A stretch of 64,000 nt of DNA, taken from assembly GCA_013821455.1 (NCBI GenBank), contig JACDGS010000003.1:62001-126000 (forward strand). The letters are read 5' to 3'. The notes beneath the pieces were generated by a model that did not search any database, was not told where the DNA came from, and was given only the letters and a program-made list of their open reading frames with translations. The DNA is from Chthoniobacterales bacterium. GTDB lineage: Bacteria; Verrucomicrobiota; Verrucomicrobiia; Chthoniobacterales; UBA10450. Shown one piece after another: positions 1-64,000 of this stretch. Both the position numbers and the translations under genes were made by a program. The first letter of the stretch is position 1, and every line of letters starts with the position of its first letter.

Positions 1-521
1 TCGATGGCAGTTTGAAGCGGCTGCGACTTTCGCGGATCGATCTCTACCAACTGCATCGCGTCGATCCGAAGGTGCCAATGGAAGAGTCGTTAGGCGCGCT
101 TCGGGAAATGCGCGACGCCGGGAAGATTCGGCACGTCGGCTTGTCGGAGGTGGGACCGGAGGAAATCGCGCGGGCTCGCAAGATTTTGCCCATCGCTACC
201 GTGCAGAATCGATTCAACGTGGCCGACCGCCACTGGGAAGGAGCGTTACAGTATTGCGAGAAAGAAGGGCTGGGCTTCATGCCCTGGTCACCCATTGGTG
301 GCAGCCGGGGATCGATTAAGGAAAGCGCGGTGGAAACCGTAGCGAAAGAGCAGAAAGTCAGTGTCTATCAAATCGCGCTCGCCTGGTTGCTGCATCGCTC
401 CACGGTCATGCTTCCAATCCCGGGCACGTCGTCGGTGGCGCATCTGGAGGAGAACATGGCCGCGGTCAAAGTCCAACTCACTCCGGCCCAGCTACAGTTA
501 CTCGACTCCCTGCGTGGCTAG
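1..521 (+). CDS. Aldo/keto reductase, 3' part (5' end outside window)
   Basis: The reading frame is open from base 3 of the window, so the gene starts upstream. The visible part is the C-terminal half of an aldo/keto reductase (AKR), an NAD(P)H-dependent (alpha/beta)8-barrel oxidoreductase. Characteristic pieces are the LYQLHRVD strand, which in the family carries the active-site His, then KIRHVGLSE, TVQNRFN and the FMPWSPIGG loop. Near the C-terminus, PIPGTSS is the cofactor-binding segment. It ends at a TAG at 519-521. The repeated motif TCGTTAGGC lies in frame at 87-95 and encodes Ser-Leu-Gly. The substrate cannot be judged. Family assignment is secure; the exact subfamily (YajO/YghZ-like) is not. 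Confidence 0.9.
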   Translation, partial: DGSLKRLRLSRIDLYQLHRVDPKVPMEESLGALREMRDAGKIRHVGLSEVGPEEIARARKILPIATVQNRFNVADRHWEGALQYCEKEGLGFMPWSPIGGSRGSIKESAVETVAKEQKVSVYQIALAWLLHRSTVMLPIPGTSSVAHLEENMAAVKVQLTPAQLQLLDSLRG

Positions 522-645
522 GCCGATTTCGGCCCTGATTCTCAATTCCCGCGCCCACCAATTCCCGGGCGACAAACTGTGCCTAACGAGTAAAAGGACT
601 CGAACAATTAATACGGGCCAGTCTCCACTCGGAAAGTCGGCCCGT

Positions 646-674
646 CGATCACTCGGATTAACTCCGAGTGATCG
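646..674. terminator. Perfect 12-bp hairpin between convergent genes
   Basis: CGATCACTCGGA, a 5-nt loop TTAAC, and the exact complement TCCGAGTGATCG form a strong stem-loop. It lies between the end of the aldo/keto reductase (+) and the end of the spondin-domain gene (-), the usual place for a bidirectional terminator. There is no T-run, so intrinsic termination is only a possibility. A repeated-motif copy GCCTAACGAG with TAAAAGGA following it lies just upstream at 581-598. Nothing else was recognised between 522 and 757. Confidence 0.4.
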
Positions 675-757
675 AGCGATAGCTCACACTAGCGCAGCAA
701 GGCCGGGCCGCTTCGCGCGCATTCAGGCTGTATGCTTATCCCGCTCCGAGAGTCGCC

Positions 758-1579
758 TTACGGCAACTCGGTGATCGTCACCTCGGCCACATTGCTTCCA
801 GTATTCGCGCGATCGAAGTGGTTCAACTGGCTGCCTGGATAAATGTTGAACCCATGCAAAACGAGCGGGCCAAATCCGGGATGGCGGTGAATCACAGGAA
901 TGACATCGGGATGAGTGCCAGTACCGGGCACAGTTTGACCGAAGAAGGCTGTGTCCGTGCTGCTCTCGGTATTGACCTCCGTGCCGGCATCGAAGAGGGT
1001 CGCGTTCGAAACCTTGAACCGGATGGGACCTAGCCCGCCGTTAAAGAGCCCGTTGCTATCGTAGATGCGGATCGGATGCGCGGAGTCGGTTCCGAAGAAG
1101 GCGTCGTTACTAGGCACCAGCATCACGATGAAACTCAGATACTGACTTTTCAGGTTGAGCGGATCCACGGTGAGGGTTGCCACCAAGGTGCCGCCGGGCG
1201 CGGTAGGTCCGCCGATGGTAACCTGCTGCGAACCGCCCGAGTAGGCGGCGAAGATATCATACTGGCAAGGGTTGGCGGTATTGTAAACCGTGGGATCCCC
1301 GGCGCAGACATTCGGGGGACCGGAAAGGAGAGTTGGATTGGTGGTATCCCCGCTGACGCCATCTTCCGCAATGTGCTGGATACCGGAAGCAGCAGGTTGC
1401 CCTACCATGTAAGTTGGGAAGTTGCCGTCATGCAATCCGATCCAGGGACGCATAATCCAAATGCCATCCTGTTCGGCGGTGTTTTTAATTGTGATCTGAA
1501 CAGTCGCCGCGTTTGCCTGTGCAGCGCCGAAAGTCGCCATGCCCAGGGCGAGAAGAATAACCGACGTTATAATTTTCAT
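758..1579 (-). CDS. Secreted spondin-domain protein
   Basis: The 273-residue protein starts at an ATG (MKIITSV), followed by a signal peptide of about 24 residues ending AQANA. I chose this start over an upstream in-frame one because it begins the signal peptide directly. The mature protein matches the Spondin_N fold. It begins with a TVQITIKNT strand, then PWIGLHDGNF, a GIQHIAEDG segment, and the conserved FIVMLVPSNDAFFG core. Bacterial spondin-domain proteins are exported and of unknown function, possibly in adhesion or the extracellular matrix. The gene stands alone, convergent with the upstream reductase. The two Cys residues (NVCAGD, NPCQYD) could form a disulfide. Confidence 0.85.
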   Translation of the reverse strand: MKIITSVILLALGMATFGAAQANAATVQITIKNTAEQDGIWIMRPWIGLHDGNFPTYMVGQPAASGIQHIAEDGVSGDTTNPTLLSGPPNVCAGDPTVYNTANPCQYDIFAAYSGGSQQVTIGGPTAPGGTLVATLTVDPLNLKSQYLSFIVMLVPSNDAFFGTDSAHPIRIYDSNGLFNGGLGPIRFKVSNATLFDAGTEVNTESSTDTAFFGQTVPGTGTHPDVIPVIHRHPGFGPLVLHGFNIYPGSQLNHFDRANTGSNVAEVTITELP

Positions 1580-2075
1580 AACAATAAACCTGCGCCCTTC
1601 CGTGGCTCTGTCAATGGGCATCAAGACCTAAACGCATTGTATTTTCTTTTCCCGTTATAGCTTGTGAAATTAGGTCGCCAGGAGAAGGACGGATCACTTG
1701 CTCCGGCGTCCATCTGCGCACGCGGGATCGTGGTAGCTTCTCGATCTGCTTCGTAAAGACACCGGACCGCACCACTGCCGCCGCTTTTAACCGCTATCTC
1801 ACCGGCCAGGTCCTGGCCGACTGCGCATCGCTGAAGTGGCCGGGGCTGTTCGTTAGGCGCTGCCAGTTTCCGCGGGCGGTCGATCGCTTTCTTGTCCCGG
1901 CGACGGCGACCCGTTAATACTTGTCCGCCGGCAAACTGGCCGAGCTGGCAACGTTTATTCGCGAGCGGGACAACGCCGCTGCGGACCGTCAGATCGATAC
2001 GGATTTCGCCGAGGGCGGACGCCTCTCCACGGTTGCCGAAGAAGTTCTTGTCTTTATCGGGGAAACGCCTCAGCG

Positions 2076-2204
2076 GTTCTGAAAGCCTTCGACCGCTTAC
2101 CCGCAGCGGTGCAACGACTCGCTCGCGAGAAGTATGCACTTTGGAAGGAAGATCCGTTTCATTCGTCTCTCAGCTCCGAAGAGCGTCGTAAGGGCATCTA
2201 CGCG
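2076..2204 (+). pseudogene. Possible remnant of a small toxin-like (HigB/ParE-like) gene
   Basis: One frame reads LKAFDRLPAAVQRLAREKYA followed by LWKEDPFHSSL. This resembles the N-terminus of small RelE/HigB-type proteins, whose usual pattern is 'LP..VQ..A...Y.LW..DP.HPSL'. After about 40 residues the similarity stops and the frame runs into unrelated Pro/Ser-rich sequence. Upstream, 1780-2080 holds an open stretch ending in a TGA at about 2080, which could be a decayed antitoxin-like partner with an internal TAA near 1915. Both appear degenerate. The motif TCGTTAGGC occurs at 1850. This is a tentative call made from local sequence pattern alone. Confidence 0.3.
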
Positions 2205-2395
2205 GGAGGCGATGACGGGGAGGTAGGGATGTTAGACGACGACTCCGCCAAGCCTTGCTCGTCACCTCCGGCACGCTCGCCTGAGGGGGAAGGGCCGGCA
2301 GCGTTCTCCAGCTTGCGCTGTTTTTTCGCTTCCTTTTTCTTCTGCTTCTCCAGCTCTTTGCGGCGTTTTTCGCCGGAATAATTCGGTCTGGCCAA
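2198..2395 (-). CDS. Small Lys-rich conserved protein
   Basis: A 65-residue protein beginning MARPNYSGEKRRKELEKQKK, followed by a highly basic coil. The start MARPNYxxEKRxxELxKxKK matches a small, very widespread bacterial protein family of unknown function. The last ~25 residues (Ser/Pro-rich) look unconserved. It lies 3 bp downstream of another small Lys-rich gene on the same strand, and the two probably share a transcript. A nucleic-acid-binding role is plausible from charge only. Confidence 0.6.
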   Translation of the reverse strand: MARPNYSGEKRRKELEKQKKKEAKKQRKLENAAGPSPSGERAGGDEQGLAESSSNIPTSPSSPPA

Positions 2396-2398
2396 AGC

Positions 2399-2524
2399 TT
2401 ATTTCTTCGGCTTCTGCGCCGACTTAGAGGCTTGCGTCGCGTTTTTTTTCTGCGCCGCGCTGGCAGCTTTGCCCTTTTGCTGCGTCTTCTGCTTCTGGTT
2501 CGCTTTCGGAGATTTGTCGCCCAT
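2399..2524 (-). CDS. Very small Lys/Gln-rich conserved protein (41 aa)
   Basis: ATG at 2524 to TAA at 2399 encodes 41 residues starting MGDKSPKANQKQKTQQKGK and ending AQKPKK. The MGDKSPKxxxKxxxQK start is a recognisable widespread tiny basic protein of unknown function. It directly precedes the 65-residue Lys-rich gene, with only 3 bp between them, in an apparent two-gene operon. It is short enough to be missed by automatic gene finders. Role unknown; composition suggests RNA or DNA contact. Confidence 0.65.
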   Translation of the reverse strand: MGDKSPKANQKQKTQQKGKAASAAQKKNATQASKSAQKPKK

Positions 2525-2650
2525 GGTGGCTAAGAATCCGTTCGGTCAGCCCGCCTGTCAACGGCGGGCGAAGCTTCCCGTCACATCAAAGCGAGTGCTC
2601 GCGAACATTCTGGACTCGCTGCCGCGAATTAGTTGGTGCGTTTGGTTCGT

Positions 2651-2797
2651 CCCATATGGGTTGATTAGGCTCAAGTCACCATTTGAGAATCTCAAGTGGT
2701 GGTCCGGGAAGCCCATCTCATCGTACGGGAAATCCGTGTCGTCGTATGGGAGACCATCAGATGAGTTGGGCTTCCCGGACGATGCGATCCCAGTGTT
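2651..2797. repeat. Degenerate 21-bp tandem array (about 7 units)
   Basis: Consecutive 21-nt blocks can be aligned across this stretch. Read on the minus strand they encode heptapeptides such as PYDDTDF, PYDEMGF, PDHHLRF and SNGDLSL. The period of 7 codons is kept although the sequence has drifted. No start or flanking protein of known type is seen, so I do not call a gene. The surrounding 2525-3205 interval contains no recognisable gene. It does hold a palindrome (GACGGGCT..AGCCCGTC, 3082-3100) and a motif copy at 3121. A second array of the same period is at 45230-45543. Confidence 0.6.
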
Positions 2798-3266
2798 CGC
2801 GCACATCGCTGCAAGGCACCAAATCGACCAGAGACTGACATTACTCCGCACACGTTGGAACATGACCCGCCTTCCAAGTAGGAGAAGGGGAGAAGCGCGC
2901 CGCGGGAGCTATTGCATGCCCGGCAGCGCACTCTACAGCTATCATTCTTTCCGGGAAGGAGGAGTTGGTAGCCCGTCGTCGGCATAGTCTGCACCGATCC
3001 TCGCGTGGCGGCCCATCTAACGAGAAGTAGGTTCCTCGAATTGCGCGCCGGGCAATTTGCCCCCGGACAGACTGCCAGCGCGACGGGCTGACAGCCCGTC
3101 CTCCGGAAGGTCGTCTTTACTCGTTAGGTCGAGAATCCTTTACTAGTTAGGCAGGAGTGAAGGTGCAGTCACTACCGAGACGTGCTGCGAGCTTCGCGCG
3201 ACTGATTGGAATTTACGGATGAGTGCTCGCGTCGAAAGCAGGGCGTGCTTACGTCTCGCAGCCCAC

Positions 3267-4751
3267 ATGAAAGCACGCAAAGCCGCCGTCATTTTCATCT
3301 TCGTTACGGTGACGCTCGATATGCTTGCGCTCGGGCTCATCGCGCCGGTCCTACCGAAACTGGTTCTGAACTTCCTCGGCGGCGACGCCTCGAGCGCCGC
3401 GAAATGGTTCGGCGTTTTCGGCACGGTCTTTGCGCTCATGCAGTTTGTTTTTTCGCCTGTGCTCGGCGTCTTATCGGATCGCTTCGGACGGCGGCCGATC
3501 ATTCTCGCCTCGAATCTCGGGCTCGGTCTCGACTATGTGGTGATGGCGGTAGCGCCTTCGATCGGATGGCTGTTCTTGGGGCGGATTATTTCCGGCATCA
3601 CCGCGGCGAGCATCTCGACTTCGATGGCCTACATCTCGGATGTAGTTGAGCCGGAGAAGCGCGCGAGCGCCTTTGGCATGATTGGCGCGGCCTTCGGCGT
3701 CGGATTTATCCTTGGCCCGGCGCTCGGCGGATTGCTTGGTACTTCCGACCCACGGCTGCCCTTCTGGGTCGCGGGTGGGCTGAGCCTAACGAACGCAATC
3801 TACGGTTATTTTTTCGTGCCGGAATCCCTGCCGCCGGAACGCCGGAAGCCGTTCACTTTGGTTCGGGCAAATCCCGTCGGCGCCCTCGTGCTCCTGCGCT
3901 CGCATCCGGAGTTATTCCAGCTCTCCGTGATCCAATTCATCGGCTACGTGGCGCACGAGGTTTTCAATATCTGGGCGCTCTACGCGATCTTCCGTTACGC
4001 TTGGAACGAAGGAATGGTCGGCCTTTCGCTGGCCCTTGTCGGCGTTTGTTCGGTGATCATTTCGGTTGCGCTCGTGGGGCCGATTGTGAAAAAACTGGGC
4101 GAGCGCGTGACGCTTTACCTCGGCCAGTTTCTCGGCGGGCTCGGGATGGTCCTTGCCGGCTTGGCACGGACGGGGACGGGCTTTCTGCTTTCAGTTCCGG
4201 TGATGATGCTTTGGAGCATTTCGGGTCCGGCGGCGCAGGGAATGATGACGCGGCGCGTGAGCGAATCCGAGCAGGGCGAGCTTCAAGGCGCGATCAATAG
4301 TCTGCGCAGTGTCGCGGTGATCATCGGGCCTGGTCTGTTCACTTTCACCTTTGCTTATTTCATCGATCAGAAGCACGTGCGTCCAATGCCGGGCGCCACC
4401 TGGTATCTTGGCGGCGCTCTGCTTTTCTTCGCGACGTTGCTTTCGCTGCGCATTCCCAAGTTGCCGCGCGCCGAAGCGATACCGGCGCAACTCGCGGCAA
4501 CTGAGGGGAGATCCTTTCTGCTGCCGCGCCGCCGGAAGGTTAGGGCGCGCTGGCAGGTTTGTTTTTCTTTCCGAGTCTTCGCCGAACTTCCGGAGACGCT
4601 CTCTCTCGAAGAAGTACACGCCGCGAGTTGCGCTGCGCGCAAAATTTGTCCCGGGCAGACTGCCCGGGACGACGGGTTAACAACTCGTCCTCCCCGGAGA
4701 TGCGCGCGACTGCGTGGCATAGCTCCAGATTCGGTTTGGCCTAACGAGTAA
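3267..4751 (+). CDS. MFS drug efflux transporter, TetA-like, with extended tail
   Basis: The start ATG (MKARKAAVIFIF) matches the usual TetA-type beginning of 'basic residues then TM1'. TM1 carries TLDMLALGLIAPVLPKL. The loop between TM2 and TM3 has the MFS signature GVLSDRFGRRPII, and TM5 has GAAFGVGFILGPALGG, the antiporter motif C. Twelve TM segments are expected. Transport proper ends near LRIPKLPRA (about residue 395). About 90 further residues are low-complexity and are encoded partly by a palindromic repeat (4650-4705). The stop codon TAA is the end of an extended repeat motif (CCTAACGAGTAA). The tail therefore looks like readthrough into former intergenic DNA. The substrate is unknown. 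Confidence 0.85.
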   Translation: MKARKAAVIFIFVTVTLDMLALGLIAPVLPKLVLNFLGGDASSAAKWFGVFGTVFALMQFVFSPVLGVLSDRFGRRPIILASNLGLGLDYVVMAVAPSIGWLFLGRIISGITAASISTSMAYISDVVEPEKRASAFGMIGAAFGVGFILGPALGGLLGTSDPRLPFWVAGGLSLTNAIYGYFFVPESLPPERRKPFTLVRANPVGALVLLRSHPELFQLSVIQFIGYVAHEVFNIWALYAIFRYAWNEGMVGLSLALVGVCSVIISVALVGPIVKKLGERVTLYLGQFLGGLGMVLAGLARTGTGFLLSVPVMMLWSISGPAAQGMMTRRVSESEQGELQGAINSLRSVAVIIGPGLFTFTFAYFIDQKHVRPMPGATWYLGGALLFFATLLSLRIPKLPRAEAIPAQLAATEGRSFLLPRRRKVRARWQVCFSFRVFAELPETLSLEEVHAASCAARKICPGQTARDDGLTTRPPRRCARLRGIAPDSVWPNE

Positions 4752-4780
4752 AGCTCTATCCGCTCATAGCGTGCGTGCCT

Positions 4781-4926
4781 GTCATCCTGAGCCGGCTAAG
4801 CGCGGCGAAGGACCCCACACCTGCAGCATGTGCTCTCGCCGCGTTCTCGAAACAACGGGCCCGAAGCCTCTCCGCCAAACGAAGCCCAAGAACGCTTGTG
4901 AGGTCCTCCGCTACGCTCAGGATGAC
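4781..4926. repeat. Inverted-repeat-bounded element, about 146 bp (copy A)
   Basis: It begins GTCATCCTGAGC and ends with the complement GCTCAGGATGAC. Inside each end are related GAAGGACC / GGTCCTCCG arms. Related copies are at 57859-57998 and 60855-60987, with a half copy at 14044. All lie between genes. The terminal sequence resembles a dispersed repeat common in several environmental phyla. The rest of 4752-5064 contains no gene; a motif copy is at 4988. Confidence 0.6.
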
Positions 4927-5064
4927 AACATGAGGCCTCCCGGAAACAGCCGGAAGGTGCTTTTCTCGTTAGCAGACAACCCTTTGTTCGTTAGGCTGGA
5001 TTTTGCACACGCCAACTCCTTGCCGCCGGCACTATAGGTCCCACAGAGGAAGCGGTTCCTCGGC

Positions 5065-6333
5065 CTATTTCTTCGGAGAACCCGACGGCAGTCCGGGCGC
5101 GTCTTTGGCTCTGACGGCGCCTTCCTTCAGGGTGAACGACCAGTGCGCTTCCACCTTCTTACCGCCGGATTTCGCGGTCAGGATGACCGTGCAGGAGTCG
5201 CCGTGAAGGGGCTGCGTTACCTGGTAGGAAACAATTTTGGTCTGCGGGTCGAACTTTGAAGGGACGAGGCCGAGGCCGCTCACCCGCAATTGGACCGAAC
5301 CGGCATCAAGAGTCGCGAGTCCGCCGAGATTGGCTTGGATCAGCGGAGTCTTCTCGTTCACGATGGCGCCATCGGCGGGCTGCGCCTGCAGGCTCGCGGT
5401 TGGGACGCCTTCCACCGGCTCGCTCCCGCCAGTCGTCGCGCCGCCGAAACTGATCGCGTCGGTAAAAACCTTGGGCTTGTTCGCCTCGATCATATAACGG
5501 CCTAACGAGTCGTTGGGCGAGCCGTAAGTGAGCTTCTGCCCGTAAACGGTGAAGAGCGCTTCGTAGCCGGCCTTGGCCGCGACTTCTTTCACATGCTGAT
5601 TGTAGTAGCCATAGGGCACGGCGAAGGCGTCCACTTTCACGCCGAGCTTATCTTCGATCGTCTTTTTCGCGCGCCCGACTTCGTTTTCGAGCCACGGTTC
5701 GTACTCAGCCTGGCTCAGTCGATGTTTCGTTAGGCGATCGAAGGGCGGTTTGCGCAAATCCTGGTGCGTCTCGGTGTGGGACTGGATGTCCACACCAGCA
5801 TCGCGCATTTCGGCGAGCTGCTCCCAGCTCATTGATTCACCGCCACTGTAGCGGCCCGGCTTGATCCCTTCGGTGTAAATGAAAACGGTGAACGGGTAGC
5901 CGTATTTTTTCAGGATCGGCCACGCCACTTCGTAGCCGGACTTATAGCCATCATCGATCGTGATGATCGCGGCCCGAGTCGGAATGCTTTTCTCGCCGCG
6001 TTTCCAGGCGAGGAAATCCTGCATCCCGATCACGGGAATTTTGCGCTCCTGCAACATCTTCATCTGCGCCTCAAATGCTTCCGGCATGATCTCGGTGTCA
6101 GGCCGCCGCACTTTTTTCTCGAAACGGTGATAGCCGAAGACGATGACCTGCGCGTTCTGATCGATCGCAGGCTTCGCCGGGGTCGGAACTGGAGTCGGGA
6201 CGGCCGCGATGGCGACACTCGGGGCCGGGCTTGGGTTGAGCAGAGGCGTGTTCTTTTTCAACGCGCTCCCCTTCTTGCAGCCGCCGAAAGCGAGACCGCC
6301 GAGGAGCAAAAAAATCGTTAGGCGTTTGACCAT
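5065..6333 (-). CDS. Polysaccharide deacetylase lipoprotein (NodB fold)
   Basis: A 422-residue protein starting MVKRLTIFLLLGG. The lipobox LAFGGC places the lipidated Cys at residue 19, so the protein is membrane-anchored in the periplasm or outer membrane. A Pro-rich linker follows. The NodB domain opens with VIVFGYHRF. It has the metal-binding TIDDGY motif (125-130) and the HTETH motif (186-190), the Asp-His-His zinc triad typical of carbohydrate esterase family 4. The C-terminal ~120 residues look like a beta-sandwich. It probably removes N- or O-acetyl groups from an extracellular polysaccharide or peptidoglycan. It is divergent from the amidase gene downstream of it in the window, suggesting shared envelope remodelling. 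Confidence 0.88.
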   Translation of the reverse strand: MVKRLTIFLLLGGLAFGGCKKGSALKKNTPLLNPSPAPSVAIAAVPTPVPTPAKPAIDQNAQVIVFGYHRFEKKVRRPDTEIMPEAFEAQMKMLQERKIPVIGMQDFLAWKRGEKSIPTRAAIITIDDGYKSGYEVAWPILKKYGYPFTVFIYTEGIKPGRYSGGESMSWEQLAEMRDAGVDIQSHTETHQDLRKPPFDRLTKHRLSQAEYEPWLENEVGRAKKTIEDKLGVKVDAFAVPYGYYNQHVKEVAAKAGYEALFTVYGQKLTYGSPNDSLGRYMIEANKPKVFTDAISFGGATTGGSEPVEGVPTASLQAQPADGAIVNEKTPLIQANLGGLATLDAGSVQLRVSGLGLVPSKFDPQTKIVSYQVTQPLHGDSCTVILTAKSGGKKVEAHWSFTLKEGAVRAKDAPGLPSGSPKK

Positions 6334-6455
6334 AAAATCGAGGCTAGCCTTTAAGTCCGAGCCGATAAAAAACAAGCGATTTCGCGCGCACGCATGCTCC
6401 ACGAGTGCGCGCGGCTTTCGCTTTGCGCGGCACGAGTTTCGCTTTATGGAAACGG

Positions 6456-7157
6456 ATGTCGCGCCGAAGTTATTTCCTTCTCGCCTGCGCCGGAGCGGTC
6501 GCGGCCTTGCTCGGTGGCTGCGCGACGCCTGCCACCAATAGCAGTCACACCTTCACCACGGTCGTGGTGGATCCCGGACATGGCGGCAAAGACAGCGGCG
6601 CGGTCCGGCGCTACAGCCCGGCGGAAAAAACGCTCGCGCTTGATGTCGCGTTGCGGGTCGATCGCAAGTTGCGCGAGTCACAACTCCATACTGTGCTCAC
6701 GCGTGACAACGACACTTTCATCCCGCTCGACGAGCGCGTCGCGATGGGCAACGCACAGGAAAACTCCATTTTCGTCAGCATCCATTTTAATGACGCACGG
6801 CGGCGCGGCGTGCACGGGTTTGAGACTTACTACCACTCGCCCTATGCCTTCGATCTCGCTTCCGGGATCGAGCGTAATCTTGCCACTCTTCCGCAAGCAG
6901 CGAACCGCGGCGTGCACGTCGCGGGCTTCCGCGTTTTGCGCAACGCACGGTATCCGTCGGTGCTGGTGGAATGCGGCTTTCTGAGCAATCGCGCGGAAGG
7001 CGGCGAGGCGAGCAGCTCGTCTTATCGCGAACAAGTGGCCGACAAAATCGCGGAGGCCATCGTCGATTATCGCTACGGTGCGGGAATGTATCGGCGTCAG
7101 CCCGCGACCGTGGCCGCCCAATCCGGCGCCGGGACGACGGGCACGGCTTTTCGTTAG
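6456..7157 (+). CDS. N-acetylmuramoyl-L-alanine amidase lipoprotein (Amidase_3)
   Basis: I start it at ATG 6456 (MSRRSYFLLACAG), which gives a lipoprotein signal with lipobox LLGGC and Cys22. The catalytic domain has VVVDPGHGGKDSGA (His42 as a zinc ligand), SIHFNDA, and VLVECGFLSN with the catalytic Glu. This is the AmiC/CwlD fold, which hydrolyses the MurNAc-L-Ala bond of peptidoglycan. The protein ends TAFR with the TAG stop supplied by a TCGTTAGGC motif copy (7151-7159). The last 19 codons belong to a 198-bp tandem duplication whose second copy lies just downstream. Confidence 0.9.
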   Translation: MSRRSYFLLACAGAVAALLGGCATPATNSSHTFTTVVVDPGHGGKDSGAVRRYSPAEKTLALDVALRVDRKLRESQLHTVLTRDNDTFIPLDERVAMGNAQENSIFVSIHFNDARRRGVHGFETYYHSPYAFDLASGIERNLATLPQAANRGVHVAGFRVLRNARYPSVLVECGFLSNRAEGGEASSSSYREQVADKIAEAIVDYRYGAGMYRRQPATVAAQSGAGTTGTAFR

Positions 7158-7496
7158 GCGCTGTAGCGTCCGCTGTCCTCAGCGGAAAACTAGACAGGAT
7201 TAACAGGATTATGCAGGATTTGCAGAGGGCAAAATCAGCCCTTCTCCAATCTTGTTAATCCTGTAAATCCTGTCTGTTTTTTAGAATTCGATCCCGCGCC
7301 CGCGACCGTGGCCGCCCAATCCGGCGCCGGGACGACGGGCACGGCTTTTCGTTAGGCGCTGTAGCGTCCGCTGTCCTCAGCGGAAAATTAGACAGGATTA
7401 ACAGGATTATGCAGGATTTGAAGAGGGGAAGAGTCAGCCCTCTTCTCCAATCTTGGTTAATCCTGTAAATCCTGTCTGTTTTTTAGAACTCGATCC
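7101..7496. repeat. Tandem duplication, 198-bp period
   Basis: The sequence from the amidase C-terminal codons (7101) through the intergenic region to the first bases of the downstream MFS gene end (about 7298) is repeated at 7299-7496, differing by a few substitutions and small indels. Each copy holds an inverted pair: ACAGGATTAACAGGAT on the left and AATCCTGTAAATCCTGT on the right. A related single arm is at 51669. Each copy also carries a TCGTTAGGC motif. The near identity indicates a recent duplication. The interval between the two flanking genes contains nothing else. Confidence 0.9.
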
Positions 7497-8715
7497 CGCG
7501 CGCTTCGCGGCCGATCGCCGCCAGGAGGATGAGCGCGAGAAAGACAACGACCATCACGCAAGCCATCGTTAGGGCATAATCGGGGAAGCCGTTTGGCCTA
7601 ACGAAATGCTCCGCCAGCCTCGCCTGCAACATCGCCGCGGGAGCAGAAAGAAAATTCCCCATTTGATAAACCAAACCTGGGAAAGTCCCGCGCCAGCCCG
7701 GCGGCGAAAGCTCGTTCAAATGCACCGGCACCACCCCCCACGCCCCTTGCACCATGAACTGCATGAAGAACCCGCCGACGATCAGCAGCGGCAGTGTCGG
7801 CGAAAAAATCCACGCCGGAATGAGCAGGATGCCTAACGACGCTGCGATCACGATCATCCGCCGCCGGCCCCAGCGTTGCGAATAGAGCCCGAGCAACGTC
7901 CCGCCACAGATCGCGCCCAGGCTGTAAACGATCGCGACCTGCGAGGTCTGAGCTACTGAGAGTCCGCGCTGTTTTTGCAGGAACGTTGGATAGAGATCCT
8001 GCGTGCCGTGCGACATGTAATTGAAAGCCGTCATCAGAAGCACCGCATAAACGAGCAGCCGCCAATTCTCGGCGAACAGGCGGCCGATGCCTAACGACGC
8101 ACCTTTTCGCTCCGCGCGCTCGCGCTCCCACACCTCCGACTCGGGCACCCGCGCGCGAATGAAAATTACCAGCAGGGCCGGCAGCGCCCCGACCACGAAG
8201 AGTGCGCGCCAGCCGAAGTGCGGGAAGACCGTCCAATAAACCACCGCCGCGAGCAGGAACCCAAAAGCGTAACCCTGCTGCAAAATGCCCGAGGCCAGTC
8301 CGCGCGCCTCCGCGGGCAAACTCTCCATCGCCAGCGACGCGCCGAGTCCCCATTCCCCACCCATGCCGACGCCGTAAAGCGCACGAAAGATCAGGAAGAC
8401 CGTATAGTTAGGCGAGAAGGCCGTGAGCAATTCCATGAGCGAATAAAAAATGATGTCCACCATCAGCGGGACGCAGCGCCCGTAGCGATCGCCCAGCATG
8501 CCGAAAATGAGAGCGCCTAACGGCCGCATCATGAGCGTGAGCGTGATCGCAAACGTGACTTTGACGACCGAGACGGAGAACTCCGCGGCAACGTCCCTAA
8601 CGACCAACGTGAGGAGGAAAAAATCGAGCGCATCGAGCGTCCAGCCCAGGAAGCAGGCGAGAAAAGTGGCGCGCTGGGTGTGATTGAGCGCGCGGTAGAT
8701 GCGGATGGCTTCCAC
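7483..8715 (-). CDS. MFS transporter, organic-acid/sialate type
   Basis: A 410-residue, 12-TM protein. TM1 holds GWTLDALDFFLLTLVV, typical of metabolite:H+ symporters (Jen1/NanT/aromatic-acid type). The cytoplasmic loop has GMLGDRYGRCVPL and the second half has YSQRWGRRRMIVI, the two copies of the MFS loop motif. GVGMGGEWGLGASLAMES is the TM4-TM5 region characteristic of this subgroup. The substrate is probably a carboxylate or acidic sugar, but this cannot be decided here. The C-terminal four codons overlap the 198-bp duplication. Three motif copies lie within it (8089, 7831, 7596) and two near-motifs. Confidence 0.85.
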   Translation of the reverse strand: MEAIRIYRALNHTQRATFLACFLGWTLDALDFFLLTLVVRDVAAEFSVSVVKVTFAITLTLMMRPLGALIFGMLGDRYGRCVPLMVDIIFYSLMELLTAFSPNYTVFLIFRALYGVGMGGEWGLGASLAMESLPAEARGLASGILQQGYAFGFLLAAVVYWTVFPHFGWRALFVVGALPALLVIFIRARVPESEVWERERAERKGASLGIGRLFAENWRLLVYAVLLMTAFNYMSHGTQDLYPTFLQKQRGLSVAQTSQVAIVYSLGAICGGTLLGLYSQRWGRRRMIVIAASLGILLIPAWIFSPTLPLLIVGGFFMQFMVQGAWGVVPVHLNELSPPGWRGTFPGLVYQMGNFLSAPAAMLQARLAEHFVRPNGFPDYALTMACVMVVVFLALILLAAIGREARGIEF

Positions 8716-8838
8716 CGGCGCAGCCTAACTGGCGCGTCTATCCTGCGGGAAGTGAATTGTCGGCCACTTCAAACTCTTGCTCCCGCTCCTGCTCTTTCCG
8801 GATTAGAGCAAGATTAGGAGCAGGAGCAGGAGAAAGAT

Positions 8839-8865
8839 GAAGAGAGAGAGAGAGAGAGAGAGAGA
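8839..8865. repeat. (GA)n dinucleotide tract
   Basis: About 13.5 GA units directly follow an inverted repeat in which GCTCCTGCTC (8780s) pairs with GAGCAGGAGC (8815-8830). The tract lies 70-100 bp upstream of metH in an otherwise empty 8716-8938 interval. Length variation could affect metH transcription, but no promoter elements were identified. Confidence 0.8.
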
Positions 8866-8938
8866 CGCATTGACGCATCATGATACGTCAATTTGTTAGT
8901 TGCCGAGCCCGCCTCCTTGTCGTTAACTACCGCTTGCC

Positions 8939-10084
8939 GTGAACCCTTTCGCCGATCATCCCCTCACCCAGCTCCTGCGCGAGCGCATCGTCATTCTCGA
9001 CGGCGCCATGGGCACGATGGTGCAGCGCTATAAACTCACCGAGGAGGAATTTCGCGGCGAACGGTTCGCCAATCATCCGGCGAAGCACCTCAAGGGAAAT
9101 TTGGAGCTCCTCCAGCTGACCCGGCCGCAGCTCATCGAAGACATCCACACCCAATATCTCGAGGCCGGCGCCGACATGATCGAGACGAACACTTTCAGCG
9201 CCACCACCATCGGGCTGCAGGATTTTCTTTATCTCGGCGCGCCCGAAGGCGGCCGGAAAGACTCCGCATTTTTCCAGGGCGTGGTCGATGATCCGCAGCT
9301 CGTCGCTTTTGTGCAGGAGATGAACGTTGCCGCCGCGCAGCTCGCGCGTCGTGCGGCCGACCGCGTCGCCAACGAAACCGGCCAGGCGCGCTTCGTCGCC
9401 GGTTCGTTAGGCCCGCTGCCCGTGACGGCGTCGCTTTCGCCCGACGTGAACGACCCAAGCTTTCGCGCCGTAACCTTCGATCAACTTCGCAAGACCTACG
9501 GCGAACAAGTCCGCGCGCTGATCGACGGCGGCGTCGATGTGATTTTGGTGGAAACCATCTTTGACACGCTCAACGCCAAGGCCGCTATTTTTGCGATCGC
9601 GGAAGTCTTTGAGTCGTTAGGCAAAAACTTGCCGGTGCTAATTTCCGGCACGATTACCGACCTCTCCGGCCGCACTCTTACCGGACAAACCGTCGGCGCG
9701 TTTCTTACCTCCATCCTGCACGCAGACCCGCTCGTGGTCGGCTTCAACTGCGCGCTTGGTCCGGCGGAAATGCGGCCGCATGTCGAGGAATTGGCGCGGC
9801 TCGCCCCGTGCTTCACGAGTGCATACCCAAATGCCGGCCTGCCCGATCCGCTCTCGCCCACCGGCTTTCCCGAGACACCGGAAACGCTCGCGCCGCAGCT
9901 CGCCGATTGGGCGCGCAACGGCTGGCTCAACATCGTCGGCGGCTGTTGCGGCACCACGCCCGCGCACATCCGCGCGATCGCGGAAGCGGTGCGTGAGTTT
10001 GCGCCGCGCGTTCTGGGGAGCGCACGCGCCTCGCGTGCTGTTTCCGGCGCCTCGCCGGAAACCTCTGCGCTCGTGTCGGCCTGA
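8939..10084 (+). CDS. metH: Methionine synthase, homocysteine-binding module (split metH, part 1)
   Basis: A GTG start gives MNPFADHPLTQLLRERIVI, then the DGAMGTM loop of the homocysteine S-methyltransferase barrel. The NTFSAT and LVETIFDTLNAKAA strands and the zinc ligands are present: one Cys in GFNCALGP and the pair in GGCCGTTP. The family enzyme transfers methyl from methyl-cobalamin to homocysteine. In typical MetH this domain is the first ~350 residues of one ~1200-residue chain. Here a TGA at 10082-10084 ends it, and the remaining domains resume 3 bases later in the same frame. The last 20 residues ([17 protein letters not shown]) are encoded by a REP-like palindrome, not by normal metH sequence. 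Confidence 0.92.
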   Translation: MNPFADHPLTQLLRERIVILDGAMGTMVQRYKLTEEEFRGERFANHPAKHLKGNLELLQLTRPQLIEDIHTQYLEAGADMIETNTFSATTIGLQDFLYLGAPEGGRKDSAFFQGVVDDPQLVAFVQEMNVAAAQLARRAADRVANETGQARFVAGSLGPLPVTASLSPDVNDPSFRAVTFDQLRKTYGEQVRALIDGGVDVILVETIFDTLNAKAAIFAIAEVFESLGKNLPVLISGTITDLSGRTLTGQTVGAFLTSILHADPLVVGFNCALGPAEMRPHVEELARLAPCFTSAYPNAGLPDPLSPTGFPETPETLAPQLADWARNGWLNIVGGCCGTTPAHIRAIAEAVREFAPRVLGSARASRAVSGASPETSALVSA

Positions 10085-10087
10085 AGC

Positions 10088-13489
<3,402 letters not shown>

Positions 13490-13555
13490 CGAAAGCTCGC
13501 GTCGTTAGGTGTCCGTTAGGCGAATCGAATCGCGACGGCAGTGAGCAGTGTTTTC

Positions 13556-13700
13556 CGGGGAGCGCATGCGCCTCGCGTGCATCGTTAGGCGCCTCGCCTA
13601 ACGAACGAGCGTTCACTGACGTGCCATCATCTCTCTCCGCGCGAGGAGGTTTGCCGCGAGGCGCGGCAAACGGCACGCGAGGCGCGTGCGCTCCCCAAGC
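13556..13700. repeat. Inverted pair of REP-like palindromes downstream of metH
   Basis: The left unit (13556-13604) has the constant part GGGGAGCGCATGCGCCTCGC. Its hairpin arms are exactly the genome motif: TCGTTAGGC-gcctc-GCCTAACGA (13582-13604). The right unit (about 13640-13697) is inverted, with stem TTTGCCGC/GCGGCAAA. Additional single motif copies lie at 13502 and, as a variant, at 13513. The interval 13490-13717 has no gene. Confidence 0.85.
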
Positions 13701-13717
13701 ATCACGCGCGCCGCGCT

Positions 13718-13841
13718 TCAATAGATGCTGCGGGCCGCGAGAGTTTCCTGCGCGAGCAGGAGGTCGTGCAAAGTGAGAATACCGGCTGGTTTGCCCCCCG
13801 CTTCGAGCACCGCGAATCCGTGAGGCGCTTCGGGCGACGAA
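13718..13841 (-). pseudogene. C-terminal CBS-domain remnant
   Basis: The minus strand reads APHGFAVLEAGGKPAGILTL, then HDLLLAQETLAARSIY and a TGA at 13718-13720. 'FAVLxxGGxPxGILTLHDLLxAQ' is the last part of a CBS domain, as found at the C-terminus of chloride-channel-type and IMPDH-like proteins. No 5' part follows; upstream sequence is unrelated. The region 13842-14270 holds no gene, but has a motif copy (13984) and half of the CATCCTGAGC repeat (14044). It is probably the stump of a deleted gene. Confidence 0.55.
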
Positions 13842-14270
13842 AGGCACCGGTGCCCGCCACTAAACGCGGTGTGCGCGGTGTGCGCGGCTTGGCACGCAGT
13901 TTTGCTGGAGGCTTGAAAGGCTGAGCTCCGCGAAGTCGCGCGAGATCAACGATTGACGCGCCATCGGCACCGCGGCGTTGTTCGCCTAACGAGTGGGTTG
14001 CGGCTGGCGAAGAGCTGGCGGCACACGCGGAGAACGCGTTGTTGTCATCCTGAGCCGCGCAGACGGTGAAGGACCCCGCCATGGAATCCACGCCTCTCCT
14101 TTCGAGAGGACACGAATTACAGTTGAGGGCTCCTTCTCCGCGCCTCTCCGGATCGGGACGACATAAAGAGAAGACTACTGGCCCTCGGCTCTGGCGGAAA
14201 ACGCTCGCTTGATCGCATTGCAACGCGGCTGCGCGGAGCTCAGCTCTCTAAATTGGCGAGCGGAGAGTTA

Positions 14271-15329
14271 CTAGATCGAATTCGGATCCGCGCTCGTGAT
14301 GAGCATCGTGCCGGCTTCGTCCGCGGTCAGGTCTTCGGTTTCTGATTCGACCGGCGTGGGCCACTGCACGTTCCAGGCGAGGTGCAGCTTCTCGAGTGTC
14401 CAGATGACATAGCGGGTGACATCGAACTCCCACCATTTTAAACCATGCGCAGCGCAACGCGGCTTGGCGTGATGATTGTTATGATAACCTTCGCCGAACG
14501 CGCCTAGCCCGACCCAGAAGTTATTCTTGCTCTCATCAGAAGTCTCGAAAGTGCGATAACCAAACTGCTTCATGTGGCAGATGGAATTAACCGCCCAGGT
14601 GAGGTTATAGACAATGAGCATCGGCACATAGAGACACCAGAGCATTCCCGCCAAACCCAGAGTCGCGAATAAAAGCGCGGCGAGTGCGAGGTGCGGGAGC
14701 ACATAGAGCATCGAGTTTTCCCAGACCTTGCAATACGAAATCTTGCGCACGTCGGCAGCGTAACGCAGCGAGCGCTCGCGGAAGGAGGGCGGCTTGCGAA
14801 TGAGCCACATCATATGGGCGTAGGGAAAACCATGACGCGGACTGTGGATATCTTCCTCGGTGTCGGATTTGAGATGATGATAGCGATGATCTCCTACCCA
14901 TGTCACCGGATCGCCGGACAACCCAATCGCGGAGCCCAGCGCGAAAATAAACTTGAGCCATCCCGGCATCTCAAACCCGCGATGAGTGAGATAGCGATGG
15001 AGATAGAGAGTCGTGCCCAGTCCCATCCAAAGATAAATCGAGAACATGATCGGGAAGAAAGACCATTGAAACTGCGTCCAGATCGCGGCGACGCCGAGAA
15101 GCTGAAGGATCACGAGGATGCTAAAGATGCCGATATTAAATTTTTCGTTTTTGAACATAGCGAAGCGAGTGCGGGAAAGTGAGACCGGCGGCGAAAGAGT
15201 CGCAGTGTCCTTTGGAAATACCTTTGCGGCAAGTTCTATCTCCTCGAATCGGTCTCGCATGTTGTCCTCCGCGAATTGCCTAACGGATGCATCAAACCAT
15301 TCGCGCAACGACAGTCTTGGTCGCGTCAC
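14271..15329 (-). CDS. Fatty acid desaturase (acyl-CoA delta-9 type)
   Basis: An integral-membrane di-iron desaturase with all three histidine boxes: HRYLTH (111-116), HRYHH (148-152) and HNNHH (283-287). Between them are four hydrophobic segments. The family introduces a cis double bond, usually at C9, into membrane acyl chains using O2 and an electron donor. The GTG start at 15329 is the longest option. ATG at 15260 (MRDRFEE) and MFKNEKF nearer TM1 are alternatives, and the leader before MFKNEKF is not typical of the family. The gene stands alone before tRNA-Pro, which lies on the other strand. Confidence 0.9.
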   Translation of the reverse strand: MTRPRLSLREWFDASVRQFAEDNMRDRFEEIELAAKVFPKDTATLSPPVSLSRTRFAMFKNEKFNIGIFSILVILQLLGVAAIWTQFQWSFFPIMFSIYLWMGLGTTLYLHRYLTHRGFEMPGWLKFIFALGSAIGLSGDPVTWVGDHRYHHLKSDTEEDIHSPRHGFPYAHMMWLIRKPPSFRERSLRYAADVRKISYCKVWENSMLYVLPHLALAALLFATLGLAGMLWCLYVPMLIVYNLTWAVNSICHMKQFGYRTFETSDESKNNFWVGLGAFGEGYHNNHHAKPRCAAHGLKWWEFDVTRYVIWTLEKLHLAWNVQWPTPVESETEDLTADEAGTMLITSADPNSI

Positions 15330-15397
15330 CGCGAGTCGTTAGGGATAAAGTTCGCATGCAGACAGGCGGATCGCGTGCTATAGCCTGCTGCGAACTC

Positions 15398-15471
<74 letters not shown>

Positions 15472-15487
15472 TTTTTTAACGCCGCAC

Positions 15488-16141
15488 ATGAGGACGAAAG
15501 CAATCCAGCTCCTTTGTCTCTGCGCACTCTCTCTCGTCGCGGCTTCAACGTGGGCCCAGGCGCCGGCCAGTCCGGATGATACCGCCGCGCAAGCCGCGCG
15601 CACGCGCGAAGCCACAGGCGAGGCTCCTCCGTCTGCTCCTACGCCTACGATCGTGCCAGTCGAGCCGCCCTCGCTTATTCCGCCTAACGACTTACCCGGG
15701 CCTGGCGCCAGTTCGCTTCCTCAGCCGCCCGTCTCGCCGGAGATCCAACTTCTCAACGCCCTCTTCAAGCAATCCTCGTTAGGCCACGCCGCCGACGATA
15801 ACCGGCTGCACGAGCAGACCGCTGAGTTAGAAACTCACATCCGCAACGATGAGGACTTGCACCGGCTGAAAGATGCGGCGCTGCGTGCTCCCACCGATCT
15901 CGAGCGCCGGCATCGGCTGAAAACCTACTACCAATCGTACTACGCAAAACTCCGCGCTCGCGCCACGACACCCGAGCTGATCGCTTACATTAAATTCCAG
16001 GCTACGGCGCATGAGTCGATCCTCCTGCAACCGCGGGTGCGACACGAAACCGACGAGGCGAAAAGCACCACCCCCGCGCAAACCAATGTCGTGCCGCTGC
16101 GACGGCCGGCGCAGGCAAAGGTAAACAACATTTTCCACTAG
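15488..16141 (+). CDS. Secreted Pro-rich protein of unknown function
   Basis: ATG 15488 (MRTKAIQLLCLCALSL) opens a signal peptide with likely cleavage after TWAQA. Residues about 25-95 are Pro/Ala-rich and disordered-looking. The remaining ~120 residues are a charged, probably helical domain rich in Arg, His and Glu (HIRNDEDLHRLKDAALR, LKTYYQSYYAKLRARA). A frame running further upstream exists but would overlap tRNA-Pro, so the ATG just after the tRNA is preferred. Two motif copies (15682, 15776) encode PPND and SSLGH. I do not recognise a family. Probable periplasmic protein. Confidence 0.65.
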   Translation: MRTKAIQLLCLCALSLVAASTWAQAPASPDDTAAQAARTREATGEAPPSAPTPTIVPVEPPSLIPPNDLPGPGASSLPQPPVSPEIQLLNALFKQSSLGHAADDNRLHEQTAELETHIRNDEDLHRLKDAALRAPTDLERRHRLKTYYQSYYAKLRARATTPELIAYIKFQATAHESILLQPRVRHETDEAKSTTPAQTNVVPLRRPAQAKVNNIFH

Positions 16142-16201
16142 CCCGTGGCCCGCAACGGGAGTTGCCGCGCCCGCTGAACACAGCTAAAATCCGTTTCTCC
16201 T

Positions 16202-16276
16202 GGCGCGTTCGTCTAGTGGTTAGGACACAGCCCTCTCAAGGCTGGTGCACGGGTTCGATCCCCGTACGCGCTGCCA
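16202..16276 (+). tRNA. tRNA-Glu (anticodon CTC), CCA encoded
   Basis: The acceptor stem GGCGCGT pairs with ACGCGCT (one G-U), with discriminator G and encoded CCA at 16274-16276. The anticodon stem CAGCC/GGCTG encloses loop CTCTCAA, giving CTC. The T arm is CACGGGTTCGATCCCCGTA. Nothing else was recognised in 16277-16391 except a motif copy at 16291. Confidence 0.96.
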
Positions 16277-16391
16277 CTCCCCGCGCGTCTGCCTAACGAG
16301 TGTAGGTCAGGCGATCGCGCCGCGAACTTTATCTTATTGGCGTAATTTATTTCTTGCCAAGAGGGGCGTGGGTTAGGGCAAGTTAGATTTT

Positions 16392-16724
16392 ATGAATTTG
16401 CCACGCGTCTTTTCCGGCCTCAAGCCGGTGCCATTCTTCCCGTGGAGACAAAGGATAACCTCCAGTCTCCTCAGCGCTCTAACTCTCGGGCTGGCGGCTC
16501 ACACTTATGCGGCCACCTCATCGATCCGTTACCGGAAAAGATGGCGCGGGCGGCTTTACCTTGAAGCAGGCCATTACTCTCGGTCCTGGATTTCAAAGGA
16601 TGGTCACCTGGATCTGGCGGTTTCGAACCGAACCGATGCAACACTTTCCATCCTTTTTGGTGACGGGAAGGGCAACTTTGCCAGCCACGCGGTGGTGCCA
16701 ACAGCTGTCGTGCCGGGTAACTAG
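16392..16724 (+). pseudogene. Frameshifted FG-GAP/VCBS-repeat protein remnant
   Basis: An apparent signal-bearing start (MNLPRVFSGL) runs to a piece of beta-propeller repeat: SKDGHLDLAVSNRTDATLSI, then LFGDGKGNF. Just upstream, a different frame encodes GAGGFTLKQAITLGPGF, the expected preceding strand. A frameshift therefore separates them, and the gene ends after barely one repeat at a TAG abutting an inverted-repeat element. Complete FG-GAP proteins carry many such repeats. It is a truncated relic of a secreted calcium-binding propeller protein. Confidence 0.6.
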
Positions 16725-16833
16725 GAAGTCAGGCATCTTGCCTGACTCGGACGACGGCCTTCCAGGCTGTCGAATATGCAGAGGCGGCAGGCTTGAAGCC
16801 TGCCCGCCGAGTCAGGCAAGATGCCTGACTTCC
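16724..16833. repeat. 110-bp element with perfect 27-bp terminal inverted repeats
   Basis: The left arm 16724-16750 and right arm 16807-16833 are exact complements over 27 bp. Each arm is itself palindromic (GTCAGGCA..TGCCTGAC). The core contains another hairpin, GGCAGGCTTGAAGCCTGCC. It lies exactly at the truncated end of the FG-GAP relic, so it may have contributed to the truncation. It resembles a MITE-like non-autonomous element; no transposase is nearby. Confidence 0.85.
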
Positions 16834-16847
16834 GCTGCTTATGCACG

Positions 16848-18116
16848 CTAAGGAACCACTTCGATACCGAAGGGCACAAACACCTGCCGGCCTCCTATCT
16901 GCACCTGCGCAAAGAAGTGGGTAAAGCTTGCCTTGGATGCGTAGATTTTGAGTGGTAACTCAGGCCCGCCTCGCGCCTTCTCATCCAGCACCGGCGCCCC
17001 AGTTGGATGCAAGTGTAAGACAGTCGTCTCGTCGTCGTTAAATCCTACGACATGAGCGAAGGCAGCCATGACTGGCTCTAACTGATCAAAGCCAGTTCCA
17101 TCCGCTTTTATAACTCTCAACTTCGCCTCAGTTACTTGTCCAACCTTAAGTTGTGACTTACTCATGACTAACTCAAAACGCAGTCCCTCCACGACTGCGG
17201 AAAGTTTCGTCTTTTTGTCGCTCAGTGGTTCTGGCCGGCCTGTTCCCGCGATGGTGGTTTGATCGTATTCCTGGAGACCTAGCGGCATCGGGCGCACGTC
17301 CGCCCAGGCCAGGTAAGGTCCCGGCTTTTGCGGGGTGAACTCAAAGACATAATCACCCGGCGTCTCGGTCATGCGCGGATGTTCGTGATGATAGTCAGTC
17401 AGACTCTTATCGACGATGAGGAGATGAATCTTTTTCGTATGAGTCTCAATAAGATCCGAGAGAAGCACGGGTTCGCCTCCGGCGCGGCGCAGATGGAGGA
17501 CGGCGAAAGCTTTCTTGCCTGCTTCCAGCGGCGCATCTGTCTCTATCGTCGCGCGCACTGCCTGTGGCGCGGCCAAGGTTCCCGTCCCATCCTGTGTTGG
17601 CATCAGGACGACCATTTGTTCGAGCGGCATGCCGCATTTGGCACATGGATTATCCCTGGCTCCGATTACCGCGGGATGCATCGGGCAGGTGAAACGCTGG
17701 GCATAACTCCGCGCCGCATTTAAGAGCGCCGGATCAGCCTGGGCTTGGAGCTGTTGGAACTCGCCTTCCACTTTCTTCATAATCTCGGCACACTTATCCT
17801 CCTGGTTGGCGTCGGCGGCCGTGTGCAGCGCTGAGATGTCGCGAACGAACTCAATTAGTCTTACTCTCGTTAGGCCGCTGTCCTTTGTAGCAGTCTTGCC
17901 GGCTTGGGCGAGTAGAATGGAGATGGCAGAGTTAGCCACGGGATCGTCGTAATGCACCACACTCAGGTCGTGTTGTGAGACCTGTGCGTGCAGTCGGTCC
18001 ATCATCTGGAAGAGCATGGCCCAGGCCTGCATCACCGGCGTCGGTGTTGGCGCCGCCAGGAGTTTGGCCGCCGCGAAAGTCAGCAACGCAAAGAAGGCCA
18101 GCCTTCTAATGCCCAT
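16848..18116 (-). CDS. Secreted heavy-metal-binding-domain protein
   Basis: A signal peptide (MGIRRLAFFALLTFAAAKLLA) is followed by a helical region. The metal-binding motif FTCPMHPAVIG with CAKCGMPLE lies around residues 145-170. This CPMHP-x(n)-CxxCGM pattern is the heavy-metal-binding domain seen in CusB-type and copper-associated proteins. The C-terminal ~240 residues look like beta-sandwich domains with His-rich stretches (THTKKIHLL, YHHEHPRM, VLHLHP). It probably binds Cu or another soft metal in the periplasm. The start overlaps the end of the DUF2891 gene by 11 bp, so the two are co-translated. One motif copy (17867) is in the 5' half. Confidence 0.75.
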   Translation of the reverse strand: MGIRRLAFFALLTFAAAKLLAAPTPTPVMQAWAMLFQMMDRLHAQVSQHDLSVVHYDDPVANSAISILLAQAGKTATKDSGLTRVRLIEFVRDISALHTAADANQEDKCAEIMKKVEGEFQQLQAQADPALLNAARSYAQRFTCPMHPAVIGARDNPCAKCGMPLEQMVVLMPTQDGTGTLAAPQAVRATIETDAPLEAGKKAFAVLHLRRAGGEPVLLSDLIETHTKKIHLLIVDKSLTDYHHEHPRMTETPGDYVFEFTPQKPGPYLAWADVRPMPLGLQEYDQTTIAGTGRPEPLSDKKTKLSAVVEGLRFELVMSKSQLKVGQVTEAKLRVIKADGTGFDQLEPVMAAFAHVVGFNDDETTVLHLHPTGAPVLDEKARGGPELPLKIYASKASFTHFFAQVQIGGRQVFVPFGIEVVP

Positions 18117-19221
18117 CGGCTTGCCTTTTTTCCAGGCCGCGGTGTGTCGTTAGGTAAACGGCAAAACTTCCCAGCCAATGACCGCCTTCGTAGTGTTCGC
18201 CCGTCACCGCCGCGAGACCGGCGCGCTGGTGCGCTTCCGCTGTCGCCTTGAGCGCAGGACGGCGCGCATCATCTGCCGGCAGGCCGGAGAGAATCCCCTC
18301 CAGCATCCAGGCCCGACTAAGATTGAGGCCATCGAGATGCGCCAGCTTCGGATCGCTCGGATCGGGCGACACCGCGACCGGCAGCCAACTCGCATCTTCC
18401 CTGGTTGGAATTTGCGGCAGGAAAGCAGAAAGCCATTTCGCGAAGTCGTTAGGCGAAACGACGCGGCGCATCACATCAGCCTCTCCCAAACCGGGCGAGA
18501 GAAAGTCTTCGCCCGATGGTTCGTAGGCGAGCGGATAGTTCTTATCGGCGAGAAAGAATCGCTTCGCGGAATCGGCGGCAAGTTTCCTGAAAGTTTCGTT
18601 TCCGGTGACGCGCGCGTAGTCGAGCATCAATCCAAGCGCGAAGGCGGTCTGATCGTGTTCGCCGATGCGTACGGGATGAGTGAGTTTTGGCAGCCAGCTC
18701 GATAATCTCGCCACGGTCATGGCCTCGAGCGAGCGCAGGCGCGCGGATATTTCCTGCGCTTCGGGATCCTTCCATTCGCGTAGTTCCGCGGCAAGCTGGA
18801 GCAACCAGGCGAGCCCGTAAGGCCGCTCGAAACTCGCCCGGCCTTGGCCGCCGAGATAGGCCGTTTCCTGGGCGATGTTTTCAGTCGTTAGGCTAAGCTC
18901 CAGCGCGGCTCGCGCTTCCGCAGCATAGGAGGCTTCCGGAAAAGTGCGCGCCAGCCTAACGAGAAGCCAATGCCCGTGCACCGACGAATGCCAGTCGTAG
19001 CAACCGCAGAACGCGGGCGTCAGTTGATGCGGCGGCGCGACATCCTTCTCACTGTTCAGAAGATGGCTGATGTGATTCGGATATTCCTTGTGCACGCAGG
19101 CCAGCGCGAGGCGCGCAAAACGCTCCGCCGCCGGCGCGTCGAATTGGGGTGACGGTTTTTCACTCGCCAAGGCGGCGAGCGGCAAAGAGCAAGGCAACGC
19201 GATCATCTTTCTCATCATCAT
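18106..19221 (-). CDS. DUF2891-family secreted protein
   Basis: I start at the MMMRKM cluster, which leads into a signal peptide (IALPCSLPLAALASE). The mature protein has conserved DUF2891 segments: FARLALACVHKEYPNHISHL, AFCGCYDWHSSVHGHWLLVR, GRASFERPYGLAWLL, PVRIGEHDQTAFALGL, and HYEGGHWLGSFAVYL near the end. The fold is probably an (alpha/alpha) toroid as in glycoside-active enzymes, but no activity is established. It overlaps the downstream metal-binding gene by 11 bp, forming a two-gene unit. Motif copies at 18147, 18446, 18885 and 18954 encode THR, SPND, SLTT and LVRLA. Confidence 0.85.
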   Translation of the reverse strand: MMMRKMIALPCSLPLAALASEKPSPQFDAPAAERFARLALACVHKEYPNHISHLLNSEKDVAPPHQLTPAFCGCYDWHSSVHGHWLLVRLARTFPEASYAAEARAALELSLTTENIAQETAYLGGQGRASFERPYGLAWLLQLAAELREWKDPEAQEISARLRSLEAMTVARLSSWLPKLTHPVRIGEHDQTAFALGLMLDYARVTGNETFRKLAADSAKRFFLADKNYPLAYEPSGEDFLSPGLGEADVMRRVVSPNDFAKWLSAFLPQIPTREDASWLPVAVSPDPSDPKLAHLDGLNLSRAWMLEGILSGLPADDARRPALKATAEAHQRAGLAAVTGEHYEGGHWLGSFAVYLTTHRGLEKRQADGH

Positions 19222-19292
19222 GGGAGTCGGCATCGAGGGAAGATCATCCGCTGAATTGGCCTGCGGAACAACGGGAGTATCTTCAGCGCGAA

Positions 19293-20030
19293 ATGGGCCA
19301 CCGTTCAACTATCGTCGTGCAAGGTGTGCAAGGCTTCGCGCAAGTCATCGCGTGTCTGGCTTTGTCGTTAGGCTTGGGCTCCTGCCGGCCGCTGCTTCAG
19401 CGTGAGGTGGCGGGTAGGATCCTCGCGCTCGAAGGCAACGCGACCGGAAAACGCGACGGCCAGGAAATTGCCCTAACGAGTAAAGGTCTCATTTATCCTG
19501 GGGAAACGATTTCCGCGCACGCCAATGCCAGGGTCGATTTGATGCTCGTGCCCGGTATCCTGATCGAGCTAACAGGCGACACCGAAATAGAAATAGCCCA
19601 GTTGCGCCTCGCGCGCGACGGCGACGAAACGATCCGACCGATGACTGTGCGCGAAGCGAGAATGCGAGTGACCCACGGAACGGTTGTGGCCTCCGTCGGT
19701 GAAGCGCAGACCGATCCGCGGCTCTTCGTTGCTACTCCGCAAGGCACGCTGACCGCGGACGCCGATCGAACCTTCCGGGTTGAGGTGGCCGCGGGAAAAA
19801 CCAGGATTTTATCCGTGCGCAGGCAGGTCGTTATCCGCGCGGCCGGCGCGCCGGCGGAGTTGAAGATTCCAGCCGGATACTTTGCCACTCTGCCCGCAGC
19901 AACGCCTAACCTTCGTTCGGCCGCCGAGGAGGGCGCAGAGGCGCAGGCACGGTTGCATGCAACATTCGAGGTCGAGAAACGTCTTCTGCTCTTGGAAGAT
20001 CAACACCGCGACGATTTTAGGCCATGGTAA
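19293..20030 (+). CDS. FecR-domain lipoprotein
   Basis: ATG 19293 (MGHRSTIVVQG) starts a lipoprotein signal with lipobox LGLGSC. An upstream start would overlap the divergent DUF2891 gene. The following ~130 residues match a FecR-type beta-helical domain: VAGRILALEGNATGKRDGQE, LIYPGETISAHANARVDLML, GTVVASVG, and FVATPQGTLTADADRTFRVE. In EPS loci, FecR-like lipoproteins are often structural or sensory envelope proteins. It stands at the head of the + strand export cluster. Two motif copies (19365, 19472) occur, the second in extended form. Confidence 0.75.
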   Translation: MGHRSTIVVQGVQGFAQVIACLALSLGLGSCRPLLQREVAGRILALEGNATGKRDGQEIALTSKGLIYPGETISAHANARVDLMLVPGILIELTGDTEIEIAQLRLARDGDETIRPMTVREARMRVTHGTVVASVGEAQTDPRLFVATPQGTLTADADRTFRVEVAAGKTRILSVRRQVVIRAAGAPAELKIPAGYFATLPAATPNLRSAAEEGAEAQARLHATFEVEKRLLLLEDQHRDDFRPW

Positions 20031-20127
20031 GAAACGCTTTTCTCCTCCGGCAGAAAATTATGCAATTAGATGGAAATTATCTTGCTAGAAGGTCTCTTAG
20101 TCCTATAATCCGTGAAATATTCAACCC

Positions 20128-20649
20128 ATGAGAACTAAATCCTCCAGTACTTGGCTCACCCTTCTGCTTGTCGTGCTTGCCGCGGGTATGTTCGTTACGG
20201 TTACCGGCTGGCTGCTGGCCTCACCGGCTGACGATATTTCTCAGGCCGTTACCTCCGGCGGGAAGAAGGATGTAAAAGCCGCGGACGCCGATTCATTTGT
20301 CAACGCATTCAGCTCTGTCTATGTCGGAGTAGAGGACGAAAAAGCAGACGCCTACATCGACGCGGCGAAGAAGCTTCGTCCGGACCTGGCCGAGCGCATT
20401 ACGTCCGCGGCGGCGGAAGTGGATAACGCGCCGGCAGATCCGAACACTGGCGTGGATCGGCGGGTATCCCGGCATCGTCATCGTGTGCAAATTTGCTGCT
20501 CGATGCACACGCTCTATCTGCCCGCTAAGAAAGCGCGCTATTTTCTCGCGACCCATCACACCTGTCATCGCGGCGCCTGCCACTCTCATCATTACCATCA
20601 TCATCACCACGGACATTGGGATGATGACGATGACGAGTCGGACACGTAA
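20128..20649 (+). CDS. Membrane-anchored protein with His/Asp-rich tail
   Basis: A single N-terminal TM segment or uncleaved signal (TWLTLLLVVLAAGMFVTVTG) precedes an exported domain of about 90 residues of unknown type. The C-terminal ~60 residues contain four Cys (QICCSMH, HTCHRGACHS), then a run of eight His within ten residues, then WDDDDDES. The tail is an obvious metal-binding sequence. The stop lies soon after. No homologous family recognised. It lies between the FecR-like gene and the outer-membrane barrel in the same direction and has no motif copies. A late frameshift creating the tail cannot be excluded. Confidence 0.6.
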   Translation: MRTKSSSTWLTLLLVVLAAGMFVTVTGWLLASPADDISQAVTSGGKKDVKAADADSFVNAFSSVYVGVEDEKADAYIDAAKKLRPDLAERITSAAAEVDNAPADPNTGVDRRVSRHRHRVQICCSMHTLYLPAKKARYFLATHHTCHRGACHSHHYHHHHHGHWDDDDDESDT

Positions 20650-20753
20650 TCGACGTTGCGCGTCCTATTGCCCTGCGGGCACTCGAAGATATAGGATCAT
20701 CCTGCTCCCTTTATCCTGATCCGGGAAACGCACGCCGCCGGAACGTCTGACTT

Positions 20754-22214
20754 ATGACGACGGCCGGCTCACGAATAGCATCGCAGTTCTCGTCACTCCT
20801 CCTGCTCGCTCTCGCTACCGTCGGACTGCTCTCTCCGTTGCACGCTCAGGAAGAGGACACCCCCTCGCCTTCTCCCACAGACGCGCAGGCCGCAGCAACA
20901 CCCGAGCCGACTCCGCCCCCGGCGAGCGACGAATCGGTCGCCGACCGAAAGCAGGAGCAGGTGGTCGCGGAAGGACGTCGGCGTGCCAAAGAGGAAGCGA
21001 CCTCCGAAAGCGCCAAACCGGAAGACGTCGACTTAACACCGGCGCCGGATCAACGAGCGCTGCCTGGCAATGACAACGCCGCTCCCGCTACAGGTCACGA
21101 GCAATCATCTACGCAAAGACGTCTGCGCTATCAGATCGGCCTGACCTTGCGCACCGTTTACGATGACAATATCAACATTAGTAAATTCGATCGGCAATCG
21201 GATCTCTACACCACGATCGAGCCGACGATCAATGTAGGGTTTGGCGATCCGGATAATAACTTCCTCGCACTGACTTATTCCCCCAGCGCGTTCATCTTCA
21301 TATCTCATTCTGAGAATGACACACTTCAGCACATCATCTCTTTAGCTGGGCAATATCGGTTCCCGCAGATAACGGTGAACCTGAGCGAAGAGATTCAGAT
21401 TCTCGATGGAACTGGTCTTAACTCAGCGACTGGCACGGGAACGGATTTTACTCGCACGAATCTCGATGTCTCCGGTCGAACGCGACTGAATGTTTATAGT
21501 ACGCGTGTGGATGCGAATTATTCACTTACTGGCAAAACATTTTTAACCGCTGACTTGAGTTACAGCCTCTCGGATTACTCCACCCTGCTCAGCTCATCGG
21601 TTATCTCGGGCAATGTCTATGCTAACTATATCTATAGCCCGAAGCTCTCGATTGGCTTGGGCGCGACCGGAGGTTACGACACTTCCGAATCGCGTAACGA
21701 TAACCAGACTTTTGAGCAGATAAACGTTCGCGCTTCTTATGAGCTCACCGGTAAGGTGAGTGCTTCGATTTCGGCTGGCTTCGAGTTCCGCCAAACCGAG
21801 GGCGGCGGTAGTGATAACGGCTCTCCCGTTTTCGACGGCACTATTTTATACCAACCCTTTGATGGCACCAGCGTCTCTCTCCTCCTCTCCCGGCGCACGG
21901 AAAACTCGGCCACACTTGCCGGCCAGGATTTCCATTCCACACAGGCAACCTTGTCCATTCGGCAACGGCTTTTGCAGCGTTTCTTCGTCGGCCTCAGCAT
22001 CGGCTACGAAAACTCGACCTACTTCACCACCGGCGCTGGGTTTGATTCCAACCGGAGTGACGACTACTTTTTCGCTCAGGGTTCGATCGATTTTAATATC
22101 ACCAACTTCTGGACGGCAGGCGTCTTTTATTTCTATCGTGAGAGTAGTAGCTCGTTCGACCTCTTCAGTTTTTATGATAACCAGATCGGCTTCCGCACCT
22201 CCTTTACTTTCTAG
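20754..22214 (+). CDS. Outer-membrane beta-barrel protein of the EPS locus
   Basis: A signal peptide (LLLLALATVGLLSPLHAQ) is followed by a charged Pro/Glu linker (about 30-120). A long series of alternating hydrophobic/polar strands (YQIGLTLRTVYDDNINIS, FLALTYSPSAFIFIS, SISAGFEFRQTEGG) follows, ending in FRTSFTF. A C-terminal Phe after a beta-strand is the outer-membrane insertion signal. Barrels of this kind (EpsL/'beta-barrel 2' type) accompany Wza-Wzc export systems. The downstream export gene begins inside its last codons (22174), indicating translational coupling. Coding is continuous and intact. Confidence 0.8.
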   Translation: MTTAGSRIASQFSSLLLLALATVGLLSPLHAQEEDTPSPSPTDAQAAATPEPTPPPASDESVADRKQEQVVAEGRRRAKEEATSESAKPEDVDLTPAPDQRALPGNDNAAPATGHEQSSTQRRLRYQIGLTLRTVYDDNINISKFDRQSDLYTTIEPTINVGFGDPDNNFLALTYSPSAFIFISHSENDTLQHIISLAGQYRFPQITVNLSEEIQILDGTGLNSATGTGTDFTRTNLDVSGRTRLNVYSTRVDANYSLTGKTFLTADLSYSLSDYSTLLSSSVISGNVYANYIYSPKLSIGLGATGGYDTSESRNDNQTFEQINVRASYELTGKVSASISAGFEFRQTEGGGSDNGSPVFDGTILYQPFDGTSVSLLLSRRTENSATLAGQDFHSTQATLSIRQRLLQRFFVGLSIGYENSTYFTTGAGFDSNRSDDYFFAQGSIDFNITNFWTAGVFYFYRESSSSFDLFSFYDNQIGFRTSFTF

Positions 22215-22908
22215 GCTTGCCTTGCCCTTACTGGCCGGCCTGCTTCTCGGAACGCATTTCGCTTCCGCACAGTCGAACATTTTCAACGCGCCGCGTCCGC
22301 CCGCTGTGAGCGCGCCCTCTGCCGCGCCTTACACTGCCCCCGCACCAGCAACTGGATCTGCGAATACGGGCGCTCCCATCACCGAAGCGATCAGCGCGCC
22401 CGCCGGTTATATCTTAAGCGCCAACGATCAGGTCGCAGTCGAAGTCTTTGGCGAAGAGGATCTCCGCAGCAACGGACGGCTTAACGGCGAAGGCAATCTC
22501 AGCGTACCCCTGCTCGGCTCGGTTCACCTCGGCGGACTTAATCTTAGTCAGGCCACCGCGCGTCTCACGGAGTTATACGGTCGCGACTATCTGGTGAATC
22601 CAAAGATCAGTGTGTCGCTCCTGGGTTATGCCAAGCGCCGGTTCACCATGCTCGGCCAGATTAATCGGCCAGGCAGCTATGAGATGCCCGATGGCAGCCC
22701 CGGCGGGATCGACCTGCTCGAAGCGGTCGCCACTGCTGGCGGTTACACCCGCATCGCGGCGCCGGAGCGCATCAGCGTGCGTCGTCACCGCGATCGCGGC
22801 GGCGATCAAATTCTGAAAGTGAATGCAAAGAAGTTAGCCAAGGCTGAAGGCGCCAGCTTTCTCGTCGTTCCCGGGGACACCGTGACCGTAGGCGAAAGTA
22901 TTTTCTAA
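22174..22908 (+). CDS. Polysaccharide export protein (Wza/OtnA family)
   Basis: ATG 22174 (MITRSASAPPLLSRLALPLL) lies within the end of the barrel gene, a 41-bp overlap. The signal peptide ends near THFASAQ. The Poly_export domain begins GYILSANDQVAVEVFGEEDL and includes SVPLLGSVHLGGLNLSQA. A SLBB-type domain follows: RFTMLGQINRPGSYEMPDG, LLEAVATAGGYTRIAAPERI. The family forms the periplasm-spanning outer-membrane channel through which EPS leaves the cell. No lipobox is evident, unlike E. coli Wza. The co-polymerase follows after 37 bp. Confidence 0.9.
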   Translation: MITRSASAPPLLSRLALPLLAGLLLGTHFASAQSNIFNAPRPPAVSAPSAAPYTAPAPATGSANTGAPITEAISAPAGYILSANDQVAVEVFGEEDLRSNGRLNGEGNLSVPLLGSVHLGGLNLSQATARLTELYGRDYLVNPKISVSLLGYAKRRFTMLGQINRPGSYEMPDGSPGGIDLLEAVATAGGYTRIAAPERISVRRHRDRGGDQILKVNAKKLAKAEGASFLVVPGDTVTVGESIF

Positions 22909-22945
22909 ATGTCCGAGATTGTAAGACTCACCAAAGCCTTTTCCT

Positions 22946-25474
22946 GTGGATGCACTCACCTTTCTGCGCCAGTTCTATTTCCTTATGAATAACCCTCCAG
23001 CTTCTAGCTTGCCGGGCGGGACCGGGATGCCGCAAGGAATCCAGGACATCACCATCGAACCTCGCCGTGGGTTCGACTTTCGCCACTTCTGGCATTCGAT
23101 CATGGAGCGGCTATGGATCGTGGCGTTGTGCACGGTCGCCGGTCTCTTCCTTTCTCTTGGATACCTCGCGCGCACACCGAAGCTCTATCAAAGTCACGCC
23201 GTGCTCGAGGTGGACTTCCAGGAGCCGACCATGATCACCGGCGAAGAAAACACTTCGCGCATACGGTCGATGTTTCTCGCCAGCCAGGAAGCATTGCGTA
23301 CAATCGAGCAGAACCTAACGAATCTAACTCTCATGGCCCGCGTCGTGCGCTCCGAAGGTTTGGCGGATGATGGCGGCCGCGCCCTCCTTGGCCGGGATGC
23401 GGATGAGCCTAACGAGCATAAGACTACGCCCGCTCCTTCCAAAGCTACACCTGCCGCCGCCACTGACACCTTCGGGGCCAGCGCCTTCACGCCCATGGAA
23501 GAAGGACTCGGCCGCGCTCTCTCCGGCATGGTAAAACCGGTCATTCGCCGCGGCACGCGTTTGATCGACCTTTACGTTACAAACCGCGATCCCGCGATGG
23601 CGCAACGTCTGGCTGATGCGGTCGGACGCGAGTATATCCGCATGTCGATCGAACGACGCGCCTCTTTCAGCCAGGAAAGTCTGCGCTACATGATGGAAGA
23701 AGAGGAGCGTCTGAAGGCTAACCTGCGCAAGAGCGAAGCAGCGGTTGCGGAATACAAGGCCAACACACCTGACGCGCTGCAACTGGGTGGTGGCGCCGCC
23801 GCCACCGGCACGCAACAAGGCGCTGGAGCAGGCGGCGGGCGCGGCGGCCTCGTGGAAGACCAACTTCAGGACCTAACGAGTAAAGTAACTTCCGCAAAAA
23901 CCGATCGCGTTCGCCTGGAAAGCGAGTTGAGTCAGATAGAACAAATCGGTAATAATACCGATGCGCTGCTGAACATTCCAAGTATCGCCAACGCGACAAC
24001 AGTCGTCGATCGTCGTCGCGACGTAGCGCAGATGGAAACCACCGTCGCCAGTCTGCAACAGCGCTACAAATCGAAACATCCCAAAATGATGGCCGCGCAG
24101 GCGGCCTTGACCGAAGCGAAGAATGCGCTTGGTCGCGCCGTCCTCATGCAGCCCGATGTCCTGCGCAACGTTCTCTCTCAGGCGCGCGCGGCGGAGACGA
24201 GTCTGGGCTCGGCCACGCAGGACCAGGAAAAAGCCGCGATAGCTCTAAACAAAGCAGCCATCGGCTATCAGGAACTTGCGCGGCAGGCCGAGACGGATCG
24301 TGCTCTTTACGAAAGCGTCCTGCGGCAGATTAAGGAGACTAACCTAACCAAGGATGTCAAAACGAATGCAGTCAGTGTCGCCGAGCATGCGATCCTCCCC
24401 TACACACCCGCCAGCCCGCAGCCCTTTAAGGCGATAGCTCTCGGCTTACTCGGCGGCCTGGCCGCCGGACTCGGATTCATTTATGGAGCGGATGTGTTGG
24501 ACCGCTCGATCAAGACTGTTGACCAGGCTGAGGGACTTCTGGGTTTGCCGGTCCTCGCGGCCGTGCCGGAAAAGACCGATCCGGCGCGCACGAAAACTAA
24601 AAGCAAAAAGATAGTCGATGCTCGCACCACTTATCGCCTGGTCGCCGAAGCGCCCGAAGGCCCGGTCGCGGAATCGTTTCGTAACTTGCGCGCGTCGCTC
24701 TCTCTTCTTGGACCGGAGATAGAACGCAGGGTGTTTCTTTTCACGAGCGCTCTTCCTAGCGAGGGTAAGAGTTTTACCAGCGCGAACTATGCTCTGGCTC
24801 TCGCGCAACAGGGTTATCGCGTCCTGCTTGTCGATGGTGACTTAAGGCGCCCCAGCTTGCATAGGATATTTCTCGGTTCCGATGAGCACGGTAGAACCAT
24901 CAAGCCGGATAGCAGCGCTCCTGGGATCGTCGATTGCCTGGTCGGTAAAGCGGACCTCTCCACCGCCGTCCGCCGTGTCCTCGCCCGCGATGTCGATGTC
25001 ACCGGTGCGACCAGGGATGACGCGGTCGAATTTACAACCGCCACGGGCGGACAATTCTCCATCCTCGCCGGTGGCCGGCGCGCGCCGAATCCGGCGGAGT
25101 TGCTTAGTGGACCGTCCTTCGGCGAACTGATAGCATCCGCCGCGCGGCTCTTCGATCGCGTAGTCATCGATAGCGCACCCATTATCGCGGTCAGCGATAC
25201 CCTGCTCATGATGCCCTTTGTTCAGACGGTTAGCCTGGTGGTGCGAGCGGCCAAGACACCGCGCAACGCTGCGCATCGCGCCCTAAGTCTCCTCATCACA
25301 GCGGGCGCGCGTCCCGCGGGAGTTATCCTTAACCGTCTCCCGCGCCGGCGCGGAGTAGGACACTACTACTACTATGCATCTCACGGTTACGGAGCCGGCG
25401 AAGGTTCCTATGGAGCAAGAGAAGGCTCCTACCAGCAAAGGAAGGAAGGAAAGACCTCGATCTTGTCTCGTTAG
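22946..25474 (+). CDS. Wzc-like polysaccharide co-polymerase / BY-kinase
   Basis: An N-terminal Wzz domain (HFWHSIMERLWIVALCTVAG as TM1), a long periplasmic coiled-coil (about 250-470), a second TM (AIALGLLGGLAAGLGF), then a P-loop kinase. The kinase has Walker A SALPSEGKSFTS (about 600), Walker A' LLVDGDLRRPSL, and Walker B VVIDSAPII. The C-terminal tail is Tyr-rich (GHYYYYASHGYG), as in autophosphorylating BY-kinases controlling chain length. GTG 22946 is the longest start; ATG 22985 (MNNPPASS) is equally plausible. The TAG stop belongs to a TCGTTAGGC copy at 25468. Motif copies at 23316, 23408 and 23872 show this gene belongs to the backbone class. Confidence 0.92.
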   Translation: MDALTFLRQFYFLMNNPPASSLPGGTGMPQGIQDITIEPRRGFDFRHFWHSIMERLWIVALCTVAGLFLSLGYLARTPKLYQSHAVLEVDFQEPTMITGEENTSRIRSMFLASQEALRTIEQNLTNLTLMARVVRSEGLADDGGRALLGRDADEPNEHKTTPAPSKATPAAATDTFGASAFTPMEEGLGRALSGMVKPVIRRGTRLIDLYVTNRDPAMAQRLADAVGREYIRMSIERRASFSQESLRYMMEEEERLKANLRKSEAAVAEYKANTPDALQLGGGAAATGTQQGAGAGGGRGGLVEDQLQDLTSKVTSAKTDRVRLESELSQIEQIGNNTDALLNIPSIANATTVVDRRRDVAQMETTVASLQQRYKSKHPKMMAAQAALTEAKNALGRAVLMQPDVLRNVLSQARAAETSLGSATQDQEKAAIALNKAAIGYQELARQAETDRALYESVLRQIKETNLTKDVKTNAVSVAEHAILPYTPASPQPFKAIALGLLGGLAAGLGFIYGADVLDRSIKTVDQAEGLLGLPVLAAVPEKTDPARTKTKSKKIVDARTTYRLVAEAPEGPVAESFRNLRASLSLLGPEIERRVFLFTSALPSEGKSFTSANYALALAQQGYRVLLVDGDLRRPSLHRIFLGSDEHGRTIKPDSSAPGIVDCLVGKADLSTAVRRVLARDVDVTGATRDDAVEFTTATGGQFSILAGGRRAPNPAELLSGPSFGELIASAARLFDRVVIDSAPIIAVSDTLLMMPFVQTVSLVVRAAKTPRNAAHRALSLLITAGARPAGVILNRLPRRRGVGHYYYYASHGYGAGEGSYGAREGSYQQRKEGKTSILSR

Positions 25475-25479
25475 GCTTG

Positions 25480-25511
25480 CAACGTTCAACGTTCAACGTT
25501 CAACGTTCAAC
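25480..25511. repeat. AACGTTC heptamer tandem repeat (4 units)
   Basis: Perfect 7-bp repeats lie between the convergent wzc-like and ligase-like genes, followed by TTTCAGC-type heptamers. The ligase gene's last codons (KVER, stop) are encoded by this array. Confidence 0.85.
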
Positions 25512-26981
25512 TTTCAGCTTTTCAGCCTTTCCCTTCCCCCATCTCCCGCTCCCCCAACAAATCCCTAGATAAGTTGCGACATAGAGTTGGATGGAAGAAA
25601 TCTGCAGCGGGAAATCGACCGCCGCGTGCAGTGCTACTCCTGCCAGGGCTACGACCGCGAGCGGGAGGAATAATTGCTGACGCGAATACCAGAGTGCGAG
25701 CTGTTGCTTATTCATAAGACTGCGTACAGCCACACCTATCCCTCCAAAAAAAACGGCGCCCCAAAGCGCGCCGCCGATCCAGCCCCACTCCAGCAGAGTT
25801 TGCAGATAGTCATCGTGCAGGAACAGCCAACTGGCTTGATCGCGCGGATCGACGTCGTGCAGAAAAGTGGGAAAGACGACACTAAAGGTGCCCGGCCCAA
25901 AACCCAGCGCGCCCGCTTGCGGGAGCGCCTCGAGAGCTATGCGGTCAACCACCCATCGCGCGTCCTGCGTCCAACTCGAACGAAACCGCTCCCATCGGCC
26001 TAACGAACGATCGAGATGACTCGTTCGCACAACCGCCCACGTCGTCAGTCCACCAACCACAAGAGCAAGCAAAGCCGTCTTCATTTCCAAATGCCGCAGT
26101 GAGCGGAAGGATTTCCGCGCAAAGATCGCGAGCAGGACCAGCACCATCAGCCCCGCCAGAAACTGTCCCATCCGCGAAGTATCCGAAGCCACCGCCACCA
26201 TTATAATGACCGAAAGAGTTAGCCACAGCGCGCGCGCCAGCGGATTCGCGGACCGAGTGACATAGCGATAAGCCAGTCCCAGAACCGCGGGCAGCGCCAG
26301 GTTAAGATAGGCGCCGGCGTTGCCGTGATAGTAGTAACTGGCAAAGAAAGTCGTGACCGCTCCTTCTCCCTCTTCCGGTGTCTGCCAGAAAGGCATCTGC
26401 GCGCCCGTCGCTTTCTGCACGAGACCTAGCAAAGCGATCGACCCGCCCGCCAGACCTATCGCCCACCAAATCCTCAAAACCCATCTCTCATCCTGGCTAA
26501 GACTTGCCATCACCCAGATACAGCCGACTAACGCCGTTACCCGCCACATCAAGGCGACACTGAGAAAGTAATCAACGGCGCCCGGTGCGGCCGCCACCGG
26601 TGCGCTTAGAGGCAGGAAGAAAGCGTAATCGTCATCAAAAATAGCACGAGCATTCAGCGCCATTCCCCACCCCAGCAAAAGCAGAACCGCCGTTAGGCCG
26701 AGTAGCGTCCATGAACGAAACTGCCTGCCTTCATAGCTCTCTCCCTCACGTCGCCGACCTACGTTAAGTGAAAGCGTACCTACCATCCAAAGACCAAACA
26801 CGCTCCCTAAGATCCAATTCAAATGCCGAATCGCAGACACACTCGTCCCACCCTCATCCCAGGGAGAGTAAAACAGAGCCACGACCAGTAACCAACCCGC
26901 GAGATGGCGGGCACTGCGGCCGATACGTTGCGCGAGTTCCACGATGTAACTATTAACCAATAACCATTGACCATTACTCAA
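25500..26981 (-). CDS. O-antigen ligase/polymerase-like membrane protein (Wzy_C)
   Basis: A 493-residue protein with about 11-12 TM segments. A long periplasmic loop contains GFGPGTFSVVFPTF and the signature HDDYLQTLLEWGWIGG, matching the conserved 'H(N/D)xYLxxLxExGxxG' of WaaL/Wzy_C proteins. These enzymes join or polymerise lipid-linked glycans at the outer face of the inner membrane. The two most C-terminal helices are followed by a tail derived from a heptamer repeat. A motif copy at 25998 is the last one before the 23-kb motif-free island. It is convergent to the wzc-like gene. Confidence 0.88.
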   Translation of the reverse strand: MSNGQWLLVNSYIVELAQRIGRSARHLAGWLLVVALFYSPWDEGGTSVSAIRHLNWILGSVFGLWMVGTLSLNVGRRREGESYEGRQFRSWTLLGLTAVLLLLGWGMALNARAIFDDDYAFFLPLSAPVAAAPGAVDYFLSVALMWRVTALVGCIWVMASLSQDERWVLRIWWAIGLAGGSIALLGLVQKATGAQMPFWQTPEEGEGAVTTFFASYYYHGNAGAYLNLALPAVLGLAYRYVTRSANPLARALWLTLSVIIMVAVASDTSRMGQFLAGLMVLVLLAIFARKSFRSLRHLEMKTALLALVVGGLTTWAVVRTSHLDRSLGRWERFRSSWTQDARWVVDRIALEALPQAGALGFGPGTFSVVFPTFLHDVDPRDQASWLFLHDDYLQTLLEWGWIGGALWGAVFFGGIGVAVRSLMNKQQLALWYSRQQLFLPLAVVALAGVALHAAVDFPLQISSIQLYVATYLGICWGSGRWGKGKAEKLKVER

Positions 26982-27041
26982 TCTTTGTCCTCAGACTGTT
27001 TCTTTTGAACTATCTTCTGGCACCTGTTACTCTTCGGCAAG

Positions 27042-27368
27042 ATGACACTCCTGCAACAGCGCGACCTCAAACGCCAGCAGCGACGACTGCAGGTTTATGA
27101 GGAGACTCGATCACGCCTGAAAAGCGCACTGGGCGATCTTCTTCCTTCCCAGCCTGTCATCCTTTTCGGTTCTCTCACACGACCCGGCGTCTTTAATGAC
27201 CGCTCCGACATTGATCTAGCCCTGGAAAAAGAACCCTCTCATCTCAACACGTGGCAGCTTACTGCTGCGCTGATGCAGCAATTGGATCGACCTGTCGATG
27301 TTGTTATTCTGCCTAAGTGTCGTTTCCGGGAAAAAATCATGCGCGAAGGAGAACGATGGACGCCATAG
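27042..27368 (+). CDS. MNT-type nucleotidyltransferase (antitoxin-like)
   Basis: A 108-residue minimal nucleotidyltransferase. It has the hallmark VILFGSLTRPGVFNDRSDID, i.e. GS-x(10-12)-DxD, with a third acidic position in DVVIL. In MntA/HepT modules this enzyme AMPylates and neutralises the HEPN partner. It overlaps the start of the HEPN gene by 13 bp, the typical module arrangement. The pair sits on the + strand inside the otherwise minus-strand EPS region. Confidence 0.88.
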   Translation: MTLLQQRDLKRQQRRLQVYEETRSRLKSALGDLLPSQPVILFGSLTRPGVFNDRSDIDLALEKEPSHLNTWQLTAALMQQLDRPVDVVILPKCRFREKIMREGERWTP

Positions 27369-27829
27369 GGCTGCAGACTCTGCAAGCTGAGCTACAGGAT
27401 GACATCCGAGTCGCGTTGGATGCGTCGGATAAGGCAACCGAGCGCTTTGCGCGCGGCGATGAGATTGCCCGCGAAGCTTGCGCACACCAGCTTTGCCGAT
27501 TGTACAATGCTATCGAACAACTCGCCCTGCGCATCGCAAAGGCCTTCGAGAATAATATCGATGACGAGCAAGGCTGGCACAGCGCTTTGTTAGGCAGACT
27601 TAGTATCGCGATTCCGGGTGTCCGGCCTGCTTTCTTTCCTACTCCGCTAAAGGCTCCACTTAGAGAACTAAGAGCCTTCCGGCACGTTTTCGTCCACGCT
27701 TACGAATTGGAGTTCGACCCCGCGAAACTCGGGCTGCTCCTCAAGTATGCCAAAGCGGTCGCCGACCAACTGCCCGAGGCAGTAACGACCTTCATGGACA
27801 AGGTTTCGAAGGAACAAGGGTTGGAATAA
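27356..27829 (+). CDS. HepT-like HEPN ribonuclease toxin candidate
   Basis: Starting at ATG 27356 (MDAIGLQTLQAEL) inside the end of the MNT gene gives a 157-residue all-helical protein. The HEPN active-site motif R-x(4)-H is present in ELRAFRHVFVHAYELEFD. The partner protein, overlap and length (~150) match type VII-like HEPN/MNT toxin-antitoxin systems. Neighbour TA-like pairs of the same class are at 30109-30913 and 45666-46740. It is followed immediately by a strong terminator hairpin. Confidence 0.88.
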   Translation: MDAIGLQTLQAELQDDIRVALDASDKATERFARGDEIAREACAHQLCRLYNAIEQLALRIAKAFENNIDDEQGWHSALLGRLSIAIPGVRPAFFPTPLKAPLRELRAFRHVFVHAYELEFDPAKLGLLLKYAKAVADQLPEAVTTFMDKVSKEQGLE

Positions 27830-27855
27830 AAAAGGCGAGCAGATGCTCGCCTTTT
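27830..27855. terminator. Intrinsic terminator hairpin
   Basis: AAAAGGCGAGC, loop AGAT, GCTCGCCTTTT: an 11-bp stem with A- and T-tracts that can work in both directions. It starts directly after the HEPN stop codon (27827-27829) and also lies 24 bp beyond the end of the opposite-strand four-helix-bundle gene. Confidence 0.85.
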
Positions 27856-27878
27856 AGTTATTGGTTAATGGTTACTCG

Positions 27879-28265
27879 TTATTGGGAATGGGAACGTCTC
27901 AGGTAGTTCATGTAGCCATTTAGCAATCTTACGGCTGTTGTGGTCATCTCTCTGCCGCGCGTGATTAGGTCTTGGGGAATGAGTTCCTCATCGTGCGCGG
28001 CGATCAGATGGTCGAGGACTTCATAACATGAGCCGCGCGCATTGCTGCAAAACTTCGCATTATCCAAGTAATGGAAGCGGCCGTATCCCTCAGCAACATT
28101 CGCCGTCGCAGATCGCGCAGCGCGCAACATTTGATCTCCCAGGCGATATCGTTCCTCCTGGGGAAGTTGCGGAACGACCTCGCGGGCGACAAAGAGCCTA
28201 ACTGCACGACATGCCTTCCAACATTCAAGATCTTCAAACCCCTTAACAATCTTCGTGTCGTTCAA
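27879..28265 (-). CDS. Four-helix-bundle protein (23S IVP family)
   Basis: A 128-residue protein with FEDLECWKACRAVRLFVAREV, YRLGDQMLRAARSATANVAE and GYGRFHYLDNAKF. These match the 'FxDLxxWxxA...L..Q..RA..S...NIAEG.GR' pattern of the TIGR02436 / 23S rRNA intervening-sequence protein family. The fold is a small four-helix bundle, found as pentamers; function unknown. Two paralogues are in this window (47497-47847, 50171-50533). It is flanked by AT-rich heptamer repeats (27858-27890 and 28281-28335). Confidence 0.88.
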   Translation of the reverse strand: MNDTKIVKGFEDLECWKACRAVRLFVAREVVPQLPQEERYRLGDQMLRAARSATANVAEGYGRFHYLDNAKFCSNARGSCYEVLDHLIAAHDEELIPQDLITRGREMTTTAVRLLNGYMNYLRRSHSQ

Positions 28266-28280
28266 CTGCTCTCCCCACTA

Positions 28281-28335
28281 CCAAATAACCAATAACCGGG
28301 GCACCCGCCGCCACCAATAACCAATAACTATTAAC
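28281..28335. repeat. AT-rich heptamer repeats (CCAATAA / AACTATT)
   Basis: Blocks AACCAATAACC and ACCAATAACCAATAACTATTAACC occur around a short GC-rich spacer, followed by a CCGCTTCGCGG hairpin. The same wording recurs at 26950-26975, 27857-27885, 49445-49470, 49560-49605 and 51833-51950, and within the exosortase gene at 52400-52425. The family is seen only in and around the EPS island. Confidence 0.7.
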
Positions 28336-28350
28336 CGCCCGCTTCGCGGG

Positions 28351-29895
28351 CTACTGCCCCTTCCCAAACAACATCACATGCACAGTCTTGAGCGCGATCA
28401 TGGCATCGAGCTTCAGGGAATACCGGCGGATATAATAGAGATCATACTTCAGCTTCTCGATCGCATCCTGTTCGCTCTCGCCATAGGGATAATTTACCTG
28501 CGCCCATCCCGTGATTCCCGGCTTCACCAGGTGCCGGAAATGGTAGAACGGAATGAAGGTCTCATAACGTTCCGCGCACTTAGTCCACTCCGCGCGCGGA
28601 CCGATCAGACTCATCTCACCCCGAAAGACACTCCAGAGTTGTGGTAACTCGTCCAGCCGCAGTTTCCTCAGCCAGCGCCCAACTCTCGTTATGCGCGGAT
28701 CGCCCGGGCGTGTGTAAATGTCATCGAGAGTTTGCGCCGGCCGGTTTACCATCGTGCGAAACTTCGTGACAATGAATGGTTTTCCCCCGCGCCCTACTCG
28801 TTCCTGATGGTAGAAGATGGGACGCCCACTGCCTAACAAGACGAACAGCGCCGCCATGAGAAAAACCGGCGCGAGGACTACCATCAAGGCAAGACTCGCC
28901 AAAAGATCGCAAAGCCGTTTCAAATAATGATAAGGCGAGCTACGCGCCAGTTGAAACCCAGTCTGCAAAGGCCAGACCGGATCGATCGCATCCAGCGGCA
29001 CATATCGCCAATGCGACTCATAGAAAGACTCCAGGGTATAGACGCGCGACCTTTGGAACTGCGTGCGCACCAACCTTTCCAATAACTCTGTCGGTATTTG
29101 TTCGACGCGATCCGCGAGAATAACTCCGCTGTAATGCGTGCCTCCTCGCCGAAGCTTTGTCGCCACGTCTCCTTCGATCACTGGTGAGTCAGGCCCGGCA
29201 ATCGTCTCGCCCACTCTCTCCCCGACAGCATCGACAAACTCCAAACGATGTGTATCGGACGACCGCACATAAGCCTCATAAAATTTCTGGGCTAACTCGC
29301 CTGTTCCTATGACTAGGAAAGTGCGTTCTGCCAGCGTCGCCGCGATCCGCCAGCGCAACCAGCGCCGGTATTGCAGCGAGACAGGCGCGAAGATAATGAA
29401 GCTCAGTAAAAGCACGCCACGGCTCGGCTTCATGGTCTGGTCGAAAGTCGCCGCCGAGTAAATCAGCGCACTACTCACCACCGCCGCAGTCACTATCGCG
29501 AGAAGATGCTCCGTAGCGTAGGCCAGGCTTCTCGTCTCGGTATTGCGGTCGTACCCTCCGATGGTGAAGAGCGAAATCACGATCACCGTCACTTGCAGCA
29601 GATCGATGACGAAAAAGACAAATGATGATGAGTAGTAGGCATCACCGCGCAAAAGGCTCGTCACTCCGTAGATCAACAACCAGGCTGCGATATCCAGGAA
29701 TAAGACGAGGGCTGAAGCGGACCATTCCTGATCGGACGCGCGTGCAATCAACCCGCGTTTTGGCGCGGGCTGCGTGGCGGCGGCGGGGGGTGGCGCAGGC
29801 TCGCGTGCCGGGTGCGCCTCGCCGATTTTGATGGCGACGGTATCGCGGAACCGGAAAACCGGCCGCGGCGTCGTGGATATCTCTTCGTTACTCAT
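28351..29895 (-). CDS. Priming polyprenyl-phosphate glycosylphosphotransferase (WcaJ/WbaP-like)
   Basis: I start at ATG 29895 (MSNEEISTTPRP). An N-terminal cytoplasmic Pro-rich segment is followed by four TM helices and a Rossmann-like domain (TFLVIGTGELAQKFYEAYVR). The catalytic bacterial sugar transferase domain begins at YLKRLCDLLASLALMVVLAP and includes PIFYHQERVGRGGKPF, KFRTM, RKLRLDELPQLWSVFRGEMS, and GITGWAQVNYPYG. The enzyme attaches the first sugar phosphate to undecaprenyl phosphate and starts EPS repeat-unit assembly. It is the last gene of the minus-strand cluster in transcription order, separated from it by a TA-like pair. Confidence 0.95.
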   Translation of the reverse strand: MSNEEISTTPRPVFRFRDTVAIKIGEAHPAREPAPPPAAATQPAPKRGLIARASDQEWSASALVLFLDIAAWLLIYGVTSLLRGDAYYSSSFVFFVIDLLQVTVIVISLFTIGGYDRNTETRSLAYATEHLLAIVTAAVVSSALIYSAATFDQTMKPSRGVLLLSFIIFAPVSLQYRRWLRWRIAATLAERTFLVIGTGELAQKFYEAYVRSSDTHRLEFVDAVGERVGETIAGPDSPVIEGDVATKLRRGGTHYSGVILADRVEQIPTELLERLVRTQFQRSRVYTLESFYESHWRYVPLDAIDPVWPLQTGFQLARSSPYHYLKRLCDLLASLALMVVLAPVFLMAALFVLLGSGRPIFYHQERVGRGGKPFIVTKFRTMVNRPAQTLDDIYTRPGDPRITRVGRWLRKLRLDELPQLWSVFRGEMSLIGPRAEWTKCAERYETFIPFYHFRHLVKPGITGWAQVNYPYGESEQDAIEKLKYDLYYIRRYSLKLDAMIALKTVHVMLFGKGQ

Positions 29896-30108
29896 GGGGG
29901 TGCACGAAAATGCAACTTTCATGCAATCGAGGAAAGGATATTTTTAAGAAAATGTTGGAAAGCTGGCGTAACGCAGGCTGCCAGGGCGAGACTGGACTTT
30001 GAAATGCGTAGCAACAGCCGAGTTCCAAAGCTAAGAATCCCGAAAGCCGGGAGCTCCAAATACAGTCTGCAGCTCTCCGACTTGCAGAGGCGGAGGCGCG
30101 AAGCAGGG

Positions 30109-30597
30109 TTAGTCTGCGTTTTCTCGCGTCAGTCCGTCTGCGAAGGTCCGCAAGGCATCGAGAATTCGCTCTCGATTTGCCTCCCAGTCTTCGCGCAGGG
30201 AGGCAAGCCGACGCGCATCTAGCTCGAAATCGTAGGCGTGCCGAAAGAGATCACGGAAACCGCGCAAATCGTTCAAAGTCTTTCGTGCCTCCTCTGGCAA
30301 GACACGCGGGCGCACGGGGGACATATCCAAAAACATCTTTGCCAGAAGCTCCTTATGCCATTGCGCCACATCGACGACATGGTTTTCAAAGGTCCGCGAA
30401 ATCTGCTCAAAGGAATTTTCCAAAGCGTTATAGATGTTATGCAGGCAGTAGGCAGCTGCGGCCATGCCAGAATAGCTCTGCCAATCAGTTGCGTTCGCCT
30501 CCACCGCTTCCAATCGAGTCTGTAGCCTGTTTACCGCCGCGATGTCATGCAGCACCACCGCGCGCAGCGAAGCGGCCTTTCCCAGATCAAGTGGCAT
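30109..30597 (-). CDS. HEPN-domain protein (HepT-like)
   Basis: A 162-residue helical protein. ALENSFEQISRTFENHV and LRGFRDLFRHAYDFELD contain the R-x(4)-H-type HEPN motif (RDLFRH). Its 5' end overlaps the nucleotidyltransferase gene by 11 bp. It resembles the HEPN protein at 27356-27829 in motif spacing, consistent with two related but diverged modules in the same island. Expected activity is RNA cleavage or tRNA inactivation, silenced by AMPylation. Confidence 0.85.
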   Translation of the reverse strand: MPLDLGKAASLRAVVLHDIAAVNRLQTRLEAVEANATDWQSYSGMAAAAYCLHNIYNALENSFEQISRTFENHVVDVAQWHKELLAKMFLDMSPVRPRVLPEEARKTLNDLRGFRDLFRHAYDFELDARRLASLREDWEANRERILDALRTFADGLTRENAD

Positions 30598-30913
30598 ATA
30601 ATAATTTCCCCCAGTGTACGATCTCCCTCTTCAGCAGATCGCTCGCGTCTTCCCACCGGACCAGATCGAGAGATTGCGGAATACGAGCATCCAGTTCCGA
30701 CCACACCCCTCCGAGCTTCGAGGCGGCCAAGCCTCGAACCGCGACATCGATATCCGAGCGCCAGTCAGGCTGGCGACCTTTGGCTAACGAACCAAAGAGC
30801 CAGATACCGCTCACGCCTTCCTGACTGATAAGATACGCTGTGATCTGGTGGATAGAGTCGATGGACGCGAGTGAAAGGTCTGGCAACTTAGCAACAAGAT
30901 CCTTCGTGCTCAT
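30587..30913 (-). CDS. MNT-type nucleotidyltransferase (antitoxin-like)
   Basis: ATG 30913 (MSTKDLVAKLPD) encodes 108 residues. GIWLFGSLAKGRQPDWRSDI with the DxD that follows is the minimal nucleotidyltransferase signature. It overlaps the HEPN gene, forming the second MNT/HEPN pair of the window, in the opposite order to strand but the same gene order (MNT first). A variant of the genome motif (GGCTAACGA) is inside it. Confidence 0.86.
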   Translation of the reverse strand: MSTKDLVAKLPDLSLASIDSIHQITAYLISQEGVSGIWLFGSLAKGRQPDWRSDIDVAVRGLAASKLGGVWSELDARIPQSLDLVRWEDASDLLKREIVHWGKLLYAT

Positions 30914-31002
30914 CACGATTAGCTTTATTTGATTGTCGCTCTCGGTCAATCGCAGCCTTAGCCGAGGTCAGCTTTTCAGAATCTCAGCATTTCACTTCCG
31001 GA

Positions 31003-31101
31003 TCTCCCATTTCCACTTTCGCCTTTCGCCTTCGTACTTTCGACCTTCTACTTTCTACTTTCTACTCTTCCGATTTCAGGGTTTCAGCGTTTCAGCTGCT
31101 T
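31003..31101. repeat. Mixed heptamer repeats (TTTCTAC, TTTCGCC, TTTCAGC)
   Basis: A run of 7-bp units with changing third positions: TTTCCAC, TTTCGCC, TTTCGAC, TTTCTAC, then TTTCAGG and TTTCAGC. It fills the gap between the MNT gene and the glycosyltransferase at 31102. Similar strings occur at 48598-48680, 50137-50160, 50541-50570, 50685-50715, 53770-53795 and 53838-53876. Confidence 0.75.
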
Positions 31102-31899
31102 TCACCCATCAGATTTCAGGTTATTCCTCTTCGTCTCCAGCCCCTCACGCTCGGTTAGCAAACGAAGTGACAACAACATTTCTGCCAATGTTCTCTGCTT
31201 GACATAATACCAGCCCGGCCAACCATCGAGAATGAGTCCGCGAACGAAAAGCAAATAGAGAAACATGATCGGCGGAGCGAGAAAGATTTTCTTCCGTAAG
31301 CGGTCCTGAAGACTTAACTGGCTATTCGGCGTCGCTAACAAATGCAGCGCCTCTATCTTCATATAGCTATCCTGTGACTGGATCCAACGAGATAATGGCT
31401 TTCGGTCGTCGTGGATAATCACGCTTTTTAGTTCTTCTATCTGTCCGTCGATTCGCAAGAGCTGAGTGTGACCGTCTTCGACGTAGCGGCCTTTGTCCTT
31501 CCGAAAAAGAACTATTCGTGGCGGGTAAACAGAAGCGCGTAGTGGATGACCAAAAATACGAAATTCGAACCTAGCCGCATAGCCACTTATTTCATTTGAT
31601 GGAGTCAACCGCTTGATCTCGTCGATAAGCCCTTGCGATAACTCATAGTCAGCATCGAGTGAGAGAACCCATGGCGTTGGGACTTGATCCAAGCCAAAGT
31701 TCCACTGGGTGGTATGGGTGTCGAAGCTTCGCTGAGTGACGCTGGCATTTGGAAACTCTTCGGCAACCCCGACCGTTTCGTCACTGCTAAAACTATCTAT
31801 CACCAGGATAGAGTTAGCCCACGTAAGCGAGTTAAGAGTGCGGCGAATATTTGGCTCCTCGTTGAAGGTCAGGACAAGTGGAGTTACTTGATCAAGCAC
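31102..31899 (-). CDS. Family 2 glycosyltransferase (WaaE-like)
   Basis: A 265-residue cytoplasmic GT-A enzyme. It starts VTPLVLTFNEEPNIRRTL, then SILVIDSFSSDETV, PWVLSLDADYELS (DxD equivalent), and ends with a membrane-proximal helix (FLYLLFVRGLILDGWPG). The arrangement resembles the WaaE/KdtX subgroup of GT2, which adds a sugar to LPS core or EPS. It is the last gene of a long colinear minus-strand run. Confidence 0.9.
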   Translation of the reverse strand: MLDQVTPLVLTFNEEPNIRRTLNSLTWANSILVIDSFSSDETVGVAEEFPNASVTQRSFDTHTTQWNFGLDQVPTPWVLSLDADYELSQGLIDEIKRLTPSNEISGYAARFEFRIFGHPLRASVYPPRIVLFRKDKGRYVEDGHTQLLRIDGQIEELKSVIIHDDRKPLSRWIQSQDSYMKIEALHLLATPNSQLSLQDRLRKKIFLAPPIMFLYLLFVRGLILDGWPGWYYVKQRTLAEMLLSLRLLTEREGLETKRNNLKSDG

Positions 31900-31977
31900 A
31901 GATTGCAGCCTTTTATAAACTTAGGTAACGCTAGAAGTCCGGATAGCTGTCGTTGCTAGGGGGTGCTGAGTCTTCCG

Positions 31978-33213
31978 CTAGAGACTGACGCATTCCGGCC
32001 GCGAGCCGCCCCCGAGGACCCAATCATACACGCCCTTCATTTCACCAGCGATTCGTTTCCAGGAATACGACCGAATCACCGCCTCTTGCCCGCGTGAGCC
32101 CATGGCACGGCGATTCTCCGCACTCATATCAAAAAGCGTATTGAGGCCGCTTGCGATGCCTTCGATTGAAGTCGTGATTTTGATCGCAGCATCAGAGGCG
32201 AATCCCTCAGCCAGGTTGCATTCCGGCGTCATAAGCACTGGCTTCGCGTAGGCCCATGCTTCCAGGACAACCATAGGAAACCCCTCGCTGAGGGAAGGCA
32301 GGACAAAGGCATCACATTGATGGTAGGAGGACATCTTGCATTCACGAAACTGGGGGCCAAGAAAATACAATGACGGCGATTCCGCAGGCCGGCCTGAGTT
32401 AGGAGAAACTTTCACTCGTACGTCCGCAAAGTGAATGCCCAAATCCTTCGCCAATCTTACAAGTTCATTTTCATGCCCCCCCTCATCCCAACCCGCGATT
32501 GCCAGCACCCATCCACCACGCGATGTCTGCTCTTGAACTGTGTGCCAAGCCCTAAGTAAGTTAGATAAACCCTTCTTAGGATGAAGCCGCCCGAGATAGA
32601 GTAAGATTCGTTGGCCGTTATCTTTGATTTGCTTTAACGGGCCCTCTAGGAGAGATAGCTCGCTATCACTCAACGACGGCAAATCAGTTCCGTTGGGAAT
32701 AACGCACACCGGGTTTTTCAAGCCGCAGGCACGAATAGCATCCGCCTCAGGTTGACAAAGCGCACGCAGACAAGCGGCACCCCTCAGATGAGCGCCTTCG
32801 TAGCTGGAATGCGCAAGCCGCTTTTTCCAAAACGAATTACCAATCGCCCAACGATCCAACATCCCGTGGGCCGAGATCAAATAGGGAATCTTACGGCGGC
32901 GATAGAGCTTTGTGACCGCGACTGAGATATACATCCAAATAGCGTGCGTATGGACAATATCGCTATCCATCCCCAAAAGGTAGTCTCTCAGTTGAGGAGA
33001 GAAACCGAACCTATTCGGTCCCACAATGTTAAAGACCCGCACTGGGACGGGCTGCCAGAATGGAAGATCTTCATCGGTAAACTCGTCACGAAGGCCAAGA
33101 ACCGTGACGTGGACGTCGGGAATTTCTGCCAGCGACTGGTGCAATCGGCGCACGCTTTCGAAAAGCCCGCCAGCCTTCCGTGACACCGAGCCAGTAACCG
33201 AAACCGTATTCAT
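31978..33213 (-). CDS. Family 4 glycosyltransferase
   Basis: A GT-B enzyme of 411 residues. The N-terminal donor/acceptor half has GGLFESVRRLHQSL and DIVHTHAIWMYIS. The C-terminal half has ILLYLGRLHPKKGLSNLL and the nucleotide-sugar-binding segment FVLPSLSEGFPMVVLEAWAY, with the E-x7-E motif. It overlaps the upstream gene by 4 bp. It is predicted to add one sugar of the EPS repeat unit. The region is visibly AT-richer than the backbone and lacks the genome motif. Confidence 0.93.
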   Translation of the reverse strand: MNTVSVTGSVSRKAGGLFESVRRLHQSLAEIPDVHVTVLGLRDEFTDEDLPFWQPVPVRVFNIVGPNRFGFSPQLRDYLLGMDSDIVHTHAIWMYISVAVTKLYRRRKIPYLISAHGMLDRWAIGNSFWKKRLAHSSYEGAHLRGAACLRALCQPEADAIRACGLKNPVCVIPNGTDLPSLSDSELSLLEGPLKQIKDNGQRILLYLGRLHPKKGLSNLLRAWHTVQEQTSRGGWVLAIAGWDEGGHENELVRLAKDLGIHFADVRVKVSPNSGRPAESPSLYFLGPQFRECKMSSYHQCDAFVLPSLSEGFPMVVLEAWAYAKPVLMTPECNLAEGFASDAAIKITTSIEGIASGLNTLFDMSAENRRAMGSRGQEAVIRSYSWKRIAGEMKGVYDWVLGGGSRPECVSL

Positions 33214-34403
33214 GTTGCGATCAGCAACCGCAGCAAAAGCCGGTCAGAAAATCGTGCACGAGGAATCGGCTGACCGATAGCCATATCAGCCGCCTGCCTA
33301 AGTCCCTCGCCGAAGGAATTCATGGCGAACCGGCTAATAACTCGGCGACTTTCGACGCCGAACATTGCCAGCGGAGAATCCGGTGCGGCAACCCTCTTCA
33401 TAAGTTGCGCCATTTGGTCGGTATTGGAAGGATCGAAAGCGAAACCATTATGGCCCTCGCGAACAAGGTCTTCCGCACAACCGCAGCGCTCCGAAACAAG
33501 GACAGGTAACCCTGAAGCCATGGCTTCATTCACGACAAGGCCCCATTGCTCGGTCGTGCTGGCGTGAATGAACACTTTTGCCAATCCGTAGTAAACGGGA
33601 AGCTCACGATATTGTTTAAACCCGGGGAGCAAGACATGAGCTTCTAACGAGAAGTCGGCGATCAAGCGGGAGAGTTCCGGTTTTAGCGGCCCGTCGCCAA
33701 GGATGACCAGATCCCAAGTGTCGGATTGGTCCGCCAAACTTCGATAACGCGCATATGCTTCAATCAGTCTGGAAAGATTCTTTTTGGCAATGAATCGTGC
33801 GTTCGCGAGAAAGTAGCTTTCCGGTAAGTCATGCCGTACCCTATTTTCAACTTCGCGGCTCCTGCTCTCGTCAGATTTGGTAGCAAAGTAATCGTTATCT
33901 ACTGTGTCGTAGCCCGTAAATATTCGTTCAGTCGGGACACCTAGTCTAATAAGATAGCGAGCGTGTGACTGGCCCCCAACAAGAGCAGCCGAGCAGAGCT
34001 TTACCACGCGGCGCTTAATTGCTTCCCGCCAGCCGCTACGTCGTTCATCGGCCAAACCGCTTTCGGACATTAAGATGACCGGGACTTTGTGCGCGTTGCA
34101 CCATTCGATGGCAACTAACGCTCCACGCTCACTCCATCCAGGAACTCCGACTGCGTCTGGCTTGATTGCCGCGAGGACACTTATAAGCCGGTCGCGTAGT
34201 TCCCGATGACCGGCTTCTCTGCTATCAGCGCTGGGGAAAACGGTGACGCGCTTATAGAGATCTGATTTCTCAATCCTATCCCAAGCATATTCGCGTGTGT
34301 CTTCAGCCAGCTCTATCCCGACTGTCTCACAAGTTTTCGCCGCTGATCTTAGGCGGGCATCATGGTATGGGCCAAATCGGTGGAAAATTACGGCGATCCT
34401 CAC
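33210..34403 (-). CDS. Family 4 glycosyltransferase
   Basis: A 397-residue GT-B enzyme. NARFIAKKNLSRLIEAYARY and DLVILGDGPLKPEL mark the start of the C-terminal domain, and VFIHASTTEQWGLVVNEAMA the catalytic E-x7-E region. It overlaps both neighbours by 4 bp, so translation is coupled. A variant motif, TTCTAACGAGAAGTCGG (33639-33655), is inside; nearly the same string recurs at 53252 and 54799. Confidence 0.92.
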   Translation of the reverse strand: MRIAVIFHRFGPYHDARLRSAAKTCETVGIELAEDTREYAWDRIEKSDLYKRVTVFPSADSREAGHRELRDRLISVLAAIKPDAVGVPGWSERGALVAIEWCNAHKVPVILMSESGLADERRSGWREAIKRRVVKLCSAALVGGQSHARYLIRLGVPTERIFTGYDTVDNDYFATKSDESRSREVENRVRHDLPESYFLANARFIAKKNLSRLIEAYARYRSLADQSDTWDLVILGDGPLKPELSRLIADFSLEAHVLLPGFKQYRELPVYYGLAKVFIHASTTEQWGLVVNEAMASGLPVLVSERCGCAEDLVREGHNGFAFDPSNTDQMAQLMKRVAAPDSPLAMFGVESRRVISRFAMNSFGEGLRQAADMAIGQPIPRARFSDRLLLRLLIAT

Positions 34404-35695
34404 TTGGAGGACGAGTTATGTCTCGATAGAGCGGAGATACTGATCGCTAATGGATCGACTCGCTCGCGCGCGTAGAGCGCGATCAGCCCCACGAAGATAG
34501 CGCTATATATAAATCCCGGTAAGAAGTCGATCGTTTGATGCGTCAGTGCGCGCATCGCCGAGGTTGCAGTCTGAATGTAAAGAATTTGCGCGATCATTCC
34601 GTCAGCGCGATTGGCCGCTGCCCATAGACTCTTGAAAAGATAGGCCATCGCAGCAAAAAATAGACAGCCTAGGAAGCCGAACTGGTTAAAAGAATCGCCG
34701 ATACCGGTCACCGTCGAACCGGAGGGCATCTCGAAACTGATCGACTCGGTCACAAAGTCCGCCCAATCGCGTTCCTCGCCCCCGATCATTAATCCGCTCT
34801 TTACCTCCTTGCCCACAAACTGCGCCGGCACGAAGCGAAAGATCAGCCTGTTCCAGTAGGCCGTGCCTAAACCGTAACGACCGCTCTCCTCCGTAGCAGC
34901 AATCAGGATCATCGCATTCTTCACCTCGCTGATCGCATTGGCGTCGAAGTAATTTTTGAACTCGCCGACGAAGTCTGTCTGACGCAAGGCTTCCAGTGGA
35001 TCTTCCGCGGCCAACTGGCGGTACTGCCCGGTTGCCGGAATGACCAGTGCCGCTGCAGCTACCAGCACGGCCACAAGTGTGCGGGGCGGTTTGATACCTT
35101 TGATAAAGAAAAGGGTCATTCCCAGCGTGAAAATAAAAAGAACCGTCGGCTCTCTTCGCCCATAGAAGACTGCGGCCTGGATGGGTATCAGCGCGGAGAT
35201 TCCAGACCACATATACGCAAAACTGCTTTTGTATTTCAGCGCACAATAGAAACAGATGGCGAACCCTGGGTAGACGAGCCCGCCAAAGAAAAGATAGATT
35301 GTTCCAATCCCCGTCATCAAACCCATGGAAGGATCGGCATCCATCGCTCCAAACGCGTAAGTGAAATATCCTCCAACTATAACGAGAGCTATGCCCCCAT
35401 GTAGAAATCGATCCGGATCGATTGGACCATTGAGCTTCGCCACCATCCCTGGATGGCCTCTCGGGAGATAACCGAGCCAGCAGGCCCCCAAGCAAAGAAG
35501 GCACATGAGGAATGTATCGTTGAGGTAGCCTGCGTCAGCGTTATTCAGCTCAAGCCCATAAGCTTGAGGCAGAATGAAGGCCGCGAAGACGACGCCCATG
35601 AAGTAGGGATATTCGTAGATCAATCTCGGGCGCCAAACGCTTACGGCGACCAGCAATCCGCATCCCCCCACGAAAAGAACAAAGAAAGTATTCAC
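34400..35695 (-). CDS. Wzy-like polysaccharide polymerase candidate
   Basis: A 431-residue polytopic membrane protein with about 10-11 TM helices and one large periplasmic loop (about 245-330: TGQYRQLAAEDPLEALRQ, FRFVPAQFVGKEVKSG). Sequence is otherwise unlike known families. Position among glycosyltransferases, size and topology fit a Wzy polymerase of the OligaK/O-antigen-polymerase type. The assignment is by context. The ligase-like protein at 25500 is the alternative polymerase of the locus. Confidence 0.75.
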   Translation of the reverse strand: MNTFFVLFVGGCGLLVAVSVWRPRLIYEYPYFMGVVFAAFILPQAYGLELNNADAGYLNDTFLMCLLCLGACWLGYLPRGHPGMVAKLNGPIDPDRFLHGGIALVIVGGYFTYAFGAMDADPSMGLMTGIGTIYLFFGGLVYPGFAICFYCALKYKSSFAYMWSGISALIPIQAAVFYGRREPTVLFIFTLGMTLFFIKGIKPPRTLVAVLVAAAALVIPATGQYRQLAAEDPLEALRQTDFVGEFKNYFDANAISEVKNAMILIAATEESGRYGLGTAYWNRLIFRFVPAQFVGKEVKSGLMIGGEERDWADFVTESISFEMPSGSTVTGIGDSFNQFGFLGCLFFAAMAYLFKSLWAAANRADGMIAQILYIQTATSAMRALTHQTIDFLPGFIYSAIFVGLIALYARERVDPLAISISALSRHNSSSK

Positions 35696-35698
35696 TTA

Positions 35699-36847
35699 TC
35701 AGGCTATCTCCCGCATAGGTGTCTTCAGACAGTCAAAGAACATATCTCGGTATCGCGGTGCCAAAACCGGCCAGCTAAAGCGATCGCGCACACTTGTGCG
35801 CCGCCGGCTTGCTGCACCGGCAGTGTCAGACCGTGCAAGTATCTCCCGCATGAGCGTCGCTAGTTCACCCGGGAGGGACAAGTCCCCAAAAGTACCTTCC
35901 GCATCCAGAACAAATCTCATGACAGGATGATCATGGGCAATGACAGGCAATCCGTGAAGTAGCGCCTCCAGGAAAACGCGCCCAAATCCTTCCTGGAGCG
36001 AAGCCAGGACGAAGAAGTCGGCCGAATGATAATATCCAGAAACCTTATCGTATGGCACGGAGCGCGCCGTAAAATTGTCTTCACCGAGTTTTCTCCTCGC
36101 TAAGTCGATGATCGTAGCGCTCTGCTCATCCATCGCACCCAACAAAACCAAAAAGGGTCGAGGATGCGGCAACTGTGTTAACTCGTTAATTAGATAATCC
36201 ATGCGCTTATGTCGAGCTGAGATCCAACCCACGCTCAGTACGATCGGTCGATCAATTGGCAGGTCCAGTTTTTCCCTCCACTTGACGATCACACCTGCGC
36301 TACGATCTGGAGCCCCTTTTGGCACATTGATACCATAAGGCACCATCCGATGGCGTTCCGGTGCTTCCCCCGCCGCTATCGCTTCGTCGTAATATTGGGG
36401 CGCGACCTGTTGCACATAATCAGTTCTATTGAAGGGCGGATGACAGGGCCCGCCGTTGGAAAAGAGCAGACGAAATGGGACACCGATCTGTTTCCGCCAA
36501 CGAAACAGTTGAAATCCAAGATTCGAGTCACTGTAAAAAACTATATCCGGTCGTTTGCTCCGAATTGCTCGCACCATGGACGGGAAGCTTGATAGCTGTT
36601 CGACTACATACCCATTGCGTCGCACCAGCGCCCCCAGTAGCCGAGCGGGAACATTATTTCTGGGAAGGTTCCACGGCACGCGCTCGCCCTCACATTCGGC
36701 GCCACCTCCCTTAAATAGAGTCAACTCAATCTCAGGAAGAGTTCGAAGCCCGTCGAAGGCCTCCCGGAAAAAACTCTCTATGCCGCGGTTGACCTTTCCC
36801 ACACCTGTGCACAAAAAGAATACTTCCGGCTTATCGGGCACCGCCAT
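35699..36847 (-). CDS. Family 4 glycosyltransferase
   Basis: A 382-residue GT-B enzyme. FFLCTGVGKVNRGIESFF opens it; VLSVGWISARHKRMDYLINE is the hinge and ADFFVLASLQEGFGRVFLEA the E-x7-E region. It is separated by 3 bp from the Wzy-like gene downstream. Its role is sugar addition to the lipid-linked unit. Confidence 0.92.
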   Translation of the reverse strand: MAVPDKPEVFFLCTGVGKVNRGIESFFREAFDGLRTLPEIELTLFKGGGAECEGERVPWNLPRNNVPARLLGALVRRNGYVVEQLSSFPSMVRAIRSKRPDIVFYSDSNLGFQLFRWRKQIGVPFRLLFSNGGPCHPPFNRTDYVQQVAPQYYDEAIAAGEAPERHRMVPYGINVPKGAPDRSAGVIVKWREKLDLPIDRPIVLSVGWISARHKRMDYLINELTQLPHPRPFLVLLGAMDEQSATIIDLARRKLGEDNFTARSVPYDKVSGYYHSADFFVLASLQEGFGRVFLEALLHGLPVIAHDHPVMRFVLDAEGTFGDLSLPGELATLMREILARSDTAGAASRRRTSVRDRFSWPVLAPRYRDMFFDCLKTPMREIA

Positions 36848-36854
36848 TGAAAGT

Positions 36855-37717
36855 CTAATTGTTGGGGAGTAACACCACGTTCAACCCATCAAATTCTCGG
36901 CGAACTAATTCCTCCTCCGACATAAACGAACCCAGATCACCGTTGGGTTGAATACGAAAGGCCACGTAACCATACGAATAAATAAGTGAAACGAAGGCGG
37001 CCACGTCCTCATTCATTTCGCTCATGAACTCGGGGATGAACTCCATGTAAATAGCGTCTATTCTCTTGCATCCTAACATTCGGCTCGCTCCCCTAATCAC
37101 AGCGGGCTCCGCGCCCTCCACGTCTATTTTCAGCAACGCTATTCGCTCGATGTTAAACGCGGCACAAACAGCGTCGATCGTAGTGACAGCCACCAATTCA
37201 GCGAATGTAGACCCTGCCTGACTTCCTTATACCTTTCTAAGGTTTTCCCCATATTTAATCGATTGTGCATCGGCGCATCTACATTGACGATGAACGCGGC
37301 CATTCCGGGAGCCTCTCCCACTGCCCCCTGAATAAGAGTAGCGTTACGAACTTTATTGGAGACAACATTGTCATGCCACACCGCGGCATACTTGTGGGTT
37401 GGCTCGAATGCGATAATCCTAGAGCTACCAGCATACCCCGCGACTACGCTCGTAAAGCCCATATTTGCACCGACATCGAGATAGACGCCTCCTTGCTTCA
37501 GAAAGTTTGAAAACGTTCTGAATTCATTCTCTCCCGGATGTTGCACCCATACCCCGTAGAAATCGTTGAATTTTTCCGAAGCGAAACACCTCGCTCCCAT
37601 CGGCATTTCTATCGACATGCGCCGTCCCAAAAGTCGATGCCATAGCCACGAAAGATACAGCCGTCGTATGTCGGCATTGCCAAGAAACGTCAGAATCTTT
37701 CTCGAGGTCGTGGCCAT
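36855..37717 (-). pseudogene. FkbM-family methyltransferase, frameshifted
   Basis: Two overlapping frames make one protein. The 5' frame (from ATG 37717) gives the fold start VYLDVGANMGFTSVVAGYAG and RIIAFEPTHKYAAV. Around 37215 the reading must shift so that ...YKEVRQ continues as GSTFAELVAVTTIDAVC and then IERIALLKIDVEGAEPAVIR, the FkbM KIDVEG motif. As read, the 5' frame ends at 37139 without the SAM-fold end. This is a one-base frameshift: either real decay, programmed shifting or a sequence error. FkbM enzymes O-methylate sugars. The 37718-37893 gap upstream holds nothing recognisable. Confidence 0.8.
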
Positions 37718-37893
37718 CTTAGACTAGCGTTCGATCTCCGCGGATTGCCCCCGTCGTTATGGCTTGGCTGTAAAACTACGGTCTAACCTGATGCGATATC
37801 TGACAGGATTTGTAACCATCAAAGGATCCACGGAAGAAAATCTCGGTTTCGAGGTTGGATGATCCCTACCTGGGTCAGAGAAGTATCTTTCGC

Positions 37894-38655
37894 TCAATGC
37901 TGAGCTAGCCGCGGCATCATCCAAAGCCAAGACATTTGCTCAGGGCGCCACTCGCTTGGTGCCCAGGCGAGATAGGACTTCGGCATAAAACGCGTATAGA
38001 AGTCGCGGTAAGGGTAATCATCTCTTGTCCTTCCTTCTTCGACGATCTCATTTACCTGATGAGTGGCCTCAAAATGCTGTTTGATGGCCCCTGTGACTCC
38101 CGGCACCACAAACTCGTGAAGTTCGACCAAGATCTGCGCGCGCTGGAGCGCGGGAACCTTCGTGAGGTCGAGCAGCACCTTTTCATACCCCTCGCAATCA
38201 CAGATAATCAATGGGCGTCGCGCTCCGGCCAGAGCCTCTTCCAAATCTAGCGGTTCACACTTTCCCCGAATCTCGACTCGCCCGGTCAGGTGATTCAAGT
38301 TAACCATCTCCAGTAATGCCTCTCGTCCTTTTGCTTCCATTTCGAAGGCGATCACGCGAGTATTCGGAAGCCGCCTTGCCATTCCGCAGGCATAATAGCC
38401 TTCTGCCGCACCAATATCGACGACGACATCCGGTTTCGTTACGCAAGACTCTTCGATCGATAAGGCGAGTTCCCGCTCGTAGCTACCTAGGAGCTTTGGA
38501 ATATAGGCACTTCCAACTGCGTGCTCGCCGTAATGCAGGCCCGCAAATGGACCGCTGGCAACCTTGCCTCCGCTCCGCGATCGAGTGAGATGGACCAAAT
38601 GTCCGATTGGACGCCAGTATTCAGGAATAATTCCGCGGAGGAGCCCACCGATCAT
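37894..38655 (-). CDS. SAM-dependent methyltransferase (FkbM-like)
   Basis: A 253-residue protein. DVVVDIGAAEGYYACGMARR is the SAM-binding motif I, RVIAFEMEAKGREAL the following strand, and LIICDCEGYEKVLLDL corresponds to the acidic motif of FkbM relatives. The C-terminus is aromatic (YLAWAPSEWRPEQMSWLWMM). It overlaps the upstream GT2 gene by 4 bp. The target is presumably an EPS sugar; this is inferred from context. Confidence 0.82.
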   Translation of the reverse strand: MIGGLLRGIIPEYWRPIGHLVHLTRSRSGGKVASGPFAGLHYGEHAVGSAYIPKLLGSYERELALSIEESCVTKPDVVVDIGAAEGYYACGMARRLPNTRVIAFEMEAKGREALLEMVNLNHLTGRVEIRGKCEPLDLEEALAGARRPLIICDCEGYEKVLLDLTKVPALQRAQILVELHEFVVPGVTGAIKQHFEATHQVNEIVEEGRTRDDYPYRDFYTRFMPKSYLAWAPSEWRPEQMSWLWMMPRLAQH

Positions 38656-39620
38656 ACTTCGACTGCTTCAGAGCCCAGGGCTTTCTTAAGTTCTTCGGCA
38701 ACTGCAGGAGGGATAGGCTGAGGAAGTGCGCTCGCCGAAAAGCCAGAACGGTTGCTATCGAGCAAAGGCAACAGCACCGAATGAGCCGCACGCTGAAGGA
38801 TGCGAATATGGCTAAGCTTAAGATGGTTGGTCTGGCGGACGATCGGAAGAAGCGTCCCAAGCTGCCAATATTTCAGCCCTGGCTCATTATCGGAGACGAT
38901 GAATTCCCGCCAGTTCCCGCACGACCAGTGATGTGCCTCAGGTCTTGACCAGTTCTGGCGATTTTGCTCGTCGCTCATCATCACCGCGCGTAGAAGGCAA
39001 CGCTTCTGTAACTGTGCTGGATCTCGATGTGGATAATGCCGAATCGGCAGGCGCTCTCGCGCGACATAACCAGCGTTGTAGGGAAAAGATACCGTTTCCG
39101 GCCATTTCATTGTTTTGCGGTAGAGACATAGCCGGGGCTCTGCGTAGACGCTAACAGTGTAATGACGACGTCGATTCTCAATTGGCTGAGACCGATCCGC
39201 TAATGTCTCTTCTCCTTTAGCCCAGGCATCGACTTCCGACTCGGTCAACCGAAAGTCGTAATATTGATGATAGGCAACCGTTTCATGCTTACGCATGTGC
39301 TCTCTCACAAACTCCGGTGGCGATATATGATGAAACTCATCGGCGTCGACGCGTAGGAACCAGTCCCCATCATACATCTTATTTCTTGCATGGTGGAACA
39401 TCCATCCCCGCAAGAGAGTCTCTGAGAAATAGACCGACTCCTTTTTTAGGGCGATAATACGCTGATCCGTCGCCGCATAATCCTGCACCACTTCCCAACT
39501 GTTATCTACACTGCCTGTGTCAAAAACATAGATATAATCCGCCCATTTCAGCAAATGGCGCAAACATTGGCTGACTATATCAGCCTCATCGCGAATCGGA
39601 AGAAGGCAGTGGAAGCGCAC
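38652..39620 (-). CDS. Family 2 glycosyltransferase
   Basis: A 322-residue GT-A enzyme: MRFHCLLPIRDEADIVSQCL, YVFDTGSVDNSWEVV, WFLRVDADEFHHISP with the DxD motif. The remaining part has several conserved-looking aromatic/His segments (IRHYPHRDP). It is similar in layout to glycosyltransferases of the 'DUF/Gly_trans_2, SUNGT-like' type. It is part of the coupled minus-strand operon. Confidence 0.85.
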   Translation of the reverse strand: MRFHCLLPIRDEADIVSQCLRHLLKWADYIYVFDTGSVDNSWEVVQDYAATDQRIIALKKESVYFSETLLRGWMFHHARNKMYDGDWFLRVDADEFHHISPPEFVREHMRKHETVAYHQYYDFRLTESEVDAWAKGEETLADRSQPIENRRRHYTVSVYAEPRLCLYRKTMKWPETVSFPYNAGYVARERLPIRHYPHRDPAQLQKRCLLRAVMMSDEQNRQNWSRPEAHHWSCGNWREFIVSDNEPGLKYWQLGTLLPIVRQTNHLKLSHIRILQRAAHSVLLPLLDSNRSGFSASALPQPIPPAVAEELKKALGSEAVEV

Positions 39621-39622
39621 GG

Positions 39623-40303
39623 CTATACCGCGTCAGGATTTGCGGCGATGGCAAATAACTGGCGACGACGCCTAAAAAAAGCCAACAATCGAAAAGCGCA
39701 CCCTCCGAGGCCAATTCTCCTCAGCGGAAACAACCTAGGATGCCAAGCGGACGTGATGACTCGGCACTCATTCACGTTGTAGCCCGACTCAAACAAGACG
39801 TTTGCAAACAAACGAGGCGTCCATGTTTGAAGATGATGGTCGGAGTCTTCACGTGACCAACGATTTTGACGCCGCGCGCGGGGATCATCGATTGGTAGTT
39901 TAACAATTAGGCGTCCGCCTGGCTTCAAATGCTCACGCAATTGCTCGAGGGTTGTACAAACGTCACGAATATGTTCAAGCACGTGGTTACTTATTATAAC
40001 ATCGTATATGATGTCAGCGGGAATTTCACTCAGCGCCGAAAAGACTATCAGATTTTGCTCGCGGGCCAACGATGCGGAGGAGGGATTTACCTCTAAGCCG
40101 TCGGCGCGGCTAACTGTTCGGGAGACCAACCGTAGAATTCCCCCGTTGCCACAACCAAAATCGAGGACAACGTCTCGCTTCTCAAGATAGGGGCGAAAGT
40201 ATTCATAATCGATCTCGTAGCCTATTCCGAAAGGATCAGCTTGTTTTTGTCGTGTATATTTTTCTCCGCGGCCGCCAGTATAGTGATCACTTACTTTCAT
40301 CAA
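39623..40303 (-). CDS. Class I SAM-dependent methyltransferase
   Basis: A 226-residue enzyme. VVLDFGCGNGGILRLVS is motif I, GLEVNPSSASLA motif II, and IIYDVIISNHVLEHIRDV motif IV; the LKPGGRLIVKLPIDDP strand follows. It is 4 bp from both neighbours. Related enzymes in EPS loci methylate sugars or act on lipid-linked intermediates; which is unknown here. Confidence 0.9.
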   Translation of the reverse strand: MMKVSDHYTGGRGEKYTRQKQADPFGIGYEIDYEYFRPYLEKRDVVLDFGCGNGGILRLVSRTVSRADGLEVNPSSASLAREQNLIVFSALSEIPADIIYDVIISNHVLEHIRDVCTTLEQLREHLKPGGRLIVKLPIDDPRARRQNRWSREDSDHHLQTWTPRLFANVLFESGYNVNECRVITSAWHPRLFPLRRIGLGGCAFRLLAFFRRRRQLFAIAANPDAV

Positions 40304-41280
40304 CAGTCTCCGAAAATGCGCGATAGGTCTCTTGCGCTTCCTTCAGGTTTGCGGCCGAGTCGCAACCAACCGAAATAAATTCGCGAACTAACCGCTCTCC
40401 TATTCTTAATTACCTGTCGCAAGTTGCATACCGCCATCTTCCACCAATATGGCTCACGCATCGCCCAACCAAAGCCTTGAAGTGCGGCAAACAGGAATTG
40501 TCGAGCTACTCTATAGATTGTCATTACCAGAACCCACGGTAAAGGGCATCTAAGCCACACGCTCCAGACCTCGTTGCGCGCTTGCAAATGGTGTCGCGGC
40601 ATTTGGTCATCTCGGGAGCTTGCTAAGTAATGCCGGACACGCAGTGTGGGCTCAAACCAAACTCCAAATCCTAAAGCGTAACATTGCAAAGCGTAATCTG
40701 GTTCTTCGTACATATGGCCAAAGAAGACAGGAAAGCCGTCCGACTTAAGATAGACTTCGCGCCTCATAGCAGCGGCGCAGTTAGGGTAGGCGGCAACAAA
40801 CCGCCCGCTCTTCAAATCTGCAGCCGGACCAGAAAACTCACCCTTTTCACCGCGTAATTCCACGAACGTTATCACTCCGGCGTCGGGGTGGGCAACAAAA
40901 ATGCGGACAAGGTGCGGAAGGAAATCGCGGTCCATCGGATAACTGTCATCATCGAGGCTAACGACAATATCGCTCGATGCGGTACGCAGAAGAACGTCGC
41001 GGGAATAAATTGAGCCCCGACGCAACTGATTAGTCATTACCTTACAATGAGGGAATTCCGATTGTAGCATCCCAGTTGTACCATCGGTACATCCATCGGC
41101 ACAAATTAGGATCTCGTTCGGCTGCGGATTCAGTTTTGCGATTTCAAACAAAGTTTGGCGTAGATCACTTGACCGATTATTAGTCGTGATCATGATTGCG
41201 GTAGTGAGGTCCAAATTAGAGTTTGGCGTCACTTTAGGCTTCTCAAGGCTGTAAGGAGTCGTTCGCCGTACCTCTCCCAT
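40300..41280 (-). CDS. Family 2 glycosyltransferase
   Basis: A 326-residue GT-A enzyme. AIMITTNNRSSDLRQTLFEI, ILICADGCTDGTTGML, SDIVVSLDDDSYPMDRDFLP with the DDD metal site, and the acceptor-side GHMYEEPDYALQCYALG. The C-terminal part suggests membrane association. It overlaps the following GT4 gene by 52 bp if the first ATG is used, so a later start (MITTNNR) is possible. Confidence 0.9.
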   Translation of the reverse strand: MGEVRRTTPYSLEKPKVTPNSNLDLTTAIMITTNNRSSDLRQTLFEIAKLNPQPNEILICADGCTDGTTGMLQSEFPHCKVMTNQLRRGSIYSRDVLLRTASSDIVVSLDDDSYPMDRDFLPHLVRIFVAHPDAGVITFVELRGEKGEFSGPAADLKSGRFVAAYPNCAAAMRREVYLKSDGFPVFFGHMYEEPDYALQCYALGFGVWFEPTLRVRHYLASSRDDQMPRHHLQARNEVWSVWLRCPLPWVLVMTIYRVARQFLFAALQGFGWAMREPYWWKMAVCNLRQVIKNRRAVSSRIYFGWLRLGRKPEGSARDLSRIFGDC

Positions 41281-42446
41281 GTGAACTCATACGCCCGCTC
41301 TTTCCCGCTTCTAGCCATTCGGTCTCTCATGACTCGGTCGCTTATGATTTCCTCGATCGCCTCAGCAAGAGCCTCGGCATCTCGCTCGGGAACCAGACGG
41401 CCCTCTTGCCGGTCGCGCAACACAGAGCCCGTGGACCGTGTTGCAACTACGGGCAGGCCGGCAGCCAACGCTTCGTAGATCGCTTCGGCCGATCCTTCAG
41501 CCAAAGAAGGTAAGACAAACAAATCAGCGCGGCGGAACTCCTCCCTGATTTGGTCCCGAGGGAGTCGTCCCAAAAACCTCAGATGCCGACAATCTTCGCG
41601 AGTGGCAATTGATGGCGCCACGTTGCCGGCCACGCGAAATTCGTAATGATGGCCGCCCTCCGCCAGAAGCGCTGCCGCCCGCGCCAGGTAATGAATGCCT
41701 TTGCGCAGTTCTGCTGTCCCCGCGAAGAGGATGCGGCCAGGAATTGGTTCATTCGGGACGGCGAACCAAGCCGGTCCTACGCCGTAGGGCACGACTGTTG
41801 TTTGCTCTTGCCTGACGGCGAAGTTTTCCATGAGGTCATCGCGCACCGCTTCGGAGGGACAAATGAAGTAATCGGTAAAACGAAGTAGAGCATCGTCATC
41901 CCCCACTTCTCGCCGAATGGCGGCATAATCCGGTATGTCCGGTTCCCAATCCGGAAAGAGCAACCGTTCCTCTGCAAGTATACGCTCGGTGCTGAGCAAA
42001 ATATAAACTTCCGAGACTACCTTTAGGCCACGAGCTTTTGCCATTGCTAAAAGTGGGCCGCACTCGCCGAGCATCGAATAAATATGCGTCGCGTCCCCAA
42101 AGCCTTTCCGCACCATTGCGCGACCAAGGTCGTCGGAGTAGCGCAAGTGTCTCCGAAAGCTAGCCGTCCGATCCTGAGAACCCAAAAATTTCCCAACACC
42201 AAAAGCAACCCCTGGTAATGGGAAGGTGCTAGTTTTCTTGCGGATTCTCTCGGGCACCTTCCGGTTCGCCAATCGCGACAAGCTATGGGGAGCAAACGGT
42301 AGCGAGGACCAGGGTGCGAGTAAGGAACCTAGTCCCAAATTACCGGCGATATTGGTGTAGAATGCCTCCAGCATCCCCTCGTCCTCCAGAATAGCTGGCA
42401 CCGCGTAGGCTCGCCGCGCGCCGGTCTGCGCCACGAGAAACCTCAT
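41229..42446 (-). CDS. Family 4 glycosyltransferase
   Basis: ATG 42446 (MRFLVAQTGARRAYAVP) is chosen because its first bases overlap the TGA of the preceding methyltransferase remnant (AATGA). GT-B signatures are RILFAGTAELRKGIHYLARA, YEFRVAGN, and LFVLPSLAEGSAEAIYEALA. SE-x-E-containing variants of this subgroup transfer hexoses. It is an active member of the colinear operon. Confidence 0.91.
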   Translation of the reverse strand: MRFLVAQTGARRAYAVPAILEDEGMLEAFYTNIAGNLGLGSLLAPWSSLPFAPHSLSRLANRKVPERIRKKTSTFPLPGVAFGVGKFLGSQDRTASFRRHLRYSDDLGRAMVRKGFGDATHIYSMLGECGPLLAMAKARGLKVVSEVYILLSTERILAEERLLFPDWEPDIPDYAAIRREVGDDDALLRFTDYFICPSEAVRDDLMENFAVRQEQTTVVPYGVGPAWFAVPNEPIPGRILFAGTAELRKGIHYLARAAALLAEGGHHYEFRVAGNVAPSIATREDCRHLRFLGRLPRDQIREEFRRADLFVLPSLAEGSAEAIYEALAAGLPVVATRSTGSVLRDRQEGRLVPERDAEALAEAIEEIISDRVMRDRMARSGKERAYEFTWERYGERLLTALRSLK

Positions 42447-42682
42447 TGCGACTTGGTCGCGCTGGCAACAATGGTCATCCAAAGACCCGGGACGCGACCA
42501 ACGCCGGTAACCTTGATGTCATCAAAGTTAGCTTCCTTCAACAAAGCTGTCAGCGTCGCACGACTCCAGAGCTTAATATGCCAGCCATCCCATAAGGGAT
42601 TGGCGTGACGATCCCAGCCGCCGATTAGTCCAAGGCGCCATTCACTTTTCCGAGTCTGTTCGTTGAAGACTCTTCTCCTATT
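42443..42682 (-). pseudogene. 3' remnant of a SAM-dependent methyltransferase
   Basis: The minus strand reads RLGLIGGWDRHANPLWDGWH, then IKLWSRATLTALLKEANFDD and VGRVPGLWMTIVAS, stopping at TGA 42443-42445. This is the C-terminal third of a class I methyltransferase ('...HxxPLWDGGHIKFWSxxTLxxLLxEAGF...GRxPxLW'). An in-frame TAA at 42683-42685 blocks extension upstream and no start codon is available. The N-terminal SAM-binding part is missing. It lies between two intact EPS genes. Confidence 0.75.
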
Positions 42683-42707
42683 TTATCCGGTCGCAAAGCA
42701 AACATAC

Positions 42708-43379
42708 TTAACAGTTGAGAAAGGCTCTCGCGAAAATGCGTGCGCCGTGTTTGAAATAAAACGACTGCAACCTTCCTAAAGGATAGTTAGTTCGATTTAA
42801 GAACAGGACATCTCCATGTGTCCTGAAGGACATCACAGCAGGCACGAATCCGAGGTCGACGAGAGTAGATCGGGCCTTCTGGAAGAGATTGTCACCCGAC
42901 CACTCTGGCTCGAAGTCATGAAACTCAACGGTGATCTGCCTTACCTTCCGCCAACAGTCCGCCGGCGTATTCTCAATTAGTTCAAATTCGGCCCCCTCCA
43001 CATCCAGTTTAAGAAGATCGATGCAATCTGAGCCTGCCCTCTTTAGGATTGTCTCCAGAGAGACAGTCTCGACTTCAACAGTTCCGAGTGCCGCCGCCTC
43101 TTGGGATGCAATCGAACTGCTCTCTAGATTATCTCGGAGCTGAAGATTTGCGCGGCCGTCTCTCGCTGCCAGCGCCGCCGATATGACCAGGTCAAATCCC
43201 GAGTCTTCCAGAGCCCCGGCAAGATCAGGGTTCGCCTCAATCAGGACGCAACGACACCCCAGCTCTTTCTTCAGGATTGCGCTAAATTCGCCTCTATGGG
43301 CACCGGCATCGACAATCAAGGATCGAGAATTTAAGACATCAACACGAACGTGATGTCCTCGGATGCTCCGTAGTTTCAT
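42708..43379 (-). CDS. FkbM-family methyltransferase
   Basis: A 223-residue protein with all FkbM features: SLIVDAGAHRGEFSAILKKE, CVLIEANPDLAGAL, EVETVSLETILKRAG, DLLKLDVEGAEFELIENTPA. It starts 4 bp inside the end of the Wzx-like gene. Predicted to O-methylate a sugar hydroxyl. In contrast to the copy at 36855-37717 this one is intact. Confidence 0.92.
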   Translation of the reverse strand: MKLRSIRGHHVRVDVLNSRSLIVDAGAHRGEFSAILKKELGCRCVLIEANPDLAGALEDSGFDLVISAALAARDGRANLQLRDNLESSSIASQEAAALGTVEVETVSLETILKRAGSDCIDLLKLDVEGAEFELIENTPADCWRKVRQITVEFHDFEPEWSGDNLFQKARSTLVDLGFVPAVMSFRTHGDVLFLNRTNYPLGRLQSFYFKHGARIFARAFLNC

Positions 43380-44938
43380 CGCCCGGGCGAAATGCAGGAA
43401 ACCAGCGCCGCGATTCGCACCCTGATAACAACACGCTCCTGTTTAGTGAGGACCAAACACGCGCAAGCGGCGACAAAGATTACGCCGGTTGCCGATGCCA
43501 CGGCGATAACCCGCTGGAGAGGGGATCGCTCGGAGAGCAGAAGCGCAGTTCCGTAGGACGCCGCTAGGGCAAGCGCGGCCCACGCGAGTGACGGCCCGAC
43601 CACGTCATATACGTACTGGAAAAAAGGTATCTGCAACCGCCTCAATCCGCGAAAGACGGTATACCAGTGATTAGTAACAAGGAGTGCAACGAGAGTACCA
43701 AGTGCCAATCCGACAAGTCCAAAGTATCGCATCAAGATTAAGGCAAGAGCGACTTTCAATAGGCCCGCCGCAATTGAAGAGAGCGCAAATGCCTCATCGT
43801 TTGTCGCACGGGAGCTAGTCGAGATGATGTAGCTTTGTGCCTCCAGTGTTTCATAGATAAGGAAGATAAGTAGCACACCGAAGCCAACAAAATTTCCTTG
43901 TCCCAACCACAGGTCGAATAACTGCCGCCCGATCGACATCAAAAAAGCAAAACCACAAAGCATAATCAACAAACCGAGTCGGGTGTTTCGTTCGACCAGA
44001 CGGCGTACTCCATTCAAATCCCCGGCTTGCCAGAGATGACTGATGAAGACGGAAGACGCCAAACCGAACGTGACAGCAAGCACGGTGATATTGTGCACGA
44101 GGATGTAGGCGGCCCTAAAAGCGGGAATACTTTCCGTGCCTTTACTACTGGCGATGAAAAATTGGTCAGTACTAAAAACCAAGGCGGTCCCAGCGGCTGT
44201 TAGCCAGGCTCGAAAAGCTAATCCCGGCACTCCCTGTAGAAGGTCGCGATTCCACCTGCCACCTCTGACAAATAACTCTGGGCGTCGTCGATAAGCCAGC
44301 CAACGCGTTAAATAACGCGCTACCACGGCACCTGCGGTAGCAACACACGCTAGGGCGATGAGTCGCCCCCCAAGGAGAACAACGACAATTTGAACAGAAA
44401 GTGTGACTGCGCTGGCGAAGCTCGCAACCAGGGCGTCCCATCCCACGTAGCCAATCCCCAAGAGCAGGCAGTCCCAGATGGCCGCGAGAAGGTTCAAGGA
44501 TTGGCTAGCGCATAAGATTGTCCAAGCTATCCATACCGTCTGATAACTGACACCTAACGGATGAAGGTCTCGCAAATACAGGAAACCCGCTGCCCACGAT
44601 AGTAAGAAGACCCCGGCGGCTAAGAAGTAGTATATTCTCCGCCCGCTCGCGACGAGGTCTGCTATCTCGCCGACTGTTTCTGAACTTAGGGGTGCGTCAG
44701 GATTGGTGCCGCTTTTGCCTTTTGCGAGTGCAATGCGCCGAGTAAGAGTGATCGTTAAGCCGAAGTCGAGAATCCCCATTGCGGCCCAGCTTTGACCCAG
44801 AAGAAGCCACAGTCCCAGTTCTTCCTTAGGGAGATGCCTGAACAGAACGGGTAGAATGGTCAAGCCCAAGACAATCGATACACCCCGGCTTAGCCAAGTA
44901 GCGCTCGCGCCAAAGATGATTCGGGCGCTAATACTCAT
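43376..44938 (-). CDS. Wzx-like lipid-linked glycan flippase
   Basis: A 520-residue protein with about 12-14 TM helices. Opening segments ARIIFGASATWLSRGVSIVL and LTILPVLFRHLPKEELGLWL match the polysaccharide biosynthesis/MATE-like flippase fold. A mid segment, FSTDQFFIASSKGTESIPAF, is the usual TM7 region. It moves undecaprenyl-linked repeat units across the inner membrane. It is the first gene of the ~14-kb minus-strand operon. Its upstream region (44939-45229) has an imperfect hairpin (CCGTGAG..CACACGG) and no recognised promoter. Confidence 0.9.
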   Translation of the reverse strand: MSISARIIFGASATWLSRGVSIVLGLTILPVLFRHLPKEELGLWLLLGQSWAAMGILDFGLTITLTRRIALAKGKSGTNPDAPLSSETVGEIADLVASGRRIYYFLAAGVFLLSWAAGFLYLRDLHPLGVSYQTVWIAWTILCASQSLNLLAAIWDCLLLGIGYVGWDALVASFASAVTLSVQIVVVLLGGRLIALACVATAGAVVARYLTRWLAYRRRPELFVRGGRWNRDLLQGVPGLAFRAWLTAAGTALVFSTDQFFIASSKGTESIPAFRAAYILVHNITVLAVTFGLASSVFISHLWQAGDLNGVRRLVERNTRLGLLIMLCGFAFLMSIGRQLFDLWLGQGNFVGFGVLLIFLIYETLEAQSYIISTSSRATNDEAFALSSIAAGLLKVALALILMRYFGLVGLALGTLVALLVTNHWYTVFRGLRRLQIPFFQYVYDVVGPSLAWAALALAASYGTALLLSERSPLQRVIAVASATGVIFVAACACLVLTKQERVVIRVRIAALVSCISPGR

Positions 44939-45229
44939 TTACTACACCTTTTCGTCTCCGGAAACCTTCAACCGTGAGTCTTTCCCACACGGTTGAGGAT
45001 TCGAAAGCGGAATGAAAGTTCTTAGAAGCCCAAGTAGGCAGTCGCGCTCTGACATTGAACTTGAAGCTTCGATCCCATGCTGGCTAACACGCTATAAAAT
45101 GATTTTTGCTAACTCTGTCGTGTGCATCCTACGGCCTGAAAACGGAACTGCTAAGGACGCGGGGCAAATGCCGAATGCAAAGCTTTCAACCTTTTGAAGC
45201 TGTAGAAGCCGGACTGAGACCCTTTCCGA

Positions 45230-45543
45230 GCATTCGGAAACTCTTTCCAAGCATTCATGAGTCGTGTTCAAGCATTCAAAAGCCGCTCTTAAGCAGTCGG
45301 AGGCGTTCCATAAGCATTCAGAACAGCTTCCAAGCATTCAAAAGTCCCGCCCGAGCATTCGGAAGCCAGTCTTGAGCATTTAAAAGCACCATCCGAGCAC
45401 CGGTAGCCGCGCTCGAAACGTCGGGAGGCACCGCCGCACGGTCCGGCGCCATTTCCGACATGTCGGAAGACCTTTCCAACATGTAGGAAGAGCTTGCCTT
45501 TATGTCGGAAGAGCCTGCCCACAAGACGGAAAAGGCCTCTAAC
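45230..45543. repeat. Degenerate 21-bp tandem array, about 15 units
   Basis: Units start at 45230, 45251, 45272, 45293, 45314 (20 bp), 45334, 45355, 45376, 45397, 45418, 45439, 45460, 45481, 45502 and 45523. Early units read GCATTCggaagccNNTTCCAA; later units drift to ATGTCGGAAGAGCCT. The period is 7 codons. On the minus strand it gives FECLNTT, HECLERV, SECSERV, LFLHVGK and VFRHVGN; on the plus strand FPSIRKL and FPSIHES. Both readings are open over much of the array. The flanks (44939-45229, 45544-45665) hold no gene. No spacer structure, so it is not CRISPR. Confidence 0.85.
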
Positions 45544-45665
45544 AAGCGCGGGACAGAGTTCTCACATGTCCAAAAAGGATCGGTCATCCGGCTCAGGATC
45601 TTGAGGCTCGAAATGCTATCTGGTTTTTTCCTGCACTTTGGCCGCGCACACCGCACACCTGAATT

Positions 45666-46076
45666 TCAGCTTTCAGCCCTCTCGTCTCCGAGCCGCTCCG
45701 CGCAGAATCGATATATTTCTTCCGCAAGCGCCAAGGCGTGCTCGGCTTCCTGCGGTGTCGGGTCGGGGCCGTCGCCCGGATAACGAAATTCGTCGGATAA
45801 GGGCGTTAACTCTTTGGCGTAGGGTTGGAATTGTTCAAAGTCGGCGGTGGAAGAACTGCAAAGCTCCACGAGCCGTTCAAGCGTGTGCGTTTTGGGGAAA
45901 ATAGTTTCCTGCGAGGTTAGATAAGCCTTGAACGCCTTTTCCGCTCCCTGCTGGCAATGGTAGGCAGCGATGTCGAGATAGGGGTGATCGCCGCGAATCA
46001 AAATCCGGGCGGCGGCCAGATCGGAAGAGGCTTTCCGCAGCCAAGACTGAGCTAGCTGCAAAGATTCAGGCGACAT
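45666..46076 (-). CDS. HEPN-domain protein
   Basis: A 136-residue helical protein. AQSWLRKASSDLAAARILIR, AAYHCQQGAEKAFKAYLTSQ, TLERLVELCSS are the standard HEPN_DUF86-like/HEPN (PF05168) signature ('A..hL..A...L..a......AayhaQQAaEkalKA.L'). The usual RX4-6H is replaced by H-x-L-x-x-L here, so it belongs to the HEPN class without an obvious RNase motif. It overlaps the fused nucleotidyltransferase gene by 11 bp. Confidence 0.88.
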   Translation of the reverse strand: MSPESLQLAQSWLRKASSDLAAARILIRGDHPYLDIAAYHCQQGAEKAFKAYLTSQETIFPKTHTLERLVELCSSSTADFEQFQPYAKELTPLSDEFRYPGDGPDPTPQEAEHALALAEEIYRFCAERLGDERAES

Positions 46077-46740
46077 CGTGGAGCGTAATTCCCTCTCTGG
46101 CTACGGCGCTGGAAAGGGAGCACGGAGCTTTTAGTTCGCGCTCCCATTCCTCCCTCGTTAGAACAATGACGTCGCTCGGAAAGGTGAGACCGTCGATCGC
46201 ATATCGCGCCTCCACCGCTCGCTGGTAACGTGTTTTATTCGACTCCGCCACGACGACGAGGAAGTCCAAGTCGCTATCGGGTCCGGCGCTCCCGCGAGCG
46301 TAGGAACCAAAGAGATAAACCTGACTGGTTCCGAGCCGTTCGGATAGGCGTCGGCTTATCTCGTAGGCTGCTGGCGGGATCGAATCTTTGTTGACAGCGG
46401 TCGCCGGGGCCACTGCTTTTTCATTTCCAGTCTCGCCGCCTTCGTGGCCGTCGCTCCGCCGATCCAGCGCCTGCTCGAAGCTGACTAACTCGCGCAGGAG
46501 GGAGTTGTAGCGCGAGTACGGATCGCCGCCCTCGTCCAGCAGAAGACGATAAAGTTCTCGTTCCGGCTCTTCTATTTTGTGTTTCAAGCTCGCATCCAGC
46601 ATGCCGTGCTGGATTAACCGGGGAGATGCGATCGCTGCGAGGCAGGCTTCGATAGTAATAAATCCAGAGGCGAGGTCACTTAACCCCTGCCGCACGAGCG
46701 GTCCGCCAGGGATCGCTTTGCTCCAGTCACTGGTTTGCAT
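46066..46740 (-). CDS. Fusion: unknown N-terminal domain + MNT nucleotidyltransferase
   Basis: A 224-residue protein. Residues 1-100 (VRQGLSDLASGFITIEACLA, PRLIQHGM, GGDPYSRYNSLLRELVSFEQ) form a separate helical domain. Residues about 120-224 are an MNT domain with QVYLFGSYARGSAGPDSDLD. The N-terminal part resembles the short stand-alone partner usually found next to DUF6036 nucleotidyltransferases, which is the gene just upstream. The antitoxin of the HEPN pair and the partner of the upstream gene thus appear fused. Overlaps: 14 bp upstream and 11 bp downstream. A three-gene coupled module. Confidence 0.8.
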   Translation of the reverse strand: MQTSDWSKAIPGGPLVRQGLSDLASGFITIEACLAAIASPRLIQHGMLDASLKHKIEEPERELYRLLLDEGGDPYSRYNSLLRELVSFEQALDRRSDGHEGGETGNEKAVAPATAVNKDSIPPAAYEISRRLSERLGTSQVYLFGSYARGSAGPDSDLDFLVVVAESNKTRYQRAVEARYAIDGLTFPSDVIVLTREEWERELKAPCSLSSAVAREGITLHDVA

Positions 46741-47254
46741 CGCAGAACTGTTGGACCGAGCGGCGAAAACTTGGAGGATCCACGGCGGGATAACGAATCA
46801 GCTGGGGCTCGATGAGGGCAAACATCTTCTTGAGTTCCTTGAGTTCAATCAATCCATCCTTCAGCATGGCCCTGACATCGGTGAGATCGCGCTCGTGCCG
46901 CCGTTGCAGCTTGGATAATGCCTGCGCGTAGGGATCGTAGTGAAAGAAGTCGAGGAGGCCGTGGTGCGCGATGAATATGCTCCGCTCTCGCCATCCCGGA
47001 AGCGGGGGGATGAAGTCATCTGGACTGGCGAGTTCGACGTTGACCGAGAGTTCGTCTTTGATCGCGGAGATCGCTTCGAAAAGTCCTTCGGGCTCCGGGT
47101 CGGCTTTGAGGTCAATATCGATCGTGGAGATTCGCCATTGGTAGAGAATAGCCGTCGCTCCGCCCGTGAAATAGATTCGGCCCGCGCCGCGGACCCGCTG
47201 GCCGAGAGCGGACATGAATGACTCAATCCGCTCTTTGTCGCTCTCAGCACGCAC
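46727..47254 (-). CDS. DUF6036/AbiEii-like nucleotidyltransferase
   Basis: A 175-residue protein. IYFTGGATAILYQWRISTID followed by ID-x-K is the GG..A-x(n)-TxDIDL pattern of AbiEii-type nucleotidyltransferases. Then FIAHHGLLDFFHYDPYAQAL, SKLQRRHERDLTDVRAML. Members occur in phage-defence TA systems (AbiEii) and with small partner proteins. It is the first gene of a three-gene overlapping set with the fused MNT protein and the HEPN protein. Confidence 0.82.
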   Translation of the reverse strand: MRAESDKERIESFMSALGQRVRGAGRIYFTGGATAILYQWRISTIDIDLKADPEPEGLFEAISAIKDELSVNVELASPDDFIPPLPGWRERSIFIAHHGLLDFFHYDPYAQALSKLQRRHERDLTDVRAMLKDGLIELKELKKMFALIEPQLIRYPAVDPPSFRRSVQQFCDANQ

Positions 47255-47496
47255 GCAAGGAATGAAGCTTTGCTTCCACCAAATGTCATAGCTTATCTTG
47301 CGGTGGGAGGAACCGGGGAAAGGAAAGTTGAAAGCGGAGAGCAGCAGTTAGGACTTGTCGCAAGTGCGGCGGATCATTGTGGTCATGATTGCGATAAGCT
47401 CAGAGATTTAAAGTTTAAGTCGAAAGTTAAAGTTTAAGGGAAATGCCCAAATGCAACGGGCCTTAAACTTAACCTTGCCACTTAAACTCCCCTCTC

Positions 47497-47847
47497 TCAG
47501 CTCATCGAGCGTATAAGACCCCAAAGCATTCGGGAGAGCTCGCGACATTCCGTAACCATTCGCTCAGATTTTTCAGCCGTGACGTAGCCTAATTCGCCAG
47601 CGATAATAATTTGGGTCCGAAGTTCTCCAGCCGATCCTTTGGCGTAGCCGAGAAATTGTCGGAACTCTGCGCGACCGGATCTTTCCGCTCCTTCACTGAT
47701 GTTGGAGGGAACAGATATCGCGCTGCGAGTAATTTGATCCCGAAAACCGTAATCGCGGCAATCCCGGAGGAGGACACAGATTTCGATCGCAAGTAATTTG
47801 GAGCGCTGCCAAACCTCCAGATCCTCAAAATTACTACCTTCGCTCAT
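47497..47847 (-). CDS. Four-helix-bundle protein (23S IVP family)
   Basis: A 116-residue protein: FEDLEVWQRSKLLAIEICVL, FRDQITRSAISVPSNISEGA, ERSGRAEFRQFLGYAKGSAG, ELRTQIIIAGELGYV. This is the canonical TIGR02436 pattern. Function unknown. Second of three paralogues in the window. The region 47255-47496 before it holds AAGTTTAAG-type short repeats and no gene. Confidence 0.93.
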   Translation of the reverse strand: MSEGSNFEDLEVWQRSKLLAIEICVLLRDCRDYGFRDQITRSAISVPSNISEGAERSGRAEFRQFLGYAKGSAGELRTQIIIAGELGYVTAEKSERMVTECRELSRMLWGLIRSMS

Positions 47848-47947
47848 CGAAACCGTGCAAGTTTAATGGGAAGTTTAAGGTCGGGGTCTCGAAGTGGCAC
47901 CCTCATTCATTCCGCTTAAACTTCGACTTGGCTCTTAACCAGCGAGA

Positions 47948-48499
47948 TTGATAGTTTTAAGCTCTAACGTGAATCTCGCCGAATACGATAACTCCGATTT
48001 CGACCGTGGTGCGTCGAGCTTGCAAGAATTCTGTTGGCTACTTGCGCGCTTGATGTTCTTCCAAACCAACCTGCCATGGCCGTCACCCTTAAGAGTGGGA
48101 ATGCTCCGCCTATTTGGAGCGAGGATCGGGAACGGCGTGGTCATTCGTGGGAACGTGAACATTTCCTTTCCCTGGCGCCTAACTATCGGCGACCATGTAT
48201 GGATCGGTGAGGATGTGGGCATTCTGACCCTCGCACCCGTGCTTATCGAATCGAATGTCTGCATTTCGCAGCGCGCTTATCTCTGCACCGGCTCGCACGA
48301 CTTTCGCTCGGAGACTTTCGATTTGGTGACTCGCCCGATCACGATCCGCTCTGGAAGCTGGATCGCGGCCGGCGCAGTTATCTTGCCGGGCGTGGAGATT
48401 GGGCCCCATTCGTTGGTTGCGGCTGGCAGTGTGGTTAATCGGGATGTCCCGTCTTCGACGGTTGTGCGCGGGAATCCGGCAGCACCCATCGGGAAGTAA
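47948..48499 (+). CDS. WcaF-like hexapeptide acetyltransferase
   Basis: TTG 47948 is used as start; an ATG is not available before the conserved YDNSDFDRGAS. The pattern DFDRGASSLQEFCWLLARLM, RLFGARIGNGVVIRGNVNIS, FPWRLTIGDHVWIGEDVGIL, YLCTGSHDFRSETFDL and GVEIGPHSLVAAGSVV matches the colanic-acid WcaF group with a left-handed beta-helix. It transfers acetyl from acetyl-CoA to an EPS sugar or lipid-linked unit. It is an isolated + strand gene in the island. Confidence 0.9.
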   Translation: MIVLSSNVNLAEYDNSDFDRGASSLQEFCWLLARLMFFQTNLPWPSPLRVGMLRLFGARIGNGVVIRGNVNISFPWRLTIGDHVWIGEDVGILTLAPVLIESNVCISQRAYLCTGSHDFRSETFDLVTRPITIRSGSWIAAGAVILPGVEIGPHSLVAAGSVVNRDVPSSTVVRGNPAAPIGK

Positions 48500-48597
48500 G
48501 AACTAGGACACCGAAAACTCACCACTCACTCCTTAACCCTACTCTCGCTTTTTCCGTGACTTTTCACTTTCGGCTGCGTTACGGGTTGCAGCTACTC

Positions 48598-48680
48598 CAC
48601 TTTGTACTTTCCACTTTCCACTTTCCACTTTCCACTTTCCACTTTCCACTTTCCACTTTGTACTTTGTACTTTGTACTTG
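48598..48680. repeat. ACTTTCC / ACTTTGT heptamer array
   Basis: About 11 units of 7 bp: TTTGTAC, then TTTCCAC x7, then TTTGTAC x3. It is directly followed by GGAAAGCCTGGCCGTTGCTT (48681 on), a GC-rich companion sequence that recurs next to heptamers in the exosortase gene (see 52205-52320 and 52916-53050). The interval 48500-48742 contains no gene. Confidence 0.9.
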
Positions 48681-48742
48681 GAAAGCCTGGCCGTTGCTTC
48701 GCGTCCGTTGCAGCTACTTCAGCTAACGCTCTTTCTTTCCAG

Positions 48743-48992
48743 CTACGGGGTAAAGTCTCGCCCGATCAGGTCGCAGAGGTTGCTAATATCATCGCGGTAG
48801 GTCGGGATTAGTTCGCCGTGCAACTCGTCGGTCAGAAATTGCGCGGTGGCGGCGGCTTTCTGGTTTATGCGATTGAAAGCGTCGCGCAGAGCCTTTCCTA
48901 AAGGGCACGAACTGATGACCTGCTTGAGTAACGGCCACTGCGGTCGTGCCACACTTAGGGGCGCCGATGAGAAAGAAATTGGGTTTGGACAA
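48743..48992 (-). pseudogene. Sulfotransferase with internal deletion
   Basis: The 5' frame reads MSKPNFFLIGAPKCGTTAVA, the PAPS-binding loop (5'-PSB) at the start of bacterial sulfotransferases. After ~25 residues a different frame carries LRDAFNRINQKAAATAQFLT and LIPTYRDDISNLCDLIGRDF, the usual last helix and end of the same family. The central ~200 residues (3'-PB motif, catalytic His region) are missing. It is a decayed EPS-sulfation gene at the edge of the island. Confidence 0.8.
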
Positions 48993-49613
48993 CTGAGAAG
49001 GGAACTCCCCGATTCCAAAAAGAGTCGGGTTGGAGCGATGCTAGGATAAATCAGCCACATCCTGTTAGAAAAAAATTACGTCCTGCGAACAAAACCTATC
49101 AGGGCAGGGATTGTTACGTATTTCGGTGAAACTTATCTTACCTAACGAGTATAGGACTTAAGGAGCCGTTCTCAGCTCTGGTAGCTATCTATCTTAAAGC
49201 CAGGAGATGGCCCGACTTATCGCGGCTGGCGTCGCGACATGCTGCCGCCCTTGATGCTGCGGCGCGTTTTGCGGCGGCATCCGCTCCGTTTTTGAAATGT
49301 GCGAGCCTCGTCAGAGCGTGTTCAAAAGGGGGTTGACCGAGATACTAGCTAAGTTTGACCCGCGTGTGTGGACATCTTTGTGCAACGGCAGGAACAGGGT
49401 CAAGGCAATTTCGTGCAATGCGCGGGAAAGCGTGGCTTTCGAGCGGGTTATTGGTTATTTGTTAATCGTTTATTGGGAGCGCAGCTTCCCGGTTTTGCCG
49501 CTGGGGACAGCGGCCGCTACAGCCCGATGAATGGGCGATTGGGGTCTCACCGTTAACGATTAACTCTTAACATTCACGAATAACCAATAACCACTAACTA
49601 TTAACCGCGAAGC
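48993..49613. other. Gene-free interval with AT-rich heptamers
   Basis: No gene recognised. It contains the first motif copy after the 23-kb motif-free island (CCTAACGAGTATAGGACTTA, 49141). It also has TTATTGGTTATTTGTTAATC (49449) and AATAACCAATAACCACTAAC (49578), members of the AT-rich heptamer family. It precedes the end of the UpxY-like gene. Confidence 0.6.
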
Positions 49614-50123
49614 CTACATCCGCCGCGGATTGACCGGAAGAACACGGTCGAGTTCGATTTCGACTTCGCGTTCGCTTCCCAGTAATTCCAGGAGAATCGC
49701 GATTCGCTGGCGGGCGGGGATGACCCGGGTGACGAGCACGCGCAGGCCGCTGAGCGAGCCGCTGCTGATAACCACTTCCGATCCAGGTTGAGGATCGGCC
49801 GTCACCTCGAGGGTCTGGTTGTCCTGCACAAGCGCGCGCAACCCGGCCAGCACGGCATCGCCGACCGGCGCGAGTTGTTCGCCGAAATGGACGATGCCGG
49901 CGACGCCCGGCAGCGCATTGATCTGGCGCCGTCTCTCCACGTATTCGAAGCGGGCGAAGAGGTAACCGGGAAAGAGCGCCTCGGTGGTCCAGAGCGGCCG
50001 CCCGGCGCGCAAACGGCGAAAGCGAATACGCGGCGCGAAGACCTCGAGGCCGAGCTCGCGCTGGAGAACCTGCGCGACCTTATTCTCCTGCCGGGGCGCG
50101 ATGTGGATGCAGAACCAGGGCAT
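49614..50123 (-). CDS. NusG-like antiterminator (UpxY/RfaH/LoaP type)
   Basis: ATG 50123 (MPWFCIHIAPRQENKVAQVL) is the clear NGN-domain start. LGLEVFAPRIRF, GRPLWTTEALFPGYLFARFE and INALPGVAGIVHFGEQLAPV complete the NGN fold. A KOW-like C-terminal domain follows (PGSEVVISSGSLSGLRVLV). A longer upstream reading is unlike the family. Specialised NusG paralogues of this kind let RNA polymerase read through long capsule/EPS operons, in line with the 14-kb cluster nearby. The gene itself lies outside the motif-free core. Confidence 0.93.
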   Translation of the reverse strand: MPWFCIHIAPRQENKVAQVLQRELGLEVFAPRIRFRRLRAGRPLWTTEALFPGYLFARFEYVERRRQINALPGVAGIVHFGEQLAPVGDAVLAGLRALVQDNQTLEVTADPQPGSEVVISSGSLSGLRVLVTRVIPARQRIAILLELLGSEREVEIELDRVLPVNPRRM

Positions 50124-50170
50124 AGGGGAAAATACTGAAACGCTGAAAAACTGAAACGCTGAAATCGACG

Positions 50171-50533
50171 CTAAATGTTTTTTCTCCGCGTCCTCTGAAT
50201 GATGGTAACAAAAATCGAGATTAGTTCCTCGGTTTCGGCAATTAAACCGTGCAGATCGGACGACGGGATCCCGCAATCGTCTCTGAGAAGTTCCAGCCAT
50301 AGCTGCGATTCATCGGCTTCCTGGAGCGCTACCTCCAGTTTTGAACAGAACTCTGTATCAGACCGCGCTCGAGATGCTTCTCGCACATGGGCTGCGACGG
50401 ATGTCCCAGATCGCAGCAGTTGATGCCCCAGCACTTCCACTTCGTTCCGATTTCTCGGCAGTGCGGCATAAAACCGAACCACGCGAGACGCGAACTGTTT
50501 CGTCCGGTCGCGTATTTCGTCACCTAATCTCAT
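50171..50533 (-). CDS. Four-helix-bundle protein (23S IVP family)
   Basis: A 120-residue protein: RDRTKQFASRVVRFYAALPR, LGHQLLRSGTSVAAHVREAS, RARSDTEFCSKLEVALQEAD, ESQLWLELLRDD. It matches TIGR02436 of a slightly different subgroup. It is upstream of the antiterminator gene by 47 bp and flanked by TTTCAGC-type heptamers on both sides. Third paralogue of the window. Confidence 0.92.
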   Translation of the reverse strand: MRLGDEIRDRTKQFASRVVRFYAALPRNRNEVEVLGHQLLRSGTSVAAHVREASRARSDTEFCSKLEVALQEADESQLWLELLRDDCGIPSSDLHGLIAETEELISIFVTIIQRTRRKNI

Positions 50534-50685
50534 CTAAGGAAAATGCTGAAACGCTGAAATTTCGGAAAGCTGAAGTGTGATAACAGTGGCTCTACGTTTC
50601 GGGTTTCGTGGAGGCAGAAGAGCAAAGTCTCAGATTCCCAGCGTTTCAGGTTCTTTCCTCCGGGGCATAACTAAATTTCAGATTT

Positions 50686-51657
50686 TCAGCTTTTCAATTT
50701 TTCAGCTTTTTCCAATGGCGGTAATTTTTCCCGCCATTGAAAGATCAGCCAGGGCAGGCGGCGGGCGCTCCAAAAGCGCGGAATGAAGACCCGGGGTTGC
50801 GCGATAGAACGGAAGAGCCATCCGACGTAATATTTGTCCGCCCAATCGGGAATACGGACTTGGTCGCCGGTCAGGAATCCCAGGGCGGCGCCGATGCAAT
50901 GCACCGCGGGACGGTAATCGAGGCGATCGAGGATATAGCGGCCCAGCTTGTCCTGAATTCCCCCACCGACCGCGATGACGATGTGTCGCGGTCGCATTTG
51001 CCTAACGAGTGTAAGAAGCGCGCCGTCCTCGACTGGGCGTCCGTATTTCGGCGCGACATAAATCTCCGGGGAGCGCACGCGCCCTCGCGTGCCGGCAGAC
51101 GCGCCTCGCGGCTGCGGACTTTTCTCTTCATCGGTCGCTGCAGTTTCCGGTTTTTGGATTTCAGGAGAAAGCTCACGAGGCGGGACACCCTGAGAATTTT
51201 TCCGGTCTCCTTTTGTTGTCGGCGTTTCGGTCCCCGCAGCCTGAGGGGGAAGTTCGTGGACGCGAGGCGCGTCCACCAGCACGCGAGGGCGCGTGCGCTC
51301 CCCGGATAAGAACTCGTCGAGCCTGGCGCGCGAGGTTTCGGTCGCGACGACCCAAAGAACAGCGCCGGGTTCCCGCACGGATTCGTGTTCGAGCAAGCGC
51401 TTGACATGCTCCAGACCGGAGATGCGCGGCACCGTTTGGCCGGTAAAGAACTTCCAGAGCAGGACCATGAAACCGCTATCCGCGATCGCGAGGTCGGAGG
51501 AAAGAAGGGCGTTGCGGTAGTCTTCGTCGTGGCAAAGCGCGATCATGGAAGGGGCCGCGGGCGCGACGAGCAATCCCCCGCTGTGACTGATCTCTTCGAC
51601 GGCTTCCCGCGACGTTCCGCCGAAGAAATTGATACCAAGGATTTGGTGCGTGCGCAT
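50686..51657 (-). CDS. WecG/TagA/CpsF glycosyltransferase with in-frame REP insertion
   Basis: N-terminal GT26 features: MRTHQILGINFFGGTSREAV, APSMIALCHDEDYRNALL, AIADSGFMVLLWKFF. C-terminal ones: RHIVIAVGGGIQDKLGRYIL, IGAALGFLTGDQVRIPDWAD, FRSIAQPRVFIPRFWSAR. Residues about 118-198 are not GT26 sequence. They are encoded by an inverted pair of REP-like palindromes (51066-51305) and the DNA between them, and preserve frame. Bacterial GT26 enzymes transfer ManNAc(A) or similar to lipid-linked GlcNAc. Whether the 80-residue insert is tolerated is unknown; its position is a surface linker in typical ~250-residue members. Confidence 0.88.
   Translation of the reverse strand: MRTHQILGINFFGGTSREAVEEISHSGGLLVAPAAPSMIALCHDEDYRNALLSSDLAIADSGFMVLLWKFFTGQTVPRISGLEHVKRLLEHESVREPGAVLWVVATETSRARLDEFLSGERTRPRVLVDAPRVHELPPQAAGTETPTTKGDRKNSQGVPPRELSPEIQKPETAATDEEKSPQPRGASAGTRGRVRSPEIYVAPKYGRPVEDGALLTLVRQMRPRHIVIAVGGGIQDKLGRYILDRLDYRPAVHCIGAALGFLTGDQVRIPDWADKYYVGWLFRSIAQPRVFIPRFWSARRLPWLIFQWREKLPPLEKAEKLKS
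51066..51305. repeat. Inverted REP-like pair inside the WecG-like gene
   Basis: Left unit (51066-51115): GGGGAGCGCACGCGCCCTCG and CGTGCCGGCAGACGCGCCTC. Right unit (51255-51305) is the inverted form, GGACGCGAGGCGCGTCC and GCACGCGAGGGCGCGTGCGC, ending in TCCCC. The constant part has one extra C/G relative to copies in metH. The ~140 bp between them codes in frame for Pro/Glu/Lys-rich residues. Confidence 0.85.
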
Positions 51658-51832
51658 AAAAGACGGACAGGATTAACAGGATTTAGAGGATTGCGGAAGA
51701 GAGAGCGAGAATTGGGGCCACGTCTAGCCTCGGTCGGAGCGTGCGCTGTCTCCGCACAGCGCGGCGGCGTTCTCTGTGCGTTGTAGAAACTAACCAACGA
51801 ATCTGGAAACCAGGAACCCTGGAAATGCTCTA

Positions 51833-51878
51833 TAATAGTTAATAGTTAATAGTTAATAGTTAATAGTTAATAGTTAAC
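51833..51878. repeat. TTAATAG heptamer array (about 6.5 units)
   Basis: Perfect 7-bp tandem repeats in the gap upstream of the exosortase gene. The same gap (51658-51977) also has a single arm ACAGGATTAACAGGATT (51669) of the inverted repeat seen at 7190-7490, and AACCAATAACCATTAACAAA at 51930. No gene. Confidence 0.92.
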
Positions 51879-51977
51879 GGCTAATGGTCGCCGCGGGAAC
51901 TGAGAGAGGAACCGCATTCCGTCCTATCAACCAATAACCATTAACAAATAACCTCTCCCCTGCTATCTTCGCTCTTC

Positions 51978-53747
51978 TTGCACTCAACCCTCGTCCAGGA
52001 AAGCGCTGTTTCGACGCCCGCCGAGCGGTCATGGCTTCCGATCATCTTGCTCGGCACAATATTCGGCTGGCTTTGGTTCTTTCTTTGCCGGCAACTGAGT
52101 TACGAATGGTCGGCGAACGAACAATATAGCTACGGGTGGTTCGTTCCCTTCTTCGCTGCATTCCTTTTCTGGCTCCGCTGGGAAGAAGGAGGAGGACAAG
52201 GAGAAAGCAGCCGTAACGCAGGCGAAGGCGAGGCCGGGCGTTCAAAGGCGAAAGTAGAAATTTCGCGCCCCCAACTTCTTTTACTTTTCACTTTCTACTT
52301 TCTACTTTTTCTCCTTCTTCCTACTCGCCTCTTTGAGGCGGCAAATGCTGATTGGCGGCCACTCAGCTGGGTACACGCTTTCGCGGTCGTGGGTTTGTCG
52401 TTATTGGTTATTGGTTATTCGGGAGGCGTTCCTGCCGTACGCCATTTTGCCTTTCCGGTTTGCTTCATTTTGGTTGCGGTGCCGTGGATCACGCCGATTG
52501 AGGAGCCTATCGTCCAAGGTCTGATGCGGCTGGTCGCGGCTGTCGCGACGGAGGCGCTCACCTTGTGCGGCATTCCGGCGCAACTCGAAGGCAGCTTGAT
52601 TCGCGTGAGCAGTGGAGTCGTCGGAGTCAGCGAAGCCTGCAGTGGCGTGCGGTCGCTCCAGACTTCACTCATGATTGGACTGCTCCTCGGCGAGTTGAAA
52701 CGCCTCACGATGGCGCGCCGTTTCGCTCTTGTCGGCGCGGCGTTGACTCTGGCGCTGATGGCAAATTTTGTGCGCGCCTTTTTCCTGGTCTGGATCGCCG
52801 CCACACAAAACCTGGCTGCGGTCGCGCACTGGCACGACCTGGCGGGCTACGCCATCATTGGAATCGTTTTCCTTGGTACCGTGGCCATCGCGCAGATACT
52901 CGCGCGAGGGACAAGGAGCGGCGGTTTGCAACCGCCGAAGGGCGATTTCAAATCGCCCCTCCGATTGCCTTCCTCCCTCCCTCTTTCTACTTGGAAGGCC
53001 CGGCCTCGCCTTAGGCTACGTTACGGCTACTTTCTACTTTCTACTTTTAGCTGGCTTCTTCTCGTCGAAGCCAGCGTCTCCGGCTGGTATCGCTGGCACG
53101 AGCGCGACTTTGTTGCCACCCCACGTTGGACCGTCCGCTGGCCGGAGTACGTCTCTGGCTTCCATGACGTCCCGATCGATGACGCTGTGCGCAGCACCTT
53201 GCGTTATCAGGAAGGCCGGGAAGCGATGTGGCCCGCAACGCTCACTCTTCCTTCTAACGAGAAATCGGCAACGGCAAATCTCACGATGTTTTTCTTCCAT
53301 TGGGTGCCGGGTTCAACCAGCACGCTGCGCGCGCGCGCACATCGCCCCGACATCTGTTTGCCGCCGATCGGATGGATCATGACCAACGATGACGGTGTTA
53401 GAAATTACGCCATCAGTAACGAGCTCAAACTACCCTTTCGCCACTTTCGCTTCACGAGAAAGGCGGGCGACGGGCATTCAATCTTTGTGCAAGCTTTCTT
53501 TTGCGAGCATGAAGACCGCGCCCTCCTGGGGACGGCTGATCAATCCGAGGCCACATCCGGAACCACGCTGGATTGGAATCGTTCCGACCGCGTGCGCGTA
53601 GTGCGACAAGGAATGCGCAACCAGGGCCAGCAAGTGATGGAGTTAGTTGTGATGACGCCTAACGAGATTAGCCGGGCAGACGCGGAGTCTGCTTTCGCGC
53701 GCATGCTGCCGAGCCTGGTGATACAAAACGCTGAAAACCTGCCGTAA
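51978..53747 (+). CDS. Exosortase-EpsI fusion protein
   Basis: TTG 51978 starts a 589-residue protein with about 8 TM helices. Exosortase catalytic residues are all present: Cys221 in VGVSEACSGVRSLQ, Arg266 in NFVRAFFLVW, and His284/286 in HWHDLAGYA. From about residue 365 an EpsI-type domain follows (VSGWYRWHERDFV, RWTVRWPEYVSGFHDV, HRPDICLPPIGW, FCEHEDRALL). Exosortases cleave PEP-CTERM sorting tails and couple export to EPS. Two segments, about residues 76-115 and 313-356, are encoded by dispersed repeats and are absent from typical relatives. The second forms the linker between the domains. Confidence 0.92.
   Translation: MHSTLVQESAVSTPAERSWLPIILLGTIFGWLWFFLCRQLSYEWSANEQYSYGWFVPFFAAFLFWLRWEEGGGQGESSRNAGEGEAGRSKAKVEISRPQLLLLFTFYFLLFLLLPTRLFEAANADWRPLSWVHAFAVVGLSLLVIGYSGGVPAVRHFAFPVCFILVAVPWITPIEEPIVQGLMRLVAAVATEALTLCGIPAQLEGSLIRVSSGVVGVSEACSGVRSLQTSLMIGLLLGELKRLTMARRFALVGAALTLALMANFVRAFFLVWIAATQNLAAVAHWHDLAGYAIIGIVFLGTVAIAQILARGTRSGGLQPPKGDFKSPLRLPSSLPLSTWKARPRLRLRYGYFLLSTFSWLLLVEASVSGWYRWHERDFVATPRWTVRWPEYVSGFHDVPIDDAVRSTLRYQEGREAMWPATLTLPSNEKSATANLTMFFFHWVPGSTSTLRARAHRPDICLPPIGWIMTNDDGVRNYAISNELKLPFRHFRFTRKAGDGHSIFVQAFFCEHEDRALLGTADQSEATSGTTLDWNRSDRVRVVRQGMRNQGQQVMELVVMTPNEISRADAESAFARMLPSLVIQNAENLP
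52205..52320. repeat. GC-rich + heptamer composite repeat inside the exosortase gene
   Basis: The minus-strand reading begins at a heptamer run (TTTCTAC units at 52288-52315) and passes through GCCCGGCCTCGCCTTCGCCT, GCGTTACGGC. In frame on the + strand it supplies a GEGEAGRSKAKVEIS stretch and then a hydrophobic run (LLLFTFYFLLFLLLP) made of heptamers. Related copies: 48681-48722, 52988-53050 and 53746-53776. Confidence 0.75.
52916..53050. repeat. Double hairpin plus composite repeat at the exosortase/EpsI junction
   Basis: GGCGGTTTGCAACCGCC and GGGCGATTTCAAATCGCCC are two adjacent hairpins (52919-52959), followed by GGAAGGCCCGGCCTCGCC, TACGTTACGGCTAC, and TTTCTAC heptamers. All are translated in frame (SGGLQPPKGDFKSPLR, KARPRLRLRYGYFLLSTF). 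Confidence 0.8.
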
Positions 53748-53880
53748 CGGATGCGAAGCAACGGCCGGGCTTTCAAACACTGAAAAGCTGAAATGCTATC
53801 TCGCTCCCAACTCCTCCTTCGCCGGCGACGGCGCCCTTAATCTCAGCGTTTCAGCTTTTCAGCGTTTCAGCTTTTTCCCC

Positions 53881-55743
53881 ATGTTCCGCTCCGACAACCT
53901 GCTGCTGACTGATGAGGAATTGCGCCTGCGAAGAAACAAACGCCGGCGAATTGTTGTTAGTGTCGCGACTGTTCTGCTTCTGCTGGCCGGTGGCTTTTTT
54001 CTCGCGCGGCCGGCACGACATGCGGTCAAAGCCTGGCAGGCGCGCCGGCATGCGGGCAAGGCGATGCGCGCGATGGCGGCCGAGGATTGGAGCGGTGCCG
54101 AACACGAAGCAATTGCGGCGTATCAACTCGATCGCACCGAGCCGGAAGCAACGCGAGCGCTCGCCCGATTTCTTTCTCGTGCTCGACAAGGACAGGCATT
54201 GGAATTTTGGGAACAGCTCGCCAAAGCGCAGCCCCTGACGAAAGAAGATCTGCGCGATGAAGCGGCGATCGCGCTCGCCGTCGGAGAGTTAGAGCGTGCG
54301 CAGGCAGCGATCAAGAGCCTGCTCGGCAACGAGGGGAAGGAGACCGCGCCCGGCGACCAACTGCTGGCCGCGCAACTCGCGGCGCAAAGTGGTGCGCCTA
54401 ACGAGTCGCGCGCAGCGTTGCAGAAAGTGTTTGCTGCTCGCGCGGCGACCGCCCGCGAACAGTTACAGGCCGCCGTCCTTGAGTTGCGACTGTCCGCGAG
54501 CGGTTCCGAACAGGACAAGAAAACGCAAGCCGACGCCTGGCAAAGGATCGAAAAGCTTTCCTCACGGAACGACGCCACCGGGCTGGACGCACTCGTGTTG
54601 CTCGCGCAGCGCGCGCTCACCGCGCCTAACGAGTCTAAGTCTAAGCAGGCAAATGAGGCCGCGCCGGCTTCGTCGCCGGCAGAGAATGGCGGCACCGCAA
54701 CCATTGCGCCCACACAACTCGCCGCTGCCCTCGATGCTCATCCGCTCGCCAAAACCGCGCAGAAACTTCTCGCAGTCGATTTAAGAATCCATTCTTTATC
54801 TAACGAGAAATCGGCCCTGATCGATGACGCGATTCAGCGCTGGAGGGGCGCGGAGAACGAGTCAGTCCTCGCGCTTGCCACCTGGCTCAACGGCAAAGGT
54901 GAGTATGAGCGCGAGTTGGAAACCGTTCCGCTGGAGCGTTCGTTGCAGATGCGCGAGTTATTTTTGCAACACGTGGATGCTCTCGGCGCTCTCGGACGCT
55001 GGGAAGACATCAGGCATTTGTTGCAAAGCGAGCGTTTCCCGCTCGATCCGATGATTGGCCAGATGTATCTCGCGCGCTGTTACGCTCAGCTCGGACAACA
55101 GACCGCGAGTGACAATAGCTGGCAGCGCGCGCTGGAAGCGGCCAACGGCAATAGCCAGAAGCTCATGACTCTGGCCGAGTACGCAGAGAAAAACGGCGCG
55201 TCGGCCATTGCCGCGAATGCCTATAGTGGGGCGGTCGCTGCCACGCCCAACTTACGCGCGGCCTGGCAGGGAAAACTGCGCCTCGCCCAGTCATCGCGCG
55301 ATACCAAAGCTATTCACGCCACACTCGCGGAAATGCTCAAGCTTTGGCCTAACGACACCGCGATCCAGAACGATGAAGCGTATATTCGGTTGTTACTTCT
55401 CGGCAGCAACCGGAAGGACAACACCGAAAGTCCGAAGTCCGAAAACAAACCGTTAGTCGAACTGGAGAAACTGGCACAGGAACTCGTTAGGCGCGAACCG
55501 GGCAGCCTGCCGCATCGCACCTTATTTGCGCTCGTTTACCTCCGCGAAAACCGCCCTTACACCGCGCTCAACCTTTACAAGGATCTCAACATCGCTGCCG
55601 GCGCACTCTCTTCTTCGGCGCTCGCCGTGCACGCCGCCGCTCTCGCTGCCACGGGCAACACTGAGGGAGCGACGGAAGAAGCAGGCAAAATTTCCCGAAG
55701 CGATCTGCTCCCGGAAGAACGGGATCTTATTTCGGGATTCTAA
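53881..55743 (+). CDS. Membrane-anchored TPR protein
   Basis: A 620-residue protein. After a basic stretch (RRNKRRRIV) a single TM helix (VSVATVLLLLAGGFFLARP) anchors it, with the rest exported. The remainder is helical repeats of TPR type: KAMRAMAAEDWSGAEHEAIA, LARFLSRARQGQALEFWEQL, and MYLARCYAQLGQQTASDNSW. The C-terminal part LFALVYLRENRPYTALNLYK is a further TPR. Following exosortase directly, such proteins resemble PEP-CTERM/EPS-associated TPR factors (EpsG/PrsT-like). Motif copies at 54395, 54625, 55346 and 55485. A variant TCTAACGAGAAATCGG at 54799 recurs at 53252. Confidence 0.8.
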   Translation: MFRSDNLLLTDEELRLRRNKRRRIVVSVATVLLLLAGGFFLARPARHAVKAWQARRHAGKAMRAMAAEDWSGAEHEAIAAYQLDRTEPEATRALARFLSRARQGQALEFWEQLAKAQPLTKEDLRDEAAIALAVGELERAQAAIKSLLGNEGKETAPGDQLLAAQLAAQSGAPNESRAALQKVFAARAATAREQLQAAVLELRLSASGSEQDKKTQADAWQRIEKLSSRNDATGLDALVLLAQRALTAPNESKSKQANEAAPASSPAENGGTATIAPTQLAAALDAHPLAKTAQKLLAVDLRIHSLSNEKSALIDDAIQRWRGAENESVLALATWLNGKGEYERELETVPLERSLQMRELFLQHVDALGALGRWEDIRHLLQSERFPLDPMIGQMYLARCYAQLGQQTASDNSWQRALEAANGNSQKLMTLAEYAEKNGASAIAANAYSGAVAATPNLRAAWQGKLRLAQSSRDTKAIHATLAEMLKLWPNDTAIQNDEAYIRLLLLGSNRKDNTESPKSENKPLVELEKLAQELVRREPGSLPHRTLFALVYLRENRPYTALNLYKDLNIAAGALSSSALAVHAAALAATGNTEGATEEAGKISRSDLLPEERDLISGF

Positions 55744-56088
55744 GAACGTGTAGGAAACGGAGGGCAACGGCGCACTCTTACGCGCATCGCCTCTGTTTGA
55801 CCTAACACCACACGCGCCGCCGATGGCGGCGTCTTCGGTTTCTCTGCCGTATTTTCCGAGGCAGAAATCGCTCGAGCCAAAGAGGGAAATGCATCGCCTC
55901 ACCCTGCTAGCGTGCATGCCTGAGCCAAGTGAATTTGGAGTTACAATAAGGCGGCTTTTCAACGGCGCTTTTCCTTCACACCGGTATCCCCGGTTGTCAC
56001 CAGAAAGTAACACTTTCCGGGTTCGCAAGAGCCATTATCAAACCACAATCCTTACCGAACCCAGTTACCCCACTTATCCCTAAGTCAT

Positions 56089-56507
56089 ATGACCTGCAGA
56101 CCGCTTCTCCTTGCCCTAACTACCACCTCCGCTCTGACACTGAGCGGACAGGCCCAAACCACCGTCTATTCCTATAACTTCAACCGTGCGACCTTAAATG
56201 GCGGCACCTACACTTATACCACAACTGTCACCGCGGGTGATGGCGGCGCGAGCAAAGCGGCGCAGCAGTTGGAGCTGCCGAATGGTGCTTCAGCTCATCA
56301 ACCGGCCTGACGGAGGCGCAGCTGGCCGCTTTCCAATTCTTCGATGATAGCGGTCACGCGCTCGGTTCGGGCGCAACTCAGGTAGCATTTAATGGTTACT
56401 ATGAACTCCTACCCGTGCCGGAACCGGGCATGTGGTCTTTGTTAGGCATCGGACTCCTGGCCATCGCAACCCTGCGGCCCCGGCGCCTAACGAATAAAGC
56501 ACGATAG
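56089..56507 (+). pseudogene. PEP-CTERM protein, frameshifted and shortened
   Basis: The 5' frame (ATG 56089) encodes a signal peptide (LLLALTTTSALTLSGQAQT) and ~50 residues of a secreted beta-rich protein. It stops at 56310. Another frame continues with GLTEAQLAAFQFFDDSG, ALGSGATQVAFNGYYE, then LLPVPEPGMWSLLGIGLLAI and ATLRPRRLTNKAR with TAG at 56505-56507. VPEP, a hydrophobic TM and a basic end are the PEP-CTERM sorting signal. The frame changes between about 56285 and 56300. It is a frameshifted substrate of the exosortase encoded 2.3 kb upstream, or a sequence error in an intact one. The 55744-56088 interval before it has no gene. Confidence 0.82.
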
Positions 56508-57269
56508 AATTAAACCGCTGACAATCGGCTTTCGGGAAAAGTTGCGAACCGAACACCTGGAGAGATCGAGCCTCGTCTTCAGCTCGGAATCCGTACCTTG
56601 TTCTACGACACAACCGCGATAGCTTTTGACATGGACTCCTTCGATGCCGATCGCTGGGAGGCCAAAATTCTACTGGCGGCCGGTTGGAAGAACCTGGTCA
56701 CTCTCGACCGTGCAGAGTTACAACGCGTCGCCCGATTACCGAGTGGCGGAGGAACTGCAGAGTCTGATTACGGAAATCGAAAGCGAAATCGATGAGCACC
56801 GAGCCTGACCCGCGTCCGCTACCGCGAGTGACCACTTGGGGAGAGTGGGAGGCTGGACGCGCCGCCCGACGAGAGTTATCCCGGAAAATTAGCGGAGGGA
56901 AGATCCTGCGACGAAAGAATGGAAACCCGCGCAAGGATCGATTGCTGCGCGCGCTGAATAAAGGGGAACGCGGATTACCCTTTGCCAAGGATTGCTCTGG
57001 GTAAGTTCTTTGCGGCCTTTGGAGAGGATAGCCTCCACTCGGCAATCGCGTGACGGAGTGGTCTATCAGACTCGTTAGGCAAACGGACCGGGCAAATAGA
57101 CCGCGAAACTTGCTTATTCCCAAAAGCATGCGAAGGTAGGCGCTCTTGGATAAGTTCTGTTTGGTTCGTAGTGCGGTAGATCGTCAGGTGAGTTTCCTCA
57201 TTGGTGATTCTGAAACCCGATTCCCGGGAACGGCTCTGTAGCTCGCAGTTATTGCTCCAAAATCACATA
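56508..57269. other. Interval with degraded small ORFs
   Basis: No gene is secure here. Two frames near 56598-56808 together read AKILLAAGWKNLVTLDRAEL and then SYNASPDYRVAEELQSLITE, suggesting one small helical protein broken by a frameshift. A third ORF (56792-57004, MSTEPDPRPLPRVTTWGEWE) overlaps its end and is of unknown type. A motif copy is at 57072. The 56.5 kb copy provides codons to the PEP-CTERM remnant. Confidence 0.35.
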
Positions 57270-57548
57270 ATGAAACTATACGTAGGTAATCTCTCTTTTG
57301 AGACCACTGAAAACGATCTGCGCGATCTCTTCGCGCAACATGGCACCGTCACCGACGTTGCTATTCTCAACGATCGCGAAACCGGCCGCTCCCGTGGCTT
57401 CGGCTTCGTGACCTTCTCCGATGCGAACGGCGCCAATGCCGCCATCTCCGCGCTCAACGGCAAGGAAGTATCCGGCCGCGCCCTCACGGTGAACGAAGCG
57501 CGCGCGCGTGAAGAACGCCCGCGTCAATTCGCCGGCGATCGCCGGTAA
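57270..57548 (+). CDS. RRM RNA-binding protein
   Basis: ATG 57270 ([20 protein letters not shown]) gives a 92-residue single RRM. RNP2 is LYVGNL and RNP1 is [10 protein letters not shown]; the C-terminus is basic ([17 protein letters not shown]). This is the Rbp family common in cyanobacteria and Verrucomicrobiota, with cold-shock or mRNA-fate roles in some hosts. A terminator-like hairpin follows, then infA. Confidence 0.96.
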
Positions 57549-57568
57549 GCGAGAAATTCGAATTTGCG

Positions 57569-57599
57569 AGCCGGCGCCTAACAATGGGCGCCGGCTTTG
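57569..57599 (+). terminator. Terminator-like hairpin after the RRM gene
   Basis: AGCCGGCGCC, loop TAACAATG, GGCGCCGGCT then TT: a 10-bp stem with a weak T tail. The left arm plus loop (GCCTAACAA) is one base off the genome motif. It separates the RRM gene from infA, 17 bp before the IF-1 ATG. Confidence 0.65.
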
Positions 57600-57615
57600 C
57601 ATTTCCCAAAAAATC

Positions 57616-57840
57616 ATGGCTGTAGACCCTAGAAAAGCGATCGAGATCGAAGGCAAGGTAATGGCCGTGCTGGCTGGCACCATGTTCCGCGTGCAGTTAG
57701 CCAATGAGCACATCGTGCTCGCGCATATCTCAGGAAAAATGCGCAAACGCTTTATCCGCCTAACGACGGGCGACCGCGTGCGATTGCAGATGTCCCCCTA
57801 CGACGTGGACAAGGCGCGGATCGTTTATCGTCTCGCCTAA
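57616..57840 (+). CDS. infA: Translation initiation factor IF-1
   Basis: ATG 57616 ([19 protein letters not shown]) gives 74 residues. [40 protein letters not shown] and [14 protein letters not shown] match the S1-fold IF-1. It occupies the 30S A site during initiation. A motif copy at 57759 encodes RLTT within it, showing the motif is tolerated even in an essential gene. It ends just before an inverted-repeat element. Confidence 0.97.
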
Positions 57841-57858
57841 AGGGCGTTCGAGAACTTC

Positions 57859-57998
57859 GTCATCCTGAGCGAAGCGCAGCGGAGCCGAAGGATCCCGCCG
57901 GGTTTCTGTTAAGCTCGCGATTTGTTGGAAGCAGCGCTTTGAGGCAGCCCCACGGGATCCCTCGACTGCGTCCCGCTCCGCCGGGGCTTCGCGATGAC
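57859..57998. repeat. Inverted-repeat-bounded element, about 140 bp (copy B)
   Basis: Starts GTCATCCTGAGCGAAGCG and ends with GGCTTCGCGATGAC; inner arms GAAGGATCCCGCCGGG and CACGGGATCCCTCGACTG. Copies A and C are at 4781-4926 and 60855-60987. Confidence 0.75.
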
Positions 57999-58017
57999 GG
58001 CATTTTTTTGGAGATGA

Positions 58018-58083
58018 TGATTGCGCGCGTGGCCTGACGCGCATCGACTCTGATTGCGCGCGTGGCCTGACGCGCATCGACTC
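58018..58083. repeat. 33-bp direct tandem repeat (2 copies)
   Basis: Two exact copies of the unit starting TGATTGCGCGCGTGGCCTGA and ending CATCGACTC, positioned 70-135 bp upstream of the icd start codon. Each copy has a small GCGCG..CGCGC palindrome. It could overlap the icd promoter region; no -35/-10 was assigned. Confidence 0.92.
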
Positions 58084-58153
58084 GTCGGCATGATCCGCGC
58101 GACCCTTGGTTCAAATTCTTGCGGCCAACACGCCCGCCGCTAGACTCCTCGCC

Positions 58154-59464
58154 ATGCCTTACACAGACCTGACTCCGCCGGCGGGCGAAAAGATTACCCG
58201 CGCCGAAAAGCTAAGCGTTCCCGATCATCCGGTAATCCCTTTCATCCGAGGTGACGGCACCGGCCCGGATATCTGGGCGGCGAGTGTTCGCGTGATGGAT
58301 GCCGCGGTGGAGAAAGCTTATGGCGGGAAGAAGAAAATTTCGTGGTTCGAAGTCTTCGCCGGCCAGGCCGCAAAGGATAAGTTCGATAACTGGTTGCCGG
58401 ACGATACGGTGGCGGCTTTTCGCGAGTATCTCGTCGGAATTAAAGGCCCCCTAACGACTCCGGTTGGTGGCGGCATTAGTTCGCTCAACGTCGCCCTCCG
58501 CCAGATGCTGGACCTCTTCGTTTGCCTGCGGCCGGTGCAATATTTTCAGGGCGTCCCCTCGCCCGTGAAGCGACCTGAGAAAGTGGATATGGTGATCTTT
58601 CGCGAGAACACGGAAGACATCTACGCGGGCATCGAATGGGCCGCGGGCACACCGGAAGCGCACAAGGTGCTTGCCTTTCTGGAGAAGGAATTTCCCAAGG
58701 CGTTCGGCAAAATTCGTTTCGGGACGAAAGAGAAAGCCGCTGAATTCTGGAAAAGCGTCGGCGCGCCTGAGAAGGATGACGTCATGGTTGGCGTGGGGAT
58801 TAAACCGGTCAGCCGCTCGGGCAGCATCCGCCTGATTCATAGCGCGATTAGTTACGCCATCCAGAACCAGCGCAAGAGTGTTACGCTCGTGCACAAAGGT
58901 AACATCATGAAGTTTACCGAAGGCGCGTTTCGTGATTGGGGTTACGAGATCGCGAAGTCCTACTTTGGCGCCGAGGAAATAGATGGCGGGCCCTGGTGCA
59001 AAATCCCGGCGGGCAAACCGGGCGCGGGGATTGTCATCAAGGACACGATCGCGGATATCACTTTGCAACAGGTGCTGACTCGACCGGAAGATTTCGACGT
59101 CATCGCGACGCTAAATCTAAATGGCGATTATTTAAGTGACGCGCTCGCCGCGCAGGTGGGCGGTATCGGTATCGCCCCGGGTGGAAATATTAACTACATC
59201 ACCGGCCACGCAGTGTTCGAAGCGACTCATGGCACCGCGCCGAAATATGCGAACCAGGACAAGGTTAACCCCGGTTCCGTCATACTCTCCGGCGAGATGA
59301 TGTTCCGTTACATGGGTTGGACGGAAGCGGCTGACTTGATCCTGAAAGGACTCGACGGCGCGATCGCGAGCAAGCGCGTGACCTACGACTTCTCGCGCCT
59401 GATGGAAGGCGCGACCGAGATCAAATGCTCGGAGTTTGGTGACAATGTCATCGCGCACATGTAA
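58154..59464 (+). CDS. icd: Isocitrate dehydrogenase (NADP+)
   Basis: ATG 58154 ([20 protein letters not shown]) begins the 436-residue enzyme. [12 protein letters not shown] opens the fold. The substrate/phosphorylation loop [20 protein letters not shown] is intact. Further motifs are [60 protein letters not shown] and the cofactor loop [18 protein letters not shown]. It oxidatively decarboxylates isocitrate to 2-oxoglutarate in the TCA cycle. Most like the bacterial NADP-dependent homodimeric type. A longer upstream reading is unlike the family. Motif copy at 58451. Confidence 0.96.
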
Positions 59465-59558
59465 GCGCTTCCGCTTGCCTAACGACTAATAGACAAGGAG
59501 CGGCCACTGCCGTGTGAGGCGAACAGAATCTTTGCGATCTCTTTAGTTCATTGCCTGA

Positions 59559-60332
59559 ATGAAGACGACGCTCGCGGTGAATTTCAGTGAGCTCCTGGAA
59601 AGGGCGCCGCATCATCTCGCAACCTTCCGGGAGCGGACGGCCGACCTTTCACGCGAGGAAAAAGGAATCCGTCGCAGCGAAATGTTTTTCCTGTATGCGG
59701 CCGTGGCCGATTTCGCGCCGAAGCGAATCATCGAGTCCGGTCGGGCGCGAGCGCAAAGCACGCTGGTCCTCTCGTCGCTTTTTCCCGACGCGGAAATTAT
59801 CAGTCTCGAATCGGATGGGATCTCACCCGACGTGGCGATCGCGGCGGAGCGATTGCGCGACCAACACAATGTGGATTGTCGCTTTGGAGACTCGCGCGTT
59901 CTCCTGCCGCAGATTGTGCGTGAAGGCGACGTCGTTCTCATCGACGGCCCGAAGGATTTTCGCGCGGTGAAGCTCGCGCTGAGCCTCCTCCGCGCTGCAA
60001 AACCGGCTTCCGTTTTCGTGCATGATCTCTGGCCGGGCTCACCGGCACGCTCTTTTGTCGATCGCTCTTTGCCCTCGGCGTTTCTCAGCGACGCACCCCG
60101 GTGGGTGAGCAGTTACGCGATGCTGGATTCGAAGCGCAGCGCCGCACCAATTCTCCCGCCAAACGCCCGCGTCGTTTACGGCGCAACTCTCGGCTGTTTT
60201 CCCGCGGGAACGGAGAACTATCTCATCCGTCTTGGACAATGCGGCTTCGCACAAGGATGGGAGCGTTTACGGGCGAATCTGGGCCGCGCCGAGGAGAAAG
60301 ATCGCCCGCCCGACCACACGGTCGTTGCCTAA
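59559..60332 (+). CDS. Probable class I SAM methyltransferase-like protein
   Basis: A 257-residue protein. KRIIESGRARAQSTLVLSSL, ISLESDGISPDVAIAAERL, VDCRFGDSRVLLPQIVREGD, VVLIDGPKDFRAVKLALSLL and VFVHDLWPGSP follow the order of a Rossmann methyltransferase lacking a typical Gly-rich motif I (here ESGRARAQS). A relationship to 'predicted O-methyltransferase' or cephalosporin-hydroxylase-like enzymes is likely, but no activity is inferred. The stop TAA is inside a fully extended motif copy (GCCTAACGAGTAAAGGACT, 60328). Confidence 0.65.
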   Translation: MKTTLAVNFSELLERAPHHLATFRERTADLSREEKGIRRSEMFFLYAAVADFAPKRIIESGRARAQSTLVLSSLFPDAEIISLESDGISPDVAIAAERLRDQHNVDCRFGDSRVLLPQIVREGDVVLIDGPKDFRAVKLALSLLRAAKPASVFVHDLWPGSPARSFVDRSLPSAFLSDAPRWVSSYAMLDSKRSAAPILPPNARVVYGATLGCFPAGTENYLIRLGQCGFAQGWERLRANLGRAEEKDRPPDHTVVA

Positions 60333-60368
60333 CGAGTAAAGGACTTTTCGGAGCGAAAGCGCAATCGC

Positions 60369-60647
60369 CTAACTTTGCCTCCAGGCTCGGCGATCGCGCA
60401 ATTTCACGGGGTTGACGAAAGCGGGACTATTTTGCGTGGGGCCAAAAGGCATCGCGGTGATGACTTCTCCACTTCGCGCCAGCAAACGGATCTCGCCCGT
60501 GCGCTGGCATGCGCGCTCCCAGGCAAATTCGATCGCGTGCTCGATCGCCGAAGGCCCCGTGAAATAGGGCGGGGCCGAGGCCGCATCTGCACCGCGCACT
60601 TGCCACCCGGAATGGACGGGCTGGATTTCAATAATTCGGGAAGTCAT
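60369..60647 (-). CDS. Small conserved hypothetical protein
   Basis: A 92-residue protein: MTSRIIEIQPVHSGWQVRGA, YFTGPSAIEHAIEFAWERAC, GEIRLLARSGEVITAMPF. The 'sGWqVrGad...ffxxxxAIxxAixyA.era..' layout is a small alpha/beta fold like the DUF2188 type. It is convergent with the methyltransferase-like gene. The function is unknown. Confidence 0.5.
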   Translation of the reverse strand: MTSRIIEIQPVHSGWQVRGADAASAPPYFTGPSAIEHAIEFAWERACQRTGEIRLLARSGEVITAMPFGPTQNSPAFVNPVKLRDRRAWRQS

Positions 60648-60854
60648 CGCAACGCTGAACCGCCAGGGAGACGCCCGGAAACTGCGATTGATTCGCCGCT
60701 TCCAAGGCGCACGATATGGAAACCATAATTTCTAGCAAGTCGAAATCTGAGGAATTTTCTGGCACCTTCTGCGCCGAGACGCGCCGACCGGAGTGCCATG
60801 ATCGAGAACAGCGTTCGTGCCTGGACTGACCTAGGCGATCTCATAAACATGCGC

Positions 60855-60987
60855 GCCATCCTGAGCGCAGCGCTGACAGTCGAAGGATTCCGTTGGGTTC
60901 CTTGAAGTCTTCGCTGGTCACGGGTGAGCGCTTCACGGAAACTTCACGGGATCCCTCGACTGCGCCTTTGGCTTCGCTCGGGATGAC
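60855..60987. repeat. Inverted-repeat-bounded element, about 133 bp (copy C)
   Basis: Left end GCCATCCTGAGCGCAGCGC, right end GCTTCGCTCGGGATGACAGG, with inner arms GAAGGATTCC and ACGGGATCCCTCGACTG. It lies in the 60648-61058 gap, which holds no gene, upstream of tRNA-Ile. Confidence 0.72.
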
Positions 60988-61058
60988 AGGCCACACGATT
61001 CATGAGATGGCTTGGAGATAGAACGGGGAAAATTGCGCTCGGCGTTTCTTCTTTCAGA

Positions 61059-61131
<73 letters not shown>

Positions 61132-61153
61132 TTTTCTCCGTCACTTTTTGTTC

Positions 61154-62749
61154 ATGGAAACCCCGGTTTCGCCAATTCGGATTCAGTCTGAGCCGGCGTT
61201 TCGGAACCTTCGTCGCGTCGCTTTCTGGGCGTGGCTGCTAATCGAGTTATTATTTGTCAGCGCGCTGATTCTCGGAACGCGCTGCGCGAACTACGAAGAC
61301 GTTTTCGTGGGCGGTAAAATTTATTTTGTCGATGCCGATTGTTACTCGCGCATGACGCGCGCGCGAATGGTCGCGCAGCATCCGGGCCTCCTCGTTAGGC
61401 ATCAGGATTTTGAAAATTATCCCGCGGGCACAACGCCGCACACGACGGCGCCGCTCGATTATTTGATCGTCGGTTTGGCAGCGTTGCTGAAGCCATTCTC
61501 GGCCCGCGCCTTCGATCTGACGGGCGCGCTGGTTTCGCCGTTACTCGCCGTTTTTTGCGGGTGGTTTCTCTGCTGCTGGTCGCGCTGGATCAGACTTCCT
61601 TTTCGTTGGGCGGGACTGCTGCTTTTCGCGGTGAGTCCGATCCTGGCGCACGGAACGGCGCTTGGCCGTCCCGATCATCAAAGCTTGCTCATTGTCCTCG
61701 TGCTCGTCGCGCTCGCGGCGGAGTGGACACTGCAGCAAAAGCCGTCGCGCGGCTGGAGCCTAACGAGTGGCTTATGCTGGGGTTTTGCACTCTGGGTTTC
61801 GCTCTACGAACCGCTTCTTCTTCTCGCAGTCCTGACGGTGGCGCTGGCCTGCTCGCGACGCGCCCACCCTCTCGCGGGCTGGCGCAGTTACGCGCTGGCC
61901 GGCGTGCTGATTTTAGCGGCGCTCGTGGAGCGACGCTGGCCGCAGTTGCCGGGAGCGGAATGGCGCGCGTGGTATTCGCAGTGGTCCGCGACGATTGGTG
62001 AGTTGAAGGCAGTCAGCCTAACGAGTCCGATTTGGTGGCAGTGGTTCGGCGGCTGGAGCGTTCTCACTCCCATTCTTTTACTCACCGCCGCGGCGCAACG
62101 AAAGATCGCGCCGTGGCTGGTCACGCTCTTCCTGCTCACGTTCGCGCTCACGCTCTGGCAGGTGCGTTGGAGTTATTTTTTTGCGGCGATCTTTTGCCTA
62201 ACGATCCCGGCGCTTCTCGCTGTCGTTAGGCCGCGCTGGCTCGGCGGCTTGGTCGCAACGCTCGCCTTTCTTCCTTTCCTGCAGACCTGGGACGCTGAAA
62301 TTTGGCCTAACGAGCAGCGCCAAACCGCGCGCGCGGAAGCGCGCCTCGAGGCTGCGGAGTGGCGCACGCTGGCCGAAACATTGCCGCGCGATCAGGTCGC
62401 GCCGTTTCTTGCGCCCTGGTGGCTTTCGCCTGCGGCGGTTTACTGGTCGGGGCAGCCTGCGATCGCGGGCAGCTCGCATGAAAGTCTGCCGGGGATCGTG
62501 ACCAGCGCGCGCTTCTTTGCGAGCACCGAGCCTAACGAGGCTCGCGCGCTCATCGCATCCACGCAGGCACGTTGGGTTCTGGCTTATGATGGCCAAAGAA
62601 CGGCGGAAAATTGCGCCGCAATTTTGAATCGAATCGTCACGCGGCGCGGCCTTTGCTTCACTCTCGATCATGCACCTTCGCAAGCTCCCGATTTCCTCTC
62701 GCTCACGAGGGAAAACGGGGTCGGCAAAGTCTATCGTGTGCGCCCCTAA
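61154..62749 (+). CDS. STT3/GT-C-type membrane glycosyltransferase
   Basis: ATG 61154 (METPVSPIRIQSEPAF); a TTG two codons earlier is possible. A 531-residue protein with about 11-12 TM helices. The first external loop has VDADCYSRMTRARMVAQHPG with a DxD-type metal site, then TTPHTTAPLDYLIVGLAALL and GRPDHQSLLIV. These follow the order of STT3/PglB oligosaccharyltransferases. In the C-terminal domain, PWWLSPAAVYWSGQPA sits where WWDYG is expected, so the acceptor-recognition motif is degenerate. Predicted to transfer a lipid-linked glycan in the periplasm; acceptor unknown. Six motif copies occur in its 1.6 kb. Confidence 0.75.
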   Translation: METPVSPIRIQSEPAFRNLRRVAFWAWLLIELLFVSALILGTRCANYEDVFVGGKIYFVDADCYSRMTRARMVAQHPGLLVRHQDFENYPAGTTPHTTAPLDYLIVGLAALLKPFSARAFDLTGALVSPLLAVFCGWFLCCWSRWIRLPFRWAGLLLFAVSPILAHGTALGRPDHQSLLIVLVLVALAAEWTLQQKPSRGWSLTSGLCWGFALWVSLYEPLLLLAVLTVALACSRRAHPLAGWRSYALAGVLILAALVERRWPQLPGAEWRAWYSQWSATIGELKAVSLTSPIWWQWFGGWSVLTPILLLTAAAQRKIAPWLVTLFLLTFALTLWQVRWSYFFAAIFCLTIPALLAVVRPRWLGGLVATLAFLPFLQTWDAEIWPNEQRQTARAEARLEAAEWRTLAETLPRDQVAPFLAPWWLSPAAVYWSGQPAIAGSSHESLPGIVTSARFFASTEPNEARALIASTQARWVLAYDGQRTAENCAAILNRIVTRRGLCFTLDHAPSQAPDFLSLTRENGVGKVYRVRP

Positions 62750-62782
62750 ACGAGAAAAGATCGGCTTTCCCGGCGGGAGACG

Positions 62783-63421
62783 TTGACATCGGAAGATCCG
62801 CCTCTTACTAATTGCATCGTGCTGAAGAAATTCATTCCACAAAAGCCCGCGCCGCCCGCTGAGAATAACGCGCCCACCCCGAGCTACGAGGAAGCCAGGC
62901 CGGCTCCCCCACCGGCTTTTCAGCCAGCGCCCCCGCCTCGCGTGGAAAGCACGCCACCCGCAGCATTACCAAAAACCCTGAACGAGCAAAAAAATATGGC
63001 CGAACAATCTGGCAAAGACGTCCTCTCGAGCGATGTCGAGATCAAAGGAAGCATCAAATTTCAAAAGGAATTGCTGATCGACGGCAAGGTCGAAGGCGAA
63101 ATCAATTCCGATGGCGTGTTGACGATTGGGGAGAACGCCGACATCCGCGGCGAAATCAAAACCAAGTCGATCACGGTTTACGGCAAAGTACAGGGCAACA
63201 TTACGGTCGCTGAGCGTTGCGAGCTTAAGTCGCGTTGCATTTTGCAGGGCGATCTGAAAGCGGCGCGCCTCGTGATCGAGGAAGGTGCGACCTTCATCGG
63301 TAAATCGGAAGTGACCAGTGGCAAAGCTCCCGCTTCCAACGGCAGCCCAAGCCGCGCAGACGTTTCCGGCCGCAGCGACGAATCGTCCTCGACGAAGTCC
63401 TTCGCGGGCAGTCGCGCCTAA
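62783..63421 (+). CDS. Bactofilin
   Basis: From TTG 62783 the protein has a Pro-rich N-terminal tail (about 1-65), then a bactofilin core beginning GKDVLSSDVEIKGSIKFQKE and LLIDGKVEGEINSDGVLTIG, with regular 'I.G.I.........G.V.G.I' turns of a beta-helix, and a Ser-rich C-terminal tail. GTG 62819 or ATG 62996 (MAEQSGKD) are alternative starts; the latter would remove the tail. Bactofilins form cytoskeletal filaments that localise envelope enzymes. The TAA stop belongs to a GCCTAACGAGTAAAG motif copy (63416). A second bactofilin-like gene follows after 22 bp. Confidence 0.92.
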   Translation: MTSEDPPLTNCIVLKKFIPQKPAPPAENNAPTPSYEEARPAPPPAFQPAPPPRVESTPPAALPKTLNEQKNMAEQSGKDVLSSDVEIKGSIKFQKELLIDGKVEGEINSDGVLTIGENADIRGEIKTKSITVYGKVQGNITVAERCELKSRCILQGDLKAARLVIEEGATFIGKSEVTSGKAPASNGSPSRADVSGRSDESSSTKSFAGSRA

Positions 63422-63443
63422 CGAGTAAAGCAGGCTAGTTTCC

Positions 63444-64000
63444 GTGGCCAGGTTGCCTGCAAAGGTCAGTGTGGAATGTCCGCACTGTGGCTTTAAGCAG
63501 CTCGAGTATGCGGCCGCCCGGAGCACGCTTTGCCGTCAATGCGGCAAGCACTTCGTCGTTACGCCGGTCGAAGCCGAGGCGAAGCCAGTCGCGGCAAAAG
63601 ATGAGGCCCTCGCCGGACCTTCGTTCCGGCAGCGGTTCGAAGGCCTTTGGAATAAGCCGCGCATCACCTCGGTCGCGTGCTACGATTGCGGGACGCGGCA
63701 GGAAGTCACCTCTGCCGCGACCTCTACGATTTGCCCTTCGTGCAGCGTCCACATGGATCTGCGCGATTACAAAATCACCGGCAGCTTCAGCCGGCTCATT
63801 CGCACGCACGGCGAAGTGCACATCACCTCGAGTGGCGATGTCAGCAGCAGTCAGGTGACCTGCCGCGTGGCGATTATCGACGGCAAATTGCGCGGCGCTT
63901 TGCATTGCCATGAAAGGGCGGAGTTTCGCGCGCCGGCGAAAATCCAGGGTAAATTGGTCGCGCCCACGGTGCTCATTGGGAAAAAAGCGAACGTCCAATT
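63444..64000 (+). CDS. Zinc-ribbon bactofilin-like protein (3' end outside window)
   Basis: GTG 63444 starts MARLPAKVSVECPHCGFKQL (the first codon read as Met). Two zinc-ribbon-like pairs come first: CPHC...CRQC (about 12-34) and CYDC...CPSC (about 76-99). Then comes a beta-helix of bactofilin type (GSFSRLIRTHGEVHITSSGD, CRVAIIDGKLRGALHCHERA, KIQGKLVAPTVLIGKKAN), open to the window's end. It lies 22 bp after a plain bactofilin and is probably co-transcribed and co-assembled. The N-terminal zinc ribbons suggest a binding or targeting module. Confidence 0.85.
   Translation, partial: MARLPAKVSVECPHCGFKQLEYAAARSTLCRQCGKHFVVTPVEAEAKPVAAKDEALAGPSFRQRFEGLWNKPRITSVACYDCGTRQEVTSAATSTICPSCSVHMDLRDYKITGSFSRLIRTHGEVHITSSGDVSSSQVTCRVAIIDGKLRGALHCHERAEFRAPAKIQGKLVAPTVLIGKKANVQ

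Follow-up and report, generated by a model that had tools for sequence, protein, structure and literature searches.

REPINs, REP-associated tyrosine transposases (RAYTs), and intragenic REPs, including those of one verrucomicrobium, are already known (PMC3116915, PMC3733652, PMC6006769). The systems described by Bertels and Rainey in 2011 (PMC3116915) and under the name TnpA_REP (PMC8266576) consist of abundant palindromes, arranged in inverted pairs and accompanied by a matching single-copy HUH/Tyr transposase that is flanked by the same units, and all these traits recur in the DNA presented here, together with a GTAG at the hairpin foot in one of its unit families. The same sources indicate that the loop base and the pairing of the hairpin matter to some TnpA_REP proteins, and that compensatory changes occur in REPIN spacers. 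The present system differs from these in that each unit has two hairpins, the second with free arms and with a loop that agrees with that of the first, and in that the RAYT lies in frame within housekeeping genes, whereas the known ones lie between genes. The open-access literature yielded no report of an in-frame RAYT in alaS, recG, metH, thrS, or carB, and no earlier report of an embedded RAYT, of a free-arm second hairpin, or of loop agreement.

The window, i.e., the whole stretch of 64,000 nucleotides analyzed here, belongs to a genome of 4.30 Mb in 117 contigs (Verrucomicrobiota, Chthoniobacterales-like). Each of its units is built from a foot, a near-fixed head hairpin (H1), and a further hairpin (H2) with variable paired arms, in the order TCY, GGGGAG or GGGTAG, H1, and H2. 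The original prediction spoke of at least eight units with a shared sequence in the window, and all eight are present. Six differ from GGGGAGCGCACGCGCCTCGCGTGC at one position at most (10015+, 10171−, 11974+, 12551−, 13557+, and 13696−; chance expectation 0), the 13557+ unit with a single mismatch, while those at 51068+ and 51303− have an H1 loop with one extra C. They form four inverted pairs: 10012–10062 (+; TCT, GGGGAG, H1, and H2, with arms GTTTCCGGCG) with 10124–10174 (−; arms TTCGCGGCG), 11971–12021 (+; arms GTTTTCGGCG) with 12504–12554 (−; H2 imperfect), 13554–13604 (+; H2 stem TCGTTAGGC/GCCTAACGA) with 13649–13699 (−; arms GTTTGCCGCG), and 51068–51116 (+) with 51255–51303 (−). The four pairs had been predicted and are real, as are the five hairpin arms quoted with them, although 10123, 12501, 13640, and 51255, given as positions of the partners, are the far ends of minus-strand units. 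Likewise, the hairpin described with a loop GCCTC exists, but its unpaired part is CCT, within GCG-CCT-CGC, and the statement that the H2 arms always pair fails at the 12551 unit, with A/G mismatches, and at the 51068 unit, with one A·G mismatch.

Beyond the window, a genome-wide pattern search allowing up to three mismatches gave 113 matches, against 0 for the reversed control, and a covariance model counted at least 147 units, a lower bound obtained from 150 scored candidates. Many units lie no more than about 130 bp from contig ends (e.g., C14:45, C33:33, C82:35, and C115:28), so the assembly often broke at the units and their copy number is underestimated. The units fall into family A, GGGGAGCGCACGCG-CCT-CGCGTGC, and family B, GGGTAGCGCATGCG-TCT-CGCGTGC; the foot of the latter, GGGTAGC, contains GTAG, and the former has GGAG. 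Family A units are preceded by TCC or TCT in 68 of 89 cases, with conservation ending farther out, and CTTT is favored at their positions 50–53. The stretches of DNA examined around units held 47 inverted pairs, spaced by 112–236 bp with the exception of two, of 578 and 617 bp, each of which encloses a RAYT. The inverted arrangement, together with a resident RAYT that has the same units at its two ends, upholds the earlier reading of these pairs as REPINs. Regarding their shape, the predicted DNA fold of 13642–13699 (−) and of some other units joins the foot GGGGAG to a CTCC-like stretch after H2, giving a three-way junction; by analogy with IS608, this might be a guide/cleavage-site pairing.

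The two hairpins vary in different ways. H1 is nearly invariant within the source genome, while H2, compared over 74 distinct units, has two-sided changes at nine of its ten pairs, amounting to 192 two-sided cells as against 55 ± 5 in shuffles, and the signal is lost when the partner is slid. This genome-wide tabulation of the arms had been named beforehand as the check, a lack of covariation in a larger set being the result that would have spoken against the prediction, and covariation in the larger set is strong. Across the phylum, 147 distinct units from 79 RAYT loci covary at five of seven H1 pairs and at all ten H2 pairs, with 97.8% of cells paired against a comparison value of 72.9%, a difference that leans toward the model to which the alignment was fitted. 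Moreover, H1 and H2 share their first loop base in 96.6% of these 147 units, which are related and not independent, against 39% after shuffling, and this agreement means that one protein probably reads both hairpins. In Stenotrophomonas maltophilia, selection on a degenerate REP loop scored the first base (G13) high, and replacement of the loop strongly cut cleavage (PMC8266576). The RAYT would thus recognize the sequence of the foot and of H1 but only the loop base and the pairing of H2, so that the H2 arms would need only to pair and would otherwise be free to drift.

The original prediction also held that variation preserving the pairing implies selection on the structure. The pairing is indeed kept, but template switching between the arms, a process in which one arm is copied onto the other at replication and both sides change in one step, would likewise give two-sided changes that lack intermediates. 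Among the fully paired H2 types, 17 pairs of types stand one base pair apart, eight of them without a G-T route, and the intermediate type is absent; double changes may therefore arise in one step, which leaves selection alone unproven. Quasi-palindrome correction of this kind is an established process, for instance in yeast (PMC3820800), and we put the chance that mutation of this sort keeps H2 paired at a little short of even. Template switching alone, however, explains neither the agreement between the H1 and H2 loops nor a near-fixed H1 beside a drifting H2 within one genome, and the mismatch found in about a quarter of the H2 types of the source genome indicates that correction is not immediate. 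It seems to us quite improbable, by comparison, that H1 and H2 work as RNA, with selection on the transcript keeping a terminator, an mRNA stabilizer, or a ribosome-binding feature paired. REPs elsewhere are frequently transcribed and located after genes (PMC3733652), but many of the present units are translated within reading frames, G-U pairs, usual in RNA helices, are rare here (7 of 665 cells), and a terminator midway through metH, recG, or alaS would do harm.

Three of the four window pairs interrupt genes. The REPIN at 10012–10174 occupies the linker that joins the first module of methionine synthase (metH), Hcy, to the second, the pterin module, and since the stop of the ORF at 8939–10084 (+) and the start of that at 10088–13489 (+) fall between its units, the first module (homocysteine S-methyltransferase) forms a separate frame. 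The remaining metH, with the pterin, B12, and activation domains, is a continuous frame of 1133 aa that crosses REP, RAYT, and REP and continues with the remaining part of the enzyme: the pair at 11971–12554 (matches 11974/12551) brackets the transposase between the B12 and activation domains, its left end being translated as 16 residues. A metH search of the source genome found no second copy. The REPIN at 13554–13699 comes after the metH stop, and that at 51 kb is inserted in frame in a WecG/TagA-type glycosyltransferase gene (50689–51672, −). Other in-frame REPINs of the source genome occur in uvrA, hrpB, dnaE2 (twice), and a GH63-like gene. Such in-frame REPINs and RAYT elements depart from the extragenic location by which REPs are recognized; intragenic REPs are known, so this location is compatible with membership. 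The unit consensus is free of stops in all six frames and encodes flexible linkers, which allows insertions in protein loops and interdomain linkers to be read through. As a special adaptation, this openness is a weak candidate, because REPINs have 4.1 open frames out of six, compared with 2.4 in controls of the same length, but at a G+C of 0.69.

The RAYT domain itself (12035–12508, +; HxH at residues 62 and 64, Tyr at 132) passes the NCBIfam model NF047646 narrowly, with 80.7 bits for a cut-off of 80, and also matches PF01797. Its predicted structure (mean pLDDT 90) has as best fold match the E. coli RAYT 4er8 (TM 0.64/0.61, E 2.8e-6), and a comparison with the PDB by sequence gave nothing at E 0.01. 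The AlphaFold model of the whole 1133-aa fusion shows the RAYT with confidence between low-confidence linkers and is poor elsewhere save in parts of the N-terminal half, its mean pLDDT of 55 making it uninformative on domain packing. Among RAYT sequences, the HxH (HUH) motif is kept in 42 of 43 and the catalytic Tyr in all 43, and purifying selection is evident from a dN/dS of 0.06–0.12, similar to that of the hosts (Nei–Gojobori, with dS partly saturated). Such low values may be due in part to selection against folds that harm the host protein, and not to selection for transposase activity. In the source genome, the metH RAYT is flanked by A units and the recG RAYT by B units.

Regarding translation, the RAYT of the window could have a start of its own, a GTG at 12035 preceded by GGGAG, but this was rejected as a general rule: 32 of 39 alaS copies and seven of eight metH1 copies lack a start codon in the 22 codons preceding the RAYT core, and the host frame continues past the RAYT. 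Many recG and thrS copies have a possible internal start codon, and separate translation of the RAYT is possible there. Embedded copies would otherwise use the promoter and the start codon of the host.

Such embedding is not confined to metH or to this genome. The source genome also has in-frame RAYTs in recG and in carB, the latter belonging to another subclass. Among 97 distinct RAYT domains, 91 are in frame in alaS (40, and two more at a second site), recG (31), metH (nine and four, at two sites), or thrS (five), and the other six stand alone without a recognized host; the search reached RAYTs close to two query sequences, and this fraction holds for that clade and not for RAYTs at large. 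A close RAYT was present in seven of 289 genomes sampled phylum-wide, so that gene embedding is common in the family and not universal. The carB RAYTs form a sister subclass, present at this location in about 20 genomes of the family, and members of this subclass also occur in sua5 (L251) and mqnA (L237), with both hosts confirmed by Pfam. Nearly all these data come from metagenome-assembled genomes (MAGs).

The same loops or linkers are hit each time, and translated REPs stand on both sides of the insert (in one example, 17 residues before and RRDAEESTRDACAPQ after). The RAYT tree requires 16 changes of host site, as against 48.6 when shuffled, with recG involved at least five times, so that a site is passed on by inheritance in the short term and occupied anew in the long term. 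Further arrangements were noted at single loci. A Pedosphaera MAG (L118) has an alaS frame of 1540 aa with two RAYTs at two sites and further REP units, all in frame. At L094, the frame before the RAYT is PriA-like by eye (LNAEQRAVFEEVKRTIE), possibly a further host gene, and the contig ends soon after. In the source genome, a more distant RAYT (L038, C65:115527–115865) follows hisC with no stop codon between them, and no REP unit was seen there.

The second metH site exists in several states. It is empty at L208 and L216, filled by a B or hybrid REPIN at L200 and L202, which are from the same genus, and by an A REPIN at L204, and at L203 it holds a RAYT with an in-frame internal deletion and both REPs left. 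This last locus seems to capture the moment at which a REPIN arises from its parent element; an in-frame internal deletion of a RAYT element would leave a REPIN behind. The first metH site contains, at L207, L209, L213, and L225, unrelated palindromic elements, also in frame and read, for example, as VIPSEVEESR...PLRSAQDD; the metH linker seems to be a general landing place.

We consider it highly probable that the units are the double-hairpin ends of an IS200/IS605-like REP and RAYT system whose transposase has settled in frame in housekeeping genes. Two inverted units would constitute a REPIN, mobilized by the resident RAYT, and the RAYT gene would settle as an in-frame internal domain of a housekeeping enzyme, where its imprecise deletion would damage the host gene and the RAYT would be protected from loss. 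With somewhat less assurance, we lean toward a wider reading, namely that the RAYTs of Verrucomicrobiota lead an intein-like life without splicing in enzymes that are essential or housekeeping (alaS, thrS, sua5, recG, metH, carB, and mqnA), that they are made mostly within the host protein, presumably with both the enzyme and the RAYT working in the fusion, and that they are still active and the source of the REPINs of the genome, with double-hairpin ends read by one protein via the shared loop base.

Embedded RAYTs might instead have been domesticated, lending the host enzyme a useful binding of single-stranded DNA or RNA and no longer moving. The strong purifying selection on the RAYT, the same sites in many genera, and production mostly as part of a fusion all agree with domestication. 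We regard it as unlikely, nonetheless, because in close relatives the same sites are empty or filled by a REPIN, the hosts have no function in common, different RAYT lineages occupy the same site (the recG label changes at least five times), and REPINs matching the resident RAYTs are abundant. It is hardly credible that the fusions are assembly artifacts or pseudogenes: most of the data are MAGs, and contigs often end in REP units, but both halves of the host align in the same frame and at the same site in dozens of independent assemblies, and dN/dS is low in RAYT and host alike.

The unit at 13554–13604 introduces another repeat of this genome, since its H2 stem (13582–13604) is the 9-mer TCGTTAGGC, through which the original prediction linked the REP family to a dispersed motif. 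That link does not hold as a general rule: the motif is the arm in one of 74 distinct units, where it differs by one base pair from CGTTCGG, the common H2 type (nine inner pairs compared), and it has 4,605 exact copies of its own in the genome (2299 and 2306 by strand, about one per 934 bp). Its reversed control has 62 copies in the 4.30 Mb, and neighboring words are rare. Copies also lie within genes; the window has 57 (e.g., at 13412, 13582, and 55484), and a perfect inverted pair of the motif (GTTCGTTAGGCCCTAACGAAC) is found at 12118–12138, within the RAYT coding sequence. Four other searched genomes of the same genus contain 1,410 to 2,754 copies; among the remaining genera of the family, seven have 95 to 417 and one has 2,147, and outside the family the counts are near or below background. 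The link with the REPs is incidental, and TCGTTAGGC is a separate, uptake-sequence-like feature: it has about one copy per kilobase on both strands, coding DNA included, as expected of a DNA uptake sequence, and would be such a sequence in Verrucomicrobiota. A ComEC homologue is present.

These observations bear on several questions. RAYTs are usually low in copy number and persist for very long, and their in-frame welding into housekeeping genes may be the reason, which makes this persistence testable. The arrangement also offers a mobile gene a nonsplicing way to live within conserved proteins, and many synthetases and helicases of the group carry a transposase domain as a result. In addition, the free-arm H2 is a natural experiment on whether a single-strand transposase depends on loop and pairing or on sequence for recognition.

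Among known systems, intragenic GTAG/CGTC REPs, including those of Opitutus terrae from the same phylum (Di Nocera 2013, PMC3733652), resemble the present ones in forming in-frame REP dimers in genes of DNA repair and of other functions, among them uvrA, dnaE2, and tRNA synthetases, whereas a RAYT gene within genes and a conserved free-arm second hairpin, both seen here, are not reported in the available part of that paper; the "double palindromic TIRs" of tyrosine transposases that it mentions may be related to the double-hairpin ends. Rickettsia palindromic elements are likewise mobile palindromes translated in frame within proteins but, unlike the present elements, are not known to bring a transposase into the host genes. 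The TnpA_Y1 subclass 2.4 (Quentin 2018, PMC6006769) has REPs inserted in frame in a coding sequence, in a loop that tolerates the insert; there, the REPs sit in the transposase gene, and here, the transposase sits in other genes. Pfam scans of the metH, recG, alaS, thrS, carB, and sua5 fusions gave no self-splicing (Hint) domain, and identification as inteins was rejected. Like an intein, the mobile gene keeps to fixed positions in conserved housekeeping genes, in frame, and re-occupies them; the difference is that the insert here appears to remain in the protein.
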